Part shown: one piece after another, positions 1-64,000 of the stretch | Layout: each line of letters opens with the position of its first letter | Numbering within the stretch: position 1 is the stretch's first letter | The notes under the pieces: model-generated | Databases searched by the model: none | The model's input: the letters and a program-made list of their open reading frames with translations, nothing else | What the model was told of the DNA's origin: nothing | Source: Pseudomonadota bacterium | GTDB taxonomy: Bacteria; Desulfobacterota; Binatia; UBA1149 | Direction: 5' to 3' | Assembly: GCA_014382245.1 (NCBI GenBank) | Contig: JACNKC010000097.1 | Location: 1 to 64,000, forward strand | DNA length: 64,000 nucleotides | Translations under genes and position numbers: made by a program

Positions 1-468
1 GCGGTGTCGGTCCTGCCCCTCGTCGGGTTTTCTTGCGCAGGTTGCCTGCCGTGCAGGGGGGCGGGGCGGCGGCGGGTGTTCGAGCGGCTGGCCGGCGCGG
101 GTGGCACGGCGGTATTCTACGAGTCGCCCCGGCGAGTGCTGGCGCTGCTCGAAGAGCTGGCCGGGCAGTTCGACGACCCCCCGGTGGCCGTCGGCCGCGA
201 GCTCACCAAGCTTTACGAACAGGTGCTCCGGGGCCCGGCGAGCGAGGTGGCCGCCCGCCTGCGCGAACAGGGGCCGCGAGGAGAGTTCACGGTGGCGGTG
301 GCGCTGCCGCCGGCCGAAAAGGGCATGGCCGCGGGCGAGCTGCGTGCCGAATTAGCCCGCCTGCTCGATGCCGGGCTGAGTCGTCGCGACGCGGCCATCG
401 CGCTCAAGTCGCGCGGCGTATCGCGCAGCGAGGTCTACCGCGTGGCCGACGAACTGGCCGACGACTGA
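1..468 (+). CDS. rsmI: 16S rRNA (cytidine(1402)-2'-O)-methyltransferase RsmI, C-terminal part, truncated by window edge
   Basis: Translation ..RRRVFERLAGAGGTAVFYESPRRVLALLEEL..VGRELTKLYEQVLRGPASEV..GEFTVAV matches RsmI/tetrapyrrole-methylase-family C-terminal motifs; ORF runs off the 5' edge. Confidence 0.85.
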   Translation, partial: AVSVLPLVGFSCAGCLPCRGAGRRRVFERLAGAGGTAVFYESPRRVLALLEELAGQFDDPPVAVGRELTKLYEQVLRGPASEVAARLREQGPRGEFTVAVALPPAEKGMAAGELRAELARLLDAGLSRRDAAIALKSRGVSRSEVYRVADELADD

Positions 469-480
469 ACGATCGGCCGC

Positions 481-1497
481 TCAGCCCAGCGCCGGCAGGG
501 CTTCGCCGGAAAAAAAACGCCGCGGGTTTTCGTTGAGCATCATCGATATCTGCTCGTCGGTGGCCCCGCCTTCCTTGAGCATGGGTACTATGCGCTCGAT
601 GAAATGGGTCGGCGTCCACACCTCGAGCATGGCGGCCACCGCCTCGGGGTCGGGTATGGGGCTGCCGCCCCAGCACCACACCGAGTCGTGCGAGATGACC
701 ACCCTCGAAGCGCAGCCCGCCTCCAGCAGTCTTAGCAGGCTGGCAACCCGAAGCTCGTCGGGCTGCAGGATGGCGATGCCGAAGCGGTCAAAGCCCAGGT
801 AGCTGCCGCCCTCGACCAGCCCCATGTGGTAGCCGAAGTCGTCCGACCCGCAGCTGTGGCCGATGATGATACGGTGCGCCGGCACGCCGGCTTCGGTCAG
901 TATGCGTTGCTGCTGGTCGCCCAGCACGCCGGTGTCGGTGTGGGTGGTTATGGGCGCGCCGGTCTCGACCGACGCGGCGGCGGCGGCCAGCAGCAGCATG
1001 TGCTCGTACTCGCTTATGGCCGGCTGCCCGGTGGCCACCTTGATGATGCCCGCGCGCACGCCGGTGTCGCCTATGCCCTCGGTCAGTTCCTTGACGTACA
1101 TCTCGGTGATGTCGTCGGGGCTGCCGCCCAGCTCAGCGCGAAACTTCCAGTAGGCACCGCCGCCCTGGTCTTCCTTGTACAGGCCCGTGGCGCAGATGAT
1201 GTTAAACCCGGTCCTGCTGGCTACCTCGGTCATCAGGCCCACGTCGCGCCCGAGATCGTTGGGGCAGGGGTCGAGCATGCTGTTGACGCCGTGCGCCTTC
1301 ATCTGCTCTATCTTGTCCACGCACACGTCGAGGCGCTCAGCGTGGTTCATTGGCTTGTTGAGAGTGTCGGACTCGGCGCCGGGGTAGGTCACGAAGAGGT
1401 GCTCGTGCATCAGCGTGCGGCCGAGATCGTTTACGTCGATCGGCCCGGTGACGGTCTGTACCGTTGTCTGCGTGGTGGTCTGCTGGCTGTTGCTCAC
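481..1497 (-). CDS. Phosphotriesterase-family metal-dependent hydrolase
   Basis: LGRTLMHEHLF, ITTHTDTG, IIIGHSCGSDD and VVISHDSVW motifs typical of PTE-like amidohydrolases. Confidence 0.8.
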   Translation of the reverse strand: MSNSQQTTTQTTVQTVTGPIDVNDLGRTLMHEHLFVTYPGAESDTLNKPMNHAERLDVCVDKIEQMKAHGVNSMLDPCPNDLGRDVGLMTEVASRTGFNIICATGLYKEDQGGGAYWKFRAELGGSPDDITEMYVKELTEGIGDTGVRAGIIKVATGQPAISEYEHMLLLAAAAASVETGAPITTHTDTGVLGDQQQRILTEAGVPAHRIIIGHSCGSDDFGYHMGLVEGGSYLGFDRFGIAILQPDELRVASLLRLLEAGCASRVVISHDSVWCWGGSPIPDPEAVAAMLEVWTPTHFIERIVPMLKEGGATDEQISMMLNENPRRFFSGEALPALG

Positions 1498-1646
1498 TGC
1501 TGTCTCCCGCCTGCGATGCTAAGGCAGCAGCCTGTCTAGCCGCCCCGCAGCGGTGTTACCAGCGCGGAGAATGGGACTCAGCGCCGTATTTTGAAACAGC
1601 TGCCCGGCGTCCCGGATGCAGGGTGCTCGTTCCACCTGCACGCCGC

Positions 1647-3764
<2,118 letters not shown>

Positions 3765-3879
3765 CTACCACGTGCAGAGGCAGAATATAGGGCGGCGGGG
3801 TGCAGAAAGGGTCGCCACGCTACGTTTCCGGGGGGTAGAATGGATGGATGTCCACCGCCTTGGCGGGGGAGGGGGTTAC

Positions 3880-4605
3880 ATGGCTGGCAATCAAGTGGCA
3901 AAGGCGCCTCACGGCATTACGGCTTATTTTCTGAGCCTGGTTTTTCTGGCCTCGGCCGGCCTGGTGCTGGCCACGGCCGGTCCGCCTCCCGGTCCGCCCG
4001 CCCCGATGCCGAGCTGGGTCGAATGGCCCGGCGGCGACCACGCTATAACTACCACCGAGGTCACCGTGGAGCAGTATCTCGCCTGCGTTGACGAGGGTGC
4101 CTGCGATGCGGCCAACCACCGCGATTGCAACTCGGCCGACCCCGCCCGCGTGTTGCACCCCATGAACTGCGTCAACTGGTTCGGCGCCTCCCAGTACTGC
4201 GCCTGGTCGGGCGGACGCTTGTGTGCCGAAGACGAATGGATCGATGCCTGCGGTGGCGCGGGCGAGGGTCGCGGCTGGCCTTACGGCTACGTATTTGAAA
4301 GCGGCAGGTGTAACGTGCAGTCGACCAGCGAGCCGGTGGAAGGGCTCGAGAGGGCCAGCGCCCCGGTGGCCAGCATGCCCGGTTGCGAGGGCGGCCTGCC
4401 TGGCTTGTACGACATGGCCGGCAATGTGAGCGAGTGGCTGGCGGCCTGCAAGCAGGACTACTGCAAGTTTCGCGGCGCCGGTTATCTGAGCAACGATCCG
4501 GTCGACGTATTTACCGGTTGCGGTGGCGTGTGTGCGGGCAACAAAAAGCCCTTCATGTCGGGCACGGTCGGAATACGCTGCTGCAGGGATATTACGGCCG
4601 GTTAA
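3880..4605 (+). CDS. Exported SUMF1/formylglycine-generating-enzyme-like domain protein, Cys-rich
   Basis: Signal-like N-terminus then [59 protein letters not shown], the SUMF1 fold signature; start chosen at ATG 3880. Confidence 0.8.
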
Positions 4606-4958
4606 GCGGTCGAGGCGTCGTCGGTAGCTTCGTCGTCGGTAGCTTCATCGGCAGCCGCATCATCGCCACCACTGCTACCATCAGCCGGCTCATCCCCCGA
4701 CGCTTCGGCTGAATCCGAGGCTTTCGGCGAATCCGAGGCTTTCGGCGAATCTGCCTGTCCCAACCTGACTACGTTCTCGGCCTGGGGACCCTTGGGGCTC
4801 TCGGAGATTTCGAACTCAACCGGTTCGGCCTCCTCGAGCGAGCGAAAGCCGTCTCCGCCTATCGCGGAGAAGTGTACGAACACGTCAACGCCTCCATCCT
4901 GCTCGATGAAGCCGTAACCCTTAGCGTTGTTGAACCACTTTACCCGGCCTTGGGGCAT
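4602..4958 (-). CDS. Cold-shock protein (CspA family) with acidic repetitive C-terminal tail
   Basis: [36 protein letters not shown] motifs followed by ~50 aa [13 protein letters not shown]../[13 protein letters not shown] tail. Confidence 0.93.
4617..4646. repeat. 15-bp tandem duplication (gtcgtcggtagcttc x2) in csp tail
   Basis: Direct reading of sequence. Confidence 0.9.
4711..4746. repeat. 18-bp tandem duplication (gaatccgaggctttcggc x2) in csp tail
   Basis: Direct reading of sequence. Confidence 0.95.
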
Positions 4959-5191
4959 ACTTTTCCCTGCCGCGGTCGGCGCGATGCTGCGCCGGGCGAA
5001 CCAGGTGACGCTAGGAGGGCAGGGCCCAATTGTCAAACCGCGGTCAGCTTATGACAGGGGTGTTACCGGGGTTCGTCCTGGTGGCGGGATGGGGTTCATG
5101 TGGGCGCTTCATTACAGCAATGACCTTGCCGGCGACCCCCCGCTGAGTGGATACTCCCCCTTGCCCGCAAAGGGCCAAGGAGGTCATGTAA

Positions 5192-5554
5192 ATGAACAAC
5201 ACAGTAAACAGGACGACAAGCAGGCAGGTATTGGTTTCGTCGGGCAGACGGGTGTCGCCCGGGCGCAGGTTGCTGCCAGGGCTGCTCATGGCGGCGACCC
5301 TGCTCGCGATTTCGCTCGTGGCCGTGACACCGGCCGACGCTGCGGCGAAGACCGATATCAACCGGGCCGGCATCGAGCAGCTCATCGAGTTGCCCGGCGT
5401 TGGGCCGGCCAAGGCCCGCGCCATTGTCGAAGCCCGCGAAGACTCTCCGTTCAGCAGCGTTGACGATCTCGCCAGGGTGAGCGGTATTGGCCCGGCCACC
5501 GTGGAGTCGCTGCGCGAGTACGTGATGGTGGCGCCGCCAGGCAAGAAAAAGTAG
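5192..5554 (+). CDS. ComEA-like helix-hairpin-helix DNA-binding protein, exported
   Basis: Signal-like N-terminus plus TDINRAGIEQLIELPGVGPAKARAIVEAR..FSSVDDLARVSGIGPATVESL. Confidence 0.88.
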   Translation: MNNTVNRTTSRQVLVSSGRRVSPGRRLLPGLLMAATLLAISLVAVTPADAAAKTDINRAGIEQLIELPGVGPAKARAIVEAREDSPFSSVDDLARVSGIGPATVESLREYVMVAPPGKKK

Positions 5555-5642
5555 GCGCGTCGGCCTGGGGGATAGGCTGGCGGCGAGTCGGGCTGCGTGG
5601 TATCCAACCCGAACCCGCCGCCAGCCAATAGAGGAGAACGGA

Positions 5643-6698
5643 TTGTCTGCCGAAGAACAACTCAAAGCACTGTCGCTGTTCATAGCGTCGCGTAACGGCG
5701 CGACCGACGTCGATCTGTCGGCCTACCGGGCACACACCGAGGGCTTCTCTATGGAGACCTTTTCTTTTGACGCCCACTGGACCGAATCCGGTGGCGAGGT
5801 TTTTGATGGCCGCCTCATCGCCAGGGTACAGCCCGAGGCCGGCTTGCTCGAGCCCTACGATCTCAGGCCGCAGGTACTGGCCATGCGGGCAGTTCACGGC
5901 ACCGTGGCCGTGCCCGAGCTGCTGTGGTTCGAAGAAGGGTCCGAAGTCCTGGGCGCTCCTTTCTATGTGAACCGTTTCGTTGCGGGCGACGTGCCCGTGC
6001 CCAGCGAAGGTCCCTCGGGCGAGCTGCCCATAGAAGACCCGCTCGAGCGCGAATCGCTGGCCCGCGATTTTGCCGGCAACCTGGCGGCCCTGCATCGCTT
6101 TGACTGGCAGGCGGCTGGGCTCTCCGAACTCGGCGGGCCCGACGGCGTCCCCGAAGACGGCCGCGACGCCGCGCGGAGGGTGGTAGCCAACTGGCGCGGC
6201 TACCACGAGCGCTCGCGCGCGGGTGCGGCGCCGATGATGGCGCGCGCTTTCAAGGAGCTCGAGGTGAGGCTGCCCCGGCAATCTCCGCTCTGCCTTGTGC
6301 ACGGTGATTACCGCACCGGAAATTTTCTGCGCGTGGGTGGCCGCATCACCGCCATACTCGACTGGGAAATGGTTCACCTGGGCGACCCCATGGAAGACCT
6401 GGCCTGGGCTTGCTCGCGCATATGGCGCGGCCAGACCGACATGCCTGGCCTGTTGGTCGAGCGCGAGCGATTGCTCCACATGTACTCGGAGGCGGGCGGG
6501 TTGGACGTCGACGAGCAGCGTCTGGCCTTCTACGACCTGCTGGCGGCCGTCAAGATGTCGGCCATCATGACCACGGGCCTTCGCGCCTGGGCCGACGGCC
6601 GCACCGACGACGTGCGCATGTTGATGTTTCGCCACCAACTGGCCGGTATGCAGGTCATCATGGCCGAGTCGGCCGGTGTAGTGGGGGCCTTGAGCTGA
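5643..6698 (+). CDS. Phosphotransferase family (APH/ACAD10-like) protein
   Basis: LCLVHGDYRTGNFLRVGGRITAILDWEMVHLGDPMEDLAW kinase-like catalytic motifs; TTG start. Confidence 0.88.
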   Translation: MSAEEQLKALSLFIASRNGATDVDLSAYRAHTEGFSMETFSFDAHWTESGGEVFDGRLIARVQPEAGLLEPYDLRPQVLAMRAVHGTVAVPELLWFEEGSEVLGAPFYVNRFVAGDVPVPSEGPSGELPIEDPLERESLARDFAGNLAALHRFDWQAAGLSELGGPDGVPEDGRDAARRVVANWRGYHERSRAGAAPMMARAFKELEVRLPRQSPLCLVHGDYRTGNFLRVGGRITAILDWEMVHLGDPMEDLAWACSRIWRGQTDMPGLLVERERLLHMYSEAGGLDVDEQRLAFYDLLAAVKMSAIMTTGLRAWADGRTDDVRMLMFRHQLAGMQVIMAESAGVVGALS

Positions 6699-6700
6699 GC

Positions 6701-7141
6701 ATGGCGATGCTCGATCACGAAAAAGTCATCGAGGCGCTCGCCGCCACGCTCGAAAACGAGGTGTTGCCGGCACTGGGCCAGGGGCCGTCCAGGCTGCAGC
6801 TGTACTCGGTGCTCGACGTGCTGGAAAACCTTTCGGCCTATCTTGAGTGGGGTGGGCAACTGGCCGAACTCGAGGTCGCCGCCTGCCGTCGTGCGGCCAG
6901 CCAACTGGCGGGCTTGCTCGAGGGTGAGCTGTCGGCGCGCTGTCGCGACTTTGCCGCGGAGACCGGCGGTGGTGATACTGCGCTCGAAACCGCCCGCACG
7001 CTGCTGGTCGATGTCATAGAGAGTCCAGCCTTCGACTCGTCCGAGGTCAGGGCGACTGTGGATGCCTGCCTTGGAGAGTCCGTGCTGACGGCGGCCATGT
7101 TCATGAAGCCGTCGCGACTTAGCGAGGTTTCCAAGGGCTGA
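6701..7141 (+). CDS. Small uncharacterised protein, DUF6285-like, partner of the phosphotransferase
   Basis: 146 aa, 2 nt downstream of the APH-like gene; EVLPAL..RLQLYSVLDVLENLSAYLEWG pattern and context resemble DUF6285. Confidence 0.5.
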   Translation: MAMLDHEKVIEALAATLENEVLPALGQGPSRLQLYSVLDVLENLSAYLEWGGQLAELEVAACRRAASQLAGLLEGELSARCRDFAAETGGGDTALETARTLLVDVIESPAFDSSEVRATVDACLGESVLTAAMFMKPSRLSEVSKG

Positions 7142-7153
7142 GCTTCCGGTCTT

Positions 7154-7897
7154 TCAGCGCGACGAGAAGATCGTACTGCGAGGAAGCCCGAAGAGCTTGA
7201 TCCAGCGGCTGAAGGTGTCGTCGCTCAAGCGTTGCAGCTTGTCGATGTGCTGCAGCGTGTCGCTGCGTATCTGCTCGGGGTCTATGGCCCCGTTGAGATC
7301 GGTTATTTCCTGGCGGTTGTGCGGTACGGTGAGCCACCTTTCGACCATGGGCCTGTCTACTTCGAGGTGAAACTGGAACCCGTAGGCCGTGTCGCCATAA
7401 CGGAAGGCCTGGTTCTCGCAGTCGGGTGAGCTGGCCAGGTGCACGGCTCCGCTGGGTATGTCGAAGGTATCGCCGTGCCACTGGAAGATGTGCTCCGTGT
7501 CCGACATGCCGGCAAACACCGGGTCGTCAGCGCCCGCCGCGGTGGGGTTGACCTGGTACCAACCGATTTCTTTGCTGTGGTGCGGTCTCACCTCGGCTCC
7601 CAGGGCGCGGGCCAGAATCTGCGAGCCCAGGCAGATGCCGAGCACGGGCATGCCCCGCTGCAGGGCTTCGGCCACCAGCTCGACCTCGACGGCCAGGAAG
7701 GGGTAGAGGTTCACCTGGTCCACGTTCATGGGTCCACCCAGGACGACCAGCCCGAAGTAGCCGTCGAGGCTGGGGCGGGCCGCGGGGTCGCGGTCAAAGT
7801 TGACGTAGCGTATGCGGAAGCCCGAATCCTTGAGCAGGGGGTTCAGGGTACCCAGCAGCTCGTGGGCTACGTGCTGAAAGACGAGTATTTTTCGCAT
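7154..7897 (-). CDS. Class I glutamine amidotransferase (GMP-synthase-like GATase)
   Basis: VVLGGPMNVDQ, VLGICLGSQILARALGAEV and FQFHLEVD motifs; start at MRKILVFQH. Confidence 0.88.
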   Translation of the reverse strand: MRKILVFQHVAHELLGTLNPLLKDSGFRIRYVNFDRDPAARPSLDGYFGLVVLGGPMNVDQVNLYPFLAVEVELVAEALQRGMPVLGICLGSQILARALGAEVRPHHSKEIGWYQVNPTAAGADDPVFAGMSDTEHIFQWHGDTFDIPSGAVHLASSPDCENQAFRYGDTAYGFQFHLEVDRPMVERWLTVPHNRQEITDLNGAIDPEQIRSDTLQHIDKLQRLSDDTFSRWIKLFGLPRSTIFSSR

Positions 7898-8053
7898 GTG
7901 GCAGCGGTGCCTCGAGCACCAGTCTAAGCCTAACACCTGGCGGCGCCCGCGTCAGCCGGCAATGCCGGGGCATCAGCAGGCCCCGGGCCAACCAGCGGTG
8001 CGGCAGGGCGGGGGCGGTGGCCCGCTCGCGCGAATGCGTTTATGCTCTAGGGT

Positions 8054-8644
8054 ATGCGCGCCCCGGTAGTCAGCCTGTTCCTGTTCGCCTTGCTGCTGCC
8101 GGCAGCGTTTCTGCCGGCAGCGTTTCTGCCGGCCTCCCTGGGCCAGGCCCATGCCGCGGCAGCTGCCCAGCTCGAAATTCTCAGCTTCGGCAGCGGCTCG
8201 AGCGAGATAAACGTGGTACTCGACGGCGACAAGCTCTCGTTGTTTGCCAACCAGGTATCGGCCGATCTCGTCATTCGGCACCTCCAGGCTGTTGGCGGGC
8301 CGACCTACAGCTCGCTTGAGCCCCTGACCAGGCCGATCAACCTGTCGCTGCACGGTGTCACCTGGGAGGCCATGCTGCGCAGGATGCTGGTGGGCTACAA
8401 CTGTTCGTTTCACTACAAGGGTTCGCGGGTGGATCACGTCAGGATACTGCACATGACCCCGACCCGGCCCTACAAGACCCCGCGCTTGTTGCAGAGCCGT
8501 GCCGAGTGGACCCGCCAGGAGCAGGACTCGTTGGAGGCGCGCGCGCGCGCCGTTGCCACCAGCGCCAGGTCGGGCGAGGGCGCCGGCCAGCCACCTGCGG
8601 GATCAGTGCCGCTGCCGTCCCGGCCGGCCACGGGCCAACACTGA
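8054..8644 (+). CDS. Exported STN-like (secretin/TonB short N-terminal) domain protein
   Basis: Signal peptide then VSADLVIRHLQAVGG..INLSLHGVTWEAMLRRMLVGYNCSFHYKG, an STN-like pattern. Confidence 0.6.
   Translation: MRAPVVSLFLFALLLPAAFLPAAFLPASLGQAHAAAAAQLEILSFGSGSSEINVVLDGDKLSLFANQVSADLVIRHLQAVGGPTYSSLEPLTRPINLSLHGVTWEAMLRRMLVGYNCSFHYKGSRVDHVRILHMTPTRPYKTPRLLQSRAEWTRQEQDSLEARARAVATSARSGEGAGQPPAGSVPLPSRPATGQH
8096..8132. repeat. 15-bp tandem repeat (ctgccggcagcgttt x2 plus partial third)
   Basis: Direct reading of sequence; lies in the signal-peptide coding region. Confidence 0.95.
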
Positions 8645-8667
8645 AGCCGGCCCGGCGGGCAGCGAAC

Positions 8668-9864
8668 ATGACTTTCAACCGCAACGAAAAACACGTCCTC
8701 CAGCTGACGGCGGTCGGCCACTTCGGCGCCCACTTCGCCATGCTTCTTTTTCCGACCGTGGCCGTCGTGATGGCGGCCGAGGAAGGGCTGGCACTGGAGA
8801 CCGTGCTCGGTTGGAGCTTTGCCGGTTTCATGCTTTTCGGCGCCGGAGGCCTGCCGGTGGGTTACCTGGCCGATCGCCTGCGCGCTGTCTGGGTGGTGAG
8901 GGTGGGGGTGATCGGCCTGGGCCTTGCCGTGATGGCAGTGTCGGTGGCCGACCCGGGCCCGGCCCTGGCCCTGTCGCTGGCCCTGGTCGGTGTGTTCGCC
9001 AGCCTCTACCACCCGGCGGGGCTGGGACTGATCTCGAGAACCGTTGCCGCCCGCGGCGAGGCCCTGGGCATAAACGGGATGTTCGGCAACGTGGGCATAG
9101 CCGGCGCGCCGCTGGCAGCCCAGCTGGCTTGCTCGGCCTGGGGCTGGCGCGGTGCCTACCTGGTCCTGGGCGCGGGCCTTCTCGTGGTGGGTCTGCTCGT
9201 GGCCATGCGCAGTATCAACGAGGCCGCACCGGGTAGCCTGACGGCCGACGACCAGCACGAAAGCGGCGAGCGCAGGCGACTGTTTCTCATACTGCTGGTG
9301 GCCATGACCTTCGGTGGCCTGGCCTACCGCGCCAACACCGTGGCCCAGCCGGCCTACTTTGACGCCAGGCTAGGGCAGATGGGCCACGGCGTGGCCACGT
9401 CGCTGGTCTACGGGCTGGGCATTCTCGGCCAGTGGGCCGGCGGCCGCCTGGCCGATCGATACGACCTTCGCATTCTTTATCTCTGCTTCCAGGCCCTGGC
9501 GCTGCCCTTCGTGTTGCTGATGAGCGTGTTGGCCGGCTTGCCGCTGCTGATCACGGCGGCTGGCTACGTGTTTTTTGCCATCGGCATGCAGCCCATAGAG
9601 AACAGTCTCGTGGCGCGCTTCACGCCCGATCGTTGGCGTTGCACGGGCTACGGCCTCAAGTTCTCGGTGGTGTTCGGCATAGGTGCCCTGTCGGTACGCG
9701 GGGTGCAGCAGTTTCTCGAGCACGGCACGCTGTCGGGCGTGTTTGTTGCGGTGGGCGGCATCATAGCGCTGCTGGTCTGCGTGGCTGCCTACCTGGCCTG
9801 GCGCACGCGTGCGGCACCCATACTCAACTGCGCCGCCAGCCCGGTGGCCGAGCGCCAGGCCTGA
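8668..9864 (+). CDS. Major facilitator superfamily transporter
   Basis: ~12 hydrophobic segments, GYLADRLRAVWVVR and GQWAGGRLADRYDLR MFS loop motifs. Confidence 0.85.
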   Translation: MTFNRNEKHVLQLTAVGHFGAHFAMLLFPTVAVVMAAEEGLALETVLGWSFAGFMLFGAGGLPVGYLADRLRAVWVVRVGVIGLGLAVMAVSVADPGPALALSLALVGVFASLYHPAGLGLISRTVAARGEALGINGMFGNVGIAGAPLAAQLACSAWGWRGAYLVLGAGLLVVGLLVAMRSINEAAPGSLTADDQHESGERRRLFLILLVAMTFGGLAYRANTVAQPAYFDARLGQMGHGVATSLVYGLGILGQWAGGRLADRYDLRILYLCFQALALPFVLLMSVLAGLPLLITAAGYVFFAIGMQPIENSLVARFTPDRWRCTGYGLKFSVVFGIGALSVRGVQQFLEHGTLSGVFVAVGGIIALLVCVAAYLAWRTRAAPILNCAASPVAERQA

Positions 9865-9867
9865 TAA

Positions 9868-11007
9868 TCAGTTCAGGGAGTAGAGAAGAACGTCCACCGG
9901 AAACGAGCCCTCGATGGCATCGGTGCTGGCGCTGGGAAACGAGGGCGGGTCGCCATCGGCGTCCAGCAGGTAAACGTCCACGCGGTCGAGCCCAGCCTGG
10001 GCCACGTACAGCACCCCCCGGTTAAGGGCCAGTCGGCTGGTGAACGCCGAGGTGTCGCCCAGCGTAGAAGACCGTGGCAGCAGGTCAGGAAGGCTGCCGT
10101 CAGGGTCGACGTCGTATACATCAACACGACCCGAGCTGTACGCGGCGGTGTACATGCGCCGACCGTTGTCCGAAAGGGCCATGTGCGTGTACCACTCCTC
10201 GGGGGCAGTCTCGGAGTCGGGCAGGTCGCTGAGCAGCCCCGTGGAGGGGTCCACGTCGTAGGCGTTTACGTTTTCGCCCAGCCTGTCGGTAGCGTAGAGT
10301 ATGCCGTTGCGAATCAGCAGTGCGTCCGAGCCGCCCACCAGCGTCTGTGGAACCTGGGGCTCGGGTTCGGAGGGCAGCCCGCCGCCGGCCTGCAGAAGAA
10401 AGGTATCTATGCGCGCCGTGTTCTGGGCAACGGCGTAGAGAAAACCGTTGGCCATGGCGATGCTGCGGTAGTCGGCCCCGAAGCTCGAAACCTGCGAGTG
10501 GGGTACGCTGCCCAGCCCACCGAGCGAGTCGAGGCGATAGGCCACCAGCAGGCTGCGGCGTCTTGCCGGCACGTAGAGGAAGTCGCCCGCCACTATCATT
10601 TCCATGTAGCTGGCGCCGGGCTGGATGTCGCTTTCCGACGACGGCTGCGCGGGCAGGCTGCCGTCGGCTGCCGGCCTGAGCGAGACCAGCGAGTTGTCCA
10701 GGGCCACGTAGAGCACGTCGCCGGCCGCGGTCAGGCGCCTGGGGTTGATCAACGAGGTGCTGCTGAAAGGCAGCGCGTCGGGCAGGCCGTTGGAATCCAG
10801 TCGGTATGCGTCCACGCTGTTGGACTGGGACGAGGCCACGTAGAGGACGGCCGTGCCCTGGTTGCCATCGCCGGGACCCGAGCCGGGCAGCGCAGTAGCC
10901 GTGCCGCCACCGGCCCCGCAGCCGCTTGTCAACGCGAGCACGAGCGCCAGGCCCGCGAGCAGGCAGGGCGAGGTTGTCAGCGGGCGGCTTGCACACGAAC
11001 CAGGCAT
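9868..11007 (-). CDS. Lipoprotein with beta-propeller (lactonase-like) repeats
   Basis: Lipobox ALTSGC; repeated LYVA..xxVDAYxLDxxGxLPDxxP blades. Confidence 0.7.
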   Translation of the reverse strand: MPGSCASRPLTTSPCLLAGLALVLALTSGCGAGGGTATALPGSGPGDGNQGTAVLYVASSQSNSVDAYRLDSNGLPDALPFSSTSLINPRRLTAAGDVLYVALDNSLVSLRPAADGSLPAQPSSESDIQPGASYMEMIVAGDFLYVPARRRSLLVAYRLDSLGGLGSVPHSQVSSFGADYRSIAMANGFLYAVAQNTARIDTFLLQAGGGLPSEPEPQVPQTLVGGSDALLIRNGILYATDRLGENVNAYDVDPSTGLLSDLPDSETAPEEWYTHMALSDNGRRMYTAAYSSGRVDVYDVDPDGSLPDLLPRSSTLGDTSAFTSRLALNRGVLYVAQAGLDRVDVYLLDADGDPPSFPSASTDAIEGSFPVDVLLYSLN

Positions 11008-11066
11008 GGAGCAGAAGGAGTAACCGACGCGGCCCAAGGTGTCCAGCAGGCGCCGCGAATCCCACC

Positions 11067-11645
11067 ATGAGACAAGGAGCACCAGACGCCCGACACTGGA
11101 ATACCCTGCTGGTGTTGCGCGAGCGTCGCCTGGCCGGCCTGTTGAATCGCTTGCGCCCGCTGGGACGGTTTCGCACCTCGGGCTACCCCCGTGTGTTGCT
11201 GGGCACCGTGGGTGGCAATGGCGCTGGTGATGCCCTCGCCAGCCGCGACCGAATAGCCCGCGTGGTGGATTTTTTTGAGCAGAATCCCGACCTGGCTGCC
11301 GAACTGCAGCGCGTGGTGCCCGTGGAGGCCTCGCCGCTTTTTGAGCGCGACGACGTGACCGAGACCCTGTGCATGGCCATGCACGACAAGGGGGTCGAAC
11401 TCGCCGGCCGGAGTTTCCACGTCAGGGCGCACCTGCGCGGCCTCAAGGGACGGCAGGAGACCACGGCCGTGGAGGGCGCACTGGGAGAGTTCCTGCTCGA
11501 GAGGGCCGAGGCCGGCGGCCGCGCGGCGACAGTGACTTTCAGCGATCCCGATGTCGTGGTCGCTGTCGAGGTAGCCGGAAGGCGCGCGGGCTACGCGTTT
11601 TTTGAGAGGGAGCAGCGCGCGTTGCCCCTGTTGTGGAAGGCCTGA
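11067..11645 (+). CDS. THUMP-domain-like RNA-binding protein without a fused catalytic domain
   Basis: GRSFHVRAHLRGLKGRQETTAVEGALGEFLLER..VTFSDPDVVVAVEVAGRRAGYAFFERE resembles THUMP strands and helix. Confidence 0.55.
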   Translation: MRQGAPDARHWNTLLVLRERRLAGLLNRLRPLGRFRTSGYPRVLLGTVGGNGAGDALASRDRIARVVDFFEQNPDLAAELQRVVPVEASPLFERDDVTETLCMAMHDKGVELAGRSFHVRAHLRGLKGRQETTAVEGALGEFLLERAEAGGRAATVTFSDPDVVVAVEVAGRRAGYAFFEREQRALPLLWKA

Positions 11646-11661
11646 CAGCCTGGGCCAGTAC

Positions 11662-12669
11662 TCAGGGAGCCAGCTGAACCTTCACCGATCCGCTGGACTT
11701 GTCGCTGGCGCATTCAAAAGCGGCCTGTGCCTGCTCGAGCGGAAAGGTATGCGTCACCAGCGCACTCATGTCCGAAGAACGCTCGTCCAGCAGCCCTATC
11801 GCCACGTCAAAATCCGAACGGTCGCCCGGCCGGTTGTAGACCATGGCGGCGGTGATGGTCACTTCTTTCAACAGCGCCGTCATCGGGTTGAACGCGGGCG
11901 AGTGGTCGAACACTCCCACCATTATAATCCTGCCACCGGGCGCCACGGCTTCTACCGAATCGGCGAGGGTGTCGGCCGAGCCGCCCACGGTCTCGATGAC
12001 CACGTCAGGCTTGACGGCTGACGAGGTGACACGGGTGGGGTCAATAACTTCGTCGCAACCCAGCGCGAGCGCCAGTTCTTTCTGGGCCGGGTAGCGAGCC
12101 GATACAGTCACGTGACGCGCACCCAGTTGATGGGCGGCCACAAGGCTCAGCAGCCCAATGCTGCCCGCCCCGAGCACGAGCACGTTCGAGTCCTCGCCTA
12201 TGCCTCCCAGGCGAGCGGCGTGCACGCACACGGCGGTGGGCTCGACCAGGGCGCCCAGCGAATCGTCCACGCTGTCGGGTAGCGCGTACAGGCATTCGGC
12301 TGGAGCGAGCACGCGGTCGGCCATGCCCCCCTCGGCGGTTATGCCAAGCAGGCCAAGCCGCGCGCACAGGTGGTAATCGCCGCGCAGGCAGGCGGCGCAG
12401 GCGCCGCACCTGAGCAGCGGCTCGACTGCCACGCGTTGGCCACTGTGAAGTCCTTCGACGTCGTCACCCAGTGACTCGATCTCGCCGCACATCTCGTGTC
12501 CCGGGCAAACGGCGGGCGCGGGCCCGTTGCCGTGGAACCAGTGCAGGTCACTGCCACACACGCCGCAGCGCGAAACCCTGAGCGCAACCTGCCCCGGGCC
12601 CGGCGCGAGGTCGTCGTTTTCGTGCAGCTCCAGTTTGCCCGGCGCTGCGGCTTTCACTCTGCGCGACAT
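11662..12669 (-). CDS. Zinc-binding medium-chain alcohol/polyol dehydrogenase
   Basis: CGVCGSDLHWFHG, GHEMCGEI, CGACAACLRGDYHLC, VLVLGAGSIGLL. Confidence 0.9.
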   Translation of the reverse strand: MSRRVKAAAPGKLELHENDDLAPGPGQVALRVSRCGVCGSDLHWFHGNGPAPAVCPGHEMCGEIESLGDDVEGLHSGQRVAVEPLLRCGACAACLRGDYHLCARLGLLGITAEGGMADRVLAPAECLYALPDSVDDSLGALVEPTAVCVHAARLGGIGEDSNVLVLGAGSIGLLSLVAAHQLGARHVTVSARYPAQKELALALGCDEVIDPTRVTSSAVKPDVVIETVGGSADTLADSVEAVAPGGRIIMVGVFDHSPAFNPMTALLKEVTITAAMVYNRPGDRSDFDVAIGLLDERSSDMSALVTHTFPLEQAQAAFECASDKSSGSVKVQLAP

Positions 12670-12672
12670 GCT

Positions 12673-13899
12673 TCAGTTAAGTTCCTTGCTCGAGTAGCCA
12701 AGTATCGAGCGGGCCACGATCATCAGGTTGATCTGCTGCGTGCCCTCGAAGATGTCGTTGATCTTCGCGTCGCGCATCCATTTCTCAAGCAGGTTTTTGC
12801 GCGAGTAGCCCAGTGGCCCGAGCAGCTCGACAGCCTTCTGGGTGATGAGCGTCACCGCCAGGCCCGCCTTGGACTTGCACATGGACGCCTCGCGGCTGTT
12901 GCGCTCGCCGCGGTCGATCATGTTGCAGGCTCTCCAGGTCAGCAACCGGGCTGCCTGCAGTTGCGACTGCATGTCGATGACATCTTTTTCGAGTACGGTC
13001 ATTTCGCGCGTGCCGGCCTCGTAGCGAATCTCGATGCCGGCCTCAACGAGCGCGTCGGTGACGAAGTCGACCGCCGCCTGGGCTATGCCCAGCGCGCTGG
13101 CCGCCACTATGGGGCGGGTGGCGTCAAAGGTAGCCATGACTCCCTTGAAACCCTCGTGGCCCTTGTCCGAGATGTCGGCCGACCCCAGGAGATTGTCCGC
13201 GGGAATGCGGGCGTCTTCAAGCGTGATGACGGCGGTGTCCGATGCGCGTATGCCCATCTTGTGCTCGAGCTTGTCGACGGTGACCCCGGGGGTGCCAGCC
13301 GGCACGATGAAGGACTTGATCGCGGGGCGCCCCTTCGATGCATCGAGAGTTGCCCACACGACCACGAAGCCTTCTGAGTCTTCGAGTGCACGCTTTCCCG
13401 AGGTGCAGAAGATCTTGGTGCCATTGAGCACCCACTCGTCACCGTCGCGCACGGCCGTGGTGGCCACCTGCTTGGAGTCCGAACCGAAGTGCGGCTCGGT
13501 GATGGCCATCGCGGCCCAGCGGGGCTTGCCCGAATGAAAGTCGCCCAGGAAGCGCTTTTTCTGCTCGGGTGTGCCCGCGGCGTTGACCGCGGCGCCACCT
13601 AGTCCCGGATTGGGGATGGAGAGATACAGACCCGCGTCGCCCCAGGAGAGCTCTTCGATCTGTATGGCGGCTATAAGGGTTCGCTCGGAGGGGCCTTTCT
13701 TTTTGCTGCCCGGGTCGCCGGTCATCTGCGCGTCGGAGGGACTCGCCGAAGTGAACTCCCACATTGTGTTGAAAAAATCCCACGCGTCGCTGTGTTCGTT
13801 GTCGTCGAATTCCCGCGATATGGGCCGCATCATGTTCTCGGCCACCGCGTGTATGAGTTCGCGTCGTTGCAGGGCTGCTTCTGAAAGTGAAAAATCCAT
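12673..13899 (-). CDS. Acyl-CoA dehydrogenase
   Basis: AITEPHFGSDSKQVATTAVRDGDEWVLNGTKIFCTSG and C-terminal ACAD motifs (EGTQQINLMIVARSILG). Confidence 0.93.
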   Translation of the reverse strand: MDFSLSEAALQRRELIHAVAENMMRPISREFDDNEHSDAWDFFNTMWEFTSASPSDAQMTGDPGSKKKGPSERTLIAAIQIEELSWGDAGLYLSIPNPGLGGAAVNAAGTPEQKKRFLGDFHSGKPRWAAMAITEPHFGSDSKQVATTAVRDGDEWVLNGTKIFCTSGKRALEDSEGFVVVWATLDASKGRPAIKSFIVPAGTPGVTVDKLEHKMGIRASDTAVITLEDARIPADNLLGSADISDKGHEGFKGVMATFDATRPIVAASALGIAQAAVDFVTDALVEAGIEIRYEAGTREMTVLEKDVIDMQSQLQAARLLTWRACNMIDRGERNSREASMCKSKAGLAVTLITQKAVELLGPLGYSRKNLLEKWMRDAKINDIFEGTQQINLMIVARSILGYSSKELN

Positions 13900-13942
13900 G
13901 TCTGTGTCTCCTCGTGTTTTTCTGCTGTCCGGCCGTGCCTGT

Positions 13943-15025
13943 TCAGACCGATGCCAGGCCTTCAAATATTGCGAAGCCGCGTCCGTTGCGCGCCCACAGC
14001 TCCACGGGGTGGTCACGCACGAAGCCGTGACCGCCGAGCACCTGCACACCGTTGTCGGTAACCATCATCACCGCGTCGGCGGCGTAGCTTTTGGCGATCG
14101 AGACTTCGCGCACGGCGTCGCCACCCGTGTCGAGTTTCCAGGCGGCTTCCTGGCCGAGCAGGCGGGCGGCGTCGACCTCTATCGCCATCTCGGCGAGCAT
14201 GAAGGCGATGGCCTGCTTCTGGGCTATCATCGTTCCAAAGGCTTCGCGCTCCTTGGCGTAGTCGCAGGCGTATTCGAGCGACGCCTTGCCCACGCCTACC
14301 GCCATGGCCGACTGGGCCACGCGACAGCGGCGGATGAGATCCGAGGCGTCGCCTCCCAGGCGCATGGATGCAGGTACGCGGCAGTCCTTGAGCTGGATCT
14401 CGCGGGTGTCGAGCGCGTTGAGGCCCAGGTTTTTCTCGCGCTCGCTTATATCGAGACCCGGCGTGCCGGCGCGCACGGCCAGCGCCGCTATGCCGTTGTC
14501 GGCGGCCGCGTAGACGATTATCCACGGCGATGCCGCTGCAAGTGCGACCTGGCATTTATCGCCGTTTATAACGTAGTCGTCACCGTCGAGCACGGCGGTG
14601 GTCTTGAGGTCGAAGGCGCTGTTTCCCCAGCTGGGTTCCAGCAGGGCGGCAGACCCGGGGGTGAATTCTTCGCCCGTGTAGTCCGATAGTATCTCGGCCT
14701 GCTGCTGCTCGTTGCCTAGCAGTACCACCGGGTCGATGACCAGGCGTGGGCTCAATACGTGGGCGGCGATCGAGAGGTCGCCCTCGGCCAGTGCCTCGGC
14801 GATGACCGTGCCGGTGATGGCCGACGGCTCCTGGCCGAAGCCACCGCAGGCCTCGGGTATGGTCGCCTGCGCGAGTCCCAGCTCCCAGGCTTCCTGGGCC
14901 AGCGCGGGGGGAACCTCGCCGCTGTCGTCGGCCTCGTGACCGGCTGGTCGCAGGCGCTCGCGCGCGAAGGCTGCGACCGTGTCGCGTATGAGTTGCTGTT
15001 CTTCGTCGAGGTGAAAATCGATCAT
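13943..15025 (-). CDS. Acyl-CoA dehydrogenase
   Basis: MIDFHLDEEQQLIRDTVAAFARERLRP..GVGKASLEYACDYAKEREAFGTMIAQKQAI..VQVLGGHGFVRDHPVELWARNGRG. Confidence 0.92.
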   Translation of the reverse strand: MIDFHLDEEQQLIRDTVAAFARERLRPAGHEADDSGEVPPALAQEAWELGLAQATIPEACGGFGQEPSAITGTVIAEALAEGDLSIAAHVLSPRLVIDPVVLLGNEQQQAEILSDYTGEEFTPGSAALLEPSWGNSAFDLKTTAVLDGDDYVINGDKCQVALAAASPWIIVYAAADNGIAALAVRAGTPGLDISEREKNLGLNALDTREIQLKDCRVPASMRLGGDASDLIRRCRVAQSAMAVGVGKASLEYACDYAKEREAFGTMIAQKQAIAFMLAEMAIEVDAARLLGQEAAWKLDTGGDAVREVSIAKSYAADAVMMVTDNGVQVLGGHGFVRDHPVELWARNGRGFAIFEGLASV

Positions 15026-15666
15026 CTGTTTTCTCCGTTTTCTTGTAGTGAGTCGGTGCGCACACCGTTGAGCGATACGAGCAGGGTGTCGATGTAGTGA
15101 CCGAGGGCGTCGTCCATGCAGAAACTGTCGGGATCCTGGTAGTACTGGATCTCGGCCCCGAGAACGGCGCTGGTGTAGGCCGAGGCCACGCGCTCGGGGT
15201 CTACGTCGGCGCGAAACAATTCCTGCTGCTGCCCCCGTCGTACGAGCCCGGCAAGGAAGCGCCTGAATCCCCTCATGGTGGACCGCAGCTGGTCCGAAAC
15301 CTGCTGGTTGGTGTCGATGCTCTCGATCATGAGCATGATCAGGAACCTGGGGTGATCCTTGGACATCGCGTGGTCCTGGCACACGTGGGCGATGCGGCGC
15401 AGGGCCTCGTCGGCGGCCAGGCCGTCGCAACTGGCCTGTACCCTTTGTTCGAATTCCGCAATGCGGTCGAGCACAGTTGCTGCGAGCAGGTCTTCCTTGT
15501 CTCGAAAGTGGTAGTAGATCGACCCCTTGGTAACTCCGGCTTTACGGGCGATGCGATCTATCGAGGATCCCGCGTATCCGTAGCGCGAAAAACAGTCGGC
15601 CGCGGTGGCCAGCAATTCGCTGCGCGACCTGCCTTCTCGCCCGGAAACGTTGCCTGCAGAGGACAT
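15022..15666 (-). CDS. TetR-family transcriptional regulator
   Basis: RSELLATAADCFSRYGYAGSSIDRIARKAGVTKGSIYYHFRDKEDLL HTH; overlaps the start of the downstream ACAD by 4 bp. Confidence 0.93.
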   Translation of the reverse strand: MSSAGNVSGREGRSRSELLATAADCFSRYGYAGSSIDRIARKAGVTKGSIYYHFRDKEDLLAATVLDRIAEFEQRVQASCDGLAADEALRRIAHVCQDHAMSKDHPRFLIMLMIESIDTNQQVSDQLRSTMRGFRRFLAGLVRRGQQQELFRADVDPERVASAYTSAVLGAEIQYYQDPDSFCMDDALGHYIDTLLVSLNGVRTDSLQENGENR

Positions 15667-15667
15667 A

Positions 15668-15681
15668 CCAAACGTTTAGTA
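15668..15681. promoter_or_regulatory. Candidate TetR operator, near-palindrome ACcAAACGTTTaGT
   Basis: 14-bp imperfect palindrome with perfect AAACGTTT core, immediately upstream of the tetR start codon in a divergent intergenic region. Confidence 0.5.
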
Positions 15682-15784
15682 TTATTGCTGCGACGAGTCA
15701 AAAGACGCACAGTGCAGGGCACTTGGAGGCGAAGCCGGTTGACCTGGCGGGGCTGAACGTGGTCTCTTTGAGTCTGCGCGTTTT

Positions 15785-17005
15785 ATGGCTTGGATTCGTC
15801 AGATACCCCCGGCGCGGGCCGGGGGACGGTTGGCCGGTGTCTACCGGGAAATACGCAACGAGGTTCCGCGTGTGCCCAACCTCATGCAGGTTTTCAGCCT
15901 GAGGCCCGAAACCATGGAGGGCCTGTATCGCTCCTGGTTGTCCTCGATGTGGAACGGGTCGGTAGACCGGCAGACCCGCGAGCTCATGGCCATGGCCGTG
16001 GCGCGTTCGGCTCGTTGCGATTACTGCGTAGACTCGCACCTGGTTTTTCTCCAGGTCTGCGGCATGGACCGCGACCAGGCTTTTGCCATCGAGCGCGATA
16101 GCGCCGCCGTTGGAGAATTGCCCGAAGCTGTTTGCGTAGCGATGGAACTCGCCTCCCGCTTGACCTCCGACCCACGCAACTTGCGTGACGAAGACCTGCA
16201 AGACTTGCGAAAGTGCTGGCCGGCGATTGAGCAGCGTGTTGAGTTGATCTCGGTGGCTGCTGGCTTCAACTGCATTACCAGGGTGGCCAACGCGCTGGGT
16301 GTCGACCAGGAAATACCACTGAGCGTTCGTCGTTTTGAAGCGGGCAGGCGTGGCGCCATTTCGCTGTTGTCGCGGCTCACGGCTGTGAGCGTGGACATGG
16401 ACTACAAGCCTGTTCCCGCGAGACCCCCTGAAGAAAACCTGCGCGCTCTCGATTTTCTTTTTTTATCCCAGCTCGGGTTTGCTTCGTTGCCGCCTGGCTT
16501 CACGGTTCTCCAGCACTGCCCCGAGATGTTTGACGGCCAGCTCAGGCTCATGGAAAAGGCCGTGGCCGTCATGCCGCGCGATCGCTGGATGAGGCTGGGG
16601 CTGGTCATCGGCAAACTGACGGGCTGCGATTACTTTTCGGAAAACTGCACCGCCTGGCTGGAGCAGCGCGGCGTGGACACGGCCGACGTCGTGGCGGCGG
16701 CCGAGGGTGCCCAGTCGTCGCTGCCCGACGCCGAGAAGTGCTGCCTGCGCTTCGCGCGTGACCTTACCCTGCACTCGCACACCATGGACGAGAGCCGGGT
16801 ACGCGGACTGAGGGTCGCCGGGCTGTCTGACGGCGCCATTCTCGATCTTGCCTTCGTGTCGGGGGTCTTTAACGGCATGGTACGCCACGTGGCGGCGCTG
16901 GCTGTCGAAGAACGAACGGCCGGTGGGCCCGGGTCCCCGGTTGAACACGACGCGGCGTCCGGGCATCTCAACGGAAACGCACCGGCTGGTGATGATCTCC
17001 CCTGA
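15785..17005 (+). CDS. Tandem carboxymuconolactone decarboxylase/AhpD-like protein
   Basis: Two related halves; first has CDYCVDSHLVFL redox motif, second has CDYFSENCTAWL. Confidence 0.75.
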   Translation: MAWIRQIPPARAGGRLAGVYREIRNEVPRVPNLMQVFSLRPETMEGLYRSWLSSMWNGSVDRQTRELMAMAVARSARCDYCVDSHLVFLQVCGMDRDQAFAIERDSAAVGELPEAVCVAMELASRLTSDPRNLRDEDLQDLRKCWPAIEQRVELISVAAGFNCITRVANALGVDQEIPLSVRRFEAGRRGAISLLSRLTAVSVDMDYKPVPARPPEENLRALDFLFLSQLGFASLPPGFTVLQHCPEMFDGQLRLMEKAVAVMPRDRWMRLGLVIGKLTGCDYFSENCTAWLEQRGVDTADVVAAAEGAQSSLPDAEKCCLRFARDLTLHSHTMDESRVRGLRVAGLSDGAILDLAFVSGVFNGMVRHVAALAVEERTAGGPGSPVEHDAASGHLNGNAPAGDDLP

Positions 17006-17108
17006 GTGCCTTCCTGGCAACTCCTTGTCCGCGCGACTGGCCGGGTCACGATGATGTGTATAGGGTAGCGGTGCGCGCCTCGACGGTGCGCAAGTGGAGG
17101 CGCTTGAA

Positions 17109-18206
17109 ATGGTGGACAAGTCTATAGACGGCGAAGTATCGGGCAAGCTGTTCCGGTTTCTCTCGGCCATGCACCCCTCGCTGTCGCGTGCCGAGCGGCA
17201 GAGCTTTGCCGAGTACGACGCAGATTCCTGGTATCCGTGGAACGAGGAGACCGCCAGTCGTTTTAACGAGTTGATGCGCAGCGCGCCCCGCGACAGCAGC
17301 TTCGCTCGCGGCTTTGCCTACGTGGCACAGAAGGCGATACCCGAGGGACGCTACCTGTCGGTGCCGGAGTTGCTTGAATACCTCGACCGGCTGCCGGCGG
17401 CCTTCAGGGGCGAGTACGGCAGCGGATTCGAGGCCAGGCTCGAAGAACCCTTCAAGGCCAGGATCAGCTACGCGGGGATGCCGGGCTTTGCCAACAGTTG
17501 CATAGCGGTGGCCGGCGAGCTCGCTCAACGCTTGCAGGCTTCGGGCGGCAAGGGAGTGCGGGTGCGCCACGTGGAAGGCTGCCGGCTGCAGGACGAAGAA
17601 CGCTGCAATTTCGAAGTCACGTGGAAGTCCGAGGCCGATCCCCGCGGCGTCGAACTGGTGGCGGCTTCTTCGCTGCTGGGCGAAGAAGCGCCGGACCTGC
17701 TCGTTCCTGAAACAGACAGGGATCTGCGCGAACCCGTGTCGGCCGAGAACTGGAACTTCAGCGACGAGGCTCTGCCGGGTGACAACGACGAAGCCTCCCT
17801 GGCTCAAGAAATAGCGCCGGCCCGCGAAATTAAGCCGCCGGCCGAACCGGTTCTTCCCCCGGTGCAGGAGTCCCTGCGGGAGCCCGCCGAGGCACAAGTC
17901 GCCGCGAGCACTGCCGGCGGACTGGCCGAAGCCGGACTGGCCGAAGCCGTGTTGTCCGGGAACGTGTCGGCGACATCGGGCGACGATCTCTTCGGCATGC
18001 TCAAGCAACGCCTGGAAGTTGCCGATCGCCAAGCGGCGCTCTACGAGCAGGCCCGCGGTGAGATCGATCTGCTGCGCGGCGAACTCAATCGTGCTGGTGA
18101 AGAGCACCGTCGCGCTCTCGATGAAGCCGAGCAGCGCATCAGCGAAACCCGCGTGCAACTGGCGGCGCTCAAGGACAACATTCGCAAGCTGGTGTCGGAC
18201 CACTGA
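17109..18206 (+). CDS. Uncharacterised protein: globular sensor-like N-domain (V4R/DUF2378-like), low-complexity linker, C-terminal coiled coil
   Basis: VRHVEGCRLQDEERCNFEVTW pattern, Pro/Ala-rich linker, LEVADRQAALYEQARGEIDLLRGELNRAGEEHRRALDEAEQ coiled coil; RBS-like ggagg 8 nt before ATG 17109. Confidence 0.45.
   Translation: MVDKSIDGEVSGKLFRFLSAMHPSLSRAERQSFAEYDADSWYPWNEETASRFNELMRSAPRDSSFARGFAYVAQKAIPEGRYLSVPELLEYLDRLPAAFRGEYGSGFEARLEEPFKARISYAGMPGFANSCIAVAGELAQRLQASGGKGVRVRHVEGCRLQDEERCNFEVTWKSEADPRGVELVAASSLLGEEAPDLLVPETDRDLREPVSAENWNFSDEALPGDNDEASLAQEIAPAREIKPPAEPVLPPVQESLREPAEAQVAASTAGGLAEAGLAEAVLSGNVSATSGDDLFGMLKQRLEVADRQAALYEQARGEIDLLRGELNRAGEEHRRALDEAEQRISETRVQLAALKDNIRKLVSDH
17919..17948. 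repeat. 15-bp perfect tandem duplication (ggactggccgaagcc x2)
   Basis: Direct reading of sequence. Confidence 0.95.
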
Positions 18207-18220
18207 GCTTTTCCTGCAGG

Positions 18221-18988
18221 GTGGTGCTCGTCGGCCCCCAGGGTGGGGCCAACGTGGGCTCGGTGTGCCGGGCCATTGCCAACATGGGCGGCGCATCCCT
18301 GTGCACGGTCAACGAGGAGTTCGATCTTGAGCAGGCGCGCATCATGTCGGTGCACGCGCAGCCGATTCTCGACGCGCGCCTGCGCTGCGCTTCCCTGCAG
18401 GAAGCCGTGGCCGGTTGCACGACGGTGGTGGGCACTACCGCGCGCGACGGGCCCTACCGCAGCCGCACGAGCGACGTGCGCCAGGTGGCTGCCGGCCTGC
18501 TGGCCGAGCACGACCACGGCGACCCGCGGCCGGTAGCGCTCGTGTTCGGGCCCGAGGACCGGGGCCTGTCCAACAGTGAAATCGCAGCCTGTCACCGCCT
18601 GGCCTGCATTCCCGCCGAGGAGAGTTATCGCTCTCTCAACCTGGCCCAGGCCGTGCTGCTGTGCCTGTACGAACTGCGACGAGCGGGCGAGGGCGAGCTG
18701 CCGACGCCGGGGAGCGATGCTGTTGACGACCAGCACCCGCGTGCCGACGCCGGCGCCACCGACGCGGCCATGGAAGCGCTGGAGCAGGCCCTGCTGCAGA
18801 TAGGTTTTCTGTCCGAAGACAACCCCGGTCACATCATGCAGTCGCTCAGGTCGGTGTTCGGAAGGGCCGGGCTCGATGAACGCGAGCTGCGCATCGTCCG
18901 CGGCCTGGCGCGGCAGGTGAGCTGGTTTGCAGAAGGTGGCCGCGAGGTGGCCCTCGCCAAGCGAAAACAGGGCCGCCGCCTGCGCTGA
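18221..18988 (+). CDS. TrmH-family RNA 2'-O-methyltransferase, TrmJ-like
   Basis: VLVGPQGGANVGSVCRAIANMG, LVFGPEDRGLSNSEI and YRSLNLAQAVLLCLYEL SPOUT/TrmJ motifs; GTG start. Confidence 0.88.
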   Translation: MVLVGPQGGANVGSVCRAIANMGGASLCTVNEEFDLEQARIMSVHAQPILDARLRCASLQEAVAGCTTVVGTTARDGPYRSRTSDVRQVAAGLLAEHDHGDPRPVALVFGPEDRGLSNSEIAACHRLACIPAEESYRSLNLAQAVLLCLYELRRAGEGELPTPGSDAVDDQHPRADAGATDAAMEALEQALLQIGFLSEDNPGHIMQSLRSVFGRAGLDERELRIVRGLARQVSWFAEGGREVALAKRKQGRRLR

Positions 18989-19075
18989 AAGATTTTCTTT
19001 AACAACCTGCCGTCGCGGTGCGCCCCTTTGCAAGCGAACAGGGCAGCGACTACCTTGCGGCCACGGAGGAAAACA

Positions 19076-19375
19076 ATGGTAGTTATCACAGCGAAGTTAA
19101 GAGCGGCCGAGAACTGCGAAGACGAGGTCGCCGAAGCGCTCTCGAGCATGGTCAACTGGGTGACCGAAAACGAAGTCGAGACCCTGACCTACACGCTCAA
19201 CCAGTCGGCGGCGGACCCGCGCGACTTTCTCGTGTTCGAACGCTACACGAGCCGCGAAGCACTGGACTCTCACATCGGGTCGGATCGCATGAAGCAACTC
19301 AATGGCGAGCTCGGGGGCAAAGTGGAAGGGCCGCCTTCGGTCGAGTTTTACGGCGAAGTTGCCGCCAAGCTCTAG
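19076..19375 (+). CDS. Antibiotic biosynthesis monooxygenase (ABM)-domain protein
   Basis: ~99 aa; MVVITAKLRA..DPRDFLVFERYTSREALDSHIGSD. Confidence 0.8.
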   Translation: MVVITAKLRAAENCEDEVAEALSSMVNWVTENEVETLTYTLNQSAADPRDFLVFERYTSREALDSHIGSDRMKQLNGELGGKVEGPPSVEFYGEVAAKL

Positions 19376-19397
19376 GGAGCAGGAGAAACAGTAGGCA

Positions 19398-20471
19398 GTG
19401 GCAGTGATCGCAAGAAAAACCGGGCATTACCTCGAGGACTTCAGGCTGGGGCACGTGTTTCGCCACAAGGGTGGCAAGACGGTGAACGAGGGCCTGTTCA
19501 ACGCCTTTACCGAGTTCAACCTTACGACCAACGCGCTTTGCAAGAATGCCGAGTTCGCCAGGTTGCACGGATTCGAGGGACTGGTCTGTCCGCCGGGCCT
19601 GGTTATGAACGTGGTCTTCTCGCAGACGGTAGAAGACATTTCGGAAAACGCGCGCGCCAACCTCGAGTACATCAACATGCGCTTCGGTGCGCCGGTGTAC
19701 GTGGGTGACACGCTCGAGGCCGAGACCACGGTGGTGGGCATCAAGCCGTCGTCCAAGGACAACGACCGCGGTGTCGTACACGTGAGCACGGTTGGCCGCA
19801 AGCAGGACGGGCGGGTTGTTGTAGCCTTCGAGAGAAAGGTGCAGGTGTGGAAGAAAGACCTGGCCGCCGAGGTCGACGCAGGTGAACTCGACGAGAAGCC
19901 CTCCGTGGAGTGCTCGCCCGATATCCCGGCCTGGGATCCGGGGGCCGACTACGCCTCGCGCGCCTACCTGTCGAGCGACCACGGTTACATGGAGGACTTC
20001 ACGGCGGGCGACGTCTACGCGCACTCGCGCGGCCGCGTCATGACCGACGAACACATTGCGCTTACGGCAGTGCTCGACAACACCAGCCAGGTGCACTGCA
20101 ACCAGTTCCTGGTTGACCAGAACCCGGAAAAATACATCGGCGGTCGCCTGATTATTTTCGGAGGCATTCCGTTCAACCTCTGCCTGGGCCTGAGCTGCCC
20201 CGACATAGCCGACAACTCGCCTGCCGATGTCGTCTACACCACCGGTCGCCATACGGCACCCCTGTTCGCCGGTGACACCGTGTTTGCCGAGACCGAGATC
20301 CGCTCGGTGGGAGACTATCCGGGCCGCGAGGACCTCGGCCTGCTGGCGGTTACGCTCAGGGGTTACAAGCACCGCCCCGCGAAGGAAGGCGAAGACGGGC
20401 CGCAACGGGTGGATATTTTTTATCTGGAGCGTGAGCTGGCAGTTCGCCGGCGCAGCCACTACACGGCATGA
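19398..20471 (+). CDS. MaoC-like double hot-dog dehydratase
   Basis: YLEDFRLGHVFRHKGGKTVNEG and YMEDFTAGDVYAHSRGRVMTDEHIALTAVLDNTSQVHCN, two MaoC-like halves. Confidence 0.8.
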   Translation: MAVIARKTGHYLEDFRLGHVFRHKGGKTVNEGLFNAFTEFNLTTNALCKNAEFARLHGFEGLVCPPGLVMNVVFSQTVEDISENARANLEYINMRFGAPVYVGDTLEAETTVVGIKPSSKDNDRGVVHVSTVGRKQDGRVVVAFERKVQVWKKDLAAEVDAGELDEKPSVECSPDIPAWDPGADYASRAYLSSDHGYMEDFTAGDVYAHSRGRVMTDEHIALTAVLDNTSQVHCNQFLVDQNPEKYIGGRLIIFGGIPFNLCLGLSCPDIADNSPADVVYTTGRHTAPLFAGDTVFAETEIRSVGDYPGREDLGLLAVTLRGYKHRPAKEGEDGPQRVDIFYLERELAVRRRSHYTA

Positions 20472-21502
20472 GCGCGGGCGGCAGGGTCGACGGCCGCGGG
20501 CTCGACGGCCGCGGGCTCGACGGTTGCGTGCTGGTGGAGGCCCCGTGGTTGATGAGCCTTTCTGTTGTCGGCGACGACGCGGTTGAGTACCTGCAGGGCC
20601 GCCTGAGCTGCGACGTGGCGGGGCTGGCCCCTGGGCAGGGCGCCCACGCGCTGTTGCTCACGAGGCAGGGGCGCGTGCAGGAGCTGCTGGCGGTCTACCG
20701 TCGTGCCGATGACCTCTTGCTCGTTGTTGACCGCGGCAGGGCCGACTCGGTGATGGCCGCGCTCGAGGAATTCATCGTGGCCGACGACGTGGAGTTTGAG
20801 TCTTGCGAGCAGGCCGGGTCACTGTTGCTGACGGGCCAGGACGCTCCCGCCTTGCTGGCCGGTGCTGCGTCGGATTTTTCGGAGCGGGATTTGTCGGAGC
20901 TGAACCTTTCGGGCCTGGCTCTCAACCTGCGACGGCGCGCGGACCTCTGCGTGCCGTCCTTCGAGTTGCTGCCCGGTCCGGGCTCAGACCCTGCTCAGTT
21001 GAGCGCCGCTCTGGAAGAACTCGGGGCAAGCAAGGGCGAGCCGGCGTTGCTGGATCGCATGCGGATAGAAAGCGGTACGCCCGCGGTCGGGGTCGACGTG
21101 GACGAGCAGCGGATGGCCATCGAGGCCCGGCTGGAGTGGGCCATTCACTTTGCCAAGGGCTGCTACGTGGGCCAGGAAGTAATCGAGCGCAGCGTCAGCC
21201 GCGGGCGCGTCAACCATCTCCTGGGCCTGCTGCAGATTGACCCGGCCGGCGCCGCTGTCCACGCAGCCGAGCTGGTCGGGTTGCAGGTAGCCGGCGGCAG
21301 CCCTGCCGATGTTGTGACCAGCGTGTCGATGGGCGCGGGGGGAGACAGCGAAGCGGTCCTGGCGTTGGCCTACCTGCCCGCGGCCATGGCCGAGACCGGC
21401 AGCGTGGTCGAGCTGGAGAGAGACGGCGTTGTTCTTGCCCGCGCCACGGTAGTGGAGTGGCCCCGGCCCCACGTGCTGGCGGGCCGGCAATCGCCTGCTT
21501 GA
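20468..21502 (+). CDS. ygfZ: Folate-binding protein YgfZ / GcvT-like
   Basis: Signature KGCYVGQEVIERSVSRGRVN and N-terminal VVGDDAVEYLQGRLSCDV. Confidence 0.88.
   Translation: MSAGGRVDGRGLDGRGLDGCVLVEAPWLMSLSVVGDDAVEYLQGRLSCDVAGLAPGQGAHALLLTRQGRVQELLAVYRRADDLLLVVDRGRADSVMAALEEFIVADDVEFESCEQAGSLLLTGQDAPALLAGAASDFSERDLSELNLSGLALNLRRRADLCVPSFELLPGPGSDPAQLSAALEELGASKGEPALLDRMRIESGTPAVGVDVDEQRMAIEARLEWAIHFAKGCYVGQEVIERSVSRGRVNHLLGLLQIDPAGAAVHAAELVGLQVAGGSPADVVTSVSMGAGGDSEAVLALAYLPAAMAETGSVVELERDGVVLARATVVEWPRPHVLAGRQSPA
20489..20518. repeat. 15-bp perfect tandem duplication (gacggccgcgggctc x2 plus partial)
   Basis: Direct reading of sequence. Confidence 0.95.
20876..20920. repeat. Degenerate 15-bp tandem repeat x3 (FSERD-LSELN-LSGLA)
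   Basis: ttttcggagcgggat / ttgtcggagctgaac / ctttcgggcctggct. Confidence 0.65.
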
Positions 21503-21620
21503 GAAGGGGGGGGGGCGGACGCCTCGCCTTTTGTGCGCAACCGGAGGGTGGCTCGCGCTCTGAGCCGGCCAACGGGTTACACTGCCCGTGGCCTGAAAAC
21601 CAGGCCGTGAAAGACGGCTC

Positions 21621-23015
21621 ATGAAAGGCGACTTCGTCTACGTTGATCTCGAAACCACCGGCACCAGCGCGGTCGCCGACCGCGTGACCGAGGTGGCACT
21701 CATACGCGTGCACGACGGCAAGGAGCTGCGGCGCTGGTCGAGCCTCGTGGACCCCGGCTGCCCGGTCCCGTCGTTCATCACCGGCCTTACTGGCATAAGC
21801 GACGAGATGGTACGAGCGGCGCCGAGCTTCGTTGACCTGGCCGACGACCTGCTCGAAATGCTCGACGGCGCGGTGCTCGTGGCCCACAACGCGCGCTTCG
21901 ATTACGGCTTTCTGCGAGCGGAGTTCAAGCGCGCCAACCGAAGCTTCCAGGCCCGCACGCTTTGCACGGTGCGCTTGGCCCGCAAGCTGTTTCCCGGCCA
22001 CCGCAGCTACGCGCTCAGTGCCCTGCTCGAGCGCCACGACCTCAACTGCGCCGCTCGTCACAGGGCCATGGGAGACATCGAGGCGGTGCTTTCTTTTGTC
22101 GAGATGGCCGAGCGCGAGCTGGGTCGCGACCGGGTCGAGCGGGAAGTCGCCGCCTTGCTCTGCCTGCCCACGCTGCCCGCCGGCCTCGATTCAGACCTGG
22201 TGGCTTCGATTCCCGACAGCCCCGGCGTGTACAGGTTCTACGGCGAGCGGCGATGCCTGCTCTACGTGGGCAAGAGCGTGCGTCTGCGCAGCCGAGTGCT
22301 GTCGCACTTTTCCTCGCAGAGCGCGACCCTGACCGACGCGAGGCTGGCGCGACAGGTGCGCGACGTAGAGTGGACCGAGACGGCTGGTGAGCTCGGTGCC
22401 CTGTTGCTCGAGGCTCGCACCGTCAAGACAGCGCGCCCGCTCTACAACCGCGCGCTCAAGGGAAGCGCGCGCGCCCTGGCCGTCGAACTCGTCGAAGACC
22501 GCGATGGCTACCTCGGCGCACGTCTCACCGACGACTGGGACCCGGCCGACAGTGAGCGCTACTACGGAATGTTTCGTAGTCGTAAAAAGGCCGAGGCCCG
22601 CCTGGACGAGTTGTGCCTGGAACACGAGCTGTGCAGGCGGCGCATGCGCCTGGAGAAGCTGGGCCCCGCTTGTTTCGGCCAGCGCCTGGGACGCTGCCGT
22701 GGTGCCTGCCTGGGGCAGGAGAGCTCCGAGGGTCACAACGCGCGCGTGCGCGTGGCCATGACGGGCCTGCGCCACAAGGCCTGGCCGTGGAAGGGCCCCA
22801 TAGGCATACGCGAGCACAACCGTGCCGGGCGCGTGAGCGAGCTGCACGTCGTTGACCGCTGGCGCCACCTGGCCACGGTGGCCGACGAGGCCCAGTGGTA
22901 CGACAACCCGGTGCTGCCCGACAGCAGAAGCCCTGATCGCGACGTATATCGTCTGCTGGTGCAGCAGCTGTTCTCGGGTGCCGCCCGGGCAAAAATAGAA
23001 ATAGTCCAGCTCTGA
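21621..23015 (+). CDS. DEDDh exonuclease (DnaQ-like) fused to UvrC/Cho-type GIY-YIG nuclease
   Basis: VYVDLETTGTSAVADRVTEVALIRV, VAHNARFDYGFL, ARHRAMGDIEAV; then IPDSPGVYRFYGERRCLLYVGKSVRLRSRVLSHF. Confidence 0.92.
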   Translation: MKGDFVYVDLETTGTSAVADRVTEVALIRVHDGKELRRWSSLVDPGCPVPSFITGLTGISDEMVRAAPSFVDLADDLLEMLDGAVLVAHNARFDYGFLRAEFKRANRSFQARTLCTVRLARKLFPGHRSYALSALLERHDLNCAARHRAMGDIEAVLSFVEMAERELGRDRVEREVAALLCLPTLPAGLDSDLVASIPDSPGVYRFYGERRCLLYVGKSVRLRSRVLSHFSSQSATLTDARLARQVRDVEWTETAGELGALLLEARTVKTARPLYNRALKGSARALAVELVEDRDGYLGARLTDDWDPADSERYYGMFRSRKKAEARLDELCLEHELCRRRMRLEKLGPACFGQRLGRCRGACLGQESSEGHNARVRVAMTGLRHKAWPWKGPIGIREHNRAGRVSELHVVDRWRHLATVADEAQWYDNPVLPDSRSPDRDVYRLLVQQLFSGAARAKIEIVQL

Positions 23016-23064
23016 ACACGCCCTGCGCCCAGCGGCAGGCGCTTGCCCTTGAGAGGGTTGCGGG

Positions 23065-25095
23065 TTGCCGCAACTATGGGTCACGGTGCTTATCGATCTC
23101 GTACTCCTGCTGGCCATAGCCTGCGCGGGCCTGTTGGTCGGGCGGCTGCTGGGCCTGCCGGCCATGGTGTCCTGGCTTCTGGCCGGCGTTGTTGCCGGCC
23201 CGGCCGGCCTGGGCCTGCTCGGCTACAGCGACAACCTCGGCCGCCTGGCCGAGCTGGGTGTTGCCCTGCTGCTGTTCGGCGTTGGCGTGGAGTTCTCGCT
23301 GGTGGGTCTTCGCCAGCGGCTGGTCCGCTTGCTCGCTACCGGTGGTGCCCAGGTGGTCGTGACGGCCGGGGCCACGACGCTGCTGTTTCACGAAATGGGG
23401 CTCACCATGCAGGCGGCCGTCGTGGCGGGCATGCTGGTGTCGCTGTCGAGCACCGCGGTGGTGTTCCGGCTCTACTCGGTCAGCGGTGAGCTGAGCGCTC
23501 CGCACGGCCAGGCGGCGGCCGGCGTGCTGCTGTTCCAGGACCTCGCGCTGGTGGCCATGATGATGGTGCTGCCGCTGCTCGGTGGTGCCGCCAACGCTTC
23601 GGCGTTGGAGCTGGCCATGGGGGTCGCGCGGGCGGTCGCGGCGGTTGTGTTCCTGCTGGTCGCCGCGCGCGCGTTGTTGCCGCCCTTGCTCGAGCTGGCG
23701 GCGCGGGCTGGCGCCGCGGAGTTGTTTCCGCCGCTGGCCCTGCTGGTGGCGCTTGGCACGGCCATGGGCGCGTCGGCGCTGGGCTTGTCGCTGCCCGTGG
23801 GTGCTTTCCTGGCCGGCCTGGCCTTGTCGGGCAGTCCCTACGCCCAGCAGGCCACGGCCGAGTTGTTGCCACTCAGGGACGCGTTTCTCGCGGTGTTTTT
23901 TACGAGCGTGGGGCTGCTGTTCGCTCCCTCCGAAATCGGCTCCGGCGGCTTGCTGGTGTTGGCGATGCTCGCCGCCGTGCTGCTCAAGGGCGCGGTTTCG
24001 GCCGCAGTGGTGGCCCTGGGTTGGCGTTCTGTTCGCGTGGGCCTGATGGCGGGCGTAGGCCTGGCCCAGGTGGGCGAGTTCTCCTTCGTGCTCGGGCAGG
24101 AAGCCCTGGGCCTGGGCCTGATCGACGACGCGTTCTTCCAGGGTTTTCTCGGCGCGGCCATACTGAGCATGGCCGTTACGCCTTTTGCCACCCAGGCGGC
24201 GCGGCGGCTTTACGACAGCGATATCAGCGCGCCGGGCGGCGACACCCAACAGGCCAACACGCGAGCGGCTGCTCCGGGCAACGAGAGCGTGCTGCTGCTC
24301 GGCTACGGGCAGGCGGGACGCGCCATGGCCCGCGTGCTCGACTCCTCGGGCCTGTCGTTCGTGGCCCTTGATCTCGCCGTTGACCGAGTGAACGAGGGTG
24401 TGGGCGATGGCCACGATCTGCGTTTCGGCGACGCCTCGCGGCGCGCCACCCTCGAGGCCGCCGGTGGCGCCAATTGCAGGGCCGTGGTCGTAGCGCTGGG
24501 CGATCCCTGGGCCACGCGCGCGGCAGTCAGGTTGCTCCGGCAGATGAACCCGGATGCGCCGATCCTGGCGCGCGCGGGTAACGATGAAGAAATATCGGTG
24601 CTCGAAAAGCTCGGTGCCGACGAGGTCATAAGCACCGGTTTCGAATCGTCGGTGCACCTGCTCGCTACCCTCCTCGAGCGCCTGGGTGTGCCGCGTCACG
24701 TCGCGCGGGTGCAGGAGTCGATACTGCGCATGGATGCTTACGGCGTGCTGAGGGGTCACGCGGCCTCGGCGCAGTTGTTGCCCGAGGTGGATAAGCTGCT
24801 CAGGGGCGGCACGCTGGTGACGGCCGAGGTCATGCAGGGCAGCCGCGCTTGCGGCGGCAGCCTGGCCAGGCTCGTGGCGTCGATATCCGGCGAGCAGGCG
24901 GCCGGCGAGCAAACTCCCGCCGAAGAAATGGCGGCAGTTCTTTCGCTGGTGAGGGACGAGCAGCCGATCTCCAACCCGCCGCCTTCTACCATTCTTGAGG
25001 CCGGTGACCTGCTTGTGCTCTACGGTCCGCACGCGGGCATAGACGCGGTGCTGCGCCAGCTCGAACCCCCCGCCGACGACGACCCCAGGGCCTGA
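23065..25095 (+). CDS. CPA2 monovalent cation:H+ antiporter with TrkA-N/RCK domains (KefB-like)
   Basis: ~12 TM; GVGVEFSLVGLRQRL, VSLSSTAVV, LGLSLPVGAFLAGLALS; then VLLLGYGQAGRAMARVLDSSGL. Confidence 0.9.
   Translation: MPQLWVTVLIDLVLLLAIACAGLLVGRLLGLPAMVSWLLAGVVAGPAGLGLLGYSDNLGRLAELGVALLLFGVGVEFSLVGLRQRLVRLLATGGAQVVVTAGATTLLFHEMGLTMQAAVVAGMLVSLSSTAVVFRLYSVSGELSAPHGQAAAGVLLFQDLALVAMMMVLPLLGGAANASALELAMGVARAVAAVVFLLVAARALLPPLLELAARAGAAELFPPLALLVALGTAMGASALGLSLPVGAFLAGLALSGSPYAQQATAELLPLRDAFLAVFFTSVGLLFAPSEIGSGGLLVLAMLAAVLLKGAVSAAVVALGWRSVRVGLMAGVGLAQVGEFSFVLGQEALGLGLIDDAFFQGFLGAAILSMAVTPFATQAARRLYDSDISAPGGDTQQANTRAAAPGNESVLLLGYGQAGRAMARVLDSSGLSFVALDLAVDRVNEGVGDGHDLRFGDASRRATLEAAGGANCRAVVVALGDPWATRAAVRLLRQMNPDAPILARAGNDEEISVLEKLGADEVISTGFESSVHLLATLLERLGVPRHVARVQESILRMDAYGVLRGHAASAQLLPEVDKLLRGGTLVTAEVMQGSRACGGSLARLVASISGEQAAGEQTPAEEMAAVLSLVRDEQPISNPPPSTILEAGDLLVLYGPHAGIDAVLRQLEPPADDDPRA
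24889..24918. repeat. Degenerate 15-bp tandem duplication (ggcgagcaggcggcc/ggcgagcaaactccc)
   Basis: Direct reading; GEQAA-GEQTP. Confidence 0.6.
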
Positions 25096-25103
25096 CAATC
25101 GAC

Positions 25104-26333
25104 GTGGCTGCCTGCTCGGACAAGCTGGAGTTTTCGGTTGTAGACTCCCTGCTCGGCATCGACTCAGAACAGTGGAACCAACTGGTCGACGCCGACGATC
25201 CCTTTCACGAGTGGGGCTTTCTCGCTTCGCTGGAACTGTCGGGAGTGGTTGGCGCCGGTACGTCCTGGCAACCCGCCTACCTGCTTGCAGAAAAGGGCGG
25301 GCAACTCGTCGGCGCGCTGGCCAGCTGGATCCGCTACGACTCTTACGGCGAGTTCGTGTTCGACTGGCACTGGGCCGATGCTTACCAGCGCGCGGGCCTG
25401 CCCTACTATCCCAAGCTCACCGTGGGCTTACCCTTCACGCCGGTCACCACGCGGCGCTTTCTCGTTCACCCCGATCACCCGCGTCTCGAAACAGCCGCCG
25501 GTCTCGTTGAACATTTACTGGCGTTTGCCGTCGAGCAGAAACTATCGGGCGTGCATTTTCTTTTTGTAACCGAGGAGGAGCAGCAGTTACTCGCCGAGCA
25601 CGATTTCATGTCGCGCCTGCAGCCCGAGTTCCTGTGGCGCAACTCGGACTACGGCGACTTCGATGATTTTGCTGGCTCACTCAGGTCGAAGAAGCGCAAG
25701 CAGGTTATCCTCGAGCGACGGCAGGTGGCCGACGGCGGACTGGCGATCGAAACGCTGGGTGGCGCTCAGCTCACAGACGCCGACATGGATGCGCTGTGGT
25801 CTTTCTACCACGACACCACCGGCCGCAAGTGGGGCGAGCGTTACCTCAACCGCGACACCTTTGAGAACTGGCGGCAGCGCTGCGCCGAACGCGTGGTCGT
25901 GGTGCTCGCCCGTGACGGCGACCGTGCGGTGGCGGGGACGTTTAATTTTTTTCGCGGTTCGGCGCTGTACGGTCGCTACTGGGGGGCGGTAGAAAACCTG
26001 CCGCTGATGCACTTCGAGTGCTGCTACTATCGGCTCATCGACTTTGCCATCGAGCGCGGGCTGAAGAGCTTTGACGCGGGCGTGCAGGGTGAGCACAAGT
26101 TCCTGCGCGGTTTCGAGGCCCGGCCGGTTTACAGCGCCCACTGGCTGTCTCACCCCCCTGCGCGCCAGGCCGTGGGCAGCTACCTTGAGCAGGAGAGGGA
26201 GCAGGTGCGCCGCGTGGTGGAAGGTTATAATCGTGTTTCCCCGCTTAAAACGGTCAGGGCCCGCGCGGCCGACCAGGCGGAGGTCTTCAAAAAGCCCCGA
26301 AAAAGGCGTATTAATCAGCGTAGAAATGAGTGA
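25104..26333 (+). CDS. GNAT/FemAB-like protein (COG3146/DUF482 type)
   Basis: FHEWGFLASLELSGVVG..PYYPKLTVGLPFTPVTTRRFL..LMHFECCYYRLIDFAIERGLKSFDAGVQGEHKFLRGFE. Confidence 0.85.
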   Translation: MAACSDKLEFSVVDSLLGIDSEQWNQLVDADDPFHEWGFLASLELSGVVGAGTSWQPAYLLAEKGGQLVGALASWIRYDSYGEFVFDWHWADAYQRAGLPYYPKLTVGLPFTPVTTRRFLVHPDHPRLETAAGLVEHLLAFAVEQKLSGVHFLFVTEEEQQLLAEHDFMSRLQPEFLWRNSDYGDFDDFAGSLRSKKRKQVILERRQVADGGLAIETLGGAQLTDADMDALWSFYHDTTGRKWGERYLNRDTFENWRQRCAERVVVVLARDGDRAVAGTFNFFRGSALYGRYWGAVENLPLMHFECCYYRLIDFAIERGLKSFDAGVQGEHKFLRGFEARPVYSAHWLSHPPARQAVGSYLEQEREQVRRVVEGYNRVSPLKTVRARAADQAEVFKKPRKRRINQRRNE

Positions 26334-26756
26334 TTCGAGTCAGTTTGCAGCCGCGTGGGCCGGGCCGCGCAACGCCCGGGATGCAGCCGACCGTTTGAAC
26401 GGCCGCGACAGCAGTGGCGAGGGCCAGCTGCTCACCCGTCGGCGGGCGGCGCTCAAGCGGCCGTCGATGTACCGGGTGCTGGTGCTCAACGACGACTACA
26501 CCCCCATGGAATTCGTGGTCTGGATACTCGAGGCGGTGTTTTACAAGCCCCACGAAGAGGCCGTGCGGCTCATGCTGGACGTGCACAACGAGGGCAAGGG
26601 TTGCTGCGGTGTCTACGCCCACGACACGGCTCGCACCAAGGCGGCGCAGGTTCACGAACTGGCGCAGCGCCACGAGCATCCCCTCGAATGCAGGATAGAG
26701 GTTGCCGAGGGCGAAGATGAAGGAGCCGACGACAGCGGACGGCAGGGTGATGGCGC

Positions 26757-26760
<4 letters not shown>
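26326..26760 (+). CDS. clpS: ATP-dependent Clp protease adaptor ClpS
   Basis: [50 protein letters not shown]. Confidence 0.93.
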
Positions 26761-29089
<2,329 letters not shown>

Positions 29090-29108
<19 letters not shown>

Positions 29109-30049
29109 TCGCTGGCGCGACGTATAATCACCACGCGGCCCACGAGCTTGTCGTCCACGCCTTGGGCCGCGTCGGACACATCGAGCCGGCTGCCCACGCC
29201 CTGCAGCAACTTTACGCGCCCGCCAACACGCACGAATCCCTTGACCCGCAGCGGCGAAGTTTTGAGCAGCTCGGCCTCGAGCTGTACGAGGTCGCTGTCA
29301 TCGGCCACACCGATGACCTCGCTCGCGAAGTGCTCGTGGTCGTGTTCGTCGTGCGTCCCGTGCGCCGGTGCGCGTCGCTGCTCGCGCGCCTGTTGGTCGT
29401 CGGCCGGTTGCGACGGTTGTGGAGTGAAAAGTACCGACGGGTCCACCTGGCAGTGGCTCGCGTGAAGCAGGGGCGCGTCGGGTTCCATGGCCCGCAGCCG
29501 GGCTTCGATGGCCGGAAGCGCCGAGCCGGGCACGAGGTCTATCTTGTTGAGCAGCAGCAGGTCGGCCGAGCTTACCTGCTGCTCAAAAGTGCCATCGAGG
29601 TCGCGCTGCTCGTACACCTGCAGGGCGTCGACCACCACCAGGGCCGCGTCGTCAGCCAGCCAGGAGTTTACGGGCTCGCGCCACAGCTGCACCAGGGTAT
29701 CGTAGGGCAGGGCGACGCCCGAGGTCTCGATGATGATGCGATCCGGGTCGACGCTTTCGCGCAGCTCCTGCAAGGTGTCGAGCAGTTCGTCGGAGAGCTG
29801 GCAGCACACGCAGCCGCCCTCAAGCTCTACCGTGGCCTGTCCGCCCTGGCCGATGAGGGCGGCATCGAGGCCGAGCTCGCCGAATTCGTTGGTGACGATG
29901 CCAACTTTCACTCCCTTGGCGATGGCGTCGTCGAGCAGGTGGCGAACGAGCGTGGTTTTGCCCGACCCGAGAAAGCCCGACACCAGGAGCACCGCGACAC
30001 CCCCTCGGATGTCCGCGGTAGCCGCCGGGTTCTTTTTATCGGCGGGCAC
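29090..30049 (-). CDS. CobW/G3E-family GTPase metallochaperone
   Basis: VLLVSGFLGSGKTTLVRHLL Walker A, EGGCVCCQL CxCC motif, NKIDLV, His-rich HGTHDEHDHEH. Confidence 0.93.
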
Positions 30050-30055
30050 CCCTGC

Positions 30056-30739
30056 TCACGCCGCCGTGCTGTTGCGCAGGTCGCCCGCGAACCAGTGCCT
30101 GAGAAGGCGAGTGGTTTGCAGGTCCTGGGCAGCGTCGAGCAGGGTTTCGATGTCTTCGGGTCGATCGAGGTCCAGCGCAAAGCCGGCGAGATCGAGCACG
30201 GTGCAGGGCAGGCCGGCCTGTTGGCAGGCGTTTACGTGCGCGGCCAGGCTCTCGCCCTCGAAGCGCGGTTGCATGACCGTGGGTGGGCTGAGCAGCAGGC
30301 CGTTGGTGCCGCCGGGGGACCCCGATCGCACCAGCAGCACCGACCGGCGCGGGGAATCGAGCTCAAACAGTTCGTCGATTTCACTGGACCGCAGCAGCGG
30401 TACGTCGCCGGGAATGGCCAGCAGCCGGGTAGCCCCGCGCTGCTCGAGTTGCTCGGCGGCCCAGGCCACCGCGCCGTTGAGTCCCAGGGCTCGGCCCTGG
30501 AGCTGGCGTTCGTCCAGCGCGAGGACGCCCCGCGACCTCGCCCGCTCGAGCAGCACCGGGTCGCTGCTCACCACTGCCGGCAGGTCGAGTGCGCGTGAGC
30601 CGACCAGCGCCGCCAGCATGTCGTCGAGCATGGCCAGGGCGAGGGCTTCTCGGCGCGACGGGTCCAGCCGTTGGCCCAGTCTCTGCTTGGCCCCGGTGGT
30701 GGATCGCACGGGTATGACGGCGGCGTTCACGGCGCGCAA
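30056..30739 (-). CDS. cofC: 2-phospholactate/phosphoenolpyruvate guanylyltransferase CofC-like (F420 biosynthesis)
   Basis: AVIPVRSTTGAKQRLGQRLDPSRREALALAMLDDML, LLAIPGDVPLLRSSEID, GTNGLLLSPP. Confidence 0.87.
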   Translation of the reverse strand: MRAVNAAVIPVRSTTGAKQRLGQRLDPSRREALALAMLDDMLAALVGSRALDLPAVVSSDPVLLERARSRGVLALDERQLQGRALGLNGAVAWAAEQLEQRGATRLLAIPGDVPLLRSSEIDELFELDSPRRSVLLVRSGSPGGTNGLLLSPPTVMQPRFEGESLAAHVNACQQAGLPCTVLDLAGFALDLDRPEDIETLLDAAQDLQTTRLLRHWFAGDLRNSTAA

Positions 30740-30886
30740 GTTACTTCAGAGCCCCACTGGTGTAAAGCAGCCAGGCTTCCGGTGGGGTAGGAGGCGGCGT
30801 GGCAGGGCTGTCTCCCCTTCGCGAGAAAGGAGAGCGCGGCCTTTTTTTGCCCGCCGTGGATGGCTGGGCTATAAGTCCGTTCGCCG

Positions 30887-31507
30887 TTGCGTATTGTAGG
30901 CGGAAAGTTCAAGGGGCGCAGGTTGGCAGCCGTGCCGGGCAAGGGCACTCGGCCCACGGCTGACCGGGTGCGCGAGGCCCTGTTCAACCGACTGCTGGTT
31001 CGCTACGAGTTGGAGGGGGCCAGCTTGCTCGACCTGTTTGCGGGCAGTGGCGCGCTGGGCCTGGAGGGCTTGAGTCGTGGGGCGGCCGAGTTGTTGAGCG
31101 TGGAACGAGATCGCGGGGCGGTGGCTGTGGTAGAGGCCAACTTTGAGCGCTGTGGCTTGCGAGCAGATGGTACGCAGGCCGGTGGTACTCGGCCAGATGG
31201 TCTGCAAGCGGAAGTGCTGGGCGTAGCGGTGGCTGCTGCGCTCGGCAGGCTCGCGCGCGAGGGGCGGGTTTTTGACGGTGTTTTTGTTGATCCGCCATAC
31301 GCGGGCCCGCTGGCACTGGAAACCCTTGAGACGCTGGGTGGCCTGGAGCTGTTGGGGCCGGGCGGCTGGGTGAGCGTTGAAACTGACCGCCAGGCCCGGC
31401 TTCCCGACTCGACTGGTAGCCTGCTGCTGGTAAGAAGAGACGATTACGGCGACACTGCGCTGTGGTTGTATGAAGCCGGTGCGAGGCGGCAGGGGAATCG
31501 AGCATGA
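30887..31507 (+). CDS. rsmD: 16S rRNA (guanine(966)-N(2))-methyltransferase RsmD
   Basis: RIVGGKFKGRRLAAVPG..TRPTADRVREALFNRL, LLDLFAGSGALGLEGLSRGA, VFVDPPY; TTG start. Confidence 0.93.
   Translation: MRIVGGKFKGRRLAAVPGKGTRPTADRVREALFNRLLVRYELEGASLLDLFAGSGALGLEGLSRGAAELLSVERDRGAVAVVEANFERCGLRADGTQAGGTRPDGLQAEVLGVAVAAALGRLAREGRVFDGVFVDPPYAGPLALETLETLGGLELLGPGGWVSVETDRQARLPDSTGSLLLVRRDDYGDTALWLYEAGARRQGNRA
31163..31207. repeat. Degenerate 15-bp tandem repeat x3 in rsmD (ADGTQ-AGGTR-PDGLQ)
   Basis: gcagatggtacgcag / gccggtggtactcgg / ccagatggtctgcaa. Confidence 0.7.
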
Positions 31508-31520
31508 AGGGAGTCATTAA

Positions 31521-32012
31521 GTGAGCACAAGGACAGCCGTATACCCGGGTTCGTTTGACCCGGTGACCAACGGGCATCTGGACATAGTGGAGAGGGCCTT
31601 GGCCCTGTTTGACCACCTGCGCATCGCGGTGGCCTACAACAAGGACAAGCCCGGGGGCTTGTTTACCCGCGAAGATCGCGAGGCGATGATAGCCGAGGCC
31701 ACGAGCCAGTACGGTGATCGCGTGTCGGTGGATTCGTTTCACGGACTGCTGGTCGACTACGCGCGCGACAACGGCGCGGGGGCGGTGATACGCGGGCTGA
31801 GAGCGGTGGCCGATTTTGACTACGAGTTCCAGATGGCGTTGATGAACCGTCACCTCTGCACTGATGTGCAGACTGTTTTTCTTATGGCCGACGAAGCGCA
31901 TTTTTACACGAGCTCCAGTCTCATACGCGAGGTCGCCACTCTCGGTGGCGACGTGTCGGCGCAGGTTCCGCCGTGTGTCCTTCGCGCGCTCAACGATAAA
32001 TTTTCAAAATGA
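31521..32012 (+). CDS. coaD: Pantetheine-phosphate adenylyltransferase CoaD
   Basis: AVYPGSFDPVTNGHLDIVERAL, GAVIRGLRAVADFDYEFQMALMNRHL, YTSSSLIREVA. Confidence 0.97.
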   Translation: MSTRTAVYPGSFDPVTNGHLDIVERALALFDHLRIAVAYNKDKPGGLFTREDREAMIAEATSQYGDRVSVDSFHGLLVDYARDNGAGAVIRGLRAVADFDYEFQMALMNRHLCTDVQTVFLMADEAHFYTSSSLIREVATLGGDVSAQVPPCVLRALNDKFSK

Positions 32013-32022
32013 GGAGCTGGGC

Positions 32023-33201
32023 TTGAAACTTTCCGACCGCCTGCAGAAGGTAAAACCGTCGTCGACCATGGCGATGAACTCGCGCGTGATAGAGCTGAAG
32101 GCCTCGGGCCGCGACGTTGTCGGCTTTGCCGCCGGCGAGCCCGATTTTCCAACCTGGGACAATGTCTGCGATGCAGCCCACCAGTCCATCAGCAACGGCG
32201 AGTTCAAGTACACCCCGGTGGGTGGAACTCCCGAGATGCGGCATGCGATTACGGTCAAGCTGGCGCGTGACAACGCGCTCGACTACTCCCAGGCCGAGGT
32301 CATGGCCAGTTGCGGGGGCAAGCACACGCTGTACAACGCCATGCAGGCGTTGTTGTCCGATGGCGACGAGGTGGTGATACCCGGGCCTTACTGGGTGAGT
32401 TATCCCGACATGGTGGCGCTGTCGGGTGGCGTGCCGCGCGTGCTGTCGGCTTCGGAGAAAAACGGCTTCCTGCTGTCTGCGGCCGAGCTCGAGGCGGCGC
32501 TGACCCCGGCAACGCGCATGGTCATACTCAACAGCCCGTCCAACCCCACCGGCGCCTGCTACGACGAAACCGGCCTGCGCGAGCTGGGGGCGGTGCTCGA
32601 ACGCCACGACTGCGTGGTGTTGTGCGATGACGTCTACGAGTTCGTACGCTACGACGGCGGCCGCCCGCCGCACCTGCTCACGATGTTCCCGTCGCTCAGG
32701 GAGCGCACGGTGGTGGCCAACTCGGTGTCGAAGACCTACGCCATGACAGGCTGGAGGGTGGGCTACTGCGCTGCCCCGGCAAATGTCATCAAGGCCATGC
32801 TCACGCTGCAGGGGCAGATGACTTCGAACCCCAGCTCTATTGCCCAGGCCGCGGCCGTGGAGGCACTCACCGGCCCCCAGTCGGCGCTGGCCCCGATGAT
32901 AGAAGAGTTTGGCCGGCGACGTAACTACGTTTGCGAGCGCTTCAACGCCATCGATGGCCTGTCGGTGTCCCCGCCAGGTGGTGCGTTCTACGTCTTTGTG
33001 AACGCGCGCGATGCATTCCAACGAGCGGGCGTGGACAACGGTGATGCCTTCGCGCTGGCGATGCTCGACGGCGCCTCGGTGGGCGTGGTCGGTGGCAACG
33101 ACTTCGGCTCTTCGGATCACTTTCGCGTATCGTACGCCACCTCGATGGAGCAGCTCAGCAAGGGGCTCGACGCTATCGAGAACTGGCTGGGCGGGCTCTG
33201 A
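32023..33201 (+). CDS. Class I/II PLP-dependent aspartate-type aminotransferase
   Basis: LSDRLQKVKPSSTMAMNSRVIELKASGRDVVGFAAGEPDF, NSPSNPTGACY, VVANSVSKTYAMTGWRVGY; TTG start. Confidence 0.94.
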   Translation: MKLSDRLQKVKPSSTMAMNSRVIELKASGRDVVGFAAGEPDFPTWDNVCDAAHQSISNGEFKYTPVGGTPEMRHAITVKLARDNALDYSQAEVMASCGGKHTLYNAMQALLSDGDEVVIPGPYWVSYPDMVALSGGVPRVLSASEKNGFLLSAAELEAALTPATRMVILNSPSNPTGACYDETGLRELGAVLERHDCVVLCDDVYEFVRYDGGRPPHLLTMFPSLRERTVVANSVSKTYAMTGWRVGYCAAPANVIKAMLTLQGQMTSNPSSIAQAAAVEALTGPQSALAPMIEEFGRRRNYVCERFNAIDGLSVSPPGGAFYVFVNARDAFQRAGVDNGDAFALAMLDGASVGVVGGNDFGSSDHFRVSYATSMEQLSKGLDAIENWLGGL

Positions 33202-33206
33202 AAGCC

Positions 33207-33249
33207 GTGTCCGCCGGGCTAGTGTCCGCCGGGCTAGTGTCCGCCGGCT
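33207..33249. repeat. Intergenic 15-bp tandem repeat (gtgtccgccgggcta x2.9)
   Basis: Direct reading; lies between an aminotransferase stop and the next dehydrogenase start. Confidence 0.95.
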
Positions 33250-33274
33250 CGGATGCCCGCGGCAACTCGCAGCC

Positions 33275-34327
33275 GTGAAGCGTTGCATACTGCAGGAACC
33301 CGGGCTCATCATCGTCGAAGACGATGCGCCCGATCCCAGGCCCGGTCCCGGCGACATCGTGCTCGAGGTGCGCGCGGCGCTCACCTGCGGCACCGACCTG
33401 AAGGCCTGGCGTCGCGGCCACCCCAGGATGCCTTGTCCGACGCCCTTCGGCCACGAGTTTGCCGGCCGCGTGGTCCAGGTCGGCGCTGCAGTGGAAGGCT
33501 TCGCGCTGGACGACGAGCTGATGTCGGCCAACACCGGCCCCTGCAACAACTGTCGCTACTGCCAACGCGGCCAGCAGAACCTCTGCGAGAGCCTGATGGA
33601 CGAGATGATCCTGGGTGCATACTCGCAGTACCTGCTCATTACCGAGCGGGTGCTGCGCAGCAACGTTTACCGGCGTCCCGATCACCTGCCTTTTGAGCAC
33701 GCCGCCCTGCTCGAGCCGCTGTCGACGGTGTGCCACGGCATGTCGGGCGTGCCGCTTCGTGATCGCGACGAGTCGGCCACGGTCCTGTTACTCGGGGCCG
33801 GCCCCATTGCGTTGCTGTGGCTGGTGGCGCTCAAGCGGGCGGGTGCTGGCCGGGTGGTGGTAGCCGGGCGAAGGCCGTTCAGGCTCGAAGTGGCCAGCAG
33901 GCTGGGCGCCGACGCCGTGCTGGGCGAGGACGACGACCTCGAGGCTTCGCTTGCCCAGCTCACGGGGGGCAGGGGGGCCGACCTGGTGGTGGAGTGCACG
34001 GGCAGCATCGAGGTCTGGGAGCAGGCGCCGCAACTGGCGGCCCGCGGCGGCAGCGTGGTGTTGTTCGGTGGTTGCCCGGCCGGTTCGCGGGTGTCGCTCG
34101 ACAGCTACCGCTTGCACTACGACGGCGTGGCTATCGCGAGCCCTTTTCATTTCTGCCCGGCCGACGTCGAGGTGGCCGCCGGGCTGCTGGGCGATCCCTC
34201 GGCGAACTGGTCGCCGTTCATAACTTCAACCGCGTCGCTGGACGAGCTGCCGGCCGTGTTTGAAAACCTGGGCGCGGGCCAACAGGTCAAGTGCGCTGTT
34301 CTTCCCCACGGGCCAGGGTCGTCATGA
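33275..34327 (+). CDS. Zinc-binding medium-chain dehydrogenase (first of tandem pair)
   Basis: TCGTDLKAWRRGHP..FGHEFAGRV, CNNCRYCQRGQQNLC, LLLGAGPIALLWL; GTG start. Confidence 0.9.
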   Translation: MKRCILQEPGLIIVEDDAPDPRPGPGDIVLEVRAALTCGTDLKAWRRGHPRMPCPTPFGHEFAGRVVQVGAAVEGFALDDELMSANTGPCNNCRYCQRGQQNLCESLMDEMILGAYSQYLLITERVLRSNVYRRPDHLPFEHAALLEPLSTVCHGMSGVPLRDRDESATVLLLGAGPIALLWLVALKRAGAGRVVVAGRRPFRLEVASRLGADAVLGEDDDLEASLAQLTGGRGADLVVECTGSIEVWEQAPQLAARGGSVVLFGGCPAGSRVSLDSYRLHYDGVAIASPFHFCPADVEVAAGLLGDPSANWSPFITSTASLDELPAVFENLGAGQQVKCAVLPHGPGSS

Positions 34328-34337
34328 TGGGGCCCGA

Positions 34338-35360
34338 ATGAAAGTAGCTCGCTACTACGACGGCGACGACGTTCGCATAGAGGACCAGCCGGTACCCGAG
34401 CCGGGTCCGGGCGAGATACTCGTTCGTACTCGCGCCTGCGGCATCTGCACGGGCGACATCATGTCCTGGTACATGCGCCGCAAGGCCCCGTTGGTCTTCG
34501 GTCACGAGCCGGCCGGCGAAGTGGCTGCACTGGGCCAGGGAGTTGAGCAGCTCGAGGTCGGCGATCGCGTGTTCGTGCACCACCACGCGCCTTGCGGCAG
34601 CTGCCGACAGTGCCGGCGTGGCGCGCCGGTGCACTGCCCGACCTGGCGGCAGAACGGCCTCAGCCCCGGCGGCCTGGCCGAGTACTTTGTGGCCGCGGCT
34701 CCCAACGCTGACAACGACACGCTGCCGTTGCCCGGGGGAATAGATTTCGTGTCGGCCAGCCTCGTGGAGCCGGTGGCCTGCGTGGTGAAGTCGCTTGCCC
34801 GTGGCGCCGTTGCCGCGGGCGACACGGTGGCTGTAATCGGTGCCGGGATAATGGGCGTGTTGCACCTGTTGCTGGCTAAGCAACTGGGCGCGTCCGTGGT
34901 CGTGGCCGACATGGTGCCGGCGCGTCTCGAACGCGCTCGCTGCCTGGGCGCCGACAGCGTGGTCGACGTGCGCGAGGGCACGTTGCGCGAGGGCGTGGAG
35001 AAGGCCACTGCCGGCGCCGGGGCCGATGTGGTAATAGTGGGGCCGGGCAGCCTGCAGGCGATGAACGACGGGCTCGACGCGGCCGGCCCGGCGTCAACGG
35101 TCGTGTTCTTTACCTGCTCGAAGCCGGGCGACACACTGGAGATCGATCCGTCACGGCTCTACTTTGACGAGATCTCCATCGTGCCCAGCTACTCCTGCGG
35201 ACCCGCCGATACTCGCGCGGCGTTGGAATACATTCGCTCGGGCGTGGTGTCGGCCGACGACCTTGTTACCCACAGGTTTCCGTTGGAGAAGACCGCCGAG
35301 GCGCTGGCCATGGCGGCGCGCAGCGACGAAGCGCTCAAGACAGTGGTCGTTATCGACTGA
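34338..35360 (+). CDS. Zinc-binding medium-chain dehydrogenase (second of tandem pair)
   Basis: CGICTGDIMSWYM..FGHEPAGEV, CGSCRQCRRGAPVHC, VAVIGAGIMGVLHLLLAKQLGA. Confidence 0.91.
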   Translation: MKVARYYDGDDVRIEDQPVPEPGPGEILVRTRACGICTGDIMSWYMRRKAPLVFGHEPAGEVAALGQGVEQLEVGDRVFVHHHAPCGSCRQCRRGAPVHCPTWRQNGLSPGGLAEYFVAAAPNADNDTLPLPGGIDFVSASLVEPVACVVKSLARGAVAAGDTVAVIGAGIMGVLHLLLAKQLGASVVVADMVPARLERARCLGADSVVDVREGTLREGVEKATAGAGADVVIVGPGSLQAMNDGLDAAGPASTVVFFTCSKPGDTLEIDPSRLYFDEISIVPSYSCGPADTRAALEYIRSGVVSADDLVTHRFPLEKTAEALAMAARSDEALKTVVVID

Positions 35361-35386
35361 AGGCGAGGCTCGCCGGTTTACGACCC

Positions 35387-35611
35387 TTACTTCTGCATGC
35401 CCGTGTGGAAGATAACCTCGGACTTTTCGGCAGCGGTTTCGGCCTTGCGGGCCGCATCTTCGGCTGCTGCTGCTGCTGCCTCGGCGCGGGCCACGGCCTC
35501 GGCCACATCGCCCTGGTTGCGGGCCTTGCTCGAGGAGCTCTGCATGCCGGCACAGGCTGTGAAGGCCAGGGCCAGGGTAACTATCATCGCCGCTTGTATG
35601 GGTGCTTTCAT
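35387..35611 (-). CDS. Small Lpp-like alanine-zipper lipoprotein
   Basis: 74 aa; lipobox AFTAC then GDVAEAVARAEAAAAAAEDAARKAETAAEKSE heptad-like Ala-rich helix. Confidence 0.7.
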   Translation of the reverse strand: MKAPIQAAMIVTLALAFTACAGMQSSSSKARNQGDVAEAVARAEAAAAAAEDAARKAETAAEKSEVIFHTGMQK

Positions 35612-35771
35612 CTTTATGGGACCTCCAGGTTGTCTGTCGATGCGGAGTCTCCGCGTTTCTTTTAATTGCACAGGCCACGCAGGGGCGCAAGCTAAGCGTG
35701 GTCTTGCTACTGCCTTGCATTGGTGACGGGTGGCGCTTCGCGGGGTCGCGCGAGGCGGCTATCATCTCAAC

Positions 35772-37379
35772 ATGGCGGCGCGTGCGAGGCCCTCTGACTT
35801 GTGGCGGCAGCCGGGCAGGTCGGCGAACACGGGCCCGCGCCTGGCGGCTGCTGTCGGGCTGGCGGCGATAGCGCTCTATCTACCCGCCATCGCTTTTGAT
35901 TTGCTGTTTGACGACCTTTCGTTGCTGGGTGAGGACGGACCCGCCGGCAGCGGTGGGCTGTTGCCCTATCGCCCGCTGAGGCACCTGGCCTGGTTATCAG
36001 GGTACTGGCTTGCCGGACTACTGGGCCGGCAGGACCTGGTGGCCCCGGTGTACCACCTGGCCAACCTGCTGCTTTTTGGTGGCGTGGCGGCGACGCTGTG
36101 GTGCCTGTGCCGGAGGCTGGGGGCCAACAGCCTGCTGGCCCTCCTGTGTTGCGTGGCCTGCCTGGCCCACCCGCTGTGGGTGGAGTCGGTGGCCTACGTT
36201 TCGGGTGCCCGCGACCTGTTGGCCACGCTTTTTACGCTGTTGGCCCTGCTGGCCTGGAGCTCGGCTGACCCCGGGCAGGACAAGCCAGGGCAGGCCGCAG
36301 GGGCCGACAGGATGAGGGCGGGCGCGCTCGCCTTGCTGGCGGCACTGGCGGCCACCGCTTCAAAAGAAACCGGTCTACTGGTCGCACCGCTGTTGTTGTT
36401 GATGTGGGCATCAGGCCTGGGCCCGTTGCGTCGAGGCGCCCTGGTTGGGATCGTGATGGTGGCTGTCTCGTCGTCGGCCCTGCTGGTGGCTTATGGAGGC
36501 GTGGGCGTGTTGCCCGCCACCGCCGGCGTATTGTTGCCGGCGTCGTCCTATTCGTTTTGTGTGGGCGGTACCCTGGCGCTGCACTACGCGGCCGGGCTAC
36601 TGGTCCCCGTTGATCTGTCCGTCGACTACCCGGCGCTGTGGCAACCCTGCGTCGGGATGGGTGCGGCTGCCTGGTTGCGCGCAGCCCTCGGACTGGTTCT
36701 GCTCGCGGCGTTGGTCGCCTCCGTGGTCCTGGCCTGGCGTAGCAGAAAGGGCGACATCGAGCGCAGGCAGGCAGCCTTCGTTGTAAGCTGGACCGCGGCT
36801 GCAGGCGTGGCGCTTGTTTTCGTTGCCGGCGTCAACGAGCCGGGCGCCGATCGCCACTCGCTGCTGTTGCTGCCGCCGTTGGCCCTGGGCATGGGCCTGT
36901 TGTTGCAGCAATTGTTGCAACAGTTGTCGCAGCGGCAGCCACGGCCAGGTAAATGGCTGCCGGTGGGTCGTATCGCGGCCCTGCTGCTGATCTGCTGCGT
37001 CTTTTTGCTGGCGGGGGTCACCTTGCACAGGCAGCAGGATTGGCGCAGTCAGGCGGCCTTGTGGCGCTCAACGGTGGCTGTTCAGCCCAACTCGCCCAGG
37101 GCGCATTATAATCTTGCAGTGGTGGCGGCTGACCGTGGCCGTCGAGGCCTGGCTCAACTCAGGCTCAAGAAATTGCTCCAACGCTGGCCCGACTACCAGC
37201 CGGCCCTGCTTGCCCGCGCGAGGCTGGCCTGCGCCGGGGGAGCGCTGCACCGCGCGGGGCACTTCCTTGAGTTGGCCGCGGGCGGGGCCGCCGGCAATAA
37301 CGCTGCCGACAGGGCCGCGACCGATCGCGCGGTGCTCGCCGTTGTTAAAGACTGTCCTGTCATGGCCTGGCCGCGGTGA
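35772..37379 (+). CDS. Polytopic membrane protein, TMTC/GT-C-like with C-terminal TPR-like segment
   Basis: FDDLSLL..YRPLRHLAWLSGYWLAGL..VYHLANLLLFGGVA..HPLWVESVAYVSGARDLLATLFTLLALLAW, then SPRAHYNLAVVAADRGRRGLAQLRLKKLLQRWP. Confidence 0.68.
   Translation: MAARARPSDLWRQPGRSANTGPRLAAAVGLAAIALYLPAIAFDLLFDDLSLLGEDGPAGSGGLLPYRPLRHLAWLSGYWLAGLLGRQDLVAPVYHLANLLLFGGVAATLWCLCRRLGANSLLALLCCVACLAHPLWVESVAYVSGARDLLATLFTLLALLAWSSADPGQDKPGQAAGADRMRAGALALLAALAATASKETGLLVAPLLLLMWASGLGPLRRGALVGIVMVAVSSSALLVAYGGVGVLPATAGVLLPASSYSFCVGGTLALHYAAGLLVPVDLSVDYPALWQPCVGMGAAAWLRAALGLVLLAALVASVVLAWRSRKGDIERRQAAFVVSWTAAAGVALVFVAGVNEPGADRHSLLLLPPLALGMGLLLQQLLQQLSQRQPRPGKWLPVGRIAALLLICCVFLLAGVTLHRQQDWRSQAALWRSTVAVQPNSPRAHYNLAVVAADRGRRGLAQLRLKKLLQRWPDYQPALLARARLACAGGALHRAGHFLELAAGGAAGNNAADRAATDRAVLAVVKDCPVMAWPR
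36270..36299. repeat. Degenerate 15-bp tandem duplication (PGQDK-PGQAA)
   Basis: cccgggcaggacaag / ccagggcaggccgca. Confidence 0.6.
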
Positions 37380-37393
37380 TTGTCGCCGCCGCT

Positions 37394-39541
37394 TCAGTCG
37401 CTGCCGGGGCGGTCAGCGGCCGGCGGTCTTGCTTTGAAATAGATCGCCTCCAGGCGCAGCAACGAGACAGTGGTCGGGTACACGCGAAAGTGTTCAGGCG
37501 GAGCAGACTCGCTGGCCTGGGGCAGAAGCAGCTCAAAGCTGAAGTCGGCCACGTGCTCCTGTCGCGTAAAAATGATGCGACGGGACTGGACGCGCTTGGC
37601 CGGCAGTGCCAGGTACACCGGCCCTCGTTTTTCGAGCAGGCGCACCAGGCCAGCCACCTGGTTGGTTCCCCTGCGGTTGTGGGCCTGCACGGGCAGAACC
37701 TCGCGCTGCCAGGTCAGCCAGAGCGGGGCAGACATGCCGAGGTAGTCGAGCCGGGAGTCGACCAGCAGCGTGGCATCGTCGGGAAGCAGGGCCGCGAAGT
37801 CGCGCAGTTGCGCCCAGGTGTTTGCCCAGGGCTGCCGTCCCCACATGGGCTGGGCGGGCAGCAACAGGCCCACGGCAAGCGCGACGCCGGCAGCCACGCC
37901 GGCCAGCCTGCCGCGTGCTGTTGTGCTCTCGGTCACCATGCGCGACACCGCCAGCGTGGCCAGCACCACCAGCAAGGGCGCCAGCACCGGCACCATGCGC
38001 CTGGAGGCCCAGGGCATGATGGTGCTCACGTGCGGGTCGTAGAACAGCAGCAGGGTCGTAAGGCCGCCGAAGACCAGGAAGAAGCCGTTGCCCGTGTGGC
38101 GCATCCGCTCCTGCCACGCCAGGCGCAAGCCCAGCGGAGCCAGCAACAGCAGTGGCCATCCCAGCCAGTCAACCGTCCAACCGGGCATGTGTTCGAAGGC
38201 ATCGTCCCTGCCCGCCCAGGCAAAGCTGGCGAGCAGCGCCGTCAACGCGCCGGCAGCGCAGAACCTGGCCAGGCCCAGGCGCCTGGCCCCCACCACGAAC
38301 AGCGCACACAGCGCCACGCCGACCAGCCCGGCGGCCAGCGGTTGCTCCAGCGCGGCAAAGACCACGCCTACCTTCATCCAGGTGAACGCCAGGTCCAGGG
38401 GACCGGTCCAGGCAGCCGGCAGCAGCAGCAACTCGGTTGCCAACAGGGCGGAGGCTGCGCCCAGGCCAACAGCAAAACGTGGAGGCAGGGGTCGGCAACC
38501 CAGTCCGTGGCGGCGCAACAGGGCCCGGGCCAGCAGCGACACCAGTACAAACAGCGCGAACTCAACGCGGGCCACCGCCGCCATGCCGAGCATCACACCC
38601 GCCAGGCCGGCGTCGCTGCTGCTGCCCTCTTCTTCCCAGCCGTCGAGCAGGGCGATTGCCGCCCAGGCAAAAAAACAGGCCAGCGGTGCCGGCAGGGCCA
38701 CGTGGCCGGCGTAGTACCAGCTGGCCGAGTACGCCAGGCCGAGCACGCCGAGCGAGGCCGCCACGGCGGGTACCCGTCGGCGCAGGAAAATCCACAGCGC
38801 CCAGGCGGCGAGCGAAAGCATGAGCCCGGAGAAAGCGCCGGAGCGCGCGGGGCCGGCCACCTCGCTGGAAATTGCAGCCCATAGCATCGGCAGGGGGTGA
38901 TGGGCCGGAAGCGCCACGCTGTCGTCGTGACCCAGGTGAATCATGGAGTGAGGCAAACGCGAGAAGGGCGGCTTCCATGCTGCCCCCGGCCATACAGAGC
39001 CGAAGACCCTGCGCCGGGTAAACGTGTGGAGCCCGGTGGCCACGGGGTCGTCTTTCTCCAGCGTGCCTGACAGGGCCAGGTGGTTGCCAGCTGCCATGTA
39101 TACGCTCGAATCCCAGGAGGCCAGCTGTGTCTGCCAGGCGGGCCAGTAGAGACAGAGTACGAGCAGGGCCACCAGCGGGCCCGCACCGGCTCTCGTCCTG
39201 CCGCCAGCGGGGTCACGTTGGCGCAGCCCCCTGGACATATAGCCAACGAGGCAGGCGCCGGCGTTGACCAGCAGCAGGGTGGGCAGTGAGTAAGACCCCG
39301 TGGCAACGAGCAGCAGCCCCACGGCGCTGGTCCACGCCACGCTCAGGGCTATGCGGCCGAATGCAGGTGGCAGGGCCGTACCGCGGGTTGAGCGCATGGC
39401 CTGGCCCGGTCCGTACAGCAGCAGGTACAGCGACACCGGTGCCAGCAATAGTCTGAACAGATCCGAGGGGTTCACGCGCTTGCCGGGACATCGCGGCCCG
39501 TGTCCCGCCGAAATGCTGCCCGCCGTGGTCGGCGAACGCAA
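37394..39541 (-). CDS. GT39-like multi-pass membrane glycosyltransferase (GT-C fold)
   Basis: WDSSVYMAAGNHLALSGTLEKDDP acidic loop after TM1, many TM segments, ~700 aa; start uncertain. Confidence 0.65.
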   Translation of the reverse strand: MRSPTTAGSISAGHGPRCPGKRVNPSDLFRLLLAPVSLYLLLYGPGQAMRSTRGTALPPAFGRIALSVAWTSAVGLLLVATGSYSLPTLLLVNAGACLVGYMSRGLRQRDPAGGRTRAGAGPLVALLVLCLYWPAWQTQLASWDSSVYMAAGNHLALSGTLEKDDPVATGLHTFTRRRVFGSVWPGAAWKPPFSRLPHSMIHLGHDDSVALPAHHPLPMLWAAISSEVAGPARSGAFSGLMLSLAAWALWIFLRRRVPAVAASLGVLGLAYSASWYYAGHVALPAPLACFFAWAAIALLDGWEEEGSSSDAGLAGVMLGMAAVARVEFALFVLVSLLARALLRRHGLGCRPLPPRFAVGLGAASALLATELLLLPAAWTGPLDLAFTWMKVGVVFAALEQPLAAGLVGVALCALFVVGARRLGLARFCAAGALTALLASFAWAGRDDAFEHMPGWTVDWLGWPLLLLAPLGLRLAWQERMRHTGNGFFLVFGGLTTLLLFYDPHVSTIMPWASRRMVPVLAPLLVVLATLAVSRMVTESTTARGRLAGVAAGVALAVGLLLPAQPMWGRQPWANTWAQLRDFAALLPDDATLLVDSRLDYLGMSAPLWLTWQREVLPVQAHNRRGTNQVAGLVRLLEKRGPVYLALPAKRVQSRRIIFTRQEHVADFSFELLLPQASESAPPEHFRVYPTTVSLLRLEAIYFKARPPAADRPGSD

Positions 39542-39598
39542 TAGCTGACCGGCCCCGCTGGCGACAACTGCCCCCGGCCAGCCCTATGTCGCGAGCAC

Positions 39599-39631
39599 AA
39601 AAAAAGCGGCACCCCCCGAGAGGGGTGCCGC
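39599..39631 (-). terminator. Rho-independent terminator of the minus-strand secreted-protein gene
   Basis: Perfect 10-bp stem GCGGCACCCC-ccgaga-GGGGTGCCGC followed on the minus strand by T7. Confidence 0.92.
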
Positions 39632-39681
39632 CGGTAGACTCTGCAGTCTTGTTGGTCAGGCCGGCAAGATCGCCGGAATTA

Positions 39682-40359
39682 TCAGGTGCCGGTTCCGCCG
39701 CCGCCCATTACAGCAAACTGGTTGCCGTCAGGGTCAGACACCACGATGGTCTGCGGTGCGAGGCTCGAGCATACACCCAAGGGGGGCAGGCCCAGGCCGG
39801 CGAGCAGGGTGTTCGTGTCGCCTTTGAACTTGACCTTGCCTTTGCCGCAACCCTTTACGCAAGGGAATACGCTCTGCACGGGGAAGTCGAAGATGGTGAT
39901 CGCGACTCCGGCCGCTAAGTCGTTAACCGTAGGACGGGTAACAGACTGCAGGCTCCAGCCAGTGGCTGCAGGGCCATCAATCGGCGTAACGCCGTCGATG
40001 TCCATGATGCCAGCACACTTGACCGACTGGGTCAGGTTGTAGCACTCGGCCGTGACGCCATCACTGCAGGGCACTTCAAGCTTACCCTTGTTCTGGTAGC
40101 TGCACGAGCCCTTGGGTCCGAACGAGTAGGCCGAGTAGTAGAAAGGCGGGGTGCAACCAGGTGTACCACCAGTGCTCGTGGATGTGTTGGTGCCCGGGTA
40201 GGTAATGCTACCTACGCAGGATGCAACCGCACGAACCATGGAAGACTTGATGCCCTTGGCTTTCTTCGGCATGTCAAACAGACAGCTTTCCGCGTTGGAA
40301 ACGCCTGCAGTAAAAGCGACCAGAGCAACGGCCGCCAGGAACATAGAAAATTTCTTCAT
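39682..40359 (-). CDS. Exported Cys-rich protein of unknown function
   Basis: MKKFSMFLAAVALVAFTAGVSNAESC Sec signal; 10 Cys in the mature region; no recognised domain. Confidence 0.7.
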   Translation of the reverse strand: MKKFSMFLAAVALVAFTAGVSNAESCLFDMPKKAKGIKSSMVRAVASCVGSITYPGTNTSTSTGGTPGCTPPFYYSAYSFGPKGSCSYQNKGKLEVPCSDGVTAECYNLTQSVKCAGIMDIDGVTPIDGPAATGWSLQSVTRPTVNDLAAGVAITIFDFPVQSVFPCVKGCGKGKVKFKGDTNTLLAGLGLPPLGVCSSLAPQTIVVSDPDGNQFAVMGGGGTGT

Positions 40360-40714
40360 TGCGTCTTTTCCTCCTCTGGAAACGATCCGCCTGCCTAAGA
40401 CTGCAAAGCCCGGAGCAAAAACAGCTCCGTGTGATCACCCAGGGGCGGTGGCCACATGACTAGATTTCCCTGCAGCGGTCGTAAGGTTCCAGTTGCGTCG
40501 TTTATAGTAACTTGGCAGGCCGGTTGTCAAGGCCAAAAGCCGGGTCATTCTATTTTCGCGCTGTTTTTTACCCGGTTGGGGGGGTACCCGGTGATTTCTG
40601 TGTCCGTTCAGCAGCCTATTACGCGCCTGCGCGCTCAGCGGTACCGTGGTAGAATCGCGTTGCGGCCCAGAAATATCGCCCCCTCGATCGGGGGAGCAAC
40701 CCAACGGAACTCCA

Positions 40715-41743
40715 GTGAAACTGGTCATACAGATACCCTGCTACAACGAGGAGCAATGGCTGCCAGCCACCGTGGCCGAGCTGCCGCGGGCGTTGCGCGG
40801 TGTAGACGAGGTGGAGTTTCTCGTTGTAGACGACGGAAGCACTGATCGCACGGCCGATGTGGCCGCCGAGCTGGGTGTTGAGCACGTGGTCAGGGTGCCG
40901 GTAAACCAGGGCCTGGCGCGGGCTTTTTCGACCGGGCTCGACAAAGCGCTGCGGCTGGGCGCCGATATAATCGTTAACACCGACGCCGACAACCAGTATG
41001 ACGCCGCCTGCATACAGCAGCTGGTCGATCCTATTCTCAGGGGCGAGGCCGACATGGTGGTGGGCGACCGCGCGCCCTCGACCCTGGCCCATTTCTCGCC
41101 GATCAAGAAGCTGTTGCAGGCGATAGGGTCGGCAATAGTACGCGGCGTGTCGGGCACCAACGTACCCGACGTGACCAGCGGTTTTCGCGCGTTTTCGCGC
41201 GAAGCGGCGCTGCGCATGAACGTGGTTTCGGACTTCACCTATACCCTGGAGACCATAATACAGGCGGGCAAAAAGCAGCTATCGGTTGCCCACGTGGCCG
41301 TGGGGGTCAACGCCGACATGCGACCTTCACGGCTCTTTACGCGCACCTTTACCTACCTGACCAAGAGCCTGTCGACCATCGTGCGCATATACGCACTGTA
41401 CGAACCGCTGAGGTTTTTTTCGGCCATAGGCCTGGCCCTGCTCCTTGCGGGTTCGGCCCTGGGCGCACGCTTTCTCTACTTCTACCTCACCACGGGCGGC
41501 GAGGGGCACATTCAATCGCTGATACTGGTAGCGGTCCTGTTGCTGGCCGGTTTCCAGACCGTGCTCATAGGCATGGTGGCCGACCTGCTCGGTTCGAGCC
41601 GTCGCCTGCTAGAAGACACCCTGCTCAGGGTGCGCCGGCTCGAACTCGGCGAGACGGAGAATGGCCAACGGGAGAATGGCCAACGGGAGAATGGCCAACG
41701 AGAGAATGACCAACGCGAGAAAGAGCAGCGGGCGGGTAGATGA
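40715..41743 (+). CDS. GT2-family glycosyltransferase with C-terminal TM segments and pentapeptide-repeat tail
   Basis: IQIPCYNEEQWLPATVAELP..FLVVDDGSTDRTADVA..NTDADNQYD; two C-terminal TM; GTG start. Confidence 0.9.
   Translation: MKLVIQIPCYNEEQWLPATVAELPRALRGVDEVEFLVVDDGSTDRTADVAAELGVEHVVRVPVNQGLARAFSTGLDKALRLGADIIVNTDADNQYDAACIQQLVDPILRGEADMVVGDRAPSTLAHFSPIKKLLQAIGSAIVRGVSGTNVPDVTSGFRAFSREAALRMNVVSDFTYTLETIIQAGKKQLSVAHVAVGVNADMRPSRLFTRTFTYLTKSLSTIVRIYALYEPLRFFSAIGLALLLAGSALGARFLYFYLTTGGEGHIQSLILVAVLLLAGFQTVLIGMVADLLGSSRRLLEDTLLRVRRLELGETENGQRENGQRENGQRENDQREKEQRAGR
41657..41731. repeat. 15-bp tandem repeat, 5 units (gagaatggccaacgg), encoding ENGQR repeats
   Basis: Direct reading; 3 nearly perfect units and 2 degenerate. 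Confidence 0.97.
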
Positions 41744-44001
41744 GGGCTTGCCTCTTTGGCACCTACAATCGCCGTCACAGCGCCAATCGCATTTACGCGA
41801 GGGCCATAGCAGCGGCCGGCTTTGAGCTGGTCGAAATCCACGAGCCACTATGGGAGCGCACCCGCGACAAGGGCGCCGCGTACTTCGGGCCGCTTGGCCT
41901 GCTCAGGGGCCTGCTGGGGTGGCTCGCGGCTGCCGTTAAGCTGACCCGTCGTTGGTGGACAAGCGGCGGCACGCCGGTGGCCGTAGTGGGGTTCAACGGC
42001 CAGCTCGACGTGTTGCTGCTGCGCCTGGTGAGTCTGCGTCAAGGCCCGAGGGTGATTTTTGCGCCGCTGGTCTCGCTCACCGAGACCCTCGTTGACGACC
42101 GTGGTGTCTACCCAAGGGGCGGCATGGCGGCGCGCGCGCTGCGCTTGCTCGACAGGCTCAGCTGCCGGGTGGCCGACGTGGTGGTTGTCGACACCCAGGC
42201 CCACCGGCGCTATTTTGTCGACGTGCTGGGTGTGGCCGAAAAACGCGTGGTGGTCTGCTACCTGGGAGCCGACGCTGCGGTGTTCGGCGATGACGCTGAT
42301 TCCATTGTCACTGAGCCGCCCGACAAAGCCGAGCCGCCCGACGAAGCCGAGCAGCCCGACGAAGCTGCGCAGCCCGACGAAGCCGGGCGCTTGCGGGTGC
42401 TGTGGTTCGGCCAGTACCTGCCACTGCACGGCACGGATGTCATTGGGGGGGCGGTCGAGCAGCTGGCCGACCGCGACGACCTGTCCTTTCTGTTCGTGGG
42501 CACGGGCGAAGCACGGGCAGAGTTTGAGCAGAGGGTAAGGCAGAGTGGCGCGGTAGCCGAGTTCAAGGATTGGGTAGACTACGAACAGCTGCCCGCGCTC
42601 ATAGAAAAGGCCGACATCGTGCTGGGCGTGTTCGGCGACTCGGTGAAATCACGCATGGTTATACCCAACAAGGTCTACCAGGGGGCGGCCATGGGCCGTC
42701 CCGTGATAACGGCCGACTGTGAAGCCGTGCGCGAGGTGTTTACCGACGGTCGCGACCTGGTTCTGTGCGAAGCCGAGGCGGGTGCGCTTGCCGCGGCGAT
42801 AAGCTCGCTGGCGTCAACCGCGGGTCACCGTCGCAGCCTGGGTGAGGCGGCTGCCGAATTGATAACAGGGCGCTTCGGCGACCGGGAACTCGGCCGCTGC
42901 TGGGCCGGGCCACTTTCGGGCGAAGAAACAACAGCCGAGCAGACAGCCGTCGAAGGAACCGTCGCAGAAGGAACCGTCGCAGAAGGAACCGCCGTCGAAG
43001 AGCCCGACGTCATCGAGAGCACTGCGGACGACGAAGCACTGGTGGGCGTCGTCATACTCAATTTTAACAGCGCGCGGGCCACCCTGCGCTGCCTGCTGGC
43101 CGTGACCGGCAGCGATTACGGAAACCTGCGGGTCATGGTGGTCGACAACGCTTCTCAAGCCGCCGACCGACGCGAGCTTGAGGCCGGCATGGCCGGGCGC
43201 TTCGAGGCCCGGTTGTTACTCAACGACGAGAACCTCGGCTACGCGGGTGGCAACAACGCCGCGCTCAAGACGCTGTTCGGCGACGGTTGCCGCTACGTGC
43301 TCGTGCTCAACGGCGACACGCTGCCCACGCCCACGGCCATAAGTTCGCTGGTGGCTTGCGCCCGTCGAAATCCCCACTGCGGGCCGGTGGGCCCGAGGAT
43401 AGCGCGGGACTGGCCGGGCGCCCACAGCGCGTCGATAGGCGAGCGTTACTGGGCCACCGTGGCCTGGTTGCCACGCAGCCTGCTCAGGCCGCGACGACCG
43501 CGACAGACCAGCTACGAGGTCGGCGGTGTGCTGGGATGTGCCATGCTCATCAGCCGCGATCTTTACAACCGCGTAGGCGGCTTCGAGGAGGCTTACTTCG
43601 CGTACTACGAAGAAGTGGACTACTGCCTGCGCGCCCGGCGGGTAGGGATGCCACCGAGGGTGGAGCCCGGGGCCGAGATCGCGCATACCGGCTGGCGCGG
43701 CTTTGGCGGCGGCATGACGGGCCTGGCGGCCTATCTCAAGGCTCGCAACCTGTGGCAGCTGGGCTCGCGCCGGCTGGACCTGCTCGAGAAGCTGCTGTTC
43801 GTACCCGGCTACTTTGCCATGCTGAGCCTGAGCATGCTGGGCTACCTGTTCAGGGGCAGGATAAGCGTGCTGGTGGCCATGGGCAGGGGTGCCGCGGCAG
43901 GAATGGGCGGGGAAACCGGCCGCCCGCCGGATCATGTATTTGAATCGGGGGGCATTTCCCTGGTCGGCGGCGCGGAGCCACCGGGGGAAACCAGGCGGTG
44001 A
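41740..44001 (+). CDS. Fused GT4-type + GT2-type glycosyltransferase (753 aa)
   Basis: N-half GT-B-like (LWFGQYLPLHGTDVI.., VLGVFGDSVKSRMVIPNKVYQGAAMGRPVITADCEAVREVF); C-half GT2 (VVILNFNSARATLRCLLAV..LLNDENLGYAGGNNAALK..VLVLNGDTLPTPTAI). Confidence 0.9.
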   Translation: MRACLFGTYNRRHSANRIYARAIAAAGFELVEIHEPLWERTRDKGAAYFGPLGLLRGLLGWLAAAVKLTRRWWTSGGTPVAVVGFNGQLDVLLLRLVSLRQGPRVIFAPLVSLTETLVDDRGVYPRGGMAARALRLLDRLSCRVADVVVVDTQAHRRYFVDVLGVAEKRVVVCYLGADAAVFGDDADSIVTEPPDKAEPPDEAEQPDEAAQPDEAGRLRVLWFGQYLPLHGTDVIGGAVEQLADRDDLSFLFVGTGEARAEFEQRVRQSGAVAEFKDWVDYEQLPALIEKADIVLGVFGDSVKSRMVIPNKVYQGAAMGRPVITADCEAVREVFTDGRDLVLCEAEAGALAAAISSLASTAGHRRSLGEAAAELITGRFGDRELGRCWAGPLSGEETTAEQTAVEGTVAEGTVAEGTAVEEPDVIESTADDEALVGVVILNFNSARATLRCLLAVTGSDYGNLRVMVVDNASQAADRRELEAGMAGRFEARLLLNDENLGYAGGNNAALKTLFGDGCRYVLVLNGDTLPTPTAISSLVACARRNPHCGPVGPRIARDWPGAHSASIGERYWATVAWLPRSLLRPRRPRQTSYEVGGVLGCAMLISRDLYNRVGGFEEAYFAYYEEVDYCLRARRVGMPPRVEPGAEIAHTGWRGFGGGMTGLAAYLKARNLWQLGSRRLDLLEKLLFVPGYFAMLSLSMLGYLFRGRISVLVAMGRGAAAGMGGETGRPPDHVFESGGISLVGGAEPPGETRR
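42313..42384. repeat. 18-bp tandem repeat x4 (EPPDKA-EPPDEA-EQPDEA-AQPDEA)
   Basis: Direct reading of sequence. Confidence 0.92.
42922..42996. repeat. 15-bp tandem repeat ~5 units (EETTA-EQTAV-EGTVA-EGTVA-EGTAV)
   Basis: Direct reading; gaaggaaccgtcgca duplicated perfectly at 42952-42981. Confidence 0.92.
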
Positions 44002-45095
44002 ATGTAGCCCTGTCAGCTGTGGCGGGCACCCTGGGCGGCCCGGCCACTTACGCGATCGAGCTGGCCAGTGCCCTGGCAAAAGAGTTTCCCGCCGACGATT
44101 ACACCGTTTTTACCGACCAACCCGACGCCTTCGCTGGCCGTGTTGAGACTGTCAGGGTTCGCCTGCGCAGTGCCTGGGAGCAGCCGCTGTGGGATCACCT
44201 GTGGCTGCGCCGCGCCCTGCTCGGGCACCCGGCCGAGCTTTTTCACGGGACCAAGGGCGTGTTGCCGGGCCTGCTGGGGCGCCCGGGCGTGGTGACGGTG
44301 CACGACGTGGCCCACCTGGTCTATCCCGAGAGCTTCGCCCTGGCCCAGCGCCTGCACCTGGCCCTGGAGACCCCCCGCAGTATAAGCCTCGCCCAGGTGG
44401 TGCTCACCGATTCGCAGAGCACGGCCCGGGATCTTGCCAGCCACTACCCGGCCGTGAGCGACAAGGTGGAGGTGGTACCGCTGGGTGTACCCGCGGCCGG
44501 AGTGCGACCGGGCGACGACCAGATCGAGGCCTGGCGACGCGAGCAGGGCATAGGACCCCGGGTCATCGGCTACCTGGGCACGGTGCAACCGCGCAAGAAT
44601 CTCGACCTGCTGGTTGATGCTTTCAGCAGCCTGTCGGCCGGCAGTGACTTGCAGTTGCTGGTCGCCGGGCGATTGCGGCCGGGCTACCGGCCGGCGTTTC
44701 TCGACCGCGACCTGCCCGGGGTTCGCTACCTCGGGCCCCTGGACGACGAAGAGATTCCGCTGTTTCTCGGCAGCCTGCGCTGCATGGTTTCGCCATCTTC
44801 GTACGAGGGTTTCGGGCTCACCTTTCTCGAGGCCATGGCCGCCGGCTGCCCGGTGGTCGGCTTTGCCAACAGCTCCATACCCGAGGTGGTGGGAGAAGCG
44901 GGCCTGCTGGTCGAAAACGAAGACTCGGCGTCGCTGGCCGCGGCCATCGGCCGCCTGCTCGACGACGATGAGCTGGCCGAACAGCTGGCGAAGGCCGGCC
45001 TTGAGCGCGCCGCGAATTTTACCTGGTCGAACACCGCCCGTCTCACCCGCGCAGTCTACGCCCGGGCGCTGGCCGCTGGCCGGGGGCAGCAGTGA
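43998..45095 (+). CDS. GT4-family glycosyltransferase
   Basis: LGTVQPRKNLDLLVDAF, VSPSSYEGFGLTFLEAMAAGCPVVGFANSSIPEVVGEAGLLV; GTG start overlapping upstream stop. Confidence 0.93.
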   Translation: MNVALSAVAGTLGGPATYAIELASALAKEFPADDYTVFTDQPDAFAGRVETVRVRLRSAWEQPLWDHLWLRRALLGHPAELFHGTKGVLPGLLGRPGVVTVHDVAHLVYPESFALAQRLHLALETPRSISLAQVVLTDSQSTARDLASHYPAVSDKVEVVPLGVPAAGVRPGDDQIEAWRREQGIGPRVIGYLGTVQPRKNLDLLVDAFSSLSAGSDLQLLVAGRLRPGYRPAFLDRDLPGVRYLGPLDDEEIPLFLGSLRCMVSPSSYEGFGLTFLEAMAAGCPVVGFANSSIPEVVGEAGLLVENEDSASLAAAIGRLLDDDELAEQLAKAGLERAANFTWSNTARLTRAVYARALAAGRGQQ

Positions 45096-45991
45096 AAGTC
45101 ACCGCGGTAGTGCTCGACTGGAACGGACACCAGGACACGCTGGCCTGCCTGCGCAGCCTGCGCGAAGTACGCGGCCTGGACATCGTAGTGGTCGACAACG
45201 GCTCCAGCCCGCGGCTGGCGGAGGCCCGTGGCGACGAACTCAAGGGTGTGACCCTGCTGGAGAACGAGCAGAACCTGGGTTACGCGGGTGGCAACAACGT
45301 TGGACTGAAGCGCGCGCTGGCCGACGGGGCCGAGGCCGTGTGGGTGCTCAACAACGATACCGTGGTCGATCCCGAAGCGCTGGATCTCCTGCTGGCCTGC
45401 CTTGAGCGTCACCCGCGGGCAGCGGCCGTGGCGCCGGCGGTGCTTTCAGCCGACGACCCGAGACGCCTGTGGGTGGCCTGGGGCGAGGTCAACTGGTTGC
45501 AGAGCCTGGTGCGCCTGGTGGGGCAGGGACGCGAGTATGGCCCGCGCTGGCAGGGCGAGCGCGAGGTGCCGTGGCTGCCCGGTTGCTCGGTGCTGTTCAG
45601 GCGCGCGGCGTTGGAGGCGGTGGGCCTGTTCGACGAAAACTATTTTGCCTACCACGAAGACGTCGACTGGGCGGCGAGGGCGCGAGAGCTGGGCTGGAGC
45701 ATGCACTACAGCGGGCTGGCCACGGTCGTTCACCGCGGCAGCGCGAGCAGTGGCGGCTACTCGGGCTTCAAGCGCTACCTGAGCGCTCGCAACAGCGTTC
45801 TCTATGCGCGGCGCCACGGCAGTTTTCAGCAGCGGGTGCTGCTCGCGGCCGCCATAGTACTCACGCTGCCTTTTCAATACCTGCGCCGCCTGGCCACGGG
45901 CGAGCAGGGCGGGGTGTTGCTCAAACTACGCGGCTGGCTGGACGGCCTCGCTGGCCGTCCCATCCCCTTTGAGCAGCTCCACCTCCGCTGA
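45092..45991 (+). CDS. GT2-family (rhamnosyltransferase-like) glycosyltransferase
   Basis: VVLDWNGHQDTLACLRSL..NEQNLGYAGGNNVGLKRALADGAEAVWVLNNDTVVDPEAL..FAYHEDVDWAARARELG. Confidence 0.93.
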   Translation: MKVTAVVLDWNGHQDTLACLRSLREVRGLDIVVVDNGSSPRLAEARGDELKGVTLLENEQNLGYAGGNNVGLKRALADGAEAVWVLNNDTVVDPEALDLLLACLERHPRAAAVAPAVLSADDPRRLWVAWGEVNWLQSLVRLVGQGREYGPRWQGEREVPWLPGCSVLFRRAALEAVGLFDENYFAYHEDVDWAARARELGWSMHYSGLATVVHRGSASSGGYSGFKRYLSARNSVLYARRHGSFQQRVLLAAAIVLTLPFQYLRRLATGEQGGVLLKLRGWLDGLAGRPIPFEQLHLR

Positions 45992-46008
45992 CCGAAAAGG
46001 GAAGACGT

Positions 46009-46051
46009 ACCTTTTCCCGGTTTCAGACCACGTCTCAAACCGGGAAAAGGT
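46009..46051. repeat. 19-bp inverted repeat with 5-nt loop (one arm mismatch)
   Basis: ACCTTTTCCCGGTTTCAGA-ccacg-TCTCAAACCGGGAAAAGGT. Confidence 0.92.
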
Positions 46052-46196
46052 GGGAGGTCTATCCGCAGCGGCAGGGGAGCCGATTGGATGGCCGTGCCAC
46101 GGCGGCCATGTTTCCCCGGTAAAAATCCCTGCGGGTATGTTCTGCATGCGCTAGGCTGTATGGGATAGTCAGGTTCTGCGGCCGGGCGCTAGCGAC

Positions 46197-46955
46197 ATGA
46201 AAAAGATAGTCTGCATACCGACTTACAACGAGGCACCCAACGCCGCCAAGATCATTTCGGCGGTTCTCGTGGTCGACCCGGAAAACGAGGTCTTGATCAT
46301 CGACGACAACTCGCCCGACGGCACCGGCGAGCTTGTTGACCGCATCGTGGCCGAGAACCCGAGGGTCCACGTGCTGCACCGTCCTGGCAAGCAGGGCATC
46401 GGCCCGGCCTACAAGGACGGCTTCGCCCGCGCGCTGGAACTTGGCGCCGACCTCATCGTGCAGATGGACGCCGATTTTTCACACCCGGTCGACGCCCTGG
46501 AAAAGTTTTACAAGCATATCGAGAACTACGACGTCGTGCTCGGTTCGCGTTACATCGACGGTATCACGGTGGTCAACTGGCCCATGGGCCGACTCATGCT
46601 GAGCTACTTCGGCAACGTGTACGCGCAGAAAGTACTGGGCGGCCTGCCGGTCAAGGATGCCACCGGCGGATTCAAGTGCTGGCGCCGCGAGGTGCTCGAG
46701 GCCATCAACCTGCCGGGCGTGCGCTCTAACGGTTACGGTTTCCAGATCGAGATGAACTACCGAGCCTGGCGACTGGGTTACCGCTTGCACGAAACGCCCA
46801 TCATCTTTGCCGACCGCAGGGAAGGTACGTCCAAGATGAACAAGAAGATCGCGATCGAGGCGCTGGTGGTGGTCTGGTGGCTCAAGCTGGCCGACTTGAT
46901 GGGCCGACTCGAGAAACCCAAGCTCGTCCGGGTCGACGGCCCGGGCTCATCCTGA
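46197..46955 (+). CDS. Polyprenol monophosphomannose synthase-like GT2 (DPM1-like)
   Basis: CIPTYNEAPNAAKII..LIIDDNSPDGTGELVD..LIVQMDADFSHPVDAL..DATGGFKCWRREVLEAI..IIFADRREGTSKMNKKIAIEA. Confidence 0.93.
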   Translation: MKKIVCIPTYNEAPNAAKIISAVLVVDPENEVLIIDDNSPDGTGELVDRIVAENPRVHVLHRPGKQGIGPAYKDGFARALELGADLIVQMDADFSHPVDALEKFYKHIENYDVVLGSRYIDGITVVNWPMGRLMLSYFGNVYAQKVLGGLPVKDATGGFKCWRREVLEAINLPGVRSNGYGFQIEMNYRAWRLGYRLHETPIIFADRREGTSKMNKKIAIEALVVVWWLKLADLMGRLEKPKLVRVDGPGSS

Positions 46956-46971
46956 ACGAGGCCGCGGCGAC

Positions 46972-48126
46972 GTGCCCCGCCGCCTGCTGATACTCAACGA
47001 ACGCGATCCGCGCAATCCCCTTTCGGGAGGCTGCGAGGTCTACCTGTTCGAAATCTTTTCGCGCCTGGCGGCCAGGGGGCATCACGTCACCTTGCTCGCC
47101 GCCACCTTTCCCGGCTGCTCGCGCGAAGAAACAATAGACGGCGTGCACGTACGCCGGCTTACCAACCGCTACGCTTTCTATTTCAAGGGGCCGATGGAGG
47201 CTCGCCGCTTGGCGCGCGCGGGCAGCGTTGACGTGGTCATCGATGCGCTGTCGAAGCTGCCGTTTCTCAGTCCGTGGCTGGTGCCGGCCCCCTGCCTGGC
47301 GCTGGTCATGCACTTGTTCGGTACGACCGCTTTTGCCCAGGCTCCGTTTCCCGTGGCGCTGGTCACCTGGCTCTCGGAAAAACTCATACCCGCCTGCTAC
47401 CGCAGCACGCCCATGGTCTCTATCTCACCGAGCACAAGGGACGACCTCGTTGAACGCGGGCTGCCCTACGAGATGGTGGCCATAGTCCCTTGCGGCATAG
47501 ACCACGGACTGTACAAGCCGGTTGTCGGCAGCAGCTCGGTGTCGCCGCTCATCGGTTGGCTCGGCCGTGTAGAGAAATACAAGCGGCTGGACAACATGCT
47601 CGAGGCCATGGTCGGCCTGCGCAAGCAGATCCCCGACCTGCGGCTGGTGGTCATCGGCGACGGCGGGGCCCTCCAGGAATCCCGGCAACTGGCTTCCCGC
47701 CTGGGCCTGGACGACTGCGTTGAGTTTGCCGGCTTCGTGTCGGCCGAGCGCAAGGTCGAGTTACTTGGCCAGGCCCACGTGCTCGTTAACTCCTCGGAGA
47801 AAGAAGGCTGGGGGCTGACCGTGATAGAGGGCAATGCCTGTGGTACGCCCACGGTCGCCAGCAACGTGCCCGGTCTGCGCGACTCGGTGGTCGATGGCGA
47901 AACCGGTCTGCTCTACGAATACGCCGACGTGGCGGCCATGGAGTCGGCCCTGCTCAAGGTGCTGAGCGACGCCGAGCTTCGCCAGCGGCTCGAGACCGCG
48001 GCCATGGAATGGGCCGCCCGCTTTACCTGGGACGCGGCGGCCTGCGACGTTGAAACCCTGGTGGAGCGATCGCTGCACGGTGGCGGGGATCCTGGCTCCC
48101 TTGAGTTGCAGTCTCCGACGTTCTGA
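46972..48126 (+). CDS. GT4-family glycosyltransferase
   Basis: NPLSGGCEVYLFEIFSRLAARGHHVTLL..WLGRVEKYKRLDNMLEAM..SEKEGWGLTVIEGNACGTPTVASNVPGLRDSV; GTG start. Confidence 0.93.
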   Translation: MPRRLLILNERDPRNPLSGGCEVYLFEIFSRLAARGHHVTLLAATFPGCSREETIDGVHVRRLTNRYAFYFKGPMEARRLARAGSVDVVIDALSKLPFLSPWLVPAPCLALVMHLFGTTAFAQAPFPVALVTWLSEKLIPACYRSTPMVSISPSTRDDLVERGLPYEMVAIVPCGIDHGLYKPVVGSSSVSPLIGWLGRVEKYKRLDNMLEAMVGLRKQIPDLRLVVIGDGGALQESRQLASRLGLDDCVEFAGFVSAERKVELLGQAHVLVNSSEKEGWGLTVIEGNACGTPTVASNVPGLRDSVVDGETGLLYEYADVAAMESALLKVLSDAELRQRLETAAMEWAARFTWDAAACDVETLVERSLHGGGDPGSLELQSPTF

Positions 48127-48145
48127 GATTTTGCGGTAAGGGACA

Positions 48146-50563
48146 GTGGTGCGCGAGATTGATACAGAACAGCGCGGCAGTGGGCTCGCCTCGATACTGA
48201 AGGCCGGGCTCGTATTCGCGGGCGCGCTGGCCTGGCTGCTGACGCTGCGAGACTTCGGCTTTCAACTGGAAGACGAGGGCCTGCTGCTCATGCAGATCGA
48301 TCGTTACGCTGCGGGAGATCTCCCCTACAGCGATTTCCAGACCGGCTACACACCGGGTTTTTACGGCTTGTGGGCATGGCTGACGGCCTGCCTGGGCAAC
48401 TCGACCGTGGCTGTACGCAGCTGCCTGGCCGTGGTCAACGCGGCCAGCGTCACGGCACTCTACCTGCTTGCGCGGCGTGTGGCCGGTGGATGGATCGCCC
48501 TGCTGCCGGCCTTGTTGTGGCTGCTGTGGATACCGATTTATCCCGGCGAGTTCGCGTCCTTTAACGTCCCTTACCCGGCGTGGTTGTCTACCCTCGCCTG
48601 GCTGTTGATGGCGCTCTCGTTGGCCCGCACAGCTGGTTCGGCATCGCTCCTGTGGCCTGCACTCGCCGGCGTGGCGGCCGCGGCCTGCTTTGCCGTCAAG
48701 CCCAACTCGGGGGCGCTGGCCGTGGCGGGGCTCTCGTGGTCGCTCGCGCTGGGCTGCGCACGACCGCGCGCGCTCGACACCTTGATGGCGGTTGCCGCTT
48801 CGGCGCTGGGCCTGGCCGTGGTTGCCTCGGCGCTGTCGCTTTCGTGGAACGGTGTGGAGCTGCTCGTGCACGGCCTGCCCTGCACGCTGGTGGCGCTGCT
48901 ATGCGCGCGCTCGACTAGAGCCAACAACGATCCGCGCGCGGACAGGGCGGCCCGTGCCCTTCCCGTGGCGGCGCTGGCCTTCGCGCTGCCCACGCTGGGG
49001 TGGGTGTTGCCGCTCGTGGGTCGCATAGGTCTTGACGGGCTGCTGCGCGAGGTGTTTTTTCTCGGTTCCGACCTGGGCGAGGTCTGGTACTTCGGGCACA
49101 CCTTACCCAGCGGCAGGACGCTGGCCATCATGCTTGCGCTTGTGGGCCTGGCCGCACTGGGTCGGCAGGCGCGCGCGCAGCGACTGCCGGCGGCTGTTCT
49201 GTCGGCCCCGGGCCCCCTCGCTGCTGCGGCTGCCGTGGCCGCTGGCTTGGCAAGCGCGATCGCGTGGTTGCTGTCAGCCAACAGCGGCGTGCTCATGCCC
49301 GAGTCGCTGTTGTCTTCGCTGGTGTTCGAGCTGCGGGAGGCCGCGCCCTGGTGCTCGTGGATGGTCGCGATGACCGGTGTCGTTTACCTGTGGCGATGTC
49401 GCGGGCAGGCCCAGGCGAGCACGCTCGCGATCACGCTGCCCCTGGCGCTGGCAATGTACGTGCAGTTTTTTCCGCGTGCTGACTTCATGCACTGGATCAA
49501 TGCTGCGCCGTTGCTGATGGTGGTTGCCACGGCGCTGCTCGCGCGTGTTGTTGACGACTGGAAGTCTGTCCCGTGGCCCACTCCATCGGCAGGACGTACG
49601 GCGGTTGCCGCAACAGCTGCGATAGTGGCAACAGCGGTGCTGCTGCTGGGTGCAAGCTCATGGATGGAGGTAGCCGCCGCGCGTCGCGCGCCTGTGGTCG
49701 ATACGCCAACGGTTACGGCCTGGGTTGAAGAAGGCGCCGACGACGACCTCGAGGCGCTGGCCGAGACCGCCGCTTACCTGGCAGCCAACAACCAGCCCGG
49801 AAAACCCGTGCTGGCCTTTCCGGCCCTGGGCGCCGCCCTCTACGCCGCCGGCATCAAGAGCGCCAGCTCGCACGACTACTGGTACCCGGGTGGCAGCAGT
49901 CGCGAGGACGAGCAGCGCGTGGTCGCCCGCCTCAAAGAAAATCCCCCGCGCCTGCTGGTTACGCTCAACGACGGTTGGCGATTTTTTCACGGGGCGGCGG
50001 CTCACTACCGACTGCTGAGCAATTTTGCCAGGAACCGATACAAACTGGTGGCCAGGTACGGCCGCTTCGACGTGCTGGCCTTGGAACAGGGGCGGGATTC
50101 GACGAGCGAAGCCGTCTTGCCGCCGCGCGACGTGACCCGCCCGCCCCGCGGGCAGATGCAGGACTGCGTGGAGCCGCGCCTGGCCTTTCGCAGGCAGGCG
50201 GCGGTACGATGGATGCACGGCGTCTCGCCCAAAGATGCCTCTGCCGCAGAGATACCCTCCGATGAGCGCGACGCGGTGCTGTTGCTGCGCGCGCTCAGGG
50301 ACGGCGGCTCGATGAAAGCCGCGGCCTGGCTGGTTTCGGGCTATAATGACTCACGATCGAGGGTCCGCAACGAGGCACTAGGAGCCATGCAGCAGGTGCT
50401 GCGTCGCCACCGGGCCAGCCTGGGCCGTTGGGCCGGCGACTTTCGCGCGGAGTACCTTGTGCCCTGGACGACGACCTTGGCGCGGGAGGCAACGAGACTG
50501 CAGGCGGACGAAGAATCTGTCGTAGCCGAGTTTGCCGCGAGTGTGCTCGCCACGTTGCAGTGA
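48146..50563 (+). CDS. GT39-like multi-pass membrane protein with C-terminal soluble HEAT-like region
   Basis: QLEDEGLLLMQIDRYAAGDLPYSDFQTGYTPGFYGLWAWL..FNVPYPAWLSTLAWLLMAL, many TM, soluble C-terminus; paralogous to 56695..59760. Confidence 0.72.
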   Translation: MVREIDTEQRGSGLASILKAGLVFAGALAWLLTLRDFGFQLEDEGLLLMQIDRYAAGDLPYSDFQTGYTPGFYGLWAWLTACLGNSTVAVRSCLAVVNAASVTALYLLARRVAGGWIALLPALLWLLWIPIYPGEFASFNVPYPAWLSTLAWLLMALSLARTAGSASLLWPALAGVAAAACFAVKPNSGALAVAGLSWSLALGCARPRALDTLMAVAASALGLAVVASALSLSWNGVELLVHGLPCTLVALLCARSTRANNDPRADRAARALPVAALAFALPTLGWVLPLVGRIGLDGLLREVFFLGSDLGEVWYFGHTLPSGRTLAIMLALVGLAALGRQARAQRLPAAVLSAPGPLAAAAAVAAGLASAIAWLLSANSGVLMPESLLSSLVFELREAAPWCSWMVAMTGVVYLWRCRGQAQASTLAITLPLALAMYVQFFPRADFMHWINAAPLLMVVATALLARVVDDWKSVPWPTPSAGRTAVAATAAIVATAVLLLGASSWMEVAAARRAPVVDTPTVTAWVEEGADDDLEALAETAAYLAANNQPGKPVLAFPALGAALYAAGIKSASSHDYWYPGGSSREDEQRVVARLKENPPRLLVTLNDGWRFFHGAAAHYRLLSNFARNRYKLVARYGRFDVLALEQGRDSTSEAVLPPRDVTRPPRGQMQDCVEPRLAFRRQAAVRWMHGVSPKDASAAEIPSDERDAVLLLRALRDGGSMKAAAWLVSGYNDSRSRVRNEALGAMQQVLRRHRASLGRWAGDFRAEYLVPWTTTLAREATRLQADEESVVAEFAASVLATLQ

Positions 50564-50607
50564 TTGATCGGCTACTCTAAGCCACGCTTAAAGAGGAGAA
50601 CGCAGCA

Positions 50608-51402
50608 ATGTCTTCAGACAAGTTTACCGGCGAGAGGCCGGGTTGGGGAAAAGATTTCGACTACGACGAGGCTCGTCACCTGGCGGCCTATCGCCACGCG
50701 GCCGTGTTGGCCGAGGGCAAGCACGTGCTGGATGCTGGCTGTGGCGAGGGCTTCGGCACCCGTACACTGGTCGACGCAGCAGCTTCTGTAGTCGGCCTTG
50801 ATTATTCCGAGCAGGCCATCGAGCAGTGCCGTCGCGCCTGGGGACGTCCCGGCCTCGAATTTCACCGTGTGGACTTGACCGAGCCCGGCAGCTTTACCGA
50901 CACGTTTGATCTCGTGATCAATTTCCAGGTGGTGGAGCACATAGAAGACCCCCGGCCGTTTATCGAAGGCCTGCGAGCCAGGATCGCAGCGGGTGGCTGC
51001 CTGTTGCTGACCACGCCCAATCGCCTGACATCGTTTTCCGAGAACCCCTACCACGTGCGCGAGTACACCGCCGACGAGCTCACCGAGTTGTTGTCGGGCG
51101 TGTTCTCCAGCGTCGAAATGTCGGGCACCTTCGGCAACCAGAAGGTCACCGACTTTGACGCGGGCCGTGAAAAGGCGGTCAAGCGCATCATGGCACTCGA
51201 CCCGCTGGGACTGCGCAAGCTTCTGCCTTCGTCGCTGATCAACTTTGCCTTCGCCAGGCTGTCGGTGCTCGTCCGGCGACAGGCCCGCGGTAATATCGAC
51301 GGCGCCGTGGCCGGTGGAGATGGCATAACGATCGACGATTTTTCGATAGGCAGCCACGACATGGACAAGGCACTCGATCTCGTTGCCCTCTGCCGTCCCT
51401 GA
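50608..51402 (+). CDS. Class I SAM-dependent methyltransferase
   Basis: VLDAGCGEGFGTRTLVDAAASVVGLDYSEQAIEQC..FDLVINFQVVEHIEDP..LLLTTPNRLTSFSENPYHVREYT. Confidence 0.92.
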   Translation: MSSDKFTGERPGWGKDFDYDEARHLAAYRHAAVLAEGKHVLDAGCGEGFGTRTLVDAAASVVGLDYSEQAIEQCRRAWGRPGLEFHRVDLTEPGSFTDTFDLVINFQVVEHIEDPRPFIEGLRARIAAGGCLLLTTPNRLTSFSENPYHVREYTADELTELLSGVFSSVEMSGTFGNQKVTDFDAGREKAVKRIMALDPLGLRKLLPSSLINFAFARLSVLVRRQARGNIDGAVAGGDGITIDDFSIGSHDMDKALDLVALCRP

Positions 51403-51432
51403 GGCGGGCAGCGCGGGCGGTGAGGGACCAGC

Positions 51433-52899
51433 TTGCAACGAAGTGAACAGGTAACACGCGGCGCGTGGATGGGCCTGTTGGTGCAGGCGGCGGACAAGAT
51501 CCTGCCGGTTGTCATCGTCCTTTACCTGGCCCGCGCCATCGACCCCGAGTCTTTCGGCGTCTACAGCTTCCTCGTCGCTTACCTCGCCCTGTTCCAGGTT
51601 GCGGTTGAGTACAGTCTCGACGCGGTGCTGGTCAGGGTCTTGAGCCAGCAGTCCGAGCCCTCGCCCGCTACCTTGCACGCGGGGCTGGGACTGAAGTTGT
51701 TAATGTCGTTGGCGGCGGCCGCTGTCGCGACCTTGTGCGTGGGCCCCTTGTCGGGGGGCCGCGTGCCTCTGGATCTTGCCGCCTGCGCTTCGCTGGGCCT
51801 GCTCACGGGGCTGGGTGGCGCCTACCGTTCCTGGTTTCGCTCCAATCTCGAGATACCGCCGGTGCTGGCCCTGGCCTCCGCGCGGGCCTTGCTACTGGCG
51901 GTGGGCGTGGTGGTGGTCGTGCAGGCCGGCGCGGGCCTTCGTGCTGTTTTCCTCGTCATGGCCGCGGCCAATCTCGTGGTGTTTGCCGGCGTGGCGCTGG
52001 CCGTGTCACGCGAGCTCAAGCCACGTTTTGTTTTCGACCGCGAGCAGTGGGGTCTTCTGCTTCGCGGTGCGGTACCACTGTTTTTTAACGGCTTTGCCAT
52101 CATGCTCGGTCTCAAGGCAGGACAGGTTTTGCTGCTGTCGATGCGCGGGCCGGTGGAAACCGGACTGCTGGGCGCGGCGTCACGCGTGGCCGAGGCCTTC
52201 AGCCTGTTGCCCGAGGCCCTGATGATCACCGTGTATCCGCTGATGGCCTCGCTTCATATAAAGCGCGACGGCATGGGCGGGCAGCCGGCAGACACGCGGT
52301 TGGCAGATACGCGGCTGGCAGAGACAGTAGAAAAATCTACCCGCTACCTGCTGCTGGCCATCGCCGTGCCGGTAACCGTGTGCATGGTGGCCGGTGATCT
52401 TATCATGGGGCTGTTGTTCGGCGCGGGTTATGCCGAGGCCGGCCCGGCGCTGTCGCTGCTGGCGGTGATGGCACTGCTCAGCGCCACGGGTACCGTGGTT
52501 ACCTACCTGCTGGTGTCGGTGCACGCCGAGAAAACGCTGTACCGCAACACGATGGTCTTCGCATTGCTCAACGTCGTGCTGTCGTACTTTTTGATCACGC
52601 GGGCGGGTTACATGGGTGCTGCCGTTGCCATGATAGCCAGCAGCGCCATGTCGCAGGTCAGTCTTGCGCTGCTGCCCCCCACGCGCGCTTATACCCGCCT
52701 GTGCCTCGCGGCGGCCTTGCGGCCTGCACTCGCGGTGGCCTGCGGTGTCGCGGCCGGCCTGCTGGCGGGATACGGCAGCCTGGCGGCGGTGGCCTGGTCG
52801 GTCGGGGCTTGCCTGCTGGCGCTGCTCGCTCTCAGGGTATTGACGGCTGAGGATATCGCCTTCATACGTAGCAGCCTGGGTTGGGGCCAGAAATCGTGA
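51433..52899 (+). CDS. Wzx-like polysaccharide/oligosaccharide flippase (MOP superfamily)
   Basis: ~12-14 TM; YLARAIDPESFGVYSFLVAYLALFQVAVEYSLDAVLVR; TTG start. Confidence 0.85.
   Translation: MQRSEQVTRGAWMGLLVQAADKILPVVIVLYLARAIDPESFGVYSFLVAYLALFQVAVEYSLDAVLVRVLSQQSEPSPATLHAGLGLKLLMSLAAAAVATLCVGPLSGGRVPLDLAACASLGLLTGLGGAYRSWFRSNLEIPPVLALASARALLLAVGVVVVVQAGAGLRAVFLVMAAANLVVFAGVALAVSRELKPRFVFDREQWGLLLRGAVPLFFNGFAIMLGLKAGQVLLLSMRGPVETGLLGAASRVAEAFSLLPEALMITVYPLMASLHIKRDGMGGQPADTRLADTRLAETVEKSTRYLLLAIAVPVTVCMVAGDLIMGLLFGAGYAEAGPALSLLAVMALLSATGTVVTYLLVSVHAEKTLYRNTMVFALLNVVLSYFLITRAGYMGAAVAMIASSAMSQVSLALLPPTRAYTRLCLAAALRPALAVACGVAAGLLAGYGSLAAVAWSVGACLLALLALRVLTAEDIAFIRSSLGWGQKS
52288..52332. repeat. 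15-bp tandem repeat x3 (ADTRL-ADTRL-AETVE) in flippase loop
   Basis: gcagacacgcggttg / gcagatacgcggctg / gcagagacagtagaa. Confidence 0.85.
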
Positions 52900-53804
52900 C
52901 CGGATCTTCGAGTAGCTCTTCGTTCGATTACGGGGTCGCCTGCAAGCTCTGCGGCTGCCAGGATGCCGTGCTCTACCACGAGCAGGGCTATCGACGCCTG
53001 CTCTCCTGCCGGGGCTGTGGCTTGTTGTTTGCCCATCCTCTGCCCGACGAAAGCGAAAAAGAAGAGACCGAGCGACAGGCTTACGTGGGCGAAGTGCTGC
53101 CCGAGGCGGCCGAGTTCTTTGAGAGCTGCAACGCTGATTTTGTTGAAGATGAAATCGTGCGCGGGTTTCGCCGCGTGCTCCGTCTGCTGGAGCAGGGGCG
53201 CGGTCAGGGTCGACTGCTCGACGTTGGCGCGGGAACTGGCCTGTTCATGCACCTGGCACGGCAGCAGGGCTGGCAGATCAAGGGGCTCGATCTCTGCGAA
53301 CTCAGCCGCGAGAAGGCGCTCGCCGAATTCGGCGTGGAGGTCGACGTGGGTGACTTTCGCAGTGCGCCCTACCAGCCAGGGAGTTTCGACTGCATGACCA
53401 TGCTCGATGTCCTCGAGCACTCGCTGGACCCGGGGGCGTTTCTCGCCCGCGCGCTGGAGTTGCTCAAGCCCGGCGGGCTGCTCTACGTGGCCGTGCCCAA
53501 CCAGCGTTCGCTGTTGGCCACCCTGGTTGATCGATGGATCTGGCTGGGCTTGCCCGCGAGGCGCTGGTTCCTGGAGCGGCTGTACGTGTCGCCGCATATT
53601 TTTTATTTCCACCCGCGCTTGCTCAAGCGTGCCCTCGAGGACGCCGGCTTCGAGGTAGTCAGCGTGCGCGGCGGTAACGTGTACCTGGGTCGCTACCGCC
53701 TGCCATGGTGGATGCGCGTGCCGCTGGAGGTGATACTCAACCTTGGCACCCTGGTCGGTCGCAGCGCGCGCATACAGGCACTGGCCAGGCGGCCGGTGGA
53801 CTGA
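52896..53804 (+). CDS. Class I SAM-dependent methyltransferase with N-terminal Cys4 zinc-ribbon-like motif
   Basis: CKLCGCQDAVLYHEQGYRRLLSCRGCGLLFAHPLP..LLDVGAGTGLFMHLARQQGWQIKGLDL..MTMLDVLEHSLDPGAFL. Confidence 0.9.
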   Translation: MTGSSSSSSFDYGVACKLCGCQDAVLYHEQGYRRLLSCRGCGLLFAHPLPDESEKEETERQAYVGEVLPEAAEFFESCNADFVEDEIVRGFRRVLRLLEQGRGQGRLLDVGAGTGLFMHLARQQGWQIKGLDLCELSREKALAEFGVEVDVGDFRSAPYQPGSFDCMTMLDVLEHSLDPGAFLARALELLKPGGLLYVAVPNQRSLLATLVDRWIWLGLPARRWFLERLYVSPHIFYFHPRLLKRALEDAGFEVVSVRGGNVYLGRYRLPWWMRVPLEVILNLGTLVGRSARIQALARRPVD

Positions 53805-53836
53805 CGCCGGGTTTCGCCCCGCCGGCTAGCCCATAC

Positions 53837-55516
53837 TCAGCGCTCGCGCTCAAGCAGCAGCACTTCTCCGGCAGAAGGCGGCAGCCAGCGCTGCCACTGG
53901 CGTCGGTCAGCTACCCGGTAGCCTTCGAGCGCCGTGAAGCTCAGCACCCAGCGGTCGTCTTCTACCCACCACCAGCTTTTCTTTTCCGGCGACCTGCCCG
54001 GGGTGGCCTCTTCTATAGTGGGCCAGCTGCGCTTGAGTGGAGCCAGCCGCCAGCCGTTGAACTCAACGCCGCCGTCTATTTCGGTCGCAGCTACGCCTCG
54101 GGTCTCCAGCTCCCCGAGGAGCTGATGGCGCGCGCGGTTCCACTGCATGTAGTCGTGGCTGCCGGCCACCGAGTAGAAGGTCATCGCGGCCAGTAGCGCG
54201 AGCGACAGGCCGGTGGCCGCTGTCCGCCTTTGGCTGTCGTTGTCGGCCATTGCGAGCAGCGCCAGCACGAAAGGCAGGGCAGGCAGAAGGTAGCGGTCAA
54301 AGTAGAAGTCGGCCTGCAGCAGGCTGCCGCCCAGCAGCAAGGCAGCCGCCAGTGACAGGAGGCAGCGGGCGGGAGTATCAAGCGCTTCACGCAGGCTTAA
54401 ACGGGTGGGCAACAGGCGGACGAAGAGCAGCGTGGACAGCAGCACCGACGCAGCGCTGATCGCGGTCCTGGCGGCAGTACTGCCATCAAAAGGCGAAGCC
54501 ATGCCGAGGAACAGCGTGTCCCTGAGGGTAAGCGCACCCGTGCCACCGGCGTGAAGCAGGTTGGGCAGCGCAAACCCCGCGCCGGTCCTGGACGCGAACA
54601 GGCAGGCGGCCACTATCAGCAGCAAGCCGGCAGGCAGGCCTATGCGCAGCAGTCGGTCGCGGCTCAAGCTGTTCCGGGTCACCATCGGCGCGGCCAGCAG
54701 GCCGAGCGTGAGCCAGGCCCGCAGCGCGACGTCAATAACTCGCAGCGGCGTGGCCGAGGCTATGTCGCTGAGTCTTATCGCAGCGCCGGCTGGTGCGCCT
54801 TGCCAGTTGAGCAGCCAGGCGTAGTAGGCCACGACGCTCGCCAGCGGCAGCAGCAGGCAGCGCGCGGCAGCGGCCACGCGCGTCAGGCGACCCGGAGGAA
54901 AGCGCCAGGCGCTGGCCGCGGCAGCTAGCGCCAGCAGCAGCACGTTCTGTCGCATGAGTACGGCCACGACCATGACGGCCGCAGCGGCGAGCAGGGATCC
55001 GGGTTTGTCGTCCTGCAGCCCGCGCAGGTAAAGCAGGGCTGCCCACAGGCACAGCGCCAGGCAGGGGATTTCGGTCATGAAGGTGAAAGACAGTCCGAAG
55101 TACAACGGCGAGAAGGCCAGCGTGGCGGTGGCCAGCAGGGCCGAGTTGCGCGCAGCACCGCAGCGCGCCAGCAGCAGGTGGAAGGCCAGCAGTCCCGAAG
55201 CGGCGAACAGCAGGGTACCCAGGCGCAACAGTTCAAAAGAGAAACCGCCCGCGAGGCACACGAGCGCACCCCAGGCGGCGTGTGCGAGCAGGCTGGGGGC
55301 GGCCCAGGGCAGCAGGTCGAGTCGGCCGTTCTCACAGAGGCTTTTTGCCGCCCAGGCGTAGGCCCAGTCGTCGCCCAGGGCGAAATCGCCCGCCGGCCCC
55401 ACCATTACGACGGCCGCGAGCCAGGCAAGTGTCAGCAACAGCGGGCCCAGCAGCGGCGCCGCCGCGAGAGGGTGGCGCCGGGCGGCGCCTTCATACTTCG
55501 AAGTTCCAGCGTTCAC
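53837..55516 (-). CDS. GT39-like multi-pass membrane glycosyltransferase
   Basis: FALGDDWAYAWAAKSLCENGRLDLLPWAAPSLLAHAAWGALVC acidic loop, many TM, C-terminal soluble region; GTG start. Confidence 0.7.
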   Translation of the reverse strand: MNAGTSKYEGAARRHPLAAAPLLGPLLLTLAWLAAVVMVGPAGDFALGDDWAYAWAAKSLCENGRLDLLPWAAPSLLAHAAWGALVCLAGGFSFELLRLGTLLFAASGLLAFHLLLARCGAARNSALLATATLAFSPLYFGLSFTFMTEIPCLALCLWAALLYLRGLQDDKPGSLLAAAAVMVVAVLMRQNVLLLALAAAASAWRFPPGRLTRVAAAARCLLLPLASVVAYYAWLLNWQGAPAGAAIRLSDIASATPLRVIDVALRAWLTLGLLAAPMVTRNSLSRDRLLRIGLPAGLLLIVAACLFASRTGAGFALPNLLHAGGTGALTLRDTLFLGMASPFDGSTAARTAISAASVLLSTLLFVRLLPTRLSLREALDTPARCLLSLAAALLLGGSLLQADFYFDRYLLPALPFVLALLAMADNDSQRRTAATGLSLALLAAMTFYSVAGSHDYMQWNRARHQLLGELETRGVAATEIDGGVEFNGWRLAPLKRSWPTIEEATPGRSPEKKSWWWVEDDRWVLSFTALEGYRVADRRQWQRWLPPSAGEVLLLERER

Positions 55517-55551
55517 CTTGCTATACTATACGTGTCCTTGCGATTGGGTTC

Positions 55552-56673
55552 ATGCGGTGGCCGTTGCGGCTGCTGGATCGACCGGGTGCGCAAGGGGGTA
55601 TTGCCGTGGAAGACAAACTGACAACTGGCCGCGCAGTGGCTGACCGGACGAACTCGCGGACGCTCGAAATCGATTGGCTCAAGGGCCTGGCCATAATCGG
55701 TGTCATACTCATTCACGCGGCACCGCTCAGGGGCACCGTCGTGCACGAGTACCTGGTAAACAGGGCGGTACCGGTTTTCCTGGTGTTGTTCGGCATGAAC
55801 GCGGCCAGCTGGTGGCAGCACCGCAGCGGTGAGCCCTTCATGGCCAATCTGCGCCAGTGGTACGTTTCGCGCTTCCACCGACTGGCCCTGCCCTGGTGGT
55901 CGGCCTTGGCGCTGTGGTGGCTGTTCTCTTTTGCATACGCGACATCGACTACCCCGCCTCCGGCGCCGCGTTTCCTGGTCGCGACTTTTCTGGGCTACGC
56001 GCCCTGGGTGGGGACCTCGTGGTTCGTCACGCTGGTCATCCAATTCATCGTTGTGTTCCCACTGCTGTACTGGCTGCTCCTGCGCCTGGGGCCTGTCGTC
56101 GGGGCTGCGTTGGCCGGCCTGGTAACCGTGGCCAGCCACCTGCTGGTGCTGCACGTACTGGGCTTCATGCAGGCCTTGCTGCTGCACTCTGCCCCCGAGG
56201 GTGGCTTTTACTACATGCACATATTCGGTCTGCAGCACTTGTGGCCGGTGGCCTGCGGGGTGTACCTGGCTTCTGCCAATTGGCAGGACGGGCCACGCTG
56301 GCCTGGCGCCGCCGCGGCGGTGTGGCTGGTCGGGGTACTGCTTCACTCCACCATGGCCGACTCGAAGTTAACGGCCGCGGCGCTGATGCACCTGCTGGAC
56401 GTGCCGCTGACCGTGCTGCTGCTACGCGGGATGGCGATCTTCAAGCGAATGGCCCGCGGGGGCAACCTGTTGGCCTGGTGCGGTGAGCATAGCTGGGGGA
56501 TTTATCTCGGGCAGATGGTAGTGCATACTTCGCTGCTGGCGGTGAACTGGTGGGGGCCGCTCGAGGAAGTCGTCTTGCGGCGCTGGGCCTACGCGGCCGC
56601 GCTCACGGTTGGATCGGTGGGCCTGGTAGTCATGGGTAACGCCTTGCGGCAGCTACGGACAGCCCCTGACTGA
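55552..56673 (+). CDS. Acyltransferase 3-family membrane protein
   Basis: RTLEIDWLKGLAIIGVILIHAAPLRG..RFHRLALPWWSALALWWLF, ~10 TM; GTG at 55606 is an alternative start with a good RBS. Confidence 0.78.
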   Translation: MRWPLRLLDRPGAQGGIAVEDKLTTGRAVADRTNSRTLEIDWLKGLAIIGVILIHAAPLRGTVVHEYLVNRAVPVFLVLFGMNAASWWQHRSGEPFMANLRQWYVSRFHRLALPWWSALALWWLFSFAYATSTTPPPAPRFLVATFLGYAPWVGTSWFVTLVIQFIVVFPLLYWLLLRLGPVVGAALAGLVTVASHLLVLHVLGFMQALLLHSAPEGGFYYMHIFGLQHLWPVACGVYLASANWQDGPRWPGAAAAVWLVGVLLHSTMADSKLTAAALMHLLDVPLTVLLLRGMAIFKRMARGGNLLAWCGEHSWGIYLGQMVVHTSLLAVNWWGPLEEVVLRRWAYAAALTVGSVGLVVMGNALRQLRTAPD

Positions 56674-56694
56674 CCGCCCACTTCGGCCGGGAGG

Positions 56695-59600
56695 TCAGTC
56701 CAGGCGCCGCCGCAGCGTGGCCAGGGCCCGCCCCGCCATTTCGCTCACGTCGGTGTCCGAGTCCAGTTGGGCAAGCGCCAGGTGATCTGCGTGGCCGGCG
56801 TTTCCGGTTCGCCCCAGCGCCCAGGCGGCGGCCAGTCTGATGTCGGGATCCGGGTGACTCGACATCGGCACCAGTTCGGTTGCTGAGCGGGGGCCACCGT
56901 AAACCGAGGCCAGCCAGATCGCGCTCTCCAAGCGGGGTCCCTGGCCAGCGTGAATCATGTCGGCGAGCAATTGGTCAGCTTCGAGAGTTTTTTTCAGCAG
57001 GTCTTCGGCCAGTCGCAGCACCATCCTGTCGTCAAACAGCATCAGGTTATAAGCCGTGTTCAGGATATCGGATTTTTCCGCGCAGCCGTAGCGCACCATC
57101 GTGCGCAGCGCGAGCAGGCGCAGGGCCAGGTCCGCGTTTTCTGATATAGCCGCGAGCGATGGCCTGCAAACGATCTTCCGGCCTGGCGACGAGTGCTCCA
57201 GTGCCTCTGCTCCCAGCGTGACAGCGTAGTATCGCAGGGGGCGACCGGCCGAGGGGTCGTCCAGCCATTGGGTTGCGCGTGTCAATTGATACGGGCTGAG
57301 ATCCTGCTGTCCGCTGTCGTTTTTGGTTTGCAGGCGGCCGAACCAGAACGAACCGTTCACGTGGCGCGAAGCTGCCATGAACAATCCTCGCTGTGCCGCC
57401 AGCGCCGTGGCCATATCCGGTGAGTCCACGAGGCTCAGCAGATCCGGCGCAGAGTCGGCGGCCACGCCTCCCCCTATGCTGCGCAGCGCGAGAATGTTCT
57501 CCCGGGGCGACAACAAACCCCCGGCTACCGCGGCGACAAGATTGCGCGCGACTGTTTCGTCGCGGGCGTGCCTGTAGGCCCACACCACCTGGTTTCTCAC
57601 GTCCAGGTCGGGGTCGCCGAGCAGCTTGCTCAGCGGCGGGTAGTCGCTACCCAGGTGAAAACCCTCAAGCTGTTTCACCGCCTCCAGTCGCACCGCGGCG
57701 TCGGGGTCAGCCAGGCTACCCCTCAGTTCCTGGTCGAGTTGGTAGGGCAGGGCGGCTTCTATGCTGCTGCGCGGCAGGTCGGGGCCATCTCCCGTCGGCC
57801 CCAGGGTCTTGTGGGCAAGCACAACGTAGCGGCCGAAACGGGCGTAAGCGCGGTAGTTGCTCTCTATGTAGTGCTGCAATTGGAAGTAGTAGAGGGCCGC
57901 CTGCGAGAAGAACAATGGGTGCCAGTGGTAGACGACGACGAATCTCGGTGGCGCGGCGTCGAGGTCAGAAATGACCTCGGCCTCTACCTCGCGACCTGGC
58001 CAGCCGGGAAAGAAATAGCCATGGCGGGTTGTATTCGGGCGACCGGCCAGGAACGAGACCACGTCGAGTGACGGAAAAGTGAAAATGCGTTCGTCTTCGG
58101 CGGTATTGTTTTTTACAAACTTGACCAGGGCCGACAGGTCGCCGTAGGTGGCGGCTGCGCCCACGTTGTTCCATATGGGTGCGCGCTCTGGAACCAGCCG
58201 CACGGCCTGCGGTCGCGAGGGCAGGCCGCCGTCCAGGTCAACGATAGCGCCCAGCGAGTGGCCGGCCCTTATAGCCCCGATCGCAAACAGCGGCGCAAAA
58301 ATCAGCGCGGTTATGGTCGCCTCGGGCAGCCGGCTGCCGCGGCCTTGCTCCCAGCGCCTGGCCAGGGCCGCCAGCAATACCACCCCGAGCAGCAGCGACA
58401 CCGGGGCCGAAGTAACCCAGTGCATGAAGTCGGTTCTCGGGTAGATCTGCAGGTAGAGAAAGACGGCGCCGGTGATAAGCACGGTGGCGTTGAGCGAGGG
58501 CGCCCGGCAGTCGTCGTCGGTGCCTATGCTGCGGGCCCACACCCACAAGCCCAGCCAGTGGGCCAGGATAACGGCCACAAAGGCCGCCGGCTCCACCACC
58601 GACATGACCGCGTTGTAGAAACCCTCGGGCATTGGTCGCCCGGCCAGCAACAGGCCACCGGCAACACTTGCCAGCGCGGCGGCCAGCAGCAGGAACACGT
58701 CGGTAGGCATGACCCGGCGTGCAACCCGGCGTGGCAACGCACGCGCTAGTATCACCAGGCCCAGGCCTGCCACGGCACCCAGCAGAACCGGGGGGTGCGA
58801 GATGAAGTAGAACTTTTCGAAGTCAGCCCCGAAGAACAAGGCCCGTTCGAGAAAACGCTGCGGGCCCAGCACGCGGTAGTAGTAAATCATCCACGGCGCG
58901 TTGACGGCCAGGAAAGACAGCGCGAGGGTGGCCGCGCAGACCACCAGCGACGGCATTTTTCCCTCGGGCGCGGGCACCACTGCGGCCCTCCACGCTACCA
59001 GCAGCGAGGCCACGGCAGCCGGTGCGAGCAGTATCCAGAACTCGCGCAACCCGGCCCTGCCGCCGAAGACAACCGCCAGCCCCAGCAGTATGGCCAGCCA
59101 CCAGCCCCACCACAGCAGGCGGTTGAGCCTGGCCTTCCATCCAGCGGCATCGGGTGCGCCCTGCATGGGCAGTACGGCCAGCGCAACCAGCGACGCGGCC
59201 GCCAGTTGAAACAGGCCCACGTTGGGCTTGAAGGCAAAGTTAATACCCGCCAGCACGCCCGTCAGCAGCAGCCAGCGCAGGCCCTTGCCCTCGCCGAACT
59301 TGAGCAGGGCGAGCATACCCCCCAGCCACAGCGGCACGTTGTACCACACCGGGTAGGGGATGTTGGAGGAGGCGAACTGGCCCGGGTGAATGGGTACCGA
59401 GGCGAGGTAGAGCAGGGGCGCGGCCAGCGACAGCCAGCGTCGACGGGTGAGCTGCCAGCCCAGCAGGTAAAGCAGCGCCATGCTGACGGCCAGCGTGGTG
59501 GCCAACACCCAGCGCCCGGCCAGCAGGGAGTGGCCCGAGGCTTTCATGATGGCGCCGTGCAGCAGGTAAACGCCGGGCGTGTAGCCAATGTGGAAGTCCT

Positions 59601-59760
59601 GGTAGAGGCGGTCGCCGGCGGCAAAGCGCGACATCTGCGATACCAACGCGCCCTCGTCGGCAAAGTTGATGCCGTAGTCTACGAAGGATCCGAAGTACAA
59701 CAGGCCGAGCGCGAAGCTCAGTATGGCCATGCGGTATGGACGGCTGGTCATGGTTGTCAT
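56695..59760 (-). CDS. GT39-like multi-pass membrane protein with long C-terminal HEAT-repeat region (1021 aa)
   Basis: NFADEGALVSQMSRFAAGDRLYQDFHIGYTPGVYLLHG.. membrane half; LRGSLADPDAAVRLEAVKQLEGF..LLGDPDLDVRNQVVWAYRHARDE..SSHPDPDIRLAAAWALGRTG HEAT repeats. Confidence 0.8.
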   Translation of the reverse strand: MTTMTSRPYRMAILSFALGLLYFGSFVDYGINFADEGALVSQMSRFAAGDRLYQDFHIGYTPGVYLLHGAIMKASGHSLLAGRWVLATTLAVSMALLYLLGWQLTRRRWLSLAAPLLYLASVPIHPGQFASSNIPYPVWYNVPLWLGGMLALLKFGEGKGLRWLLLTGVLAGINFAFKPNVGLFQLAAASLVALAVLPMQGAPDAAGWKARLNRLLWWGWWLAILLGLAVVFGGRAGLREFWILLAPAAVASLLVAWRAAVVPAPEGKMPSLVVCAATLALSFLAVNAPWMIYYYRVLGPQRFLERALFFGADFEKFYFISHPPVLLGAVAGLGLVILARALPRRVARRVMPTDVFLLLAAALASVAGGLLLAGRPMPEGFYNAVMSVVEPAAFVAVILAHWLGLWVWARSIGTDDDCRAPSLNATVLITGAVFLYLQIYPRTDFMHWVTSAPVSLLLGVVLLAALARRWEQGRGSRLPEATITALIFAPLFAIGAIRAGHSLGAIVDLDGGLPSRPQAVRLVPERAPIWNNVGAAATYGDLSALVKFVKNNTAEDERIFTFPSLDVVSFLAGRPNTTRHGYFFPGWPGREVEAEVISDLDAAPPRFVVVYHWHPLFFSQAALYYFQLQHYIESNYRAYARFGRYVVLAHKTLGPTGDGPDLPRSSIEAALPYQLDQELRGSLADPDAAVRLEAVKQLEGFHLGSDYPPLSKLLGDPDLDVRNQVVWAYRHARDETVARNLVAAVAGGLLSPRENILALRSIGGGVAADSAPDLLSLVDSPDMATALAAQRGLFMAASRHVNGSFWFGRLQTKNDSGQQDLSPYQLTRATQWLDDPSAGRPLRYYAVTLGAEALEHSSPGRKIVCRPSLAAISENADLALRLLALRTMVRYGCAEKSDILNTAYNLMLFDDRMVLRLAEDLLKKTLEADQLLADMIHAGQGPRLESAIWLASVYGGPRSATELVPMSSHPDPDIRLAAAWALGRTGNAGHADHLALAQLDSDTDVSEMAGRALATLRRRLD

Positions 59761-59783
59761 GATTCTACCCTATCGCCTGCTGG

Positions 59784-61628
59784 CTATTGGATATACCCGA
59801 GAGCGCGGAGTTTCTCGTGGGTGATGGGGTCTATGTTGGTGGGCGCGGTATGCGTTTCGTGCTCCTCGTTGCGTTTTCGGTAGCCGTTGACCGCTTCGTG
59901 GTAGGCGGCCACGAGTTCGGCCTGCGAGGCGGCTATATCGCGAAGCTCGCCGGGGTCCGCCCTGCGGTCAAAGAGCTGCCTCGCGCCGGTAGCCGCCGAC
60001 TCTATGTAGGTGTAGCGTTCGTCGCGCAGGGCCACGCCGTCGTAGCTGCAGTCCATGTTGGCCATTGCCCAGATGTCGAAATCGGCAGAATCCAAACCCT
60101 GGCAGGCGCCCATACTGCTGCTCAGCTCGCTGAAGACCGGTTGGTCGGCAGCAACGGGGTCGAGAGGATTCGCTAACAAGGGCGTGAGATCGCGGGCCGG
60201 GGTATTGGCGAAGGGTGGTGGCATGCCCAGCAGTGACGCCACTGTCGGCCCCACGTCGCCCAGGCCCACCGGCGCTGACACGCGCAGGCCAGCCGGCACG
60301 CGACCGGGCAACCTGAAGATCAGGGGCACCTGCAGGGCCTGGGTGTGCAGGGTCTCACCGTGGCCCATGTAGCCGTGCTCGCTGAACTCGTCGCCGTGGT
60401 CGGAGGTGACCACCAGGAGGGTCGAGTCGGCGAGGCCCAGGTCGTTGAGCGTGTCCAGTAAGCTGCCCAGCTGCCGGTCCACGGTCCAGGTCTCGGCGTC
60501 GTACAGGGATTCGATCCTGGCCAGCTCTATGGGCGACAGCAAAATCTGGTCCGAATTGTGGGCTATCTCGGACAGGGGGTGGTAGGTAAACTCGAACGCG
60601 CCCTCGTAGCCTGGCGAGAGACGATAGAGCAACAGCTGCGTGCGCTCGTCGCGGGCAGGGGTGTAAGGCGCGTGCACCTCGTAGGTGTGCACGAACATGA
60701 AAAACGGGCCGGGGGGCCGTTGCTTCAACCAGGCGGCGGCCTTGCCGAAGGTCACCGAGCCGGTGCCCGGAAAGAGCTCGTTCTCGCTTACCTCGGGGCC
60801 GTTGTGATAGCGGTCAAAGCCGAGGTCAAAACCGTAGGCGCTGCTCACGAATGCGTTCTCGGTAAACGCAACCGTGCGGTAGCCCTGCTCGGAGAAAGCC
60901 CCAGCCAGGGTACGCGTGTCGCGCGGCATGCGCGCGTCTACGCCGGGCAGCAAGCCGTGCTGGCCGGGTGTCAGGCCGGTAAAAAGGCTCGCGTGGGCCG
61001 CCAGCGTGTTCGGGAACGGTGCCCAGACCTGCTCGAACAGCGCTCCCTGCCGGGCCAGGCGGTCGAGGTTGGGAGTCAGGTTGCGGCGGTTGCCGTATAC
61101 CCCCAGGCGGTCGGCCCTCAAGGTGTCGAGCGAGACCAGTATGACGTTGGTCGCCGGGGTGGTCGCGTCGAACAGGGTGTCGGTCGGTGCCGGACAGGTA
61201 GCCAGGGGTTGGCCCCACAGCGCCTGCGAAGCGTTGTCGCCGCTCAAGCGCAGGCTGAGTTTCTCCGGTGCTGGGCGGGGCAACGTGAACTCCAGCTCGC
61301 GCCAACCCCAGGTGGGGCCGGTTTCAAGTTCAGCCAGCCGGGTTTCTTTGTCACCCGGGTACAGCCCGAATACGCTGAAGGTTATCGTTGCCGCCTTGCC
61401 CCGGTTCGCCAGGGGAACGCGAAGTCGGCAACCGGCCTCAACGTCGAGGTTGATCGCGGCGAGCTCTTTCTGGTCCAGTACAGGCCTGGATTCTCTACCG
61501 GCGAGTTCGCTGCCCGTGGCGGTACCTACCCTGTAAGTGCGCAGCTTGTCCGGCGAGCTGCAGGCCGACACCGTCAGCATTATCGCCAGCAGGGCCGCGT
61601 TCAGCTGTAAATTCTCGTAGCTCATCAA
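59784..61628 (-). CDS. Sulfatase-superfamily lipoprotein, no FGly cysteine
   Basis: Lipobox LTVSAC; NVILVSLDTLRADRLGVYGN, NTLAAHASLFTG, VVTSDHGDEFSEHGYMGHG; ends EKLRALGYIQ. Confidence 0.88.
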   Translation of the reverse strand: MMSYENLQLNAALLAIMLTVSACSSPDKLRTYRVGTATGSELAGRESRPVLDQKELAAINLDVEAGCRLRVPLANRGKAATITFSVFGLYPGDKETRLAELETGPTWGWRELEFTLPRPAPEKLSLRLSGDNASQALWGQPLATCPAPTDTLFDATTPATNVILVSLDTLRADRLGVYGNRRNLTPNLDRLARQGALFEQVWAPFPNTLAAHASLFTGLTPGQHGLLPGVDARMPRDTRTLAGAFSEQGYRTVAFTENAFVSSAYGFDLGFDRYHNGPEVSENELFPGTGSVTFGKAAAWLKQRPPGPFFMFVHTYEVHAPYTPARDERTQLLLYRLSPGYEGAFEFTYHPLSEIAHNSDQILLSPIELARIESLYDAETWTVDRQLGSLLDTLNDLGLADSTLLVVTSDHGDEFSEHGYMGHGETLHTQALQVPLIFRLPGRVPAGLRVSAPVGLGDVGPTVASLLGMPPPFANTPARDLTPLLANPLDPVAADQPVFSELSSSMGACQGLDSADFDIWAMANMDCSYDGVALRDERYTYIESAATGARQLFDRRADPGELRDIAASQAELVAAYHEAVNGYRKRNEEHETHTAPTNIDPITHEKLRALGYIQ

Positions 61629-61792
61629 TCGAAGTCTCTGCTACGACGGGGCGGCTTCCCGGCGGTGTCCGTGCAGGCTTTCTCGTTGGGGAGCTGAGTA
61701 TGGCCCAGATAAGGAGCTGGTACTACTCGCCATACCGAGACGCGTGGCCGAGCTTGATAGACATCGATAATATACCGCGTTATCTGTGAAGA

Positions 61793-63979
61793 ATGCTTTC
61801 TGTCGATAAGCGGCAACAGGGGTGGTGGCTCAAGGCTGGCGGCGGCGTGTTGTTGCCGCTGGCCCTGCTCGCGTTGGTGGCTGCTTGCCAGCCCGACGCG
61901 GGCAGCGTCTTTGAGCCTCGCACGAGATTCGTCGACCCTGCGCATCGCGCTGGCCGCAGCCTCGATTCCCTGCGCACCGCCGATTGGACGCTGGCCGAAA
62001 TCCACGACGAGACGCGCTACGTTCTTGGCACTGCGCCCAGGAAGCTGGTCAAGGCCCAGCGCGGCATACTGGTGCCCGAAGGCGGCCTGCTTGAGTTGCT
62101 GGCCGGCCTGCCGGTGGAGTTGGTTGACAGCGAACGCGTAGTGCTGGTTTCGCAGGTCTACTACGACAAATCCTGGCACGAACTGGCGCGCCTGGTTAAG
62201 CGGCCGTTGACGTTTCGCGGCAGCGACCCGTTTGTAAAGCCGTCCTGGCAGCTTCCCGCCGGGCTGGCCGGCAGCAGGGTGAGGATAAACATTGAGGGCT
62301 ACGGCCTGGCCGCCGGCCGCGACACGGAATACCGTGCGCCGGCGGTAGTCATCGCAGAAGGATCGGTGCTGGAGTTTGGCGTCGGCTTGCTTGAGCCCGC
62401 CTGGCAACAGGGCTCGGTGCTGTTCGAGCTGGAGGCCTGCGAAGGAGAACTTTGCTCGAGTATTTTCAGTCGGAAGATCGATCCCTCAATCGCGGGCGAC
62501 AGGGGCTGGAAGGATCAGCAACTCGATCTCGCCGACATGGTCGGCAAAGAAATTTCATTTAATTTTACCACCGAGCTGCTGGCCGAGGATGAGGAGGCGT
62601 TTTCGCTACCGGTCTGGTCCAACCCGACGGTGTACACCATGGTCGGTCGTGCTGCCGATGAGCCTAATATCATCCTGCTTTCCATAGACACCCTGCGCGC
62701 TGATCACCTGGGCGCCTATGACTACGAGCGCGATACCTCGCCGTTCATCGACAAGACCTTCGGTGACAGGGGAACCGTGTTCGAGCACCTGGTGGCGGCT
62801 GCCACAACGACCACGCCTTCGCACATGTCGATTTTTACTTCGCTGTACCCGTCGAGCCACGGGCTTACCACGGGACTGGAACCCCTGGATCCATCGCTCA
62901 CCACGGTGTCGGAGCTACTTCGTGAGGCGGGCTTCGAAACCGGTGCAGTGACCGAGGACGGCTGGCTGGGCATACGCCATGGTTTCGGCCGTGGGTTCAA
63001 CGAGTACGCAGAGAACAAGAGTGCCAACATCATGGCACCCGAGGGTCAGGTAGACGTTACCTTTGCCAAGGCAAAGCGTTGGCTACGCAGGAACGCCGGC
63101 AAAAAATTCTTCTTGTTCCTGCACACTTTCCAGGTGCACGACCCCTACGCACCCCCTGAAGCCTACCAGCACTTGTTTGTTGATGACGGCGTTGTTGCCC
63201 CGGAGTGGGAAGGCGGCCCGATGGCCCACATGCGCAGTCCGACTCTTTACGATAGAGAGATTCGTTACACCGACGACGAGTTGAAGTCTTTTTTCGCGAC
63301 AATGGAAGAACTGAAGCTGCTGGACAACACGGTCTTCATACTCACCTCCGATCACGGCGAGGAATTCGGTGAGCACGGCTACCTGGGTCACGGCGCCCAC
63401 ATGCACGACGAGGTACAGAGGGTGCCGCTCATGTTCTACGGACCCGGTGTGCGGCGCGGGTACCGAGTTGCAGAGCCGGTAAGCCACATTGACATCATGC
63501 CCACCATACTGGAGATCGCCGGCGTGGGTGGTAGCGGACAGGCGCGCGGGCTGAGCCTGGTCAAATTACTGGACGGTGAGCGAACTGGTGACCTGCGCGA
63601 TCGGTCCCTGTTCAGCGAGGGCTGGACTTCCCAGATTCTTTACTCGGACATGAAGCGCGGCCTTTTTGACAAGCCGGCGTTGTCGGTGCGCATAGCAGGC
63701 GATAAACTCCACCGTTATCGCAACGGAGACGAGTTCAGCTACGAGTACTTCGATCTCAACGACGATCCGGGTGAGACCAACGACCTGCTGGTTTCCGGTG
63801 CCGCGGTTTCCGGCACTGCCCGGGCCGTTGAGCTCAGGCGCCTGGTTGACGGCCACCTCGACGAGGCGGCCGTCGTACGCAGCGAACTGCTCAGCGGGAG
63901 GGTAGATGTGGCGCCCGACGAAAATTTTCTTGACCCGGCCAGGGAAGAAAAGCTCCGCGCGCTGGGCTATATAGAGTAG
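61793..63979 (+). CDS. Sulfatase-superfamily lipoprotein, no FGly cysteine
   Basis: Lipobox LVAAC; NIILLSIDTLRADHLGAYDY, TTTPSHMSIFTSL, LTSDHGEEFGEHGYLGHG; ends EKLRALGYIE. Confidence 0.88.
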   Translation: MLSVDKRQQGWWLKAGGGVLLPLALLALVAACQPDAGSVFEPRTRFVDPAHRAGRSLDSLRTADWTLAEIHDETRYVLGTAPRKLVKAQRGILVPEGGLLELLAGLPVELVDSERVVLVSQVYYDKSWHELARLVKRPLTFRGSDPFVKPSWQLPAGLAGSRVRINIEGYGLAAGRDTEYRAPAVVIAEGSVLEFGVGLLEPAWQQGSVLFELEACEGELCSSIFSRKIDPSIAGDRGWKDQQLDLADMVGKEISFNFTTELLAEDEEAFSLPVWSNPTVYTMVGRAADEPNIILLSIDTLRADHLGAYDYERDTSPFIDKTFGDRGTVFEHLVAAATTTTPSHMSIFTSLYPSSHGLTTGLEPLDPSLTTVSELLREAGFETGAVTEDGWLGIRHGFGRGFNEYAENKSANIMAPEGQVDVTFAKAKRWLRRNAGKKFFLFLHTFQVHDPYAPPEAYQHLFVDDGVVAPEWEGGPMAHMRSPTLYDREIRYTDDELKSFFATMEELKLLDNTVFILTSDHGEEFGEHGYLGHGAHMHDEVQRVPLMFYGPGVRRGYRVAEPVSHIDIMPTILEIAGVGGSGQARGLSLVKLLDGERTGDLRDRSLFSEGWTSQILYSDMKRGLFDKPALSVRIAGDKLHRYRNGDEFSYEYFDLNDDPGETNDLLVSGAAVSGTARAVELRRLVDGHLDEAAVVRSELLSGRVDVAPDENFLDPAREEKLRALGYIE
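63791..63820. repeat. Degenerate 15-bp tandem duplication (VSGAA-VSGTA)
   Basis: gtttccggtgccgcg / gtttccggcactgcc. Confidence 0.65.
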
Positions 63980-64000
63980 CATTCTGCCCCTTCGAGCCCG

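Follow-up and report, generated by a model that had tools for sequence, protein, structure and literature searches.

A fused GT4-like and GT2 glycosyltransferase of one Binatota order and the short tandem duplications in its linkers

Results

The fused gene lies in a glycosyltransferase operon

The window analyzed here is the whole 64,000-nucleotide stretch G000:C28:1-64000, from a draft genome (G000) of 2.94 Mb. An open reading frame on its forward strand, at positions 41740–44001, begins with ATG, contains no internal stop codons and encodes a single protein of 753 amino acids, in which a GT4-like enzyme is joined to a GT2 enzyme. The gene overlaps each of its neighbors by 4 bp. The preceding gene (40646–41743, forward strand) encodes a GT2 that Pfam and sequence comparison place as a distant relative of AglJ and the polyprenyl-phosphate sugar synthases. 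Following the fusion are a GT4 gene conserved beside it (43998–45095, forward strand) and a further GT2 gene (45092–45991, forward strand), both identified from Pfam and locus comparison. The operon comprises this polyprenyl-phosphate sugar synthase-like GT2, the additional GT4 and GT2, a flippase and membrane glycosyltransferase-like proteins, and it is best read as a surface-glycan operon within which the fusion is a bifunctional glycosyltransferase. Elsewhere in the window, positions 56695–59760 encode a protein of 1021 aa whose C terminus carries HEAT repeats and whose hydrophobic N-terminal part resembles a putative membrane glycosyltransferase.

Pfam, an AlphaFold2 model and Foldseek agree on the identity of the two enzymes, and uphold the initial annotation of the gene as a GT-B/GT4-like plus GT2 fusion. 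The N-terminal Rossmann half of the GT4-like enzyme spans residues 1–188 (41740–42303) and was assigned from the model together with a weak match to Glyco_trans_4_4 over residues 41–174, at 28.6 bits slightly under the cut-off of 29.7. The C-terminal Rossmann half comprises residues 217–395 (42388–42924) and matches both Glyco_trans_1_4 (PF13692, residues 219–358, 59.5 bits, cut-off 27) and PF00534 (37.4 bits, cut-off 26.4). The GT2 enzyme occupies residues 434–736 (43039–43947), with Glycos_transf_2 (PF00535) matched over residues 437–612 at 56.8 bits against a cut-off of 23.3. All three segments are on the forward strand. In the model, built from 39 sequences (mean pLDDT 87.5, pTM 0.77), both enzymes are well folded, a GT-B enzyme with two Rossmann halves that ends near residue 395 being followed by a GT-A enzyme from residue 434. 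Foldseek matches the first to MshA, PglA and BshA, and the second to GlfT2. Values of pLDDT below 50 are confined to residues 190–196, 204–214, 405–430 and 743–753, corresponding to two repeat arrays, described below, and the C-terminal tail.

The EX7E pair is common but not universal in GT4 enzymes, and hence was not used as a defining feature. In our alignment its two positions are occupied by M306 and Q314 in the GT4 half, the second being Glu in most relatives of the order; because the classical pair is missing, we refer to the first enzyme as GT4-like. The GT2 half has a DXD-type metal site in the form of an NxD variant, N524 and D526, which is accepted as such a site in GT2 enzymes (PMC11231755), and D526 is invariant across the 13 fused relatives. 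One fused relative (L013, G012:C984) has a GT2 half that looks degenerate, with VVTAGT instead of VVDNGS and three residues gone at the usual AEVAHxG site, and this second module is possibly decaying.

The fusion is present throughout the order

Both modules lie in one uninterrupted reading frame in all 13 genomes read from UBA1149, an order within the Binatota (PMC8262859). These independent assemblies rule out an assembly join, raised in the initial annotation, as the origin of the fusion. The annotation also suggested looking for relatives with the two halves encoded separately; such relatives exist in other Binatia orders, but not among the 13 genomes of this one. Among the other Binatia genomes covered, from families f8, f9 and f11, the GT4 and GT2 halves are separate genes, which adjoin wherever both fall within the stretch examined. 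Split relatives (L007, L011, L017 and L018) have homologous halves in the same order as two adjacent genes rather than one, and no arrays comparable to those below were seen in the parts of them that were read. Fused and split arrangements alike have the AglJ-like GT2 before them and the GT4 after them in the loci that were compared, of which the split examples come from two f9 genomes. The simplest account of this distribution would be a single event, in which two neighboring genes fused in the ancestor of the order.

Klebsiella O7 ORF6, which has two GT2 modules (PMC11231755), and the chondroitin synthase K4CP (PDB 2z86) likewise combine two transferase modules in a single polypeptide encoded in a glycan gene cluster. 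In both, each module has its own active site, as is predicted here from sequence and model. In contrast to these proteins, the present fusion combines a GT-B (GT4-like) with a GT-A (GT2) enzyme and carries repeat arrays in both linkers. Taken alone, the fusion is unremarkable, a bifunctional-type glycosyltransferase of a familiar sort.

In-frame arrays lengthen both linkers

Array 1 (42313–42385, forward strand) lies at the GT-B hinge, between residues 188 and 217, and consists of 4.1 copies of an 18-bp unit with 90% matches. It encodes EPPDKA-EPPDEA-EQPDEA-AQPDEA, so that of the initially annotated “EPPDKA x4” the period and the four hexapeptides stand, and the identity of the units does not. 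Array 2 (42952–42991, forward strand) lies in the GT4–GT2 linker, between about residue 397 and residue 433, and consists, as annotated, of EGTVA-type 15-bp units, present in 2.7 copies with 100% matches and encoding EGTVA-EGTVA-EGTA. AlphaFold2 predicts both regions to be disordered, which places the arrays outside the folded cores and at the domain boundaries first proposed for them. A third array, overlooked in the initial annotation, is at the C terminus of the preceding GT2, where a 15-bp unit encoding ENGQR is present in 4.4 copies (41656–41721, forward strand).

Two congeners, G001 and G002, have proteins 95–96% identical to those of G000. Array 1, seen only in this genus, has three units in both congeners and four here; its origin therefore lies within the genus or earlier, and it has since grown. 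The EGTVA array was found in neither congener, and with copies identical at every base it is, by this measure, recent. The ENGQR array has about two copies in G002 and is replaced by a run of N in G001. Judged from these distributions, both linker arrays are younger than the fusion; in-frame tandem duplication produced them after it, array 1 within the genus and array 2 in G000 only.

Across the order, the alignment shows linkers of differing length at both the hinge and the interdomain position, mostly repeat free, with a long unrelated Gly- and Ala-rich insertion at the hinge position in G011. Both linkers, predicted to be disordered, tolerate length change, as the relatives show, and on this alignment the repeats lengthen linkers already in existence rather than creating them. 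The idea that repeat expansion builds acidic flexible linkers therefore needs modification: array 1 is acidic, but what was taken as construction is extension.

The genomes compared are drafts, and the run of N in G001 falls exactly at the ENGQR array, as might be expected if the differences in copy number were artefacts of metagenome assembly. The tracts in the congeners, however, carry substitutions and partial copies instead of exact collapsed copies, the units of array 1 differ from each other, the fusion is present in 13 genomes, and whole arrays of 40–73 bp generally fit within single reads. We consider an artefactual origin highly improbable.

Tandem duplications of 15 bp are in excess in the G000 lineage

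The arrays are no special feature of this enzyme, as similar arrays occur at many sites in the rest of the genome. We counted exact tandem duplications, merging equal-period arrays within 2 kb, in 636 kb of G000 (approximately a fifth of the genome) and in 782 kb of G001 and G002 combined. The G000 sample contains 38 independent loci, 19 of which have a period of 15 bp, versus 2 of 25 loci in the congeners (binomial p = 2e-5 for 19 versus 2). Other periods are similarly frequent, at 19 and 23 loci, respectively. Randomizing 337 kb of G000 with a first-order Markov model yielded no exact tandem duplications, against 25 in the real sequence, and the arrays therefore exceed chance. Low-complexity proteins were considered as a source; pentapeptide-repeat and lysine-/alanine-rich proteins explain some arrays, and the 19 loci are those that remain after merging.

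Gapped alignments agree with these counts: 15 bp had been gained 10 times in G000 and 4 times in G001, gains of 9, 12 or 18 bp being few, and in the comparison with G002 the numbers were 6 and 1, respectively. When the TRF threshold is relaxed, some arrays of 15 and 18 bp appear in the congeners as well and the difference in share shrinks (p = 0.08), but G000 still has three to four times as many per Mb. Thus, in the 636-kb sample, the excess of 15-bp tandem duplications is specific to the G000 lineage. More arrays of period 15 or 18 bp are found in other genes of the window (4616–4751, 8096–8133, 17918–17949, 20487–20523, 33207–33247 and 52287–52322), and for several of them the congeners have a lower copy number or imperfect copies.

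Slippage between short direct repeats is the likely route of expansion, because several sites in G001 and G002 carry one copy or 1.5 copies of the unit, with such a repeat spaced 15 bp apart. Inspection by eye revealed no sequence shared among the 15-bp units. The events resemble the ABA to ABABA insertions that short direct repeats mediate in yeast strains deleted for rad27, which have a flap-processing defect and in one example duplicated a 16-bp unit through an 8-bp repeat (PMC5677150); unlike in rad27, one length, 15 bp, dominates. They also resemble bacterial coding-region minisatellites (VNTRs), as in-frame arrays of short units that differ in copy number between relatives, but differ from them in the lineage-specific excess of one period across many unrelated units. 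In the open-licence literature we found no description of a bacterial 15-bp bias.

Several candidate causes were considered. MutS and XseA are each present in 5 of 5 genomes tested, which excludes loss of mismatch repair and of exonuclease VII. RecJ (TIGR00644) scored above the cut-off in 2 of the 13 genomes of the order and in none of the three in this genus; as it was not found in the congeners either, its loss alone cannot explain how G000 differs from them.

A separate element of G000 was also observed. This palindromic, MITE-like intergenic sequence has GGGAAGACGTACCTTTTC ends and often occurs as inverted pairs (for example, window 45999–46057 and L030 6271–6358). It has 27 matches across G000 and none in G001, G002, G003 or G005, and the window copy has strong predicted folding (z = −5.6).

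Most arrays lie outside folded domains

Ten arrays, all in proteins with Pfam domains, were checked for position, and nine of them fall in linkers or close to termini, outside the domains. These are both fusion arrays and those in the tail of the preceding GT2, a flippase, the N termini of a GCV_T protein and a zinc dehydrogenase, an enolase-superfamily protein, the C terminus of a metallo-β-lactamase-fold protein, and DNA polymerase I. The remaining array is within the catalytic domain of a Glu/Gln-tRNA synthetase. In a Jag-like protein, the array lies beyond the N-terminal domain. A plain reading of these positions is that selection would remove insertions inside folded domains.

The DNA polymerase I array (L050 18906–20000, G000:C3) is composed of 15-bp AGDS[A/V] units, amounts to about 20 residues and sits at the joint of the 5′ nuclease and Klenow parts; it is absent from both congeners (L166 and L167). 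Because this joint array is lineage specific and RecJ was not found in the genus, we considered that the lineage may have a mutator-like 15-bp tandem-duplication bias, perhaps through altered flap processing in replication, with in-frame linkers lengthened proteome-wide as a by-product, those of the fused glycosyltransferase included. We regard this proposal as speculative and rather improbable.

Contingency loci are classically found among surface-glycan genes, and the congeners differ in copy number, as they would if slippage in the arrays regulated the enzyme by phase variation. Such a locus would change frame with copy number, but the 15- and 18-bp units here preserve it. Copy numbers are also low, and housekeeping genes, including those for DNA polymerase I and a tRNA synthetase, carry such arrays too. 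We therefore give phase variation very little credence.

Discussion

Considered together, these data are consistent with an order-specific bifunctional glycosyltransferase whose permissive linkers record a lineage-specific process of short duplication, an explanation to which we assign a probability of roughly 0.7. The repeats are better explained by a lineage-wide mutational process striking permissive linkers than by design specific to this enzyme. A contrary view is that the linkers were selected for length, the arrays being adaptations that tune the spacing of the domains or the motion of the hinge. Both arrays lie exactly at domain boundaries in the model, G011 has independently acquired a long insertion at the same GT-B hinge, and array 1 has been retained and enlarged within the genus. 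However, similar arrays occur in many unrelated G000 genes, and most relatives have shorter, repeat-free linkers, so adaptive tuning seems unlikely, although it retains some weight.

Within the surface-glycan operon, the fusion probably transfers two sugars in succession onto a lipid-linked glycan. It predicts the coupling, within a single polypeptide, of two steps in the synthesis of a Binatota surface glycan, and it is a marker of one order. Of greater importance than the fusion are the repeats, as evidence of a process: with three close genomes that contain both precursors and expanded products, the origin of disordered linkers by short tandem duplication can be traced event by event. If the 15-bp bias is genome-wide, it would point to a testable difference in replication or repair between sister species.
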